NCBI GenBank assembly: GCA_026709535.1 | Contig: JAPOST010000104.1 | Location: 1 to 38,335 of the forward strand | Length of the DNA: 38,335 nt | DNA from: Rhodospirillaceae bacterium | GTDB taxonomy: Bacteria; Pseudomonadota; Alphaproteobacteria; Bin65 | Direction of reading: 5' to 3' | Part shown: positions 1 through 38,335 of the stretch, piece by piece | Layout of the letters: the number at the start of each line of letters is the position of its first letter | Position numbering within the stretch: position 1 is the first letter of the stretch | The notes under the pieces: model-generated | What the model was told of the DNA's origin: nothing | Databases searched by the model: none | What the model saw: only the letters and a program-made list of their open reading frames with translations | Translations under genes and position numbers: made by a program

Positions 1-175
1 GCTGTCGCGGAAGTTCGTCGTGTCCTGGATCGCCAGCACAGGCAGACCCGCCACGGGACCCGCCCACGCTGCGGACGGAAATGCCCCGGGGACCGCGCCT
101 GACCAGCCGGTCGTGCAGAAACCGCCCGGCCGCGTCAACGCGACGGTCACCGAAATGCGAAACCTCACGGTCCAT
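1..175 (-). pseudogene. Tn5-like IS4-family transposase fragment, frameshifted, cut by window edge
   Basis: Read on the minus strand from ATG 175, the first frame gives MDREVSHFGDRR and then LHDRLVRRGPRGISV. This is the style of the N-terminal DNA-binding domain of Tn5/IS50-like transposases (FGDxR motif). From about position 60 another frame gives GLPVLAIQDTTNFRDS, the beta-strand carrying the first catalytic aspartate (QDTT) of this family. The two pieces are in different frames and the usual linker between them seems short, so an indel or small deletion is present. The rest of the gene lies beyond the window start. The transposase is not functional as seen. It abuts the truncated IS4-type gene at 235-1657, which suggests one element inserted into or recombined with the other. 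Confidence 0.6.
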
Positions 176-234
176 CGCCCGTCGCGCCCGTCTCCCCTCC
201 AACGCCGGGAACGATATCAAGCACAGCACACGGC

Positions 235-1657
235 TCAGGCAAATCCCCCCTTCAAAGCCCCCCAGGGAGAAATGGGTGCATACGGTAGGTCCTGTAGGCG
301 GTACAGGCAACTGACCAGACCCTGGGGACAGGCGGCATCGGGGGACGGGCGCCTGAAGGCCGCCTGCTGCAGAGTCTTCGGGAGGTTGAACCTGCTGCCA
401 TCGACGGCAAACACGCGATGGCCCTGCCAGAGGGTGGCGCGCTCTTCAAACGGGACCAGAACCGCCACGTGCACATCGCGGAAGGCCTGCGGGTCCAGCT
501 TGTCACGGGCCTTGCACATGGCGGCCGCGGAGACCGGTGTAGACTGGTAGAGGGGCACCCCATAGGTCTGGCACTGGCGCCAGAGCTGCGACAGCGTGAT
601 GGCATACCCCTGCCGGTTGATCACGAGGCGATAGACAAAGAGCATGATCAGCAGGCTGTTGATCGCCCGTCGACGCGTCTGCCATTGGGCGTCGTAGGTG
701 GCGGCCACACCGGAAGCGGCGGTGATGAGCTTTTGCCAGGGCTCTGTGATGGTCTCGTCGATCACCCCCTGCAGATCATGGCGCGCCTTGTGCGGGGCCG
801 GATCCTCCTTCCGCAAGATCCGCCTGAAGTCGGCCGCCAGCGGCTTCCAGTAGACGTCCTTCTGCGACTTCCCGGCCCGAGGCTGGGTCTGGCCGATGCA
901 TTGCCATCCCGCCGCTTTGTAGGAACTGCCGGCAAAGCGTGTGGTGTCGACGAAGGTCTCGATCAGGACCGGGCGGTAACTGTATTTTTGATGCCAGTCG
1001 TCGGGCAGTTGCCTGGCGGCCAGCCCCAGGGCCACCGAGGCGAGGTCGGGAACCGTCACGCCGTCGAAGACCGCGAAACGGGAATTGACCACCACCAGAT
1101 GCCGCGTCCTGTTCTTCTGGACCGCGCTCCAGCCGATCCCGGCATTGAAGGGTGCGGGTCATCCCCTCGAACAGCAGGCAGCCCAGGATCCGCCGCCGGC
1201 CATCCATGATGAAGTACTTCATCTGACAGCCGAAGGGATGTTTGTAGCCGAGGTAGTGATGATGGTCGACGGACGCGTTCCAGATCTTCGCGTCCTCGGG
1301 ACTGTCGACCCGTTGGAGCGTGATCGGCTGAAGGGCATCCAGAGAGGCGGTGACCGGCGTTTTCCGGATGGCGAGGCCGGGGTCCACCGCATCTAGGCCG
1401 GATGCCCGGCTCGTCGACCTTTTGGCAGGCAGGGTCAGGATACCCAGCTCCTCAAGCCGTTCCAGTGCCCCGAGACACGCCCGGAACTTCGGGCGTCCGT
1501 CCGGGTTCCGCCACTTGAGAGCCTCGGCAACGCGCATCGCCAGTCCGTTGCGGCTGATACCGGCGCTCGCATCAAGGATTTGCTGGATCCGGTCGATCCC
1601 CCGGGCGGAGAACCGTTTCCCGAAAAAGGTGCAGGCGTTGAAGGTCTTGGGGGGCAA
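235..1657 (-). pseudogene. IS4-family transposase with N-terminal DUF4338 (DruA-like) domain, frameshifted and truncated
   Basis: Two overlapping minus-strand frames make one ancestral protein. The first (from TTG 1657) has a helical N-terminus (RFSARGIDRIQQIL, then GRPKFRACLGALERLEELG) and the start of DUF4338 (HHHYLGYKHPFGCQMKYF). Near 1136-1142 a one-base indel moves the reading to the frame of 1095-235, which continues DUF4338 (VVNSRFAVFDGVTVPDLAS, YRPVLIETFVDTTRF) and then, without a break, enters an IS4-type transposase (FRDVHVAVLVPF, then FAVDGSRFNLPKTL with the first DDE aspartate, then PQGLVSCLYRLQ). The remaining catalytic core (second D and the E) is missing after about 285. DUF4338 is the family of DruA of the Druantia defence system, but it is also found joined to transposases, as here. 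No terminal inverted repeats were identified. Known: family assignments. Inferred: a single ancestral gene. Confidence 0.72.
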
Positions 1658-1943
1658 AGGATATCGGTGTATCTCCCGGCGTGATCAGCCTCATGGAGAG
1701 CGATACAGGACATCCAACCTGAAGTCAGACACCGAAGACAAAACGGCGGAAAGAGACAGAAAACCAAGACAAGTCAGCGGGTTGGTCTCTGCAGTGCCCT
1801 CAAGAAATTACCCCTCAATCAAAGCTAATGCCACTGGGCGGTGAGGATGATGTGGCAGTTGTGCCACCTTGGTTGCGCCGAGTAGGCAAGCCATCCGATT
1901 TCTCCGAATACCTTGGGCCTCTGTCCATCGGAATGAAATTCGC
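1658..1943. other. Non-coding flank between IS remnant and AlbA_2 gene
   Basis: No convincing gene is seen. The stretch probably contains the outer end of the IS4/DUF4338 element and the upstream region of the AlbA_2 gene. I could not define an inverted repeat or a target-site duplication by eye. Confidence 0.3.
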
Positions 1944-3512
1944 ATGATCGCTGTACTCACGAAACCGGCCGACCGATTCGACACCAGCGATATTCAGGCA
2001 CTGATTGACGAAAGTGTGCCCGAAGGGGCGCAGATCGAGTTCAAGGAACGCCTGCCGGCAAAGGACTCCGGCGATCCCGATCCCTGGATGCAAGGCGACG
2101 GCAAAATCGGCGATCGAGCTAGAAACGAAATTCTGGAAGAGGTCGTAGCGTTTGCCAATGCCTATGGTGGCGCGCTCGTACTCGGTGTTGCAGAGGACGG
2201 AGCCAAACCGCTTGTCGCTGCGGGCGTTGCGCCGTTGCCGCGTTGCGCCGACTTGGCAGCGCGCTTCCGGCAGGTGTTCGGCACTTGTATCGATCCACCA
2301 CTCCCGACACTCGATATCGTTTCGGTGCCGACGGTCGACGACAGCGGCGTTATCGTATTCCGGACCGGATAGTCGCGAAACGGGCCGCATCGGGTTAATC
2401 CAACCCTCAGATGCACTATCCGGCCTGTCGACCGCTGCGAAACTCTGGGTATGCGGGAGATTCAGGACATGACTCTCAATCTGGCGCGCGGCACGGAACG
2501 GTTGGAACGGCGCCTGCGGGAGCGTTCCAGGAAATTCGGGGAGGAATTTAAACGTCTCGAGGCACCCGACGACGCTTTCGGGTTTCGTATTACGGCCGTC
2601 CCTGTCGGCGATGATATCCGTTTCGGATCTGTTTATTCCCGCGGCAACCTGATCGAAGAATTGCGTCCACCCGAAGTTGAGATCGGGCGCGGGTCAAATG
2701 ATCCAGACTCTAGATTGCGCACCATCAGAAGCCTGCATGCCATGCACTTCCACGATTGGCGACCGATGCTCCGGGCAGCGCGCGTGGAGGAACGTCACCG
2801 CGCGCATCAGAGAGTGGTAAGATATGCTTACGCTGAAATCTACGCCGAAGGCCTGTTGGAGTGGGGATTTCTCTCGAATCGTCTTATCAGTGGTTTCCAT
2901 ACCCGAGATAATCCGGTCGAAATGAGCTTGGACTCCGAAACGCCGGTCTCGTCGCTGGCCAGGCTTCTCGTTTGGGCGGACAACGTGCGGCAGCATGCAA
3001 CGGCCCCTGGAGCGGAGTACGCTGTTCAACCGCAGTTTAGAATCACTTCGGACAGGGTCGATGTCGGAGGCAACGACGATACAATCGTCTTGGGAACGAT
3101 CAAACGAAGCGATACCGATTTTCCTTTGTATCCCGTGGAGGCTCCCAGCGAAATCGACAAGACTGTTTCTCAATTCGAGGGGGACTTCTGGAACTACTTC
3201 GGCCAGGATCCAGGTTGGAGGCTTCAGGAACCGCTGGTCATCGTCCAAGCATTACCGCGTTGGTTGCAAGCATTGGCCCAAGTCTACGCTGAACTGGCTG
3301 ATACGCAAACAGGATATCGACGCAACTGGGCGGGTGCCATACCGGTTACTGGAGGAAACTCCCAAGCTATCGACCGGGGACCGAAACTCCCGCAACATGC
3401 TGATCCAGGGCGACAATCTGGAGCATACGCGCTAGTCCGTTTTCTCCGCCATGCGCCACTCGGCCATTTCTGGTCTATCCCTGCCCGGTGTGCAAGCATT
3501 GGTGTGGAATGA
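1944..3512 (+). pseudogene. AlbA_2 (Schlafen-type) domain protein interrupted by one in-frame TAG
   Basis: From ATG 1944 the product reads MIAVLTKPADRFDTSDIQ, then GAQIEFKERLPA and EEVVAFANAYGGALVLGVAE. This is the classic AlbA_2 pattern: E-F-K, then a helix with AFANxxGG and a GV strand. The frame hits TAG at 2370-2372 just after GVIVFRTG, but the same frame continues with SRNGPHRVNPT and MREIQDMTLNLARGTERLE, which is exactly how this domain normally goes on (a residue-R/K-S-R-x-x-PHRV segment, then MREIQD). The open frame then runs to 3512, so about 520 codons in all. The C-terminal half (2600-3330) is an unrecognised alpha/beta region. The last 50 or so codons look out of frame, because a methylase start is seen in another frame there. 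AlbA_2 proteins often sit in defence islands. A single AAG-to-TAG change could explain the stop. Expression would need suppression or re-initiation at ATG 2451. Confidence 0.7.
3304..3435 (+). pseudogene. N-terminal stub of type III restriction-type DNA methyltransferase (Mod)
   Basis: In a frame different from the AlbA_2 gene, the segment reads GRVPYRLLEETPKLS and then SRNMLIQGDNLE. These are the typical first residues of type III Mod / site-specific DNA methylases (PYRLLEE..., then NMLIxGDNLEAL just ahead of the DPPYN motif). The similarity stops abruptly after GDNLE, followed by HTR and a stop at 3435. The catalytic motifs, target-recognition region and Res subunit are all absent. No ATG is seen in frame near its start. 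Its place directly behind the AlbA_2 gene suggests a former defence operon that has been cut away, probably when the integrase remnant beside it arrived or was lost. Confidence 0.6.
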
Positions 3513-3539
3513 CCGCCAGCGCTGCCGCCGCGAAGCCCG

Positions 3540-3776
3540 ATCATGCGTGCAACGCGTCCACGCGCCTGTGCAGCGCGTAGCTCGCCTGCATCCGCATCTA
3601 CGACATCTGTCACAGCATCGCCTCGCTTGTGCTTGGCCGAGGGCTTGCCCATTATCGGCAAGCTGCTGGGGCCCAACGACATCGAAACCACCGCGCGATG
3701 CACACATCTGGCGCAGGATTCGATCCATGAGGCGGCGGAACGGATCGCTGCCAGGGTCGCCACGGATGTTATGTAA
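3540..3776 (+). pseudogene. C-terminal remnant of a phage/island-type tyrosine recombinase
   Basis: One frame from about 3593 reads RIYDICHSIASLVLG, which matches the L-H/Y-D-x-R-H-S-x-A-S box of tyrosine recombinases with the catalytic Arg changed to Cys. After a frame change near 3640 the second frame reads GLPIIGKLLGPNDIETTARC and then THLAQDSIHEAAERIA, the GxxLGHxxxxTTxxYxHL region. There the LLGH histidine is Pro and the catalytic Tyr of ARYAHL is Cys (ARCTHL). Three catalytic positions are therefore lost or changed, in addition to the frameshift and an upstream in-frame stop. The gene ends at TAA 3774-3776. It is a dead scar of an integrated element. No adjacent tRNA or repeated att core was found. 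Confidence 0.7.
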
Positions 3777-3911
3777 CGACTGTGACTCGATTGCCTTGCC
3801 GGTCGCTGCACGGCCGCACCGTCCTTGGCACGCGCATGCTGCGCAGCCGGCCCGCCGCAATCCGACGGCGCGGGACAATTGCGCCTGTAGCCCTCACCAA
3901 AGGAGCATGAT

Positions 3912-3915
3912 AGGG
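3912..3915 (+). promoter_or_regulatory. Ribosome binding site of VbhA-like antitoxin
   Basis: AGGG lies seven bases before ATG 3923. It supports that start for the small antitoxin gene. Confidence 0.4.
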
Positions 3916-3922
3916 TTCGAAT

Positions 3923-4144
3923 ATGACCAAGACACTGCAAAAGCTAGGTTCCACCGCAACGGTCGCCTCGAACGGCCGAATCGCGGAGGCCGCGCACTTG
4001 CAGGCGATTGAGGGCAATCCGCTGGCAGCGGAGGAGATCGCCATGTTCGAGATGTTCGAACGCGAGGGCTGGCCGCCCGAGCGGCGACGCGCCCATATCC
4101 TGCGCCGGATCAAGGACCGCGGCCGCATCGCCGCGGCTGAATGA
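3923..4144 (+). CDS. VbhA-like antitoxin of a Fic toxin-antitoxin pair
   Basis: The 73-residue protein contains HLQAIEGNPLAAEEIAMFEM followed by FEREGWPPERRRAHIL. This is the pattern of the short VbhA-type proteins that precede Fic toxins and block them by placing an inhibitory helix with an (S/T)xxxE(G/N) motif into the Fic active site. The E-G part is present, but the residue four before the Glu is Leu rather than Ser/Thr. Its stop overlaps the Fic start as ATGA (4141-4144), the translational coupling expected of a toxin-antitoxin operon. The antitoxin is intact while the toxin is truncated, so it probably no longer has its cognate partner here. Family assignment is by pattern; function is inferred. 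Confidence 0.68.
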   Translation: MTKTLQKLGSTATVASNGRIAEAAHLQAIEGNPLAAEEIAMFEMFEREGWPPERRRAHILRRIKDRGRIAAAE

Positions 4145-4410
4145 GCGACCGCGACTACTGCTATCCGCCCGACTACACCGTTCTCCGCAACAGGCTGGAC
4201 ATCCGGGACGCCCCGGCGCTGGAGGCGGCCGAGCGCGAGTTGGTCGCCCATCGCATTCTTGAGCCCGTGCCGGCGGGCGACTTTGATCTTGCCCACCTGA
4301 AGGCGATCCACCAACACCTGTTCCAGGACGTCTACGCCTGGGCAGGCGAGGTCTGTACCGTCGAGATCGCCAAGGGCGAGAGCCGGTTCCAGCCGACGCG
4401 CTTTGTAATA
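4141..4410 (+). pseudogene. Fic/DOC protein, N-terminal half only
   Basis: The frame starts at ATG 4141 overlapping the antitoxin stop. It reads YPPDYTVLRNRLDIRDAPAL, then LEPVPAGDFDLAHLKAIHQH and LFQDVYAWAGEVCTVEIAKG and SRFQPTRF. This is the regular beginning of Fic AMP-transferases (the YAWAGxxRTVxIxKGxxxFxP segment). After about residue 89 the similarity stops. The HPFxEGNGR catalytic loop is missing, so the protein cannot be an AMP-transferase. The frame happens to stay open through the junction into the downstream amidohydrolase (to 5391), which gives an apparent 416-codon ORF. I treat that as an accidental chimera, because the downstream gene has its own start and ribosome binding site. 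Confidence 0.72.
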
Positions 4411-4460
4411 CCGGCCTGTCGATGCTTGAAGCCGCGTATTGTGGTATCTTGGGAAAGCGG

Positions 4461-4466
4461 CTGGAG
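4461..4466 (+). promoter_or_regulatory. Ribosome binding site deciding the amidohydrolase start
   Basis: A GGAG-type Shine-Dalgarno core lies roughly seven to nine bases before ATG 4474. It argues that the amidohydrolase starts here and not at the Fic ATG 4141. Confidence 0.5.
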
Positions 4467-4473
4467 ACGTCAT

Positions 4474-5391
4474 ATGCCGTCAAAAAAAGAAGAGCCACAA
4501 ACTACGGAAGCCATGCCTGAATTGAGCAATATTCGCGCGATCGACATCGTTGCAAATCCGATGACGCCAGAAATTATGGCGATTCGACCTGATTGGGCGC
4601 TCGGTTTCTATGTAGGAAAAGTCAAACGCACTGAAAACGAAGCATTAGGCGTCACTCTCGAAGAAATGTTGCGGATGATGGACGCTGCAGGCGTCGAGAT
4701 TGCATTTCTCGTTGCAACCCGCACGGGTCGATTGGGTCTCCCCGGCAGCTGGCATCTGCCATATGACATGGTGGCTGACGCGGTGCGACGTCATCCAACG
4801 CGATTCCGCGGACTGGCTGGAATCGATCCAACCCAAGGAATGGAAGCCGTTCGAGAACTGGAGCGGGGCGTTACGGAATTGGGCTTCGTCGGTGCTCATT
4901 CCTATCCGCACTGGTATGAGTTGCCGCCGGATCACGCGCGCTACTACCCATTCTATGCAAAATGCGTGGAACTGGATGTGCCGATCCAGCTACAAGTCGG
5001 TCAGTCTCTCATCTATACTCCGCAACAGCGCCTTCGAAGCGTGGCACGTCCGATCATGCTTGATGCGGTTGCCTGCGATTTTCCGGAATTGAAGCTGATC
5101 GGCATTCACATCGGCATTCCTTGGGAAGCTGAGATGATCGCCATGGCTTGGAAACATGAGAACGTGTTCATTGGCAGCGACGCCCACTCGCCCAAGTACT
5201 GGCCCGCAAACTTCGTGCAATTCCTCAACAGCTACGGGCAGGACAAGGTGCTTTTCGGCACAGATTTCCCGGTGCTGGGCTTTGAGCGAACACGGCAAGA
5301 AATTGAGGCGTTGGATCTGAAAGAAGAGGTGTTGCGCAAGCTGTTAAGGGATAACGCCGCCACCGTTTATGGCCTGGAGCCGGACAAATAA
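4474..5391 (+). CDS. Amidohydrolase-fold (amidohydrolase_2 type) protein
   Basis: About 305 residues from ATG 4474, a TIM-barrel metal-dependent hydrolase of the amidohydrolase_2 / ACMSD-like family. Visible family marks are RFRGLAGIDPTQGMEAVREL, LGFVGAHSYPHWYELPPD, the FPELKLIGIHIGIPW strand (metal-site His), ENVFIGSDAHSPKYWP and DKVLFGTDFPV (the C-terminal Asp strand), then LLRDNAATVYGL at the end. Unusually, the N-terminal metal-binding HxH motif is not present: the first strand reads AIDIVANPMTPE. The substrate is unknown. The family includes decarboxylases and hydrolases of aromatic and heterocyclic ring-cleavage products. The gene converges on the ABC transporter operon with only three bases between stop codons, and I infer a shared pathway. 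The start rests on a GGAG just upstream; MPELSN (4513) is an alternative. Confidence 0.75.
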   Translation: MPSKKEEPQTTEAMPELSNIRAIDIVANPMTPEIMAIRPDWALGFYVGKVKRTENEALGVTLEEMLRMMDAAGVEIAFLVATRTGRLGLPGSWHLPYDMVADAVRRHPTRFRGLAGIDPTQGMEAVRELERGVTELGFVGAHSYPHWYELPPDHARYYPFYAKCVELDVPIQLQVGQSLIYTPQQRLRSVARPIMLDAVACDFPELKLIGIHIGIPWEAEMIAMAWKHENVFIGSDAHSPKYWPANFVQFLNSYGQDKVLFGTDFPVLGFERTRQEIEALDLKEEVLRKLLRDNAATVYGLEPDK

Positions 5392-5394
5392 GGC

Positions 5395-6231
5395 CTATCC
5401 CTGATCGCGATTGACAAACACCGACTCGTGCCATGGCACGATCAGCCGGCGGAGTGCGGTAATTGTCACGTAAAAGCTGAACCCCAGACCGGTCAGCAGG
5501 ATGATCACCGCGAAGAGCTGGTTGGTTTGGTAGGCATTCATTGCAGCGACGGCCATGTGGCCCAAGCCGGCATTGCCTCCAAGATATTCGCCGACGACAG
5601 CGCCAATGATGGCCAGCACGACGCCGATCTCCATGCCGGTGAGAACGTAGGGCAGGGCACTTGGCAGCTCGAGGCGCCAGAAGGTATGCCAACGGCTGGC
5701 ATTCAAGCTCCGCATGACTTCACGATGACCTGTATCAACGGACTTTACGCCCAACAGGGTGTTGGTAAATATCGGGAAGAATGCCAGTACGGCTGATACG
5801 ATGACCTTTGATGAAGGGCCGAAACCGAACCAGACCACAAAGAGCGGCACAAGAGCCACTTTCGGGACTACTTGTGTTGCAATAATGAATGGATTGAGTG
5901 TTTTCTCCAGCCAAAGAATCTTGCCAAGGACGGCCCCGAGGCTGATGCCGATCACGGTTGCAAAGAAGAATCCGAGGACGGTTTCGTAAACCGTAACCCA
6001 GACGTGGTTCCATGTCTCGGTTTCTCCGACCATCACGATCAGACCACCAACCACGGCGCTGGGCGGTGGAAGAATCAGGCTTGAGACACCGAAGAAGCGA
6101 ACATAAGCTTCCCAGGCGCCGAGAAAGATGGCAAGCAGCAGAATTGTGCTGCAAGCGGTCCACGGCATAAGAAGACGTTTTCGAGGTTTTTCGCCACCGC
6201 GTGAAGGTGTCTCTGATACTCCATGGACCAT
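5395..6231 (-). CDS. ABC transporter permease (SsuC/TauC/ThiX-like)
   Basis: The 278-residue inner-membrane protein has about six hydrophobic segments (first at residues 24-45, ACSTILLLAIFLGAWEAYVR). It carries the binding-protein-dependent permease loop SRWHTFWRLELPSALPYVL, the EAA-type contact site for the ATPase. The FGVSSLILPPPSAV start and FGFGPSSKVIVSAVLAFFPI are typical of the nitrate/sulfonate/taurine/thiamine-precursor permease family. It is the last gene of the minus-strand operon; its ATG overlaps the ATPase stop (TGATG at 6231), so the two are translationally coupled. Substrate is set by the binding protein and is unknown. Family assignment is firm, the substrate is not. Confidence 0.88.
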   Translation of the reverse strand: MVHGVSETPSRGGEKPRKRLLMPWTACSTILLLAIFLGAWEAYVRFFGVSSLILPPPSAVVGGLIVMVGETETWNHVWVTVYETVLGFFFATVIGISLGAVLGKILWLEKTLNPFIIATQVVPKVALVPLFVVWFGFGPSSKVIVSAVLAFFPIFTNTLLGVKSVDTGHREVMRSLNASRWHTFWRLELPSALPYVLTGMEIGVVLAIIGAVVGEYLGGNAGLGHMAVAAMNAYQTNQLFAVIILLTGLGFSFYVTITALRRLIVPWHESVFVNRDQG

Positions 6232-7013
6232 CAGGCGTGCTCCAATCGGTCTCGAAGTAGACGGATAATTTTCTGAAACTCGCCGGACGTCTGAAGGCGA
6301 ACATCGCGTTCCCGCTCGAAGGGCACGTCTATGACTGTATCGATTCGGCCCGGCCGCGGAGATAGAAGAACGATCCGGTCCGCCAGAAACACGGCTTCAG
6401 CAATTGAGTGCGTGACCAGAACAACTGTCCGCTGCGTGGCCATCCAGATCCGCTGCAACTCCAGATTCATGCTCTCGCGCGTCATGGCGTCCAGCGCCCC
6501 GAATGGCTCGTCCATGAGCAGAATTTGGGGATCGTAGCTCAACGCGCGCGCAATCGCTGCGCGCTGACGCATCCCGCCGGATAGTTCCCGAGGCCATCGG
6601 CGTTCGAATCCTTCGATGCCGACAAGCTTGGTCAATCGCCGTGTGGTTTCACGTAGGACTGATTTCGAGGCGCCTTTCAGGCTGAGAGGCAATGAAATAT
6701 TCTTTTCGATTGTCAGCCATGGAAACAGATTGGCTTCCTGAAAGACAATTCCCATATCCTGGATTGCCTGTCTGTTCCGTGACTTTCCCGGCCACAAGTC
6801 GCGCCCGCCAATGCGTATCTGTCCGTTTGTCGGGCGCACCAGACCGGCAATCAGGCGCAGAAGTGTCGTCTTTCCGCATCCGGATGACCCAAGCAAAACG
6901 AGGAACTCCCCGGCGTTTATGCTGAGGCTTGTCGTCGCCAAAGCATGGATATCGCCTTCAGGCGTCGGAAAAACCTTGTCGATTCCGGAAAGTTCAATCT
7001 CTACTGCGGTCAT
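6231..7013 (-). CDS. ABC transporter ATP-binding protein (SsuB/TauB-like)
   Basis: The 260-residue cytoplasmic ATPase that drives the neighbouring permease. All motifs are present in order: Walker A GSSGCGKTT (about residue 42), Q-loop VFQEANLFPWLT, signature LSGGMRQRAAIARAL, Walker B ILLMDEPFGALD and switch His VTHSIAEA. Length and the short C-terminus are normal for the nitrate/taurine/sulfonate group. It starts directly at the end of the cysteine hydrolase gene (7014) and overlaps the permease start by one base, so it sits inside a tight operon. Confidence 0.92.
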   Translation of the reverse strand: MTAVEIELSGIDKVFPTPEGDIHALATTSLSINAGEFLVLLGSSGCGKTTLLRLIAGLVRPTNGQIRIGGRDLWPGKSRNRQAIQDMGIVFQEANLFPWLTIEKNISLPLSLKGASKSVLRETTRRLTKLVGIEGFERRWPRELSGGMRQRAAIARALSYDPQILLMDEPFGALDAMTRESMNLELQRIWMATQRTVVLVTHSIAEAVFLADRIVLLSPRPGRIDTVIDVPFERERDVRLQTSGEFQKIIRLLRDRLEHA

Positions 7014-7634
7014 TCAATATACTGTTTTCCAGCCCGACAACATCGCCGTCGCCTTTTCGGTATCGACAATCTTCGCAAAGCCGAACGCCATTGCGGTGAT
7101 TGATGCCTCGTGCCGTATCTGGTCCAGTTCGGCACACGCGTCCTGGATCACATGAACATTGAAGTCGCGCTGACTGGCATCGCGTACCGTGCTTTCGACA
7201 CACATGGACGTTGTAACGCCGCAGACGAACAGGTTTTGTACGGCCAGTTGGCGGAGCGTCAACTCCAGACATGTACCAATGAACGCTGAAAATCGCGCCT
7301 TTTCGATGACAAAATCTTCGTCCCGGACATCCATATCCGGAACGAACTCGGCATCCTTGGTCCCCGCTCGGAGTGCCCCGACATGCTTCATTCCCGGCCG
7401 CAACGAATGAACCAGAACACCGCCGTCAGCATAATCCGGACGGAACACCATCCGCGTCCAGATGATGGGTACGTTTCCTTTCCTGGCTGCGGCAACGAGC
7501 GGCCTGCACTTGTCGATCACCGCTTTGCAGGCCGAAATATCGCGTCCTTGTCGGGCGACAGAGCCATCTTGCAGGCAAAACGCACGCTGCAGATCAATGA
7601 CCAGCAGCCCGCATCCCGTCAGACCGGAACGCAT
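7014..7634 (-). CDS. Isochorismatase-like cysteine hydrolase
   Basis: The 206-residue protein of the isochorismatase/nicotinamidase superfamily. The catalytic triad is visible: Asp14 in LLVIDLQRAF, Lys112 in IEKARFSAF and Cys145 in GVTTSMCVESTVRDA, with the cis-peptide-type GVTT turn just before the Cys. Close relatives hydrolyse amides such as N-carbamoylsarcosine, ureidoacrylate or biuret, or the vinyl ether of isochorismate; which one cannot be told. It lies 20 bases after the binding-protein gene and directly ahead of the ATPase gene, so it is made together with an importer. I infer that it deaminates or de-amidates the imported compound or a breakdown product. Confidence 0.85.
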   Translation of the reverse strand: MRSGLTGCGLLVIDLQRAFCLQDGSVARQGRDISACKAVIDKCRPLVAAARKGNVPIIWTRMVFRPDYADGGVLVHSLRPGMKHVGALRAGTKDAEFVPDMDVRDEDFVIEKARFSAFIGTCLELTLRQLAVQNLFVCGVTTSMCVESTVRDASQRDFNVHVIQDACAELDQIRHEASITAMAFGFAKIVDTEKATAMLSGWKTVY

Positions 7635-7654
7635 GATTTCAATGTGCCGGTGGT

Positions 7655-8686
7655 TCAGGCCTTGTCGATGAACCGGTTCGTATAAAGCGCCTTGACATCG
7701 TCGATCCTGGCGATTCCGACCTTGGCTGTGAGATCCTGGGCGTTAGCCCATAACTGGGGTACGTTCCTGAGCAGGTTTTCCTTGCCTTCGGTGAGCCAGA
7801 GTTTCATCTCGGCTTCGAGAGAAGCAATCGTGGTCTCCCGGCGTTTTGCGCCGATGATGTTGAAGTCTTTCAGCATTCGATCAAGCAACTTCCCCTTGTC
7901 GCTGCCGGAGATTTCGGCGACGGACGCCTTTACCGCGCGCAGAAAACGTACAACCGTTTCAGGTTCCTGTTCGGCAGTAGCCTTGGTGCAGGTGTAGACC
8001 TGCGAAGGAATCGGGGCGTACTTGTGCGTGCTCCAGTGATGGATATCCTCACCACTTTTTTGAAGCGCAATGACACTTCCGGTGCTGATGATGTAGGCAC
8101 TGATCCGTCCCTGCTTGACCAGTCCGAAGGCGCCCGGACTATTGCCTACGCGTTGACGCGGCACCGATTTCGGATCTATGCCGCTGCGAACAAGCATCAT
8201 GTTCAGCAAATTCTCCGTCGCACCACCAACCGAGACGACGCCGATTTTCTTGCCCTTCATGTCTTCGGGCGACTTGATCGGCTTGTCCGCCGGACTGACA
8301 ACATTGAAAGTTGATGCCTGTACGATCGTCGACACAGCCAGCAGCGGAACATTCTGATTGGCGACCGCTTTCATGACATCCACCGATCCGGTGCGGACAA
8401 ATTTCGCGCGGCCGGCGATGAGTTGCTGCAAGGCGCTGGCCGAACCGTTCCCGCCGATGACCTCGCTATCGAATCCTTGCTTTTTGAAGTGCCCTCCCGA
8501 GTGCGCATTCAACACCGGCGAAAAGCCGATGAGGTAGCGAAAAGGCGTTACGAAGCTTAACTTCTCGGCCGCCAATGCAGAAGGTGAAATTGCAGATACT
8601 GCCATGGCTCCAGCGGCAGCGCCGGCGACCGTGCGGCCCAGCATTTCTCGGCGATGTATTCTTTCAAATTCTCCGATTTTGGCCAT
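7655..8686 (-). CDS. ABC transporter substrate-binding protein, NMT1/THI5-like
   Basis: About 343 residues from ATG 8686. That start is chosen over the longer frame (8713) because a purine-rich GGAAGGA lies just before it. The N-terminus has a twin-arginine-like stretch, HRREMLGRTVAGAAAGAMAV, ending in SALAAEKL, so export by Tat (or Sec) with cleavage after ALA is likely. The body follows the NMT1/THI5/SsuA pattern: GHFKKQGFDSEVIGG, LQQLIAGRAKFVRTGSVDVM, SPEDMKGKKIGVVSVGGA. The C-terminus reads DDVKALYTNRFIDKA, and the LYTNRF motif is shared with the second binding protein at 32226. It catches the substrate in the periplasm for the adjoining permease/ATPase; the ligand is unknown. Confidence 0.85.
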   Translation of the reverse strand: MAKIGEFERIHRREMLGRTVAGAAAGAMAVSAISPSALAAEKLSFVTPFRYLIGFSPVLNAHSGGHFKKQGFDSEVIGGNGSASALQQLIAGRAKFVRTGSVDVMKAVANQNVPLLAVSTIVQASTFNVVSPADKPIKSPEDMKGKKIGVVSVGGATENLLNMMLVRSGIDPKSVPRQRVGNSPGAFGLVKQGRISAYIISTGSVIALQKSGEDIHHWSTHKYAPIPSQVYTCTKATAEQEPETVVRFLRAVKASVAEISGSDKGKLLDRMLKDFNIIGAKRRETTIASLEAEMKLWLTEGKENLLRNVPQLWANAQDLTAKVGIARIDDVKALYTNRFIDKA

Positions 8687-8696
8687 TTTCCTTCCA
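8686..8696 (-). promoter_or_regulatory. Ribosome binding site deciding the binding-protein start
   Basis: On the minus strand GGAAGGA lies directly before ATG 8686. No comparable site precedes the alternative start at 8713. Confidence 0.45.
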
Positions 8697-8785
8697 CCAC
8701 ATCCTGTACTCAAGGAAGAAATCCATAGCAGCCGGCGGCCTTATTGTAAAGGAGCACCCCGCTGCTTCGCACATGACGGTCGCCA

Positions 8786-10273
8786 TCATGAAATATGCAT
8801 CTTGACCAGATCATCCTTCCTGATTTTCCCTGATTCCGATCTGGGAAAGCTGCCGCAGAAAATGATGCGGCTGGGGATCTTGTAGGGTGCCAGTTTCGAT
8901 CTGCAATGTGCCATGATTGTTGCTTCGGTCAGAGCCGGTTGAGCAACGACAAAAGCGGCAATTTCTTCGCCAAATTCCCGGGACGGATAGCCGGCTACGG
9001 CAACGTCGACAACAGAGTCAAGCCGACTGATTTCCGCTTCGATTTCTACCGGATAGATATTGACCCCGCCACGCAGGATCATCTCCTTGTCACGACCACG
9101 GAGAAAAACAAATCCATCGTCACGGATCGAAGCCAGGTCGCCGGGGTAGAACCACCCGTCTTCATTCGCTTCGGCGATATCGTCTGCTCCGTAGAGAGGA
9201 CCGTCCGCCACTCCCGGGCCTCGATATCGAAGACGACCAACCTCTCCGTTCGCGACGGGCACTCCGTTCCTGTCGACTGTTTCGATGTTGACCATGAATG
9301 CCGCCCGTCCCACCGAGCCTGCCCCGGTTACGGCATCCTCCGGCGTCAGGATACTGATCCCGCCGCCCTCGGTTGTACCGTAGTAATTGAAGAGGTTGGG
9401 ACAGATACGACGTCTGACCTCGTCACGCTCGTCATCATGGAGAACCGCGCCGCTTGAAATGAGCACCCGCAACTGCTGTAACGGCGCCAGACTAACGTCA
9501 TCCAGGGCGAGCAGTCTTCTAAGCAATGTTGGAACCAGGAACGTGGCCGTCGCCTTGGAATCGACGAATAATCGGACCAGATCTTCAGCAATCATGCCAG
9601 GCGTCGATAGAACAACTGTGCCGCCGGCACAAAGGGTAGACAGGCAAAATGACCGTGTTGCGCCAAAATAAAGAGGAGTTGCCGACAGGAATCTGTCGCC
9701 GCCGTTAAGTCGTAGCGTTACCCACTGATTGACAAACCGGTGAAAGAGCTGCGCCTGTGACAGTGCCGGGCCCGCTGGCGAACCGGTTGTTCCGGAAGAA
9801 AGAGAGAATATGAAAGGGTCATGTGGGCTCGATTGTTCTTGACGGTTTCCCGTTATCAGGGATTGCCGATGGACCCAATCCTCCGAGACTTGGACGATTG
9901 AGAGTGGTGATAGGTCTTCTTCATCGTCATCAATCAAGACGATATCTGTATGAAATGCACTCGCGACTTTCTGTTTCTCGGAAACAGTCCACCTTTTGTC
10001 CAGCGGTACGGCTACCGCTCCAAGCCGGCCAATCGCAAATAGCAGGACCAGATGGGCGAACGTCTCACCCAGCGCCACGCCCACCCGACTCCGCTTGGTG
10101 ACTCCATGGACAGAAAGCTGATCTGCCGATGCAATGATACCTGCCTGGAACTCGCCAAATGAAATCACCCGTTCTGGCGTGACTATTGCGTCAGCGGATG
10201 GCCTCACCCGAGCGTGGCTGGCGACCATCGCGTTGAGAGAAGGGATCGATTCGGCCCGAAATCGTGCGTCCAA
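8786..10273 (-). CDS. AMP-dependent acyl-CoA synthetase / ligase
   Basis: The 495-residue ANL-superfamily adenylating enzyme, which activates a carboxylic acid as acyl-AMP and then as the CoA thioester. Core motifs run in order: P-loop A3 SLSSGTTGSPAGPALSQ, A5 NYYGTTEGGG, A7 GWFYPGDLA, A8 hinge GRDKEMILRGGVNIYPVEIE, and A10 SESGKIRKDDL with the catalytic Lys near residue 486. The P-loop has PAG where most enzymes have PKG, so the conserved lysine of that loop is lost; the other motifs are normal. It is the first gene of the five-gene minus-strand operon and is followed after 99 bases by the binding-protein gene. I infer that it activates the imported substrate or its hydrolysis product. The acid is unknown. 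Confidence 0.85.
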   Translation of the reverse strand: MDARFRAESIPSLNAMVASHARVRPSADAIVTPERVISFGEFQAGIIASADQLSVHGVTKRSRVGVALGETFAHLVLLFAIGRLGAVAVPLDKRWTVSEKQKVASAFHTDIVLIDDDEEDLSPLSIVQVSEDWVHRQSLITGNRQEQSSPHDPFIFSLSSGTTGSPAGPALSQAQLFHRFVNQWVTLRLNGGDRFLSATPLYFGATRSFCLSTLCAGGTVVLSTPGMIAEDLVRLFVDSKATATFLVPTLLRRLLALDDVSLAPLQQLRVLISSGAVLHDDERDEVRRRICPNLFNYYGTTEGGGISILTPEDAVTGAGSVGRAAFMVNIETVDRNGVPVANGEVGRLRYRGPGVADGPLYGADDIAEANEDGWFYPGDLASIRDDGFVFLRGRDKEMILRGGVNIYPVEIEAEISRLDSVVDVAVAGYPSREFGEEIAAFVVAQPALTEATIMAHCRSKLAPYKIPSRIIFCGSFPRSESGKIRKDDLVKMHIS

Positions 10274-10885
10274 GAGATCGTCACCTCTGTTTGGAAGACA
10301 TTTCCTTGCTTTTTGGAATTCCGCTTGATCTGAATGTCAATCAATTTGGCGATGCCTGTCTTGATTTCGACCAACCTGCAGTACTTCCACGCCGTGCGTC
10401 ATGACCTGCAGGTTCTCTGGCGCTCGCGCCCGCAACGCTTCAATGGCTTCCTGGAGCGAATGTCGCTGAAAGTCGTTCGTCGATGGCTGCAACATGACCT
10501 TTTCAACTGGCCACAGATGCCATCCCTTGCGGACCCATGGCGGCCCTGCCATGGATCCGACACCCGAGGCTGGAACAGATATTCCAGGTCAACTGTCAAA
10601 ATTGGAAGTCGGATGATCTGGCGGCAAACGCCGGATCTGCGGTGGTCCGGCGCCCAGTAGTACGGCTCTGTGGCCGCTGAGACGCAGACCGTCCTGTCGC
10701 TATCTCTGTAGCGACACGAATGACATATGGCCGTGTGCAACAGGCGATCAATCGATAAACCACCGGAAGCCCTGTTCACCTCGCTTGATTCGACCCGCCC
10801 ATGGAAGGCCTTGATCAAGAGGCTCATTCCCAATGTCAGCTTCTTTCAGACTGATGCCCTGTTGAACGGAGTTGATCTGTTGCCG
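10274..10885. other. 612-base intergenic stretch between ligase and AmpG-like genes
   Basis: No recognisable gene. It must hold the promoter of the minus-strand ligase operon. A minus-strand open frame of 71 codons (10552-10337) has protein-like composition (SLQEAIEALRARAPENLQV) but no ribosome binding site and no family I recognise. It could be the tail of a decayed gene, since neighbouring minus-strand frames (10833-10399) are open without being convincing. Confidence 0.3.
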
Positions 10886-12316
10886 TCAGCGTGCGGGTTC
10901 AGTCGCGTCTTCGACCAGCCCATCCCTTTCTTTATCGCCTTTTCGTCGAATGATGCCGCGACGTTCCATCCGTGCCAGCACCAGTACCAAAATCAACGCC
11001 GGCACCCCCAAAACCGAGGCATAGGCGAAGAACAGAACATATCCAACCGCATCGACAATCACACCTGAGAACCCGGCGACGAGCTTGCCCGGCAACAGCA
11101 TGATTGACGTCAGCAGCGCATATTGCGTGGCTGTATATTGAATGCTCGTCAGTGAAGAAAGATAGGCAATGAACGCCGAGCCGGCCATGCCGGCCGCAAT
11201 GCTGTCGGCGCTGACAATGACTGTCAGCAGCCAGAAATTCCTGGTTTCGATCAGCGCCATGAACCCGAACAGCAGGTTGGTAGCAATCACGGTGATCGCC
11301 GCTGCAAAAAGCGCGGGCAGCACGCCGATTCGCAGCACGACGAATCCGCCGAACAAGGCCCCGCCGATCGCTGCCAACAGGCCAAACAGCTTGGTGGCGT
11401 TGGCGATCTGGTCCTTTGTGAAGCCCAGATCGATGTAGAAGGGTCCTGCCATGACGCCGAGTGTGATATCCGACAGCCGGTACACCCCGATCAATGCCAG
11501 GATCAGGAGAGCCCACCAGCCGTTGCGGGAAAAGAATTCACTGAACGGCCCTATCACGGCAGCCGTGAACCAGGCCGCGACCTTTGCCGTCGGATTGCGC
11601 CGACGACCTCCGATGCCCGAAAATTCCTGGATCCTGGTGAGGAGAGCATCCGTCGCTTCAGTGTTGGCTGCTTGAGGTTCCGGACGTGTCAGGATGGTGA
11701 CAAGTCCGACCAGCATGAAACCGGCCATGGCAAGATACGCGGCGCTCCAACTGATGTACTCCGCCAGATAAAGCGCCAGCGCACCGCCGATGATCTTGAT
11801 GGCCAGCATGTAACCAGCCTGATAGGCCCCCGCCGCAGCACCCTGCATCTCTTCCGGCGCGCTTTCGATCCGAAAGGCGTCCAGGGCGATATCCTGGGTC
11901 GCCGAACTGGCCGCTACGATGAAGGCAAACAGAGCCATTTGCCAAAGGGCGGCTCCCGGATCGGTAAACGCCATCCCGATGATCCCGACCATGACGCCGA
12001 CAATGGCCAGGACGATCCAGCTTCGGCGTCGGCCGAGCAACGAGAGGGGTGCCGGAAGCGCCAACCGGTCGACCAGGGGCGCCCACAGGAACTTGAACCC
12101 GTAGGTTGCAGCGATCCAGCTGAAGAACCCGATAGAGGTGCGGCTGACACCGACATCCCGCAGCCATACCGACAAGGTCGCGAAAACCAGGATCAGGGGA
12201 AGGCCCGCCGAGATCCCCATGAAGAACATGGTGATGATCCTCGGATCGCGATAGGCCCCTGCAGCCTGTCGCCAGGACGGCCTGGGCCTTGCCGCGGTTT
12301 TCGCGGCGTCACTCAT
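10886..12316 (-). CDS. ampG: AmpG-type MFS permease (muropeptide transporter family)
   Basis: The 476-residue major-facilitator protein with about twelve membrane segments. It opens with RDPRIITMFFMGISAGLPLI and SVWLRDVGVSRTSIGFFSW, then FKFLWAPLVDRL and ASSATQDIALDAFRIE. These are hallmark stretches of the AmpG family, which imports GlcNAc-anhydroMur-peptides from the periplasm for cell-wall recycling. A long cytoplasmic linker follows segment 6 (RPEPQAANTEATDALL), as in AmpG. It lies 22 bases after the kinase gene on the same strand, so the two probably form an operon. Transport of muropeptides is inferred from family; distant AmpG-like paralogues of unknown substrate exist, hence moderate confidence in the symbol. 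Confidence 0.8.
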   Translation of the reverse strand: MSDAAKTAARPRPSWRQAAGAYRDPRIITMFFMGISAGLPLILVFATLSVWLRDVGVSRTSIGFFSWIAATYGFKFLWAPLVDRLALPAPLSLLGRRRSWIVLAIVGVMVGIIGMAFTDPGAALWQMALFAFIVAASSATQDIALDAFRIESAPEEMQGAAAGAYQAGYMLAIKIIGGALALYLAEYISWSAAYLAMAGFMLVGLVTILTRPEPQAANTEATDALLTRIQEFSGIGGRRRNPTAKVAAWFTAAVIGPFSEFFSRNGWWALLILALIGVYRLSDITLGVMAGPFYIDLGFTKDQIANATKLFGLLAAIGGALFGGFVVLRIGVLPALFAAAITVIATNLLFGFMALIETRNFWLLTVIVSADSIAAGMAGSAFIAYLSSLTSIQYTATQYALLTSIMLLPGKLVAGFSGVIVDAVGYVLFFAYASVLGVPALILVLVLARMERRGIIRRKGDKERDGLVEDATEPAR

Positions 12317-12338
12317 GGAACGTGCTGACGCAGATTGC

Positions 12339-13331
12339 TCAACCCAGTCTTTCCGCTACCAGATCCTTCAACGATACGGCCGGGCGTGCTCCGAAGTGAC
12401 TGATAATCTCGGCCGCACAGATTCCAGCGATACGTCCGCAGGTCGGCAGATCGCAACCATGTGTCAGGCCATACAGGAAGCCGGCGGCGTACAGGTCTCC
12501 TGCGCCGGTCGTGTCGATCACCTGCGCTACCGGCTCCGGCGCATTCGTGTACATCTCCCCACCCGCAAGGATGACGGAACCCTTCTCACCGCGCGTGAGC
12601 ACCACGATCTCGCATTTTCCACGCACCGCCTCGAGCGCCGCATCAAAATCGTTGGTGTCATACAGGATGGTGATTTCGTCCTCGTTGGCGAACAGGATAT
12701 CGATATGTCCGTCAACCAGATCGCGAAATTCATCCTGATGCCGGGCAACGCAAAACGAATCCGACAAGGTCAGCGCCACCTGGCGGTCGGCGGAGTGCGC
12801 CGCTTCCGCCGCCTTGCGGAAAGCCGCCTTGGCCGGCGGAGGATCAAACAGATACCCTTCCAGGTAGGTTACTGCCGCTGTCCGGATGACGGCCTCGTTG
12901 ACATCTTCCGGCCCGAATTCGGCAGAAGATCCCAAGTAAGTCTGCATTGTACGCTGCGCGTCCGGCGTCACCAGGACCAGACACCGGCCGGTCGGCGTAC
13001 CGCCGGCAGCCGGCGGCGTTTCATAACTGACTCCAATTGCGCGAATGTCGTGAGTGAAGACATGGCCAAGCTGATCATCGCAAACCCGTCCGAAGAAAGC
13101 CGCTCTCCCCCCCAAGGACGCCAGACCGGCCATGGTGTTGGCTGCGGAGCCGCCGGACACTTCCGTCGCCGGGCCCATATCGTCATACAAGGCATGGGAG
13201 GCGTCGCGATCTACCAGAGTCATGCCCCCCTTGGGGAGCACATGTCTCTTGATGAGGTCGTCATCGGCCTGGGAAATGATGTCGACGATTGCATTGCCAA
13301 CGCCGACAACGTCAAACTGGGCTTCATTCAT
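12339..13331 (-). CDS. PfkB-family kinase, adenosine kinase-like
   Basis: About 330 residues from ATG 13331 (NEAQFDVVGVGNAIVDI); a longer frame from 13376 lacks family similarity. PfkB signature 1 is seen at SGGSAANTMAGLASLGG, and signature 2 at DTTGAGDLYAAGFLYG with the catalytic Asp of GAGD. FANEDEITILY and VVLTRGEKGS are the usual strands before the ATP site. This alphaproteobacterial group is annotated as adenosine kinase / sugar kinase: transfer of the ATP gamma phosphate to a nucleoside or sugar hydroxyl. It is upstream of the AmpG-type permease and diverges from the EI24 gene across about 130 bases that should carry both promoters. Confidence 0.85.
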   Translation of the reverse strand: MNEAQFDVVGVGNAIVDIISQADDDLIKRHVLPKGGMTLVDRDASHALYDDMGPATEVSGGSAANTMAGLASLGGRAAFFGRVCDDQLGHVFTHDIRAIGVSYETPPAAGGTPTGRCLVLVTPDAQRTMQTYLGSSAEFGPEDVNEAVIRTAAVTYLEGYLFDPPPAKAAFRKAAEAAHSADRQVALTLSDSFCVARHQDEFRDLVDGHIDILFANEDEITILYDTNDFDAALEAVRGKCEIVVLTRGEKGSVILAGGEMYTNAPEPVAQVIDTTGAGDLYAAGFLYGLTHGCDLPTCGRIAGICAAEIISHFGARPAVSLKDLVAERLG

Positions 13332-13461
13332 GGGGTGGATGTCCGGTCTGGTAGAATTTTGCCATGAAACCACCAAGTATAGTCAGCGATGCCCGGTCGC
13401 GATAGCGCGCATCTGCGGTCATCCTGCCGGTCAGTCCTGCTCATGCTCACGGAATCCGACC

Positions 13462-14163
13462 ATGCCTCCCAACGAAGCCGTCCACTCTGCCGGGGCCTTG
13501 GTCAGAGCCTTCGGCATCCTGTTCAATCCACGGGTCGCCTGGGTGGTGATTGCAAGCCTCGTCCTGACGCTTCTGGCATTGTTCGGATTGTGGAAGCTTC
13601 TGGGCTGGCTGCTGACGGGGTTCGATTTCTTGAGCTGGGCCTGGGCGAACTGGATCATCGACAAACTCACGGGCTTGGCGATTTTCGTGACCATGCTGCT
13701 GGTTGCTCCAGCAGTTCTGCTGATGATCACTGGCTTTTTTCTGACGTATGTCGTGGCCGCGGTGGAGCGAAGGCACTACGCCGACCTGCCGGAAGCCCGT
13801 GATGTTTCGATCCGCGAGGATCTGATCTACCTGGCCCGGTTTACCAGCCTGCTGCTGCTGTTGAACCTGCTGGTGTTGCCGCTTTACCTTTTGTTGCCTG
13901 GAATCAATTTCCTGATTTCGTGGACGCTGAACGGCTATCTGACCGGTCGGGAATATTATGATTTGGTCGCCATGCGTCGGCTTGAGAACAGGACGCGCCA
14001 CGCGTTGCGCCGCGACAATGCCGGCCGGGTATTCCGCAGCGGTTTTGTCATCGCCATTCTGATGACTGTCCCGATCCTCAATCTCGTCATGCCAGTGGTC
14101 GCAGCGGCCTATATGACTCACGTCTTTCACGCCATCTGGCAGCGCGAGGAGGGGATCGCTTAG
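13462..14163 (+). CDS. EI24-domain integral membrane protein
   Basis: The 233-residue protein from ATG 13462 (MPPNEAVHSAGALVRAFGIL) has four to six hydrophobic segments (for example VVIASLVLTLLALFGLW, AIFVTMLLVAPAVLLMITGF and FTSLLLLLNLLVLPLYLL). Conserved marks are FLISWTLNGYLTGREYYDLV and ending RSGFVIAILMTVPILNLVMP with AAAYMTHVFH, typical of the EI24/CysZ-like family in alphaproteobacteria. CysZ proteins move sulfate, but members of this branch are uncharacterised, so no substrate is claimed. Its stop codon overlaps the stop of the convergent nth gene (TTAG at 14160-14163). Confidence 0.8.
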   Translation: MPPNEAVHSAGALVRAFGILFNPRVAWVVIASLVLTLLALFGLWKLLGWLLTGFDFLSWAWANWIIDKLTGLAIFVTMLLVAPAVLLMITGFFLTYVVAAVERRHYADLPEARDVSIREDLIYLARFTSLLLLLNLLVLPLYLLLPGINFLISWTLNGYLTGREYYDLVAMRRLENRTRHALRRDNAGRVFRSGFVIAILMTVPILNLVMPVVAAAYMTHVFHAIWQREEGIA

Positions 14164-14792
14164 ACGGTTTTCGCCTTGAAGCGGCACAGATCGCTGACAA
14201 TACAGCCCGGACAGTTCGGCTTTCGAGCCTTGCAGACATAACGGCCATGCAGAATCAGCCAGTGATGTGCGTGGCGACGGAAACGCGCCGGGGTCACATT
14301 TTCGAGCTTCCTTTCGACCGAGAGGGGTGTCTTGCCGGAGGCCAGGCCGGTACGGTTGCCAACGCGAAAGATGTGGGTATCGACGGCGATCCTCGGTTGG
14401 CCAAACGCCATGTTGCACACGACATTCGCAGTCTTCCGACCGACTCCCGGTAACGTTTCGAGGACGGTTCGAGCCTGTGGCACCTTGCTGTCATGCTCGT
14501 CGACGAGAATCCGGCTGAGTGCAATGACGTTCTTGGCCTTCGCGTTGAACAGGCCGATCGTGCGGATATGCTCCTTCAGGCCTTCTTCGCCCAGCGCCAC
14601 CATTTGTTCCGGTGTCGTTACCTGCTCGAAAAGGGTCTTTGTCGCCTTGTTGACGCCTACGTCGGTTGCCTGGGCTGACAGAACGACGGCAACCAGCAGC
14701 GTATATTCGTTGACGTAGTTCAACTCGCCTTTGGGTTCGGGCACCCGAGCTTCGAGACGACTGTAGAATTCGACGACATCAGCTTTCTTCAT
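14160..14792 (-). CDS. nth: Endonuclease III
   Basis: The 210-residue DNA glycosylase/AP lyase that removes oxidised pyrimidines in base-excision repair. Visible are the helix-hairpin-helix LPGVGRKTANVV with the catalytic Lys, the catalytic Asp in AVDTHIFRVGNR, and the C-terminal iron-sulfur loop C-x6-C-x2-C-x5-C (CKARKPNCPGCIVSDLC). Length and start (MKKADVVEFYSRL) are normal for Nth. It converges on the EI24 gene with overlapping stop codons. Confidence 0.95.
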   Translation of the reverse strand: MKKADVVEFYSRLEARVPEPKGELNYVNEYTLLVAVVLSAQATDVGVNKATKTLFEQVTTPEQMVALGEEGLKEHIRTIGLFNAKAKNVIALSRILVDEHDSKVPQARTVLETLPGVGRKTANVVCNMAFGQPRIAVDTHIFRVGNRTGLASGKTPLSVERKLENVTPARFRRHAHHWLILHGRYVCKARKPNCPGCIVSDLCRFKAKTV

Positions 14793-15189
14793 GGTGCGGA
14801 CTCTACCACGATCTGGCCGTTCTTGTGTAATCCTGTATCAATCGTGATCCGGGATGACCGGGAGACTTCTGTGCCTTGACGCCAAACCTTCTTCTCAAGG
14901 CTGATCCTTCCACTTGATACTGATCGAAGGCAACGCGGCCTGAGCCGGTGCTGCTGGTGTCAGCTTCGTTCTGTCTTTCCCAAGCGAAGCGACGCAGAAG
15001 GCATTCGCGCCAGGGCCGGGGCTGGCGGCATGACGATCGATTCGCCTTTGCGAAGCTCCCGGGAATCTGATCCGGACGGGCGTCCGGTATGGCCGCCTCA
15101 ACGTCCGCCAGGGCAAGGCTGGCCCCGCAGTTCTTGCAGTTGTTATCACATTGCTCTCTTCCTGCTTCAATGCTCGCTGCGAATGCCCT
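14793..15189. other. 397-base stretch without a supported gene
   Basis: Between nth and the next minus-strand gene. One minus-strand frame stays open from about 15190 to 14815 and contains a zinc-ribbon-like start (CDNNCKNCGASLALADVE), but it lacks any usable start codon and later loses similarity to anything I know. It may be a decayed small gene. Another minus frame (15170-14895) starts with ATG but looks unlike protein. The region also contains the upstream sequence of nth. Confidence 0.25.
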
Positions 15190-16083
15190 TCAGGGTTGTA
15201 CGCTGCTGGTTGTTATTCTCAGGTTCAGTATCCGCTTGATTTGCCCGGGACTGAAAAAAAAGGCTGGCACCAGGCTGGCTAGCCGCACCGGGCGGTCTGG
15301 TTGGATGGCGATGGTGATTTTTCCCGGTTTGGCGATGTACAACCGGAAAACACCATACATCTCTTTCAGGAGGCTGTTGCGGGCCGCCTTCTGGCGCTTG
15401 TCCAGGTCCCTGATGAAGGCCGCTTTCGCCTTGTCATTCGAAAGCCCGGCCGCGGCGGCTTTGACGTCAACAATCCGGCTTGCCAGATTCTTGTCCGTGA
15501 AAACAGCTTGGGCTCTGGCGATTTTTGCAGTCAAGACCGCCTTGTTCAAGCCTGCACGGGACAGGTCCGGTTTCGGGAATCCGGCAAAGGCCGCTTCCAG
15601 GGTCAGTGTGCCTATCTCCTTGATCGCAATCCGCATCGTCTCTATGCGCAGCCATCTGGCCTCGGCATCGTACTCGAAAGCATAGTGAATGTCGGCGTCG
15701 ATCCTTTTCAGACCGGCTCTGGCGGCCTGGGCTTCCACCTGAGGCCCCAAGGTGGCGGCGTTGGCCGCCAGACCGGTGACGGTGACGTCGGCAAAGGTCG
15801 GATTGCGCGCGCTCAGCCAGTCATACTGGCGCACAAGAACCTCGGCAATCGTGACGCGCCGGCCGTCCGCAGTTCGTATCTTGATGTCACGGATCACCAG
15901 ATCCTGGGAAAAAAGGGATTTCTCGACGGCGCCGTAGGTTACCTCGCCGCGGCCGCTCAACGGCTGCAGATAGCGCTCGGCGAGCCGGCTTCCGTCGGCA
16001 TTGACATAAATCACGGCGGCGATCCAGCAGGCGCCGGCCATCACGCACAGTCCGCACAACCCGCCGATCAGTCCTTTGAACAT
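15190..16083 (-). CDS. Membrane-anchored periplasmic protein of unknown function
   Basis: The 297-residue protein from ATG 16083; the longer frame to 16302 overlaps glnD and is dismissed. An N-terminal hydrophobic stretch (GLIGGLCGLCVMAGACWIAA) is followed by a soluble domain. The pattern of a single anchor with short beta-rich segments (RGEVTYGAVEKSLFSQDLVI, RDIKIRTADGRRVTIAEVLV) recalls AsmA/DUF945-like envelope proteins, but I cannot name the family. The middle and end are rich in Ala/Lys helices (SNDKAKAAFIRDLDKRQKAA). It diverges from glnD over roughly 90-120 bases. No function is proposed. Confidence 0.6.
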   Translation of the reverse strand: MFKGLIGGLCGLCVMAGACWIAAVIYVNADGSRLAERYLQPLSGRGEVTYGAVEKSLFSQDLVIRDIKIRTADGRRVTIAEVLVRQYDWLSARNPTFADVTVTGLAANAATLGPQVEAQAARAGLKRIDADIHYAFEYDAEARWLRIETMRIAIKEIGTLTLEAAFAGFPKPDLSRAGLNKAVLTAKIARAQAVFTDKNLASRIVDVKAAAAGLSNDKAKAAFIRDLDKRQKAARNSLLKEMYGVFRLYIAKPGKITIAIQPDRPVRLASLVPAFFFSPGQIKRILNLRITTSSVQP

Positions 16084-16153
16084 CCATTTCTCCCTGCCGC
16101 TTCTGCGCCATCGATACCCGATGTCCCGTAGCAAGTTCGATACTAGATTGTAC

Positions 16154-16158
16154 GGAGG
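16154..16158 (+). promoter_or_regulatory. Possible Shine-Dalgarno for glnD
   Basis: GGAGG 11 bases before TTG 16170. The spacing is long, so it supports but does not prove a TTG start for glnD. Confidence 0.35.
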
Positions 16159-16169
16159 TTGCCGTTGCC

Positions 16170-18983
16170 TTGTCGACGCATGATACAGCGGGTCTGGATT
16201 TAACGATGGATTTTTCCAATGCCGCCCAGATCGCTGCTCCGCGGCGCATCGTCGATCGCAGGAGCCTGATCGAGCAGCTTGACCATCTGGCGGCCGACAC
16301 ACGTGATCAGATCGCCCTGCGCAGCCATGCCCTGAAAGTGCTCAAGGTCGCCTTGGAGGACGGGCGCGCGGAAATCCGCCGTCGTTTCGATGGTGAGGCC
16401 GATACTGCCCTGCGAGGCCCTCGATGCGTTCAGGCTCATTGTTTTCTGATCGATCAGATCCTCCGCGTTTTGCATGACTTCGCCTACGAGCACGCCTATC
16501 CGCTGCCGAACCCTACGGAAGGGGAAAAACAGGCAGTCATCGCTGTCGGCGGCTATGGTCGCGGTGAACTGGCTCCGCAGTCGGATATTGATCTGCTGTT
16601 CCTGGTTGGCTGGAAACTGACGGCGCATTCCGAACAGATTGTGGAATTCCTGCTCTACACTTTGTGGGATCTGGGCCTGAAGGTCGGATACGCCATCCGG
16701 TCTGTCGACGAGTGCATTCGCCTCGCCAAATCCGATCTGACCATCCGCACTTCCCTGCTGGAAGCTCGCTACCTGTGGGGTGACGCCGTGCTCTATCGCT
16801 CGTTGCGCAAGCGCTTCCGCGAATTCATCGCCTCGAACGGGTCAGGCAACTTCGTGGCGCAGAAGCTGGCCGAGCGAGATGACCGGCACGAGAAGATGGG
16901 TGATAGCCGCTACCTTTTGGAGCCGAATATCAAGGACGGCAAGGGTGGCCTGCGCGATCTGCACACGCTGTTCTGGATTGCCAAGTATCTCTACCGTGTG
17001 GATGCGGTCGGCGATCTGGTCGAACGCAAGGTTTTTTCCCGACGTGAGTCCGAACTGTTCAGCAAGACCCACGCCTTTCTCACGACGGTGCGCTGTCATC
17101 TGCATTATCTCAATGGTCGGCCGGAAGAGCGACTGACCTTCGACGTGCAACCGGAGATTGCCCGTCAGATGGGGTATGGTGACCGGAAGGCGCAGCGCGG
17201 GGTCGAGCGGTTCATGCGCCACTACTATCTCGTCGCCAAGGATGTTGGCGGCGTGACGCGTATTTTCTGCGCGGCGCTGGAGGATGAAACCAGGCGGCGT
17301 CCTTGGGTGCGTTTGCCGCGCCGGCTGGGCGGTCGTCGCGAGTTCGGCGACTTTGTATCGGAAGGCGGTCGCCTGACTACCAGGACGGCGCAAACGTTCA
17401 AGGACGATCCCAAAAACCTGCTGCGCCTGTTCGAAATCGCGCAAGCCCGAGGACTGGATATCCATCCGGCGGCGATGCGCCGGGTGACCCAATCGCTGAA
17501 GCTGATCGACAAGGGCGTGCGCCAGGATACGAACGCGAATGCCAGTTTTCTGGCCATGCTGACTTCAAGGAACGATCCGGCGCTGACCTTGAAACGCCTC
17601 AACGAGGCGGGCGTTCTCGGGCGGTTCATACCAGATTTCGGCCGGGTAGTCGCCAAGATGCAGCATGACATGTACCATGTCTTTACCGTGGATGAGCACA
17701 CCATCCGCGCGATCGACTTGCTGCACCGGATAGAAAGTGGCGACTTGGCGGAAGATCACCCGCTCGCCACCGAAATCATCCATAAGGTAGTATCGCGTCG
17801 CGTGCTGTACGTTGCGATGCTTCTGCACGACATTGCCAAGGGCCGTGGAGGCGATCATTCGGTACTGGGCGCCGAAGTGGCGGAGGAATTGTGCCCGCGG
17901 TTCGGCCTCGACAGCGATGAGACCGAAACCGTGGTTTGGCTGGTACGCTATCACCTGCTCATGAGCAATACGGCCCAGAAAAGGGACATCGACGATCCCA
18001 AGACGATTCGCGATTTCGCCGATCACGTGCAATCGCCGGAGCGACTGCGGCTGCTGCTTGTACTGACCGTTTCGGATATGCGGGCCACAGGCCCGACAGT
18101 ATGGAACGGATGGAAGGCCGCGTTGCTGCGCGACCTGTACTACCGGACCGAGGAATTGTTGAGCGGCAACGTTGAAGTCGGCGGTGTCGCTGCCCGGATG
18201 GATCGCGCCAAGGCAGCCGTCGCCGAACGGCTGAATGGCTGGCCGAAAGACGATATCGCCGCCTACCTCGACCTTGGCTATACCGGCTACTGGCTGTCGC
18301 TGGATACGGAAACTCAGGCCAGGCACGCCGAAATCACCCGCAAGGCGCGACAGGAGGCGTCGATGATGGTCATCGACATTGTCGTTGATGAAAAACGTTC
18401 GGTTACCGAGGTGACGGTCTACACGCCAGATCATCCGGGACTGTTTTCCCGGATTGCCGGGGCCATGGCGCTGTCTCGCGCCTCGATCGTCGAGGGGCGC
18501 ATCTTCACGATGGCGAACGGCCATGCGCTCGACATCTTCACGATCCAGAATGCAGCCGGGAAGGCAGTCAGGGGAGAAGGCGATCTGAAGAAGTTGAGAC
18601 AGCGTATTGCAGACAGCCTGACCGGCGAATTGCTGCCATGGCGCAATTTGGCCGGAAAGGAATCCCTGCCCCGGCGCGCGCGCGACGTGTTCGAGGTTCC
18701 GGCGCGCGTGCTGATCGACAACGCTGCCAGCAACTTCTTCACCGTGATCGAAGTGAATGGCCGTGATCGACCCGGCCTGCTTCACGACGTGACCCGCGCG
18801 ATGACCGAAACCAGCATACAGATCGCCAGCGCCAAGATATCCACCTATGGCGAACGAGTGGTGGACATCTTCTATGTGAAGGACATCTTCGGCATGAAGA
18901 TAACCAACGAACAGAAACAATCGGAGATCCGCAAGGCTGTCCTGGCGTCGCTGAATGTGGAGAGCCAAAGCGCGGCTGCCTAG
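16170..18983 (+). CDS. glnD: Bifunctional PII uridylyltransferase / uridylyl-removing enzyme
   Basis: Sensor of glutamine that adds UMP to, or removes it from, PII proteins and so controls nitrogen metabolism. Domains by residue: nucleotidyltransferase near 125-140 (GGYGRGELAPQSDIDLLFL), a helical linker, HD phosphohydrolase near 550 (MLLHDIAKGRGGDHSVLG), and two C-terminal ACT domains near 750 (VTVYTPDHPGLFSRIAGAM) and 860 (VIEVNGRDRPGLLHDVTRAM). About 937 residues, a normal length. The start is uncertain: TTG 16170 has a GGAGG 11 bases upstream (16154-16158), whereas ATG 16206 lacks a clear site but agrees with usual N-termini. First of glnD-murJ-trpS, an order common in alphaproteobacteria. 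Confidence 0.95.
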   Translation: MSTHDTAGLDLTMDFSNAAQIAAPRRIVDRRSLIEQLDHLAADTRDQIALRSHALKVLKVALEDGRAEIRRRFDGEADTALRGPRCVQAHCFLIDQILRVLHDFAYEHAYPLPNPTEGEKQAVIAVGGYGRGELAPQSDIDLLFLVGWKLTAHSEQIVEFLLYTLWDLGLKVGYAIRSVDECIRLAKSDLTIRTSLLEARYLWGDAVLYRSLRKRFREFIASNGSGNFVAQKLAERDDRHEKMGDSRYLLEPNIKDGKGGLRDLHTLFWIAKYLYRVDAVGDLVERKVFSRRESELFSKTHAFLTTVRCHLHYLNGRPEERLTFDVQPEIARQMGYGDRKAQRGVERFMRHYYLVAKDVGGVTRIFCAALEDETRRRPWVRLPRRLGGRREFGDFVSEGGRLTTRTAQTFKDDPKNLLRLFEIAQARGLDIHPAAMRRVTQSLKLIDKGVRQDTNANASFLAMLTSRNDPALTLKRLNEAGVLGRFIPDFGRVVAKMQHDMYHVFTVDEHTIRAIDLLHRIESGDLAEDHPLATEIIHKVVSRRVLYVAMLLHDIAKGRGGDHSVLGAEVAEELCPRFGLDSDETETVVWLVRYHLLMSNTAQKRDIDDPKTIRDFADHVQSPERLRLLLVLTVSDMRATGPTVWNGWKAALLRDLYYRTEELLSGNVEVGGVAARMDRAKAAVAERLNGWPKDDIAAYLDLGYTGYWLSLDTETQARHAEITRKARQEASMMVIDIVVDEKRSVTEVTVYTPDHPGLFSRIAGAMALSRASIVEGRIFTMANGHALDIFTIQNAAGKAVRGEGDLKKLRQRIADSLTGELLPWRNLAGKESLPRRARDVFEVPARVLIDNAASNFFTVIEVNGRDRPGLLHDVTRAMTETSIQIASAKISTYGERVVDIFYVKDIFGMKITNEQKQSEIRKAVLASLNVESQSAAA

Positions 18984-19054
18984 CATCGCCCAAAACCGTC
19001 GCCTGGCGTTCTGGCCGGTTTCCGTACGCTCGGCAGCGCGCTAGAACGCTTGCC

Positions 19055-20614
19055 ATGAAGCTGCTTCGCTCCTCTGCTGTTGTCGCGTTCTGGACCTTGG
19101 CCAGTCGAATCCTCGGCTTCATCCGCGACATCCTGCTGGCGCGCTACCTGGGGGCGGTGGGCGTCGTCGAAGCCTTCATCGTCGCCTTCAGATTTCCGAA
19201 CATGTTTCGGCGTTTGGTCGCTGAAGGGGCCTTTGCCGCCGCTTTCGTGCCGCTGTTCTCCAAACAGTTGGAGCGCGACGGCAAGGAGCGGGCGATGTTG
19301 TTCGCTGATCAGGTCTTTTCCGTGCTGGTCCTGATTCTGACTGTCTTCACTGTCTTCGCCGAAGTCTTCATGCCCCAGGTCCTGCTGGTCGTGGCGCCGG
19401 GCTTCAGCACGGAACGGCCGGAACTGTTTGACACTGCTGTTCTGCTTGCACGGCTGACGCTGCCTTACCTTCTGTGCATGGCGATAGTAGCGATGATGAG
19501 CGGGATGCTTAATTCGTCCTACAGGTTTGCCGCGGCGGCGGCGGCCCCGATCCTGTTGAATGTCACGCTGATTCTGGGCTTGTTATTTGCCAAGGAATGG
19601 TTCACCACGCCGGCCCATATGCTGGCCTGGGGTGTTACAATCTCCGGGATCGGCCAGTATCTCTGGCTCGCCTGGTCCTGCCGCCGGGTCGGCCTTGATC
19701 TGCGACTGCGCTGGCCGAAGTTCACCCCGGCCATCAGGCGCCTGATCAAGCTGATGGTCCCCGGCCTGATCAGCGGCGGCATGACTCAGATGAATATTCT
19801 GATCGGGACCATTATCGGCACCTTCCTGACGGGCGTTGTCACCTACATCCATTTTGCTGACCGGGTGTATCAGTTTCCGCTTGGGATGGTCGGGATCGCC
19901 ATCGGAACAGCCCTGCTGCCAGAACTCTCGCGCACGCTGCAGACTGACAAGGCTCGGGCCAACACCGTGCTGAATCGGGCCATCGAACTTGCCATGCTGC
20001 TGATCCTGCCGGCGACCGCGGCGCTGGTGGTGATAGCCTTGCCGATTATCACGGTAATGTTCCAGTATGGCCGCTTCACGGCAGATGCGGCGGAACTCAC
20101 GGCAGGAGCCCTGGCGGTCTTCGCCACCGGCCTGCCTGCCTTTGTCCTGATCAAGGTTCTGTCGCCAGCATTCTTTGCCCGGCATGACACCCGCAGCCCC
20201 ATGATCTATGCCATCATCTCGATGGTCGTGAACATCGTCCTGTCGCCCCTGCTGGTCTGGCCTCTGGGCGTTGGCTACCTGGGTATCCCGATCGCCACGT
20301 CAGTCGCTGCCTGGATCAATACCGCGCTGCTTGCCTGGTTTCTGGTGCGGCGCGGGCACCTGTCGCCGGACGATCGGCTGCGGCGTGTCTTGCCAAGGCT
20401 GGCGCTCGCATCGCTCGTCATGGCCGGCGTCCTGTGGCCGGCAGCCGAGGTGTTGTGGCCATGGCTATCCGGCGCCATATGGCAGCGCATCCTGTCAATG
20501 CTTGCTGTCATCTTCGGTGGCGTCGCGGTCTATGGTGCCTCGTGCATCGTGTTGCGCGCCGCCTCCATCAGCGATGTCAAAGGCATGTTGGGCCGGTCCA
20601 GGGCCCAAACTTGA
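19055..20614 (+). CDS. murJ: Lipid II flippase MurJ (MviN)
   Basis: The 519-residue MOP-superfamily membrane protein that flips the peptidoglycan precursor lipid II across the inner membrane. It starts with ATG 19055 and the standard N-terminus ([20 protein letters not shown]). Family stretches include [40 protein letters not shown] and [20 protein letters not shown], with some 14 hydrophobic segments. It is 71 bases after glnD on the same strand and upstream of trpS. Nothing odd is seen. Confidence 0.96.
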
Positions 20615-20760
20615 AAGAGGGCGGCAACTCGCGGTTCATCTTCCTGGGAAGAAGCCATTGTGCGGCCTTGACCGTCTTTCCGGCTTTGGGCTTAAGAAAG
20701 GATGATCTTTGCAATCGCGGCCGGCGCCGGTTCCGCTGGTCCTGTCCAATACGAAAATTC

Positions 20761-21798
20761 ATGACAAGAGAACGGGTTTTTTCGGGTATCCAGCCGTCCG
20801 GCGGCGTCACGCTGGGCAATTATCTGGGTGCAATCCGGAACTGGGAACGCCTGCAACATCAGAACTACGACTGCATCTATTGCATGGTCGATCTGCATGC
20901 GATTACGGTCTGGCAGGATCCCAAGCTGCTGGCTGATCAGACGCGGCAGGTCACCGCGGCCTTGCTTGCTTCCGGTATCGATCCGAACATTTCGATCGTG
21001 TTTCACCAATCCGCGGTGCCGGAGCATGCCCAACTCGCCTGGATCCTGAATTGTGTGGCGCGGCTCGGTTGGCTGAACCGCATGACCCAGTTCAAGGAAA
21101 AAGCGGGAAAGGACCGAGAGAAAGTCTCACTTGGCCTCTATGCTTATCCGGCGCTCCAAGCGGCTGACGTCCTGATCTATCACGCCCACCAGGTGCCGGT
21201 CGGCGAGGACCAGAAACAGCACGTCGAACTGATGAGGGACATCGGGCAGAAATTCAATCACGACTTCGGCGTGGATTTTTTCCCCTTGCCAAATGCCATG
21301 ATCTTTGGCGGTTCCACTCGCGTGATGAGCTTGCGCGACGGGAGGAAGAAGATGTCCAAGTCTGACCCGTCCGAAATGAGCCGGATCAACATGACGGATG
21401 ATGCCGACGCCATCGCTCAGAAAATCCGCAAGGCGAAGACCGATGCAGCAACGCTGCCCGGGCCGGAAGTCGTCGGCGACGACGGCAAAATAAGCACCGA
21501 GATCGAAGAAGCTCGGCCCGAAGCCTTCAATCTACTGCGAATTTATTCTACTCTCTCCGATAGATCCATGGCCAGTATTCTTGCAGAATTTGAAGGAAAG
21601 GGTTTCGGCGACTTCAAACCTGCCCTGGCCGACCTGGCCATTGAAAAGCTGGGCGGCATCAGTGCGGAAATGCGGCGCCTGGAGAGCGACCCGGCCGAAA
21701 TCGACAGGGTCCTGGCGGAAGGAGCGATCAAGGCGCGCAGGATTACTGCGCCCATCCTGGAAGAGATCTATCGTATTGTCGGGTTTCTCAAGGCATAG
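20761..21798 (+). CDS. trpS: Tryptophanyl-tRNA synthetase
   Basis: The 345-residue class I synthetase that charges tRNA-Trp. The HIGH-like motif is in [18 protein letters not shown], with the preceding start MTRERVF at ATG 20761; the KMSKS loop is in [28 protein letters not shown] is the usual TrpS stretch for dimer and tRNA contact. A longer frame to 20434 overlaps murJ and has no similarity, so ATG 20761 is taken. The gene ends with [11 protein letters not shown], as in the family. Confidence 0.96.
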
Positions 21799-21949
21799 GC
21801 CTGGATGTTGGTGATCGCGCCCCGAGGCGGTGGAAAGTAATGCGACGCCAATTGTACCCGGGACGCCCGACGCTGACGCCTCGCCCATGCCGAAGCCGGA
21901 CCCCGAATGTATCCGATGCGATGATTTAGGCTGACCGCAGGTGCAGTTC

Positions 21950-23032
21950 ATGCCTCGAAAATCAGACCCGTTATTTGACGACAATCCCGATGAATCAAGC
22001 ATTGATCCCGGCGTCCTGAATGACAAAGGCCCGGAAAAAGCAGGCTTTTTCGGGCGGCTGCTCCATCGCAAGCCACGACAGTGGCAGCCACCACAAGGAC
22101 CGGGCGCGCCCAAGCGCGGGATGCGCTGGCGTCTCCTTCGATACGGTTTTTACGCGCTGCTGGCCATCATCGTTCTGTACTATCCCGTCGGCATGGCGGT
22201 GACGCACAGGATCGGCGATGATACCACGCTGACTGTCCAGGCCGAGCCAGGCTCGAGCCTGGCTGTGGCTATTGCCGCCGCATTGATCAAGCGCGAAGTC
22301 ATCGAGCATTCTTGGACGCCCAACGATCCGTTCATCTATCCGACATGGGCGCTGGACAACCTGCCCAACTTCCAGGTCGGCATTCGCGATGCGCTCGGCC
22401 GGTTTGCCATCGAAATGGCGGACAAGATCGGTCGGACTCGCGGCTCCAGTGTTGTCGATCCGGATCTGGAAGATGCGATGGGAAAACTGCGCTACTCGCC
22501 GTTTACCTGGGCTTGGGATCCAACGGTCAGTATCTGGCCGACATCATCCACCGAGGCCCAGTATCGGGCGGCCATGCGTTCGTTGCTGCGCTACAACAGG
22601 CAGTTGGCCCAAGACAGGGCGACCTTCGACAAACGGGCGGATAACCTTCAGACGTTGATTGATCGGGTGAATGCCGACATCGGTTCCGATTCGGCACGTA
22701 TCGCGGCGCGGGTCGAAAAGTTTGGCGGCGTCTTTTTCGATACCCGGTCCGACGACCTTTTCTATCGCACCAAAGGCCGGGTCTACGGCCACTACATGAT
22801 CCTGCGCGAGCTCGGGAAGGATTTCGGCGGGGTCCTGAAAGAGCGCCAGGCCCGGAAGGTCTGGGAACGGATGATCGAAAGCCTTCGCCGCGCCGCGATC
22901 CTGCGGCCGCTGATCGTCCGCAACGGTTCACCCGACGGCATGTTTCAGCCCAATCATCTGGCGGCCCAGGGGTTTTATCTGCTGCGCGCGCGAACCCAGT
23001 TGAAGGAAGTCAGCGACATCCTTCAGAGGTGA
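21950..23032 (+). CDS. DUF2333 family membrane-anchored protein
   Basis: About 360 residues from ATG 21950; GTG 21941 is an in-frame alternative. A basic, proline-rich cytoplasmic N-terminus (residues 1-60) is followed by one membrane segment (YGFYALLAIIVLYYPVGMAV) and a large periplasmic domain. The segment PNDPFIYPTWALDNLPNFQV, the YSPFTWAWDP box and TKGRVYGHYMILRELGKDF mark DUF2333, a conserved proteobacterial family without an assigned function. It lies 151 bases after trpS and converges on gshB, with four bases between stop codons. Confidence 0.85.
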   Translation: MPRKSDPLFDDNPDESSIDPGVLNDKGPEKAGFFGRLLHRKPRQWQPPQGPGAPKRGMRWRLLRYGFYALLAIIVLYYPVGMAVTHRIGDDTTLTVQAEPGSSLAVAIAAALIKREVIEHSWTPNDPFIYPTWALDNLPNFQVGIRDALGRFAIEMADKIGRTRGSSVVDPDLEDAMGKLRYSPFTWAWDPTVSIWPTSSTEAQYRAAMRSLLRYNRQLAQDRATFDKRADNLQTLIDRVNADIGSDSARIAARVEKFGGVFFDTRSDDLFYRTKGRVYGHYMILRELGKDFGGVLKERQARKVWERMIESLRRAAILRPLIVRNGSPDGMFQPNHLAAQGFYLLRARTQLKEVSDILQR

Positions 23033-23036
23033 GGTG

Positions 23037-23981
23037 TCAGTTTTCGCGCCGCCGTTCGATCGCGTCCCAGATCAGGGCTTCGATCCTGGCGCCGGACAGA
23101 CGATTGATCTCTTGGATGCCGGTGGGCGAAGTGACGTTGATTTCGGTCAGGTAACCGCCGATCACGTCGATTCCGACAAAGATCAGGCCGCGCGCCTTGA
23201 GTTCAGGGCCAATACGGGCGCAAATTTCCTGTTCCCGATCGGTCAGGTCCGCCCTTAGCGCTGTGCCGCCGGCATGAAAATTGGCGCGCGCTTCATTATC
23301 GCCTGGCATGCGCAAGACTGCACCGGCCGGCTTGCCGTCTACCAGAATGATACGCTTGTCGCCCTGACGGATCTCCGGCAGGTAGCGTTGGGCAATCAAG
23401 GGCTCGCGCCATTGTGCGGCGAACATTTCCAGCAGCGATCCCAGGTTTTCATCGTTCGGCTTCAAATGAAATACGCCGGCGCCGCCATTACCGTAAAGCG
23501 GCTTCAGAATGATGTCCTTGTGTTCGTTGCGGAAGGTTCTAACGGATGCGGGATCGCTGGTGATCAACGTCGGCGGCATCAGATCCGGATATTTGGTAAC
23601 GTAAATCTTCTCGGGTGCATTCCGCACTTCGGCCGGGTCGTTGACGACCAGGGTGTCGGGGTGGATCTGCTCCAGCAGGTGAGTCGTCGTGATGTAGGCC
23701 ATATCGAAAGGTGGATCTTGGCGCAGCAACACGACGTCCATTGTCGACAGGTCCGTGGTCAGTGGCTCGCCCAATGTTGCGTGGTCGCCTTGAACAGCCT
23801 GCACTGAAAGCGTCTGCATCGGCGCTCTCAGCACGCCATCCCGAAAGCTCAAGTTCTCGGGCGTGTAGTAGAATAGCCTGTGACCACGTGATTGCGCCTC
23901 CAGCGCCAGCACAAACGTGCTGTCGGCTACGATATCGATAGAATGGATCGGATCCATCTGGATTGCCACACGCAAGGCCAT
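23037..23981 (-). CDS. gshB: Glutathione synthetase
   Basis: The 314-residue ATP-grasp enzyme that joins gamma-glutamylcysteine and glycine. Marks are the N-terminus [40 protein letters not shown], the ATP-binding [14 protein letters not shown], and the metal/ATP segment [20 protein letters not shown]. Length and start are as usual for GshB. It converges on the DUF2333 gene. In relatives gshB commonly lies near yraN and rsmI; here rsmI follows only after about 900 bases of decayed sequence. Confidence 0.96.
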
Positions 23982-24895
23982 GTTCTTTTGTAAGGCCGCC
24001 TTCGGTTCTGCAAGAAACGATCAGGTTGTGAGGGCCCGGGCAGGCAGATGGCCGCTTGGGTCCTGGTGAGCTTCTCGCTCCGTCGGGCCGGCTCGGCGGA
24101 TCGCGGTCCGGCCTGCTTGCCCTCACACGTTGTCGTGCCTTGCGCACGTTTTCAGCAGCCGTCTCCTTCGTTGTTGATCGTCAGGCCCTCAGGGGGTCGG
24201 CTGACGAAGTCAGCCCGGTACGCCCGGTCATTGATCGGCAATACCCAGATCATGTCTGCCGTCTTGAGAACTCTCGTTCCTTGCTGATGATCCACAGTTT
24301 CGGCACCGAGGATCAGCCGGTGGTCAGCATTGCATGGATTTCCTGGCTATTTCGCCATTCATGGACCACCGAACAGAACGGCCTTGATGGTCTCAATCTG
24401 CGCGGACAGCGACAGGTCAGAATACGGCAAAGACCGCCGCAGGGCATCAGCCATCTGCTCCAGACGAGAAATTTCCCGATCCGGAATTTGCCAGGACCGC
24501 CCCAATGCGTCCAATGTCAAGGTCATGCTGGTCAAGTCGTTTGTCTCGTCCGGGACGCGAATCAACGGATGTTCTGCTACATGCGGATTGTTGATTGTCG
24601 ATCACGATACTCTGCTTTTCTGTCTTCCCCCGGGAACTTGGAAAATGTACCGGAAATTTCCACGGGAGGACCAGCAATAGATTTGCTCAGGGCTGATACG
24701 GTGTAGCCTGTGCGCTGCGCCGTTGGCTTCAAGCGATCGTTTCCGTGGTTGCTGCGGGATCGCGCCATCAAGGGATCGTGCCGATGGACACGCCGCATCA
24801 CTTCTGCGGTCACAGCCTTCTTGCGCGGGCGCGCGGCCAGTTCGGTCTCACTGCAACGCACAACCGGAGATTACGGCTTTTGATCCGGGGGCCTT
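23982..24895. other. 914-base gap between gshB and rsmI, no intact gene
   Basis: No intact gene recognised. The expected neighbour yraN (endonuclease-like UPF0102) could not be found in any minus-strand frame. An open minus frame at 24861-24577 (94 codons, GTG start) has no known similarity. The part 24152-24565 is listed separately as a possible pseudogene. The gshB promoter should lie near 23990-24050. Confidence 0.35.
24152..24565 (-). pseudogene. Possible decayed gene, unknown family
   Basis: A single minus-strand frame has protein-like composition on both sides of two stop codons. Before the stops (24565-24359) it reads LDALGRSWQIPDREISRLEQ and SLSAQIETIKAVLFGGP; after them (24340-24152) LILGAETVDHQQGTRVLKTA and MIWVLPINDRAYRADFVSRP. 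Start would be TTG 24565 or ATG 24526, neither with a good ribosome binding site. The first half vaguely resembles the spacer of transglutaminase-like SirB1 proteins, but this is not enough for a name. If real, it is a broken gene of about 135 codons. Confidence 0.3.
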
Positions 24896-25870
24896 TCAGA
24901 AAGCACTGCGATGCCGTGGCTGTTTCGGCCTGCAACCTGGCCCGCAGGATTCCTTGCTGGTTTCTGTCAATTCATCCTGTGAGACCCCCGCTTGGGCGAG
25001 TGCCAGGGTGCGCTGGTACACGTCCCGCCGCCGGGCGCCAGTTTCAGCCGCGACAGCATCAGCGATGCTGCGGGTGCTTTCTCCTGTCTGCAATCCCTTA
25101 TGAATCATCGCATCGATCGCGTCCGCATCCGCCACTGGTTCGGACGTACCGGCCACGAGGACGACGATCTCACCCTTGGGCGGCGCCTGAAATCGGTGAA
25201 TCAGATCTCCCAGCTTTCCACGGACGACCTCCTCGTGCAGCTTGGTCAGTTCACGGGTCACCGCGGCCGAACGATCGCCCAGAATGGCGACCATATCCGT
25301 CAACGATGCCGCCAGCCGGGGACCGGTTTCGTAGAAAACCAGCGTTGCCATCTCCTGCGACAGACCGGAAAGCTGCTCACGGCGCTTGCTGCCCCTTGCC
25401 GCCAGAAAGCCGGCAAAGCGGAATTGGTTAGTCGGCAAACCTGATACCTGAAGGGCGGCGATGACCGCGGTCGGCCCCGGCACTGCTTCGACACGATGAC
25501 CGGCCGCAATCGCCTCGCGGACCAGTTTGTAGCCCGGGTCGGAAACAAGTGGCGACCCGGCGTCGCTGACCAGAGCAACCCGCTTTTCAGCATCCAGGGC
25601 CGCCACGATCGACGGCCTTTTGCGCGCCGCATTGTGGTCATTGTAGGATCGCACTGGCGTGTTGATCTGAAACTGCGCCAATAGTTTTCTGGTGATCCGC
25701 GTGTCTTCGCAAACGATAAAGTCTGCCAGCGCCAGCGTATCCAGAGCCCGCAGAGTAATGTCGCGCAGATTACCGATCGGTGTGGCTACCAGATAGAGGC
25801 CCGGCTCGAGAGATGACGACACAGGGTCAACGAGTGCGACCGCCGGTCGACCGGGGTTCTGACTAGACAT
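24896..25870 (-). CDS. rsmI: 16S rRNA (cytidine(1402)-2'-O)-methyltransferase
   Basis: About 324 residues from ATG 25870 (MSSQNPGRPA); the longer frame to 25966 reaches into the upstream region and is dismissed. SAM-dependent tetrapyrrole-methylase fold: GLYLVATPIGNLRDITLRAL, IVCEDTRITRKLLAQF, ALVSDAGSPLVSDPGYKLV, VPGPTAVIAALQVSGLP and FLAARGSKRREQL are all standard for RsmI. It 2'-O-methylates C1402 in the ribosomal decoding centre. It diverges from the LpoA-like lipoprotein gene, an arrangement common in proteobacteria. The C-terminal tail (CRPKQPRHRSAF) is slightly long. Confidence 0.95.
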   Translation of the reverse strand: MSSQNPGRPAVALVDPVSSSLEPGLYLVATPIGNLRDITLRALDTLALADFIVCEDTRITRKLLAQFQINTPVRSYNDHNAARKRPSIVAALDAEKRVALVSDAGSPLVSDPGYKLVREAIAAGHRVEAVPGPTAVIAALQVSGLPTNQFRFAGFLAARGSKRREQLSGLSQEMATLVFYETGPRLAASLTDMVAILGDRSAAVTRELTKLHEEVVRGKLGDLIHRFQAPPKGEIVVLVAGTSEPVADADAIDAMIHKGLQTGESTRSIADAVAAETGARRRDVYQRTLALAQAGVSQDELTETSKESCGPGCRPKQPRHRSAF

Positions 25871-26009
25871 CAACTGCCAGCGATCGTTTACAATGATCTG
25901 GGCGATCGCTAACCTGCAATCGGGACTTGAGGCACATGGTGTCAGGCTCGTCGTGATGCCGGGCAATCAGAAGGAACAGCATGTGACGTTAGCGTATGCC
26001 AATTCGCCC

Positions 26010-27233
26010 ATGAAGACACCAACAACTTTGAGCCTTGCGGTGACAATGATCTGCGCCTTCGCATCGATCCCGAGAATATTCGCACTGTTCCTGTTCCTGG
26101 GCGTCGCCGCCTGCGGCGTAGGCGACCCCGGCCGGTCCGCAGTTGATACGGGCAAACCGGCGACAAACGCTCTGGACCCCGGCAAGGCGGGGCAGAACAG
26201 TTCCATCAATGTTGCCATGCTTTTGCCGCTCACGGGCGACTATGCCGATGTCAGCAAGTCCATGCAGCGAGCTGCGCAGATGGCAGTCCTCGAAATCCGC
26301 AACAAGGAACTCAATGTCCTGTTCTTCGATACCGGCGGTACGCCCCAAGGCGCTGTGGACGCGGTCGAAAAGGCCATCGCGGGCGGCGCCAAGCTTATCA
26401 TAGGCCCATTGTTCCGCGAAACCGTAATTGCGGTGAAGCAAAAGGCGGCTGAAGCCGATTTGAATGTCGTTGCGTTTTCGAACAGCGAGAGCGTTGCCGG
26501 CGACAACGTTTTCTTGCTCAGCTTCCTGTTACGACAGCAGGTCGATCGCATTGTTCAGTATGCGGCAGAGAAGGGCATCAATGAGATCGGCGTTCTGGCG
26601 CCCGAGTCTATCACCGGGGAGCAGATCGTGATCTATGCCAGGGAAGCAGCGGCACGTTATGGCGCCACAATCACCAAGGCCGGCTACTATTCCGGCGATA
26701 TGCTGCAGATGACTGCCCAGATCAAAACTTTCGCGGCCGGCCAGCCTTTCACAGGCGTACTGATTCACGCTGGCGGCAGCAGCCTGCGGACGTTGGTCAG
26801 CTTCTTGGCGTTCAACGATGTTCTGCAGCCACAAGTCAGGTATCTCGGCACATCGCTGTGGGAGCATTCCAGCATCTGGACGGAATCGAACCTGCGCGGC
26901 GGCTGGTTTTCGGCAACTGATCCGGAGGCGCGAGGGCGGTTTGTCGATCGCTATGAACAGTTCTTCAAGGAGAAGCCGGTTCGCCTCGCCAGTCTTGCCT
27001 ACGACGCAATCGCCTTGGCTGCGACATTGGCCAGCAACGTCAATCACGCTGAAACCAACCCCTATACGAAGGATGCCCTCACCGATGCACGAGGCTTCTT
27101 TGGATCGGCCGGCCTGTTTCGATTTACCAAGAACGGCCTGATAGAACGTGGCCTTGCCGTCCTCGAAGTGGCGGTGGACGACTTTCAGGTCATTGGCTTG
27201 CCGCGCAACGCCTTCACCATACCAACGAACTAG
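26010..27233 (+). CDS. Penicillin-binding-protein activator (LpoA-like) lipoprotein
   Basis: About 407 residues from ATG 26010. The lipoprotein signal peptide ends in the lipobox LGVAACG (Cys35). A periplasmic type I binding-protein fold follows, as in LpoA C-terminal domains and branched-chain amino-acid receptors: VAMLLPLTGDYADVSKSMQR, AGGAKLIIGPLFRETVIAVK, VVAFSNSESVAGDNVFLL. The short single-domain alphaproteobacterial form lacks the TPR N-terminus of the E. coli protein. It is divergent from rsmI with about 140 bases between starts, the conserved lpoA-rsmI arrangement. Role in activating cell-wall synthases is inferred from family and context. Confidence 0.85.
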   Translation: MKTPTTLSLAVTMICAFASIPRIFALFLFLGVAACGVGDPGRSAVDTGKPATNALDPGKAGQNSSINVAMLLPLTGDYADVSKSMQRAAQMAVLEIRNKELNVLFFDTGGTPQGAVDAVEKAIAGGAKLIIGPLFRETVIAVKQKAAEADLNVVAFSNSESVAGDNVFLLSFLLRQQVDRIVQYAAEKGINEIGVLAPESITGEQIVIYAREAAARYGATITKAGYYSGDMLQMTAQIKTFAAGQPFTGVLIHAGGSSLRTLVSFLAFNDVLQPQVRYLGTSLWEHSSIWTESNLRGGWFSATDPEARGRFVDRYEQFFKEKPVRLASLAYDAIALAATLASNVNHAETNPYTKDALTDARGFFGSAGLFRFTKNGLIERGLAVLEVAVDDFQVIGLPRNAFTIPTN

Positions 27234-27423
27234 CCCGGCTATTTCATGGCCGTGTGCGGTCTGGCGGATGGGGGTATTTTCGGGTGTCGGTTGGTGGCTT
27301 GCGCGCTGTCGGGAGGGTGATGGGTCTCCCGGGGTGACGATTTTGGTTGGTTCTGGATGGCTGGGGCCGGATTTCCCGGGACCGCCGGCGTGGCCTTGAC
27401 CCGGGCTGCTTGTGGTCCGGGTG

Positions 27424-27528
27424 CTATCCGGGCTTGAGCCGTGCAGCGACCAGACGGAAGAGGTCCTGCTCGGGACAGGCCGATGACAGGTGGAAGCCCA
27501 CCCGCCGGGTGTTGCGTTATCCGGGTGA
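27424..27528 (-). pseudogene. IS1380-family transposase C-terminal remnant (copy 1)
   Basis: Read on the minus strand the fragment gives GFHLSSACPEQDLFRLVAAR and ends KPG-stop (27424). This is the signature C-terminus of IS1380-family transposases. Bases 27439-27516 match 28751-28828 at all but about five positions, in the same orientation. Only about 30 codons remain; the catalytic core is absent. Confidence 0.7.
27439..27516 (+). repeat. Direct repeat copy 1 (IS1380 3' end)
   Basis: About 78 bases nearly identical (about five mismatches by eye) to 28751-28828 in the same orientation. Both encode the HLSSACPEQDLFRLVAAR end of an IS1380-type transposase. The pair flanks vapBC. Confidence 0.75.
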
Positions 27529-27658
27529 CTTGCACACTAACGCGTTGCAGGTTTCGACCGTCTCAATGAGTTCATGCCCTCGGCCCCTTGCTTGCAATTG
27601 CAGGTTCTGCTGTGGCGACAGAGCCTGCACTGCGCGAAGGCCAGCGCCATGAATGCAT

Positions 27659-27787
27659 TTAAGGCTTCAAGCTCTTCGACTGCATAGCGAAGATTTCACG
27701 CAATGAATCCTGCACACCCTGCGTGGTCGCCTCGACGGACAAGAATTTGTAATGTTGATTCAGGAAATCAAATGCAGATGATTTCAT
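27659..27787 (-). CDS. Small ORF with strong ribosome binding site, probably the start of a broken gene
   Basis: 42 codons from ATG 27787: MKSSAFDFLNQHYKFLSVEA, then TTQGVQDSLREIFAMQSKSL and a stop. On the minus strand AGGGGGAAT sits immediately before the ATG, an excellent Shine-Dalgarno, so the start is believable. A one-base shift near 27662 would extend it by about 40 codons (LNAFMALAFAQCRLCRHS), which suggests a frameshift in a formerly longer, phasin-like or otherwise helical protein. The family is not recognised. It lies directly downstream of vapC on the same strand. Confidence 0.4.
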   Translation of the reverse strand: MKSSAFDFLNQHYKFLSVEATTQGVQDSLREIFAMQSKSLKP

Positions 27788-27794
27788 ATTCCCC

Positions 27795-28196
27795 CTAGGA
27801 GAATGTCGCCACGCCCTCGGCGGTCGCGGCCTCGTTCATGCGCCGGTCGAGGCTCGCCAGCGCGCAGCCTTCGCGCATTGCGAGCGCCAGATAGCTCGCG
27901 TCGTAGGCGCTCAGACGATGGGCGCGCGCCAGCGCCATGACCTTGCGGTCTTCGGTATCGCCCGGACAGACGATGGAAAGCTGGCGCAGCCGCGCCATCG
28001 AAGCGTCGGCATATCCGCCGTCGATTCGCCCCCGGCGCTCCGCGCTCAGCAGCAGATTGCGCAGTTCGTGCCAGAATATGCCCGGAACCTTCGCCGTCTC
28101 GGCGTCCAGACGGTCCAGCACTACGTCCGCGACCGCCGCGGATTCGTCCGGCAGCACCCAGGCCGCGGCGACCGATGCGTCGGCAACGAACGCCAT
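27795..28196 (-). CDS. vapC: VapC-type PIN-domain toxin
   Basis: About 133 residues from ATG 28196; a longer frame only overlaps the antitoxin gene. PIN-domain ribonuclease with the acidic metal site spread over FVADASVAAAWVLPDE (Asp6), IFWHELRNLLL (Glu), LSAYDASYLALA (Asp) and ALASLDRRMNEAA (Asp). VapC toxins cut tRNA or rRNA when the labile antitoxin is gone. Its ATG overlaps the antitoxin stop by one base (TGATG), so the pair is translationally coupled. It appears intact and may be active. It sits between two IS1380 remnants, which suggests it arrived by transfer. Confidence 0.88.
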   Translation of the reverse strand: MAFVADASVAAAWVLPDESAAVADVVLDRLDAETAKVPGIFWHELRNLLLSAERRGRIDGGYADASMARLRQLSIVCPGDTEDRKVMALARAHRLSAYDASYLALAMREGCALASLDRRMNEAATAEGVATFS

Positions 28197-28438
28197 CAGC
28201 GCGCGTGTCCCTCGTGACGCCAGGACAGGATCTCTTCCGTCGTCACCGCCTTCTGCTTCGCCCGCTCGCGGCGAAGCGCGGCGCTGAGCACGGCATGCTC
28301 GCCCTCGCCGGCGATCCTCGTCACATGCGCGACCGGAGTTTGGCCCCGGCAGATCACCAAATCCTCGCCCGCTTCCACCGCCGCCAGCAGCGCCGACAGG
28401 TGGGCCTTGGCCTCGCCGATCTTCACCTGCCGCGTCAT
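28196..28438 (-). CDS. vapB: VapB-type (Phd/YefM) antitoxin
   Basis: The 80-residue protein with the Phd/YefM N-terminal DNA-binding pattern: QVKIGEAKAHLSALLAAVEA, then GEDLVICRGQTPVAHVTRI. The C-terminal part (AKQKAVTTEEILSWRHEG) would wrap the toxin. It is first in the vapBC operon and normally represses its own promoter, which should lie just beyond 28438. Coupled to vapC by a one-base overlap. Confidence 0.85.
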   Translation of the reverse strand: MTRQVKIGEAKAHLSALLAAVEAGEDLVICRGQTPVAHVTRIAGEGEHAVLSAALRRERAKQKAVTTEEILSWRHEGHAR

Positions 28439-28699
28439 TGCCTTCCGCTCCTTGCCTGTTCATCACCGGGAATCCGTTTGCCGGGGCGATGGACTCTCGC
28501 TCCGAGCGGCAAGGATAGCTCCGACACCCGCTTGGTCAAGCACTTGGTCCGATACCGGTTTCGGCGCGTTTCCGGACGAAGAACTCAGTCCTCGGTGTCC
28601 GGATCCGCCTCCCCCAGCCCGAAGTTTGAGCGATGGTGGTGCGTAAGGGGTTGATTGTATTGGCGTTAGCATCAAACCCGTGTGTCGCTTCTGGGAAGG

Positions 28700-29432
28700 C
28701 TACAGGCGCACGCCGAGGTGGTCCAGGATCTTCTTCTGGAGGGGTGTGGGCCGTGCGGCGACCAGACGGAAGAGGTCCTGCTCGGGACAGGCCGACGACA
28801 GGTGGAAGCGCACCCGCCGGGGATTGCGGGTGATCACGGCGCGATCTTCAGGAGGGATGGTGGCGCACTGGGCACGGGCCATCCGGGTACCCTTGCGGCT
28901 GAGCCGGCGGATGATGTTGAGCAGGGTGCAGGTGGAACGGGTTGGGCCACCAGCGGTGGCACGAGGTCCGGGCACCGCATCGTCGGTCGCGTCCATGTCC
29001 AGCACGATCGCTTCCGGCGGGGCCTTGAAAGAAGCCTTTCGGAGACCGGGGGAAGCGCGCCACCAGAACCGCGTGGATCGCCTGTGCCCGGTCCCGCCCG
29101 GGCGCCGTCTGCAAACCGGGATCGTGGCGGAGATCGGCGTGGTCGTTCAGATCCTCGTAACCCGGCGCGATCCCGAACACCCGCTGGAGCACCATGTCCA
29201 CCACGGAATGGCGACGCTTGCCCCGCTGTCGCGGATCGCCCGGTCGCCGCGCCACCGCCGCCGTCAGACCGCGCCGGCGGTCCGCCTGGCGCAACAGCAG
29301 CGCACCCCCGTCGCTGGTCGCCGCACCACCATCGAAACCCGCCGCGACACGGCGACCAAGACAGGCTGGAAATGAAACAGGATCCGAGGGCCGATCCGTC
29401 ACCGCCGTGCTCCTGTGCCAGATTTCTGTCAA
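28700..29432 (-). pseudogene. IS1380-family transposase, internally deleted and frameshifted (copy 2)
   Basis: On the minus strand the N-terminal frame (from 29432) reads AGFDGGAATSDGGALLLRQA, then RVFGIAPGYEDLNDHADLRH, the opening of IS1380-type transposases. A second frame (from about 29005) gives VLDMDATDDAVPG, with the first catalytic Asp, followed almost at once by LNIIRRLSRKGTRMARAQC and FHLSSACPEQDLFRLVAAR, the C-terminus. Most of the core between these (some 250 residues in intact members) is missing, and at least one frameshift is present, so the element cannot move by itself. Its 3' end repeats the remnant at 27424-27528. Confidence 0.8.
28751..28828 (+). repeat. Direct repeat copy 2 (IS1380 3' end)
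   Basis: Matches 27439-27516 in the same orientation with about five mismatches. It is part of the internally deleted IS1380-type transposase at 28700-29432. Confidence 0.75.
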
Positions 29433-29500
29433 CGCATTGAATCATCACACAAAACGGAGCACGGCGGGACCTCATTCATGAAATGGCCGGGCCAAGTGCT

Positions 29501-30661
29501 TTATCGCAGGATTGCAGCCAGAATTGCATTCAGGCGCTGCCGTCCGGTAGCAGTGGCGCGTAACCGCTCGGAGTCGCAGGTCAGCAGGCCTTTCCCCGTC
29601 AGGTCCATTACGACTTCAGCGTCCATGGGCGATTCGGGTTCACCAGGAACGCCGGTCATTGCCAGCGATACGCCTTCGACGGTGCGCAATCCCATCATGA
29701 CCGCTTCCAGGCGGGCCTCTGCGTCTCCGATGATTGATGAGCCCTGTTCGGGCGCCATCGGGCTCACGCCGTTCAGTGCTTGATCCAACCACACTTCCGG
29801 CATGTGGTGATGGCGGGTGCCATGGCGGATTTCATTGATCTGGAAGCGACCATGCGCGCCAGGTCCGATACCGATATAATCGCCGTAGCGCCAATAGGTG
29901 AGATTATGACGAGACTCATCCCCCGGCCTGGCGTGATTTGAAATTTCATAGGCTGGCAGACCACCCGCTTCCATCACCTCTTGCGTGGTCTCGAACAGAG
30001 CGCCGGCCGCATCCTCGTCCGGAACCATCAGTTTGCCGCGTCGCCAAGCCGAATGGAATGCTGTCCCGGGCTCAATCGTCAATTGATACAGTGACAGATG
30101 ACCATCTGCCAGCACCAGAGCATTATCCATCTGATGCCGCCAGGTGGCTACAGTCTGTTCTGGCAGGGCATAAATCAAATCAAAGGAAAAACGTCCAAAC
30201 AGGCGACTTGCCAGTTCCACGGCGCGACGGGCATCCTCGCCCGAATGGCCACGCTCGAGAAAGGCTAAAGCCGCGTTGTCGAAAGACTGCACGCCGATCG
30301 AAACCCGATTGACACCAGCTGCTGCAAAACCTTCGAAGCGCTGCCGGTCAACGACCGCCGGATTGGCTTCCAACGTAATTTCGACTCCGGGGTCGATATC
30401 CCAGCACGCGATTACCGTCTCGATGATGGCTTCAACCAGAACTGGCGGCATCAGGCTGGGCGTTCCGCCTCCGAAAAAGACGCTGGTGACCCGGCGCGGC
30501 CCTGTCCGTTCTGCATAGGCTGAGAGTTGACGCGCGTAGGCATTCTTCCAGGCAGCAATGTCGACCTCCTCGCGGACATGGGAATTGAAATCGCAGTATG
30601 GGCATTTCGACAGGCAGAACGGCCAATGGATGTAGACCGCCAGCGTGCACGGATGAGTCAT
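29501..30661 (-). CDS. hemW: Radical SAM heme chaperone HemW
   Basis: The 386-residue protein, formerly called oxygen-independent coproporphyrinogen III oxidase-like. N-terminal [19 protein letters not shown] carries the CxxxCxxC cluster for the SAM iron-sulfur centre. [43 protein letters not shown] and [14 protein letters not shown] are the expected barrel strands, and the C-terminal HemW domain is present. HemW binds heme and delivers it to respiratory proteins; it is not a true HemN. The start (30661) overlaps the rdgB end by four bases, so rdgB-hemW is an operon, a pairing common in alphaproteobacteria. Confidence 0.94.
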
Positions 30662-31302
30662 GTGGCGCGCCAGGCTGCCAGGAGCTTGGCGAATGCATTG
30701 GCCCGGTGGCTGATCGCATGTTTCTGGCGCGGCTCCATTTCGCCGAACGTTATTTTGAAGCCATCGGGCACGAAGATCGGGTCGTAGCCGAATCCGTGTC
30801 TCCCGCGCGGCGGCCAGGTCAATCGCCCTTGCACCGTTCCTTCGAAGATCGCTTCTCCATTCCTTGGGCGCGCCACTGCCAGCGCGCAGACGAAGGTGGC
30901 CGCACGGTTCGAGGCGGTGCCCAGCGCCTCGTTCACTTTCTGCATCGCCAGTCGGAAGTCTTTTGTCGGCCCGGCCCAGCGCGCGGAATATACGCCCGGA
31001 TTGCCGCCCAGGGCTTCGACGCTCAGGCCCGAATCGTCGGCCAGCGCTGGCAGGCCGGCGGCGTCCGCGGCAGCGCGTGCCTTCAGCAGCGCATTACCGA
31101 TGAATGTCCTTTCGGTTTCTTCTGGCTCTGGCAGGGCTAGATCGCCAGCCGAGATAGCTGTTACGCCCAAGGGTCGCAACAGGTCTGCAATCTCCTGGAC
31201 CTTGCCCGCATTATGGCTGGCGATGATGAGTTTTCCGGAGATCGGAAAAAGGGACTTCTGGCCCACTCTCGAGTTTCCAGGCTTTAGAGGATCATTATGC
31301 AC
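30658..31302 (-). CDS. rdgB: Non-canonical purine NTP pyrophosphatase (RdgB/HAM1)
   Basis: The 214-residue enzyme that hydrolyses dITP, XTP and ITP to monophosphates and so keeps deaminated purines out of DNA. Family motifs are [30 protein letters not shown] followed by [22 protein letters not shown] and the C-terminal [13 protein letters not shown]. The first about 22 residues ([12 protein letters not shown]...) are extra compared with many homologues, so a start nearer KLIIASHN is possible, though no other ATG is available there. First gene of the rdgB-hemW operon. Confidence 0.94.
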
Positions 31303-31618
31303 AGAGCACGGGGGAGATGATGCTGCAAGGGTGCTCTTTTGCGCGGCCAGATGCGGCGCGCGAACCGCCTTCGTCTGCCCTCGGTCTCATGGTCTTGGCT
31401 GTCTGGATGCGCATTTGGCGGAACGAAACGGCTTTCAGTAGCATCGTCACATTGCCTGGCGCTCTGTACATATGCTCAATGATCAAACCCAGCTTGCGCC
31501 GAGAAGCGGGAACCTTGACCTTTGGAGTTACAGACCTTTATTGATATAAACGAAAAGCGCGGCTACTCAGCTTGTCGTGTTTTCATTTATCGGAATGCAA
31601 AACGGAAACAGCAGTCTC
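31303..31618. other. 316-base divergent intergenic region rdgB / rpsT
   Basis: No gene seen. It carries the rpsT promoter (31515-31544) and presumably the rdgB promoter on the other strand. Confidence 0.4.
31515..31544 (+). promoter_or_regulatory. Probable sigma-70 promoter of rpsT
   Basis: TTGACC at 31515-31520 and TATTGA at 31539-31544 with an 18-base spacer, about 75 bases before the rpsT ATG. This is a good match for a housekeeping promoter driving a ribosomal protein gene. Visual prediction only. Confidence 0.45.
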
Positions 31619-31882
31619 ATGGCCCATCATAAGTCGGCCAAAAAGCGAATCCGCCGTAATGACGCTCGGACGCAGGTCAATATCGCTCGCCGCGGTCGCG
31701 TGCGTAGTTTCTTGAAGAAAGTGGAAAGCGCCATTGCCGCCGGTGATCAGTCAGCTGCCCGTGACGCGCTGAAATTGGCGCAGCCAGAAATCATGCGCGG
31801 CGTCGCCAAGGGTATTATGCACAAGAATAAAGCCTCGCGTCGCATCAGTCGCCTGAATGCCCGCATCAAGGCGATGGCTTGA
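31619..31882 (+). CDS. rpsT: 30S ribosomal protein S20
   Basis: The 87-residue protein from ATG 31619 (MAHHKSAKKRIRRN), the universal S20 start; the longer frame from 31577 adds non-family residues. All-helical, basic; KGIMHKNKASRRISRLNARI is the usual C-terminal part. S20 binds 16S rRNA early in 30S assembly. It has its own promoter and a hairpin behind it, so it seems monocistronic. dnaA, often its neighbour in alphaproteobacteria, is not in this window. Confidence 0.95.
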   Translation: MAHHKSAKKRIRRNDARTQVNIARRGRVRSFLKKVESAIAAGDQSAARDALKLAQPEIMRGVAKGIMHKNKASRRISRLNARIKAMA

Positions 31883-32225
31883 GCTGAGCCATTTCGACCT
31901 GCAATGCGGCTGGGTCTGCGGTATTGGATACAGTGTCAATCGTTTGACGCCGGTGTTTCCATCGGTTGATAATCCCGCCGCTTCAGCGGCGGTGCATGAT
32001 TTTCCGCTAGACGTGAACTTCCCTGCCTCCGGGTTTGTGATCCCTGAAAACACAGATATGCATAGCCGTCGACCGAGCAGTGTTGTTTGGCTATTCCAAG
32101 CTGTTCGTTTCAGTGGCTTCAAGCCCGCGTGCTTCCTGTTTTTTGTGTTGTAGCGTTTGAGTGTTGCCATGGCTGTTGTTTTGGTGCCAAGGTGTGTGTG
32201 AGGTGACAGTCTTGGAGTTACGGTG
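31883..32225. other. Intergenic region rpsT to second binding protein
   Basis: No gene recognised. It contains the hairpin at 31975-31992 and the upstream region of the binding-protein gene, whose ribosome binding site GGAG is at 32214-32217, eight bases before ATG 32226. Confidence 0.4.
31975..31992 (+). terminator. GC-rich hairpin behind rpsT
   Basis: Perfect seven-base-pair stem CCGCCGC / GCGGCGG with a TTCA tetraloop. It is followed by only a weak T stretch (ATTTTCC) some eight bases on. It may act as a terminator for rpsT or as an mRNA-end stabiliser. Confidence 0.5.
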
Positions 32226-33209
32226 ATGAGACGCTTGCACACTTTTGGCGCTTTTTTGATTGCTGCGACGCTGACTGCTGGTACGTGGTCTGGCGCGGTC
32301 CGCGCCGAGTCGATGACCTACCTGTTTCCGGCACCGCCGGTTCTTCCTGCGTTTGGCCCGATCCAGCTTGCCCGATATAAGGGCTACTTCAAGGCCGCTG
32401 GTCTTTCGGTGAAGTTCGCCAAGGCCAAGGGCGGTGTGGACGTCGCCAAGCAAGTTGGCGTGGGTAATGCGGAACTGGGCGGGGGGCTGGCCGACAGCCC
32501 GATCATCGTTCGGCCCCGGGGCATTCGGGTACGCTCGGTAGCGGTCTTTGGCGGCCGTGGCTTCATGCAGCTTGTTGTGCGTGAGGATTCGGGCGTCAAG
32601 ACGCCGGCGGATCTGAAGGGCAAGAGCGTTTCAGTGCTGTCGTATCAGGACACCACTTATTACGCCCTGCGAGGCATGCTGTCCGCCGTTGGCCTGAAGA
32701 CTCAGGACATCAATGCGATGGCAGTGGGTCCGCGTGGCGTGCCGGCGATGGTGATTGAGGGCAAGGCCGCGGGGTGTGCGTGCGTGCCGGACTGGATCCC
32801 GCCGCTGCACGCTGCCGGGGTGAAAGTCCGGATCATCAGGTCTGAGGACTATTTTCCGCACATGGCGCAGGCGGTGCTGGCGTCCGATAGGCTGATCGCG
32901 GAAAAGCCGGCGCTGATCGGCAAGTTTGTCGGTGCGGTTCTGAGGGGCATGAAAGATATCATGGACGATCCGGCGGGCTCTGCGAACGCTTTCGCCAAAG
33001 CTGTTCCGGTGTGGAAGGGGAAGGAAGGCTACATCAAGGCGGTGTTCGACTATTACGTCAAACTGGTCTACCCGGGCCAGGCGGTGCTGGGGGCGATCGA
33101 TCAGGAACGTCTGGGCAGGCTCCAGGACTACTATGTCAGCCAAGGTATCGTGCGGCAGAAGACACCGCTGGCGGACCTCTATACGAACCGGTTCGTTATG
33201 AAGCGGTAG
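32226..33209 (+). CDS. ABC transporter substrate-binding protein, NMT1/THI5-like (orphan)
   Basis: About 327 residues from ATG 32226, chosen because GGAG lies eight bases upstream; GTG 32223 is next to it. Sec signal peptide: MRRLHTFGAFLIAATLTAG, cleaved after AVRA. Mature protein follows the SsuA/TauA/NMT1 pattern: ARYKGYFKAAGLSVKF, GKSVSVLSYQDTTYYALRGM, and it ends TPLADLYTNRFVMKR. The LYTNRF end is also found at the C-terminus of the binding protein at 7655-8686, so the two are paralogues of one subgroup. No permease or ATPase gene is beside it; it may deliver its ligand to the transporter at 5.4-7.0 kb or to one outside the window. Confidence 0.85.
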   Translation: MRRLHTFGAFLIAATLTAGTWSGAVRAESMTYLFPAPPVLPAFGPIQLARYKGYFKAAGLSVKFAKAKGGVDVAKQVGVGNAELGGGLADSPIIVRPRGIRVRSVAVFGGRGFMQLVVREDSGVKTPADLKGKSVSVLSYQDTTYYALRGMLSAVGLKTQDINAMAVGPRGVPAMVIEGKAAGCACVPDWIPPLHAAGVKVRIIRSEDYFPHMAQAVLASDRLIAEKPALIGKFVGAVLRGMKDIMDDPAGSANAFAKAVPVWKGKEGYIKAVFDYYVKLVYPGQAVLGAIDQERLGRLQDYYVSQGIVRQKTPLADLYTNRFVMKR

Positions 33210-33384
33210 GGGGCTGTTGGGGCACTTTGTAAGGCGCCTGCAAGCCGTTGCGAGGACCAGATCAACTGTTTGTTATCAATTCAATACAGAATGGGTAACT
33301 GAACCAGTCGTAATTGCATTCTTCTTTGTATCTGGGGGCCATCGTTTCCTTTCTCCTCCAGGGTTGTCTGTCATGTCGTCGGAC

Positions 33385-34608
33385 TCATACAGCTACAGGC
33401 AGGGCTTTGAGGCCGCGGAAGCGGGCTCGGCCGTGCAGTTGTGATTGCCCATTGCGGCGCAGGTTGGGGAACCGCTTCACGAACTTGCCGATGGCGACTC
33501 GACCTTCGATCCGGCCCAAGGTGTTGCCCAAGCATACATGTTTACCGATCCCGAAGGCGATCTGCGGGTTGGGTTTGCGACTAATGTCGACGGTTTCCGG
33601 GTCGTCAAAGGTTTCGGGGTCCCGATTCGCGGCAGCGACTCCGCAATGGATGAAGGTGCCCGCCGGAATCGTCGCGCGCCGGTCTGGCGGGCCAAATTCC
33701 ACATCTTCCATGGCCTTGCGGTTGCCGATCTGCAGGGGGCTCTGCCAGCGCAAGGCTTCTTCTATGGTTGTAGTGATCAAATCCGGATCGTCCTGCAGTC
33801 GCTGAAGCTGGTCCGGAAAATCAAGAAGCATATCCATGCAGTTGCCGACCATGTTGGCCGTTGTCTCATGTCCGGCGTTCAGCAGAAAGATGCAATTCTG
33901 AACAAGTTCTACCGCCGTCAACCTCTCGCCGTCCACCTCGCCGAAGATCAATGCTGCCAGTACTTCGCCCTGACTCGCTGAATTCGGCTCTTCTCGACGC
34001 TTGGCGATCAATTCTTCCAGCATTGCGCCGAATTCATCGACGGCATTGTGTCCAGCCAACAGCTTGTCTGGCTGCACTACCGGATCCAATGCGCCGAGGA
34101 TCAGATTGGAATAGCCATGCAACTTGTGTCGGTGCTTCTCTGGAATACCCAGCATGTAGGAGATGATGGCTGTTGGCAGTGCAAGCGCATAGTCTTGCAA
34201 CACGTCGAACGTCTTGCGCGTCGCCAGTTCGTCCAGCAGATCATCAATAATTTGGTGGATCAGCGGGTTTAACTCGGTGATCTTGCGGGGCGTGAAGGCG
34301 CCGGCTAACAACTTGCGTACTCGCGTGTGGATCGGTGGATCATTGAATACCAGACTCGTCGTGTGGTGCGTGTACAGCGGCCCGTCGCCGAACTTCGGCT
34401 TGAAATCAACCGTCTTGTCCGAACTCATGCCCGGATGTCTGAAAGCCTGCACAACATCGTCGTATCGGCTGAGAAAATAGGTGTCATCAGGCATCCGGTG
34501 AACCGGAGCGTGCTTGCGAAGGGCTCGATAAACCGGGAAGGGATCAGCGAGAAAATCCGGCCCGATGGCACTAAGGTCAAAGGAAATGGCAATGTCTTTG
34601 TCAGACAT
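33385..34608 (-). CDS. Cytochrome P450
   Basis: The 407-residue soluble bacterial P450, a heme monooxygenase that needs a ferredoxin partner not seen here. Landmarks: SLVFNDPPIHTRVRKLLAGA (helix C), I-helix LLNAGHETTANMVGN with the oxygen-activating Thr, ExxR in IEEALRWQSP, and the heme loop AFGIGKHVCLGNTLGR with the thiolate Cys near residue 357. It has no membrane anchor. ATG 34608 has no strong ribosome binding site. It converges on the NMT1-like binding protein gene (175 bases between them) and diverges from the exported protein gene at 34760. Substrate cannot be told from sequence; a link to the imported compound is possible. Confidence 0.93.
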   Translation of the reverse strand: MSDKDIAISFDLSAIGPDFLADPFPVYRALRKHAPVHRMPDDTYFLSRYDDVVQAFRHPGMSSDKTVDFKPKFGDGPLYTHHTTSLVFNDPPIHTRVRKLLAGAFTPRKITELNPLIHQIIDDLLDELATRKTFDVLQDYALALPTAIISYMLGIPEKHRHKLHGYSNLILGALDPVVQPDKLLAGHNAVDEFGAMLEELIAKRREEPNSASQGEVLAALIFGEVDGERLTAVELVQNCIFLLNAGHETTANMVGNCMDMLLDFPDQLQRLQDDPDLITTTIEEALRWQSPLQIGNRKAMEDVEFGPPDRRATIPAGTFIHCGVAAANRDPETFDDPETVDISRKPNPQIAFGIGKHVCLGNTLGRIEGRVAIGKFVKRFPNLRRNGQSQLHGRARFRGLKALPVAV

Positions 34609-34745
34609 GACAGGGTGATAATGAAAACGAGGAATGCGTTACGACAGAGTCGGGCAGATCCACAGCGAGGTCAAGGCTTGGTGGTGACGATGGCTTTGTT
34701 GTGTCTTTGGTTTAAGCTTGATGGCAATCTCTCAATGGGGCATCT

Positions 34746-34751
34746 AGGAGG
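34746..34751 (+). promoter_or_regulatory. Strong ribosome binding site of exported orphan protein
   Basis: Perfect AGGAGG eight bases before ATG 34760, one of the strongest Shine-Dalgarno sites in the window. It supports the 34760 gene as real and well translated. Confidence 0.6.
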
Positions 34752-34759
34752 CTCCGCCC

Positions 34760-35455
34760 ATGTCCTTTTCGTTCCTTTCCGCCGTTCGCCGGTTCCCGGT
34801 CTTCCTCCCCCTCGCGAAACTGGTTGCCGCCGCGCTGGTGGCAACGGCAATAGCCGGACCAACGAGGGCGGCCAAGGATTGGGGACCATCCGCATGCACA
34901 CCAGAGCCCGGAGACAAGCGGGTTACGCGGTGGACCAGTCAGATTGACTGCGCCGGCAAAGGTTGCAGATTGACCTTGGCCGACAACCACTTGATCCATA
35001 ACCAGATTAGCGTATTGGCAACGGTATTGGCGAACAGCGACTTTGGTGGGCTATACACTAAGGCCGATTTCCCTAATGACCGAAGAACGGTTTATGTTGC
35101 CGTGATGGGGAATGACGCCAAAGCAGGAACCGTTGTGCAGGGCCAGTGGGTGGGAGATATTAGCGACACCCAAAGCGCTTCGAATCGAGTCACATTTGAC
35201 GGACTGAAGCCCAACGTGCATTACGTTGCCGTGCTGTACGCTCCTTATCTCGGCTACGGCAATCTCAACCCCTTCGTTCGCTTCTGCTTCCGAACCGCCA
35301 GAGATCCGAGCAATCCGTGGGGAGGCTCCGCTTCCGGGTGCTTTCAGCCTTATACGGGAGGCTACGCGGCCTGCAACGCGGCGCGGACCGAATGCAACAA
35401 CCAGAACGGAAGCTGGGACGACGTGCACCTTCGGTGCATAGAGGACAGCAACTGA
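34760..35455 (+). CDS. Exported cysteine-rich protein of unknown function
   Basis: The 231-residue protein with a clear signal peptide: hydrophobic LPLAKLVAAALVATAIAG, cleaved near PTRAAKD. The mature part has eight cysteines (SAC, IDC, GKGC, RFCF, SGCF, YAAC, TEC, RCIEDSN) and no membrane segment. An even number of Cys points to four disulfides in the periplasm or outside the cell. The C-terminal 50 residues are Gly/Asn/Cys-rich (GCFQPYTGGYAACNAART). I know no family for it. It has a perfect ribosome binding site and diverges from the P450 gene. It is not obviously part of any neighbour's pathway. Confidence 0.6.
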   Translation: MSFSFLSAVRRFPVFLPLAKLVAAALVATAIAGPTRAAKDWGPSACTPEPGDKRVTRWTSQIDCAGKGCRLTLADNHLIHNQISVLATVLANSDFGGLYTKADFPNDRRTVYVAVMGNDAKAGTVVQGQWVGDISDTQSASNRVTFDGLKPNVHYVAVLYAPYLGYGNLNPFVRFCFRTARDPSNPWGGSASGCFQPYTGGYAACNAARTECNNQNGSWDDVHLRCIEDSN

Positions 35456-36174
35456 CCGGACACATAGAGGCGGCTGTCGGGCCGCCCTGTCCGTTCGCGC
35501 GCCCGTTGGCGAGGTGAGCGTAGCTGGTGGTGGCCGAGAGCGCCGCCTATCAGCGAGCGTCGAGGCTCCCCGTTCCGCGTCACTCCGCATGGCGCGGAAA
35601 CAGGAACGCGCCCTTCCCGCGGAGGGCAGCAGCGCGTCGAGGAACCCAGCGACTCTCCTTCCAAGGCTCCTGGAGCTGCCGAGACAGGGATTGGTGTTGT
35701 GGACGCGGGGTAGCTCTGATCTCAGCCATGCGCATCATGGTGGACAGCACCGGCATGGCGCGGTTGGCGATGCCGGGCCGGTCTCTCATGGACACGAACC
35801 AGTCCTCCGGACCTGCCAGGCCGCGACGGCGTCCACCGCCAGATGCTCGAAGGCGGGGAGGATGTCCTCGCGGAAGATGCGGGCGTTGGTCTTTCAAGTT
35901 CTCGGCTTCCAGTGCCGAGCGTAGCGTTCGAGGAACTCTCCGACGAAGACGTCCATCGGATGCCCCAGCTTCCGAGGCGGGTTTTCCATGAACGGGCTAT
36001 TCCAATTTTCAACCCTTCACGGTAGCTCGTGCGAGCAGTGAGCCGGTCACTACGAACCATGGGCACCAAAGAACCCATATTGCAATCTCGATACTTCCGC
36101 GAAGGTAATGCAAGAGGAAGCGCCGAATTGGCGGGTTTCTGGCAGCTCTCCAAGCTATGAGGACAATGTCCGTC
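35456..36174. other. Intergenic stretch with integrase remnant
   Basis: About 720 bases between the exported protein and moaA. The centre holds the decayed integrase N-terminus (35680-35989). The remaining parts contain only unsupported open frames and no recognisable gene. Confidence 0.4.
35680..35989 (-). pseudogene. N-terminal remnant of a tyrosine integrase
   Basis: Minus-strand frame from ATG 35989: HPMDVFVGEFLERYARHW, then KPRT and an in-frame TGA, then KTNARIFREDILPAFEHLAV and DAVAAWQV. After a shift it reads RDRPGIANRAMPVLSTMMRM, and after a further shift HNTNPC. This is the core-binding (SAM-like) domain of phage/island integrases (typical ...RPGIANRAL..LSxMxxxAE...R..NPC). One stop and two frameshifts show it is dead. 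The catalytic domain is missing. It belongs to the same broad integrase type as the C-terminal remnant at 3540-3776, on the other strand. Confidence 0.62.
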
Positions 36175-37218
36175 TCAACCGCCAGTCACGCTCATATGTC
36201 GATCAACTGCTGGTGCTGTCCGGCGGCGGTCGATGATGAAGTCGTGACCTTTCGGTTTTCGGGTAATCGCTTCGCGAATTGCCTCGTCAAGAAGGCTGTC
36301 ATCTTCACTTGTCTGCAGGGGCGCCCGCAGGTCGGAGGCGTCCTCTTGGCCCAGGCACATGTAGAGAGTGCCAGTGCAGGTAAGGCGTACACGATTGCAT
36401 GCCTCACAAAAGTTGTGGGTCAGGGGAGTGATGAAGCCCAGGCGCTGACCGGTCTCCTGTACGGTCCAGTAGCGCGCAGGGCCGCCAGTGGCATGGTTGG
36501 TTTCTTCCAGTGCCCAGCGTTCTTTCAGCTTGGCTCTGACCATCGAGAGCGGGAAGAACTGGTTGACCCGATTGGCAGTGCCAACATCGGCACTGATCTC
36601 GCCTAGGGGCATGACTTCAATGAAGGTGAGATCAAAGCCTTCCGTACCGGCCCATTCGACCAGTTGATGAATTTCATCCTCGTTGACGCCCTTGAGCGCT
36701 ACGAAGTTGATCTTGACTGCCAAGCCGACGGCCTTGGCTGCAGCCAGGCCCTCAAGTACCTTGCCCAGATTGCCCCAGCGGGTAATGGCCGTGAACTTGT
36801 CGGGGTCGAGCGTGTCCAGAGATACGTTGACTCGGCGCACCCCAGCCTTGAACAGCGCATCGCTGTGCCTGGCCAGTTGGGAGCCGTTGGTCGTCAGGGT
36901 CAGTTCATCCAGATGGCCGAGATTGATCAGACTGCCCAGCCGTTCGATCAGGGTGATGACGCCGCGGCGCACCAGTGGCTCGCCCCCGGTAAGGCGCAGC
37001 TTGCGGACGCCAAGGCGCACAAATGCGCGACACAGTCGTTCGAGTTCCTCGATGGACAGCACTTCCGACTTCGGCAGGAATGTCATGTCTTCTGCCATGC
37101 AGTAGACGCAGCGGAAGTCGCACCGGTCCGTTACCGAGACGCGCAAATAGGTAATCGCCCGCGCAAAGGGGTCAATCAGCGGCGCAGTTTGCTCCAGTGG
37201 GCGAACATCGTCAGGCAT
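36175..37218 (-). CDS. moaA: GTP 3',8-cyclase MoaA
   Basis: About 347 residues from ATG 37218 ([20 protein letters not shown]); a longer frame to 37332 is possible. It is a radical SAM enzyme that starts molybdenum-cofactor synthesis. The N-terminal cluster is in [15 protein letters not shown] (CxxxCxxC), with [13 protein letters not shown] and [13 protein letters not shown] following. The C-terminal cluster is in [20 protein letters not shown], and the protein ends in the essential GG tail (VTGG-stop). It diverges from fdhD, which serves a molybdo-enzyme, so the pair is functionally linked. Confidence 0.95.
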
Positions 37219-37646
37219 GGCTGGCGATTTAGGTTGTTCGCCTCGGCGTTGCAACCCTCGCCAGGCCTGATCAATGCCAAGCGCCATGGATGGTGGTGAG
37301 GCGAGTGATCCGTGAGGCGGTCTGTCCGTCATCTAATTGCGAAAGCGTTGCATGGCGGTGCATCTTGCCTATCGAACCGGGCTCAGCACGCCGATCGCCT
37401 GCAGTACCCAGCAACCATGTAGCAATGCCTATCTGGCGAGCCGGTTTTGGCATCATCGCCTTGGACTCCGCACTCGGGCCGGCGGTTGGCGCACCCGTCA
37501 CAAAGAATTGCCCGGCGAATGTCGCGGCTGATTTCAGCGTCACTCATTGTACACGCTCGAAATGTATTAGGGGAAAGCTTCAATTGGGCGGCACGGAGTA
37601 CGGAACCAGCCTTGCCGCTGGCGCCGGTACAATCCATAGTCAGTCT
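37219..37646. other. 428-base divergent region between moaA and fdhD
   Basis: No convincing gene. The first 114 bases could be translated as extra N-terminal codons of moaA up to 37332. The promoters of moaA and fdhD must lie here. A minus-strand frame at 37543-37271 has no family similarity. Confidence 0.35.
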
Positions 37647-38335
37647 ATGATCGACTCTGACTGTTATACGGTTGCGCCGGACCCCGATAATCCCTCTCTG
37701 TCAGAAGCGGTTGTCGGCATCGACGAGACAGGAGCGTCAGTGGAGGCGCGTGTAGTGGTCGAGCGGCCGCTGACCTTGTTCTTGAACCGCCAGGAGATCG
37801 TCACGATGATGACAATCGGCGATCATCCGGATTGGTTGGCCGTTGGCTATCTGAAAAACCAGCACATGCTGCGAGATGACGACCAGATCACGAGCATCGA
37901 CCATGACGAGGACTTGGGCGTGGTTGTCGTCCGAACCGAACAGGAGACCGACTACGAAGAAAAGCTTCAAAAAAAGGTACGTACGTCGGGCTGCGCTCAG
38001 GGCACGGTATTCGGCGACTTGATGGAGAATTTTGAGGATGTGACCTTGTCTTCGTCGGCGCGGATCAAGACATCCTGGCTCTACGCGCTCACGAGAACGA
38101 TCAATACCACGCCCAGCCTGTACCTCGCGACGGGTGCCATCCACGGTTGCGTATTGTGCCGGGAATACCGGGCGCTACTCTACATGGAAGACGTTGGCCG
38201 TCACAATGCCGTCGACAAGATAGCAGGTTATATGGCCCTGCACGATATCGCTCCCGATGACAAAATCTTCTATACGACAGGCCGGCTGACCAGCGAGATG
38301 GTCATCAAATGCGTCCAGATGCGAATCCCGATCCT
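37647..38335 (+). CDS. fdhD: Formate dehydrogenase accessory sulfurtransferase FdhD (partial, runs off the window)
   Basis: Open from ATG 37647 to the window end with no stop, about 229 codons seen of a usual 270-290. FdhD passes sulfur from IscS to the molybdenum cofactor to activate formate dehydrogenase. Visible marks: VERPLTLFLNRQEIVTMM, HPDWLAVGYLKNQHML, KVRTSGCAQGTVFGDLM, and the strong EDVGRHNAVDKIAGYMALHD followed by FYTTGRLTSEMVIKC. In the sulfur-carrying loop only the first Cys (SGCAQG) is present where E. coli has CxxC; another CVLC lies in AIHGCVLCREYRALLYME. Divergent from moaA. Not closed by a stop here, so the C-terminus is unseen. Confidence 0.9.
   Translation, partial: MIDSDCYTVAPDPDNPSLSEAVVGIDETGASVEARVVVERPLTLFLNRQEIVTMMTIGDHPDWLAVGYLKNQHMLRDDDQITSIDHDEDLGVVVVRTEQETDYEEKLQKKVRTSGCAQGTVFGDLMENFEDVTLSSSARIKTSWLYALTRTINTTPSLYLATGAIHGCVLCREYRALLYMEDVGRHNAVDKIAGYMALHDIAPDDKIFYTTGRLTSEMVIKCVQMRIPI

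Follow-up and report, generated by a model that had tools for sequence, protein, structure and literature searches.

TauABC, SsuABC and ThiXYZ-type importers share three protein families with the importer described here, whose ATPase is nearest to TauB and whose permease is close to TauC/SsuC. Biuret hydrolase (BiuH) and the ureidoacrylate amidohydrolase RutB are the best characterised relatives of the cysteine hydrolase encoded beside it, with which their Asp-Lys-Cys triad aligns, while the cog2159 decarboxylases and hydratases (gamma-resorcylate, iso-orotate, ACMSD and LigJ) share a TIM-barrel, a beta-6 His and a beta-8 Asp with the amidohydrolase of the same locus. In cyclohexanecarboxylate degradation, the acid is activated by a CoA ligase and then undergoes an acyl-CoA dehydrogenase step; to our knowledge, neither an amidohydrolase nor an amidase takes part in that pathway. 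The cluster is proposed to follow the same order of acid activation and then dehydrogenation, but, in contrast to pathways of the cyclohexanecarboxylate type, it carries no acyl-CoA dehydrogenase (ACAD) in the window (i.e. the whole stretch of 38,335 nucleotides that was analysed). Searches of the literature, which included few subscription papers, revealed neither a cluster of this kind nor any amidohydrolase of this family described as metal-free. The locus is probably a real and conserved module of known protein families that is undescribed in the sources searched, and it is a rather better than even prospect that its six genes constitute one horizontally mobile catabolic module that imports a substrate, hydrolyses a C-N bond, activates the resulting acid with CoA and includes a later step catalysed by the amidohydrolase-fold enzyme.

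Layout of the locus and its importer, hydrolase and ligase

Six intact genes occupy positions 4474-10273, in the orders and families first described, and all six open reading frames scored above their cut-offs in a Pfam search. The original prediction of five tightly spaced minus-strand genes facing an amidohydrolase was borne out in every gap, and its family assignments (NMT1-type importer, isochorismatase-like hydrolase, ANL ligase and amidohydrolase_2) were likewise upheld. On the minus strand, the ligase gene (8786-10273) starts at TTG 10273, which is preceded by GAGGTGA, and its stop is followed after 99 bases by the binding-protein gene (7655-8686; ATG 8686) and, after a further gap of 20 bases, by the cysteine hydrolase gene (7014-7634). 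The stop of the latter directly abuts the ATG of the ATPase gene (6231-7013) without an intervening base, and the ATPase and permease (5395-6231) genes overlap by one base. The permease gene converges on the plus-strand amidohydrolase gene (4474-5391), the two stops being separated by three bases (5392-5394). The formal amidohydrolase reading frame extends to 4141 because a truncated fic fragment (4141-4404, plus strand) is accidentally in frame upstream. This 5' fragment of 88 codons, recognised by NCBIfam Fic models (residues 4-84) and by same-genus homology, is cut at the cluster border and lies outside the system. The true amidohydrolase start is ATG 4474 (with GGAG seven bases upstream) or ATG 4513, the latter being the better match to the N-termini of homologues, which begin at approximately residue 14-18 of the 4474 reading. 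A 144-aa reading frame at 10399-10833 looks like noise.

The importer components matched BPD_transp_1 (109 bits), ABC_tran (120 bits) and NMT1 (PF09084; 114 bits), and the TauC/SsuC-like permease and TauB-like ATPase have orthologues in other clusters that are 55-63% and 61-68% identical, respectively. Every component missed the NCBIfam cut-offs (TauB 218.7 against 357 bits, TauC 117.8 against 342 and SsuA family 51.4 against 163.5), and taurine, sulfonate and nitrate importer identities were ruled out on curated cut-offs. The importer thus falls far under the equivalog cut-offs of TauABC, SsuABC and ThiXYZ and, in contrast to these systems, it adjoins no sulfonate or thiamine gene, being linked to an amidase and a CoA ligase instead. 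Alignment with 12 orthologues or paralogues of other clusters identifies the binding protein as a periplasmic protein of NMT1/SsuA type with a twin-arginine-like signal (RREML); its nearest solved structures are 3qsl and the formyl-aminopyrimidine binding protein 3ix1, and it provides a direct handle on the substrate. Rieske-type genes lie near distant relatives of this protein, which is a weak hint towards aromatic acids. The window encodes another NMT1-type binding protein at 32223-34608, where its gene faces that of a cytochrome P450; the two binding proteins are only 24% identical.

The cysteine hydrolase belongs to the isochorismatase-like family, as it matched Isochorismatase (PF00857) at 154.7 bits (cut-off 27) and its triad of D14, K112 and C145 is invariant in nine cluster orthologues. 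Among solved structures, amidases akin to biuret hydrolase and RutB are its nearest relatives, and it is itself a probable amidase. Biuret hydrolase, RutB and nicotinamidase identities were ruled out on curated cut-offs, the hydrolase scoring 92.6 bits against the BiuH cut-off of 370 and 87.6 bits against the RutB cut-off of 378, and no rut or cyanurate genes were seen near its gene. The ligase displays an AMP-binding domain (182 bits) and a C-terminal domain in Pfam, and its SLSSGTTG loop (in which SSGTTG is S159-G164) and C-terminal K483, both invariant in five cluster orthologues, place it in the ANL superfamily. The enzyme is assumed to use CoA as its acceptor, although another acceptor could be involved. 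It reached no NCBIfam equivalog cut-off, and its 202.8 bits, where 558 are needed, ruled out a malonyl-CoA ligase.

Recurrence of the gene set in other genomes

The same genes were found together in Rhizobium, Roseomonas, Falsiroseomonas, Microvirga, Enterovirga and further genomes (hereafter sbp, binding protein; iso, cysteine hydrolase; atp, ATPase; perm, permease; amh, amidohydrolase; lig, ligase). With the hydrolase as the starting point, plasmids of Rhizobium sp. CC-CFT758 and Roseomonas haemaphysalidis were seen to carry all components at 38-66% identity in different orders, and full sets are also present in Microvirga antarctica (L030), Enterovirga aerilata (L058), Falsiroseomonas bella (L095) and a Hyphomicrobiales MAG (L073). 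Outside the window, two independent anchors recovered no fewer than eight loci at which at least two enzymes of the set accompany the binding protein or transporter, in varied orders. One of these arrangements (G754, L183) is a seven-gene single-strand series, sbp-iso-atp-perm-ACAD-amh-lig, with overlaps of 1-4 bases between several adjacent genes, and the order in L095 is the same. G188 (L171) retains the order and orientation of the window until the contig ends, with amh facing perm-atp-iso-sbp, and G400 (L177) reads sbp-iso-atp-perm-lig. Genes that stay together while their order changes usually share a function, and the proposal of one conserved system, which would have failed had no other genome kept these genes together, is supported by their retention in distantly related bacteria.

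The association goes beyond chance, as rare subgroups recur side by side and beside the same enzymes. A profile search detected the binding-protein subgroup in four of 386 genomes of the class (own genome included), and within one family the profile matched five of ten genomes. Enzymes are present at three of the seven binding-protein loci outside the window, namely G328 C39 (lig, amh), G188 C82 (amh, iso) and G400 C130 (iso, lig), and one of the four enzyme-less loci sits on a 4 kb contig. The hydrolase subgroup occurs in two of 397 genomes (own included), the other being G754, which was detected with the hydrolase profile alone; a single-protein search of the genome contigs with the hydrolase yielded no confirmed relative. 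An alignment scan of genomes with the amidohydrolase returned 346 relatives, from which 80 loci were kept. Across 96 loci, strict thresholds gave amh in 89 (not a frequency, as most loci were picked for this gene), lig in 54, ACAD in 32, permease in 16, ATPase in 15 and the hydrolase subgroup in 11; the binding-protein count was left out since a labelling overlap with TTT-type proteins inflates it. Two of the records, L037 and L038, appear to be one stretch at both ends of a Pararhizobium chromosome record, probably owing to an assembly end overlap.

These loci also bear on the possibility that two neighbouring units are involved, an importer-plus-amidase unit for nitrogen scavenging and, apart from it, an amidohydrolase-ligase pair that activates acids. 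Some transporter orthologues do occur without the enzymes (L170, L176, L184 and L187), as in the G039 C33, G401, Azospirillum and Sinorhizobium loci, and amh and lig are often paired with other transporters, as on Variovorax and Comamonas plasmids, such pairs being accompanied by TTT-type or branched-chain-type transporters in these genera and in same-genus G001/G003. However, the single-strand operons of L183 and L095 mix both parts, and the hydrolase-anchored loci with enough context have lig or amh nearby (G754, G039 C41, G039 C43 and G001/G003), such that two separate units seem unlikely. In G001/G003, amh, ACAD and lig lie beside a branched-chain-type ABC importer and MmgE/PrpD, PEP-mutase-family and isochorismatase genes. 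The transporter can thus be exchanged within the single module that we favour.

ACAD is often part of the set elsewhere and absent from the cluster of the window, and this partner, together with the varying transporter, points to CoA-thioester catabolism. The ACADs of the clusters in other genomes scored 182-199 bits against the cyclohexanecarboxyl-CoA dehydrogenase model, far under its cut-off of 575. An ADC-family protein joins five loci and an arylmalonate-decarboxylase-like protein joins Roseomonas and three others, which weakly favours carboxylate chemistry. A CnbZ-like 2-aminomuconate deaminase gene (L095:12358-13116; 400 bits against a cut-off of 220) lies next to the Falsiroseomonas operon on the other strand; it was discarded as a hint to the substrate as it is present in no other locus.

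The amidohydrolase-fold enzyme

The most unusual part of the cluster is the amidohydrolase, which is devoid of the usual metal site. Its TIM-barrel fold and family are evident from its match to Amidohydro_2 (PF04909; 159 bits, cut-off 26.4), from alignment and from its AlphaFold model (pLDDT 88.6). When this model was used in Foldseek, dihydroxybenzoate decarboxylases ranked top by E-value (3s4t, 4.8e-17). The best whole-length structural match among the best 50 listed was BB4693 of Bordetella bronchiseptica (3irs; TM 0.72/0.77), which is also the top PDB sequence match; the window enzyme is, however, only 24% identical to this uncharacterised protein in the structure alignment.

The cog2159 yardstick is iso-orotate decarboxylase, the metal ligands of which are His12, His14, His195 and Asp323 (PMC6305744). 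In contrast to the cog2159 decarboxylases and hydratases, of which they are a defining feature, the window enzyme has neither the HxH motif nor the beta-5 His, these positions being occupied by V26, N28 and Q174, while the beta-6 H212 and beta-8 D264 are kept. Among the 112 aligned relatives, V26 is present in 94, N28 in 96, Q174 in 105 and the ligand D264 in 106; H212 is likewise kept, and three of the four metal ligands are replaced in nearly all of them. The canonical relative L110 (33% identical) displays DIHTH, FHTG, AHPS and GSDWP in the matching columns, AIDIHTH corresponding to AIDIVAN of the window enzyme, and thereby fixes the register of the alignment. Additionally, Q174 falls opposite His164 of 3s4t in the alignment, and in the AlphaFold model N28, Q174, H212 and D264 are located at or just past the ends of strands 1, 5, 6 and 8, respectively.

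Because the HxH and beta-5 His are replaced, an ordinary metallo-hydrolase is unlikely, and the ring or amide hydrolase role that was initially envisaged for this protein is not supported. From the absent ligands, the enzyme is predicted to be metal-free. The converse proposal, in which the enzyme depends on a metal bound through unusual ligands, is otherwise an ordinary hydrolase or decarboxylase and opens a ring before activation, draws on the fold of the metal-dependent cog2159 decarboxylases, on the retention of H212 and D264, and on the strong conservation among relatives of N28, H142, H146, Q174 and D236, which could rebuild a site; set against replacement of three of the four iso-orotate decarboxylase ligands in nearly all aligned relatives, it appears quite improbable. 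If the enzyme is truly metal-free, annotation as metallo-hydrolases is wrong for a large group of proteins (346 relatives in one scan).

Distant relatives of the amidohydrolase neighbour thiolases and acyl-CoA dehydrogenases or enoyl-CoA hydratases. In a sister group (L105, L106, L107 and L115), strand 1 mostly displays DxWxQ and N replaces the strand-8 Asp, and the metal site is eroded further as judged from these aligned residues. The genome of the window itself encodes a second amidohydrolase without HxH (L113/L119, G000 C51:1-12000; 54% identity), which adjoins a ligase-like gene and is common to several same-genus genomes.

Proposed pathway and origin of the segment

In the pathway that we propose, the exported NMT1-type binding protein would catch a small substrate, probably a nitrogen-containing compound, for uptake by the TauBC/SsuBC-like ABC importer. 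The cysteine hydrolase (D14-K112-C145) would then cut an amide, ureido or imide C-N bond to yield a carboxylic acid, which the ANL ligase would convert to a CoA thioester, and the amidohydrolase-fold enzyme would later alter the carbon skeleton of the acid or thioester, by decarboxylation, a hydration/lyase reaction or hydrolysis without a metal. ACAD would act in this chain elsewhere, and here may be supplied from another locus or dispensed with. We infer this order and these reaction types, and the sequence of import, hydrolysis, activation and a later step is preferred because it makes use of every gene. Import, amide hydrolysis and CoA activation are retained from the original prediction, in keeping with the intact catalytic residues of the hydrolase and ligase; the ordinary hydrolase is not, and the earlier picture lacked the frequent ACAD partner, the exchangeable transporter and the horizontal origin of the segment. 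That the ligase and its partners act in biosynthesis or in modification of the imported compound, through adenylation that leads to an amide or ester, might be entertained given the breadth of the ANL family and the absence of any NCBIfam equivalog cut-off reached, but is very unlikely in view of the recurring ACAD, ADC-family, TTT and branched-chain transporter neighbours, which are typical of catabolic loci.

A more specific version of the catabolic reading, which we offer tentatively and hold to be slightly less than an even chance, is that the amidohydrolase belongs to a branch of the cog2159 fold which dispenses with metal and acts on acids or CoA thioesters, and that it is coupled to an undescribed amide-import-and-activation pathway, the transporter of which is freely exchanged between lineages. 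The cluster would in either form be a conserved and testable catabolic module for three widespread families that are annotated just as "amidohydrolase family protein", "cysteine hydrolase" and "AMP-binding protein".

The cluster segment of approximately 6.5 kb (4405-10885) was probably acquired horizontally, since it is missing from the compared same-genus genomes and is bounded by the truncated fic. Homology of fic to three same-genus genomes ends at 4401-4404 and synteny with four relatives on the ampG side begins at 10932-10941; the segment holds exactly the cluster. The binding protein went undetected in the ten closest genomes that were searched, of which six belong to the same genus and four to the same family, and the right-flank DNA, which occurs once in the genome, is present in no relative searched. 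No common repeat of more than nine bases was found at the borders. Furthermore, the GC3 of the cluster is 57-66%, as against mostly 66-86% in the flanking genes. The truncated fic is accompanied by a conserved upstream partner, probably an antitoxin gene (together window 3862-4404, plus strand), and intact copies are present in same-genus genomes.
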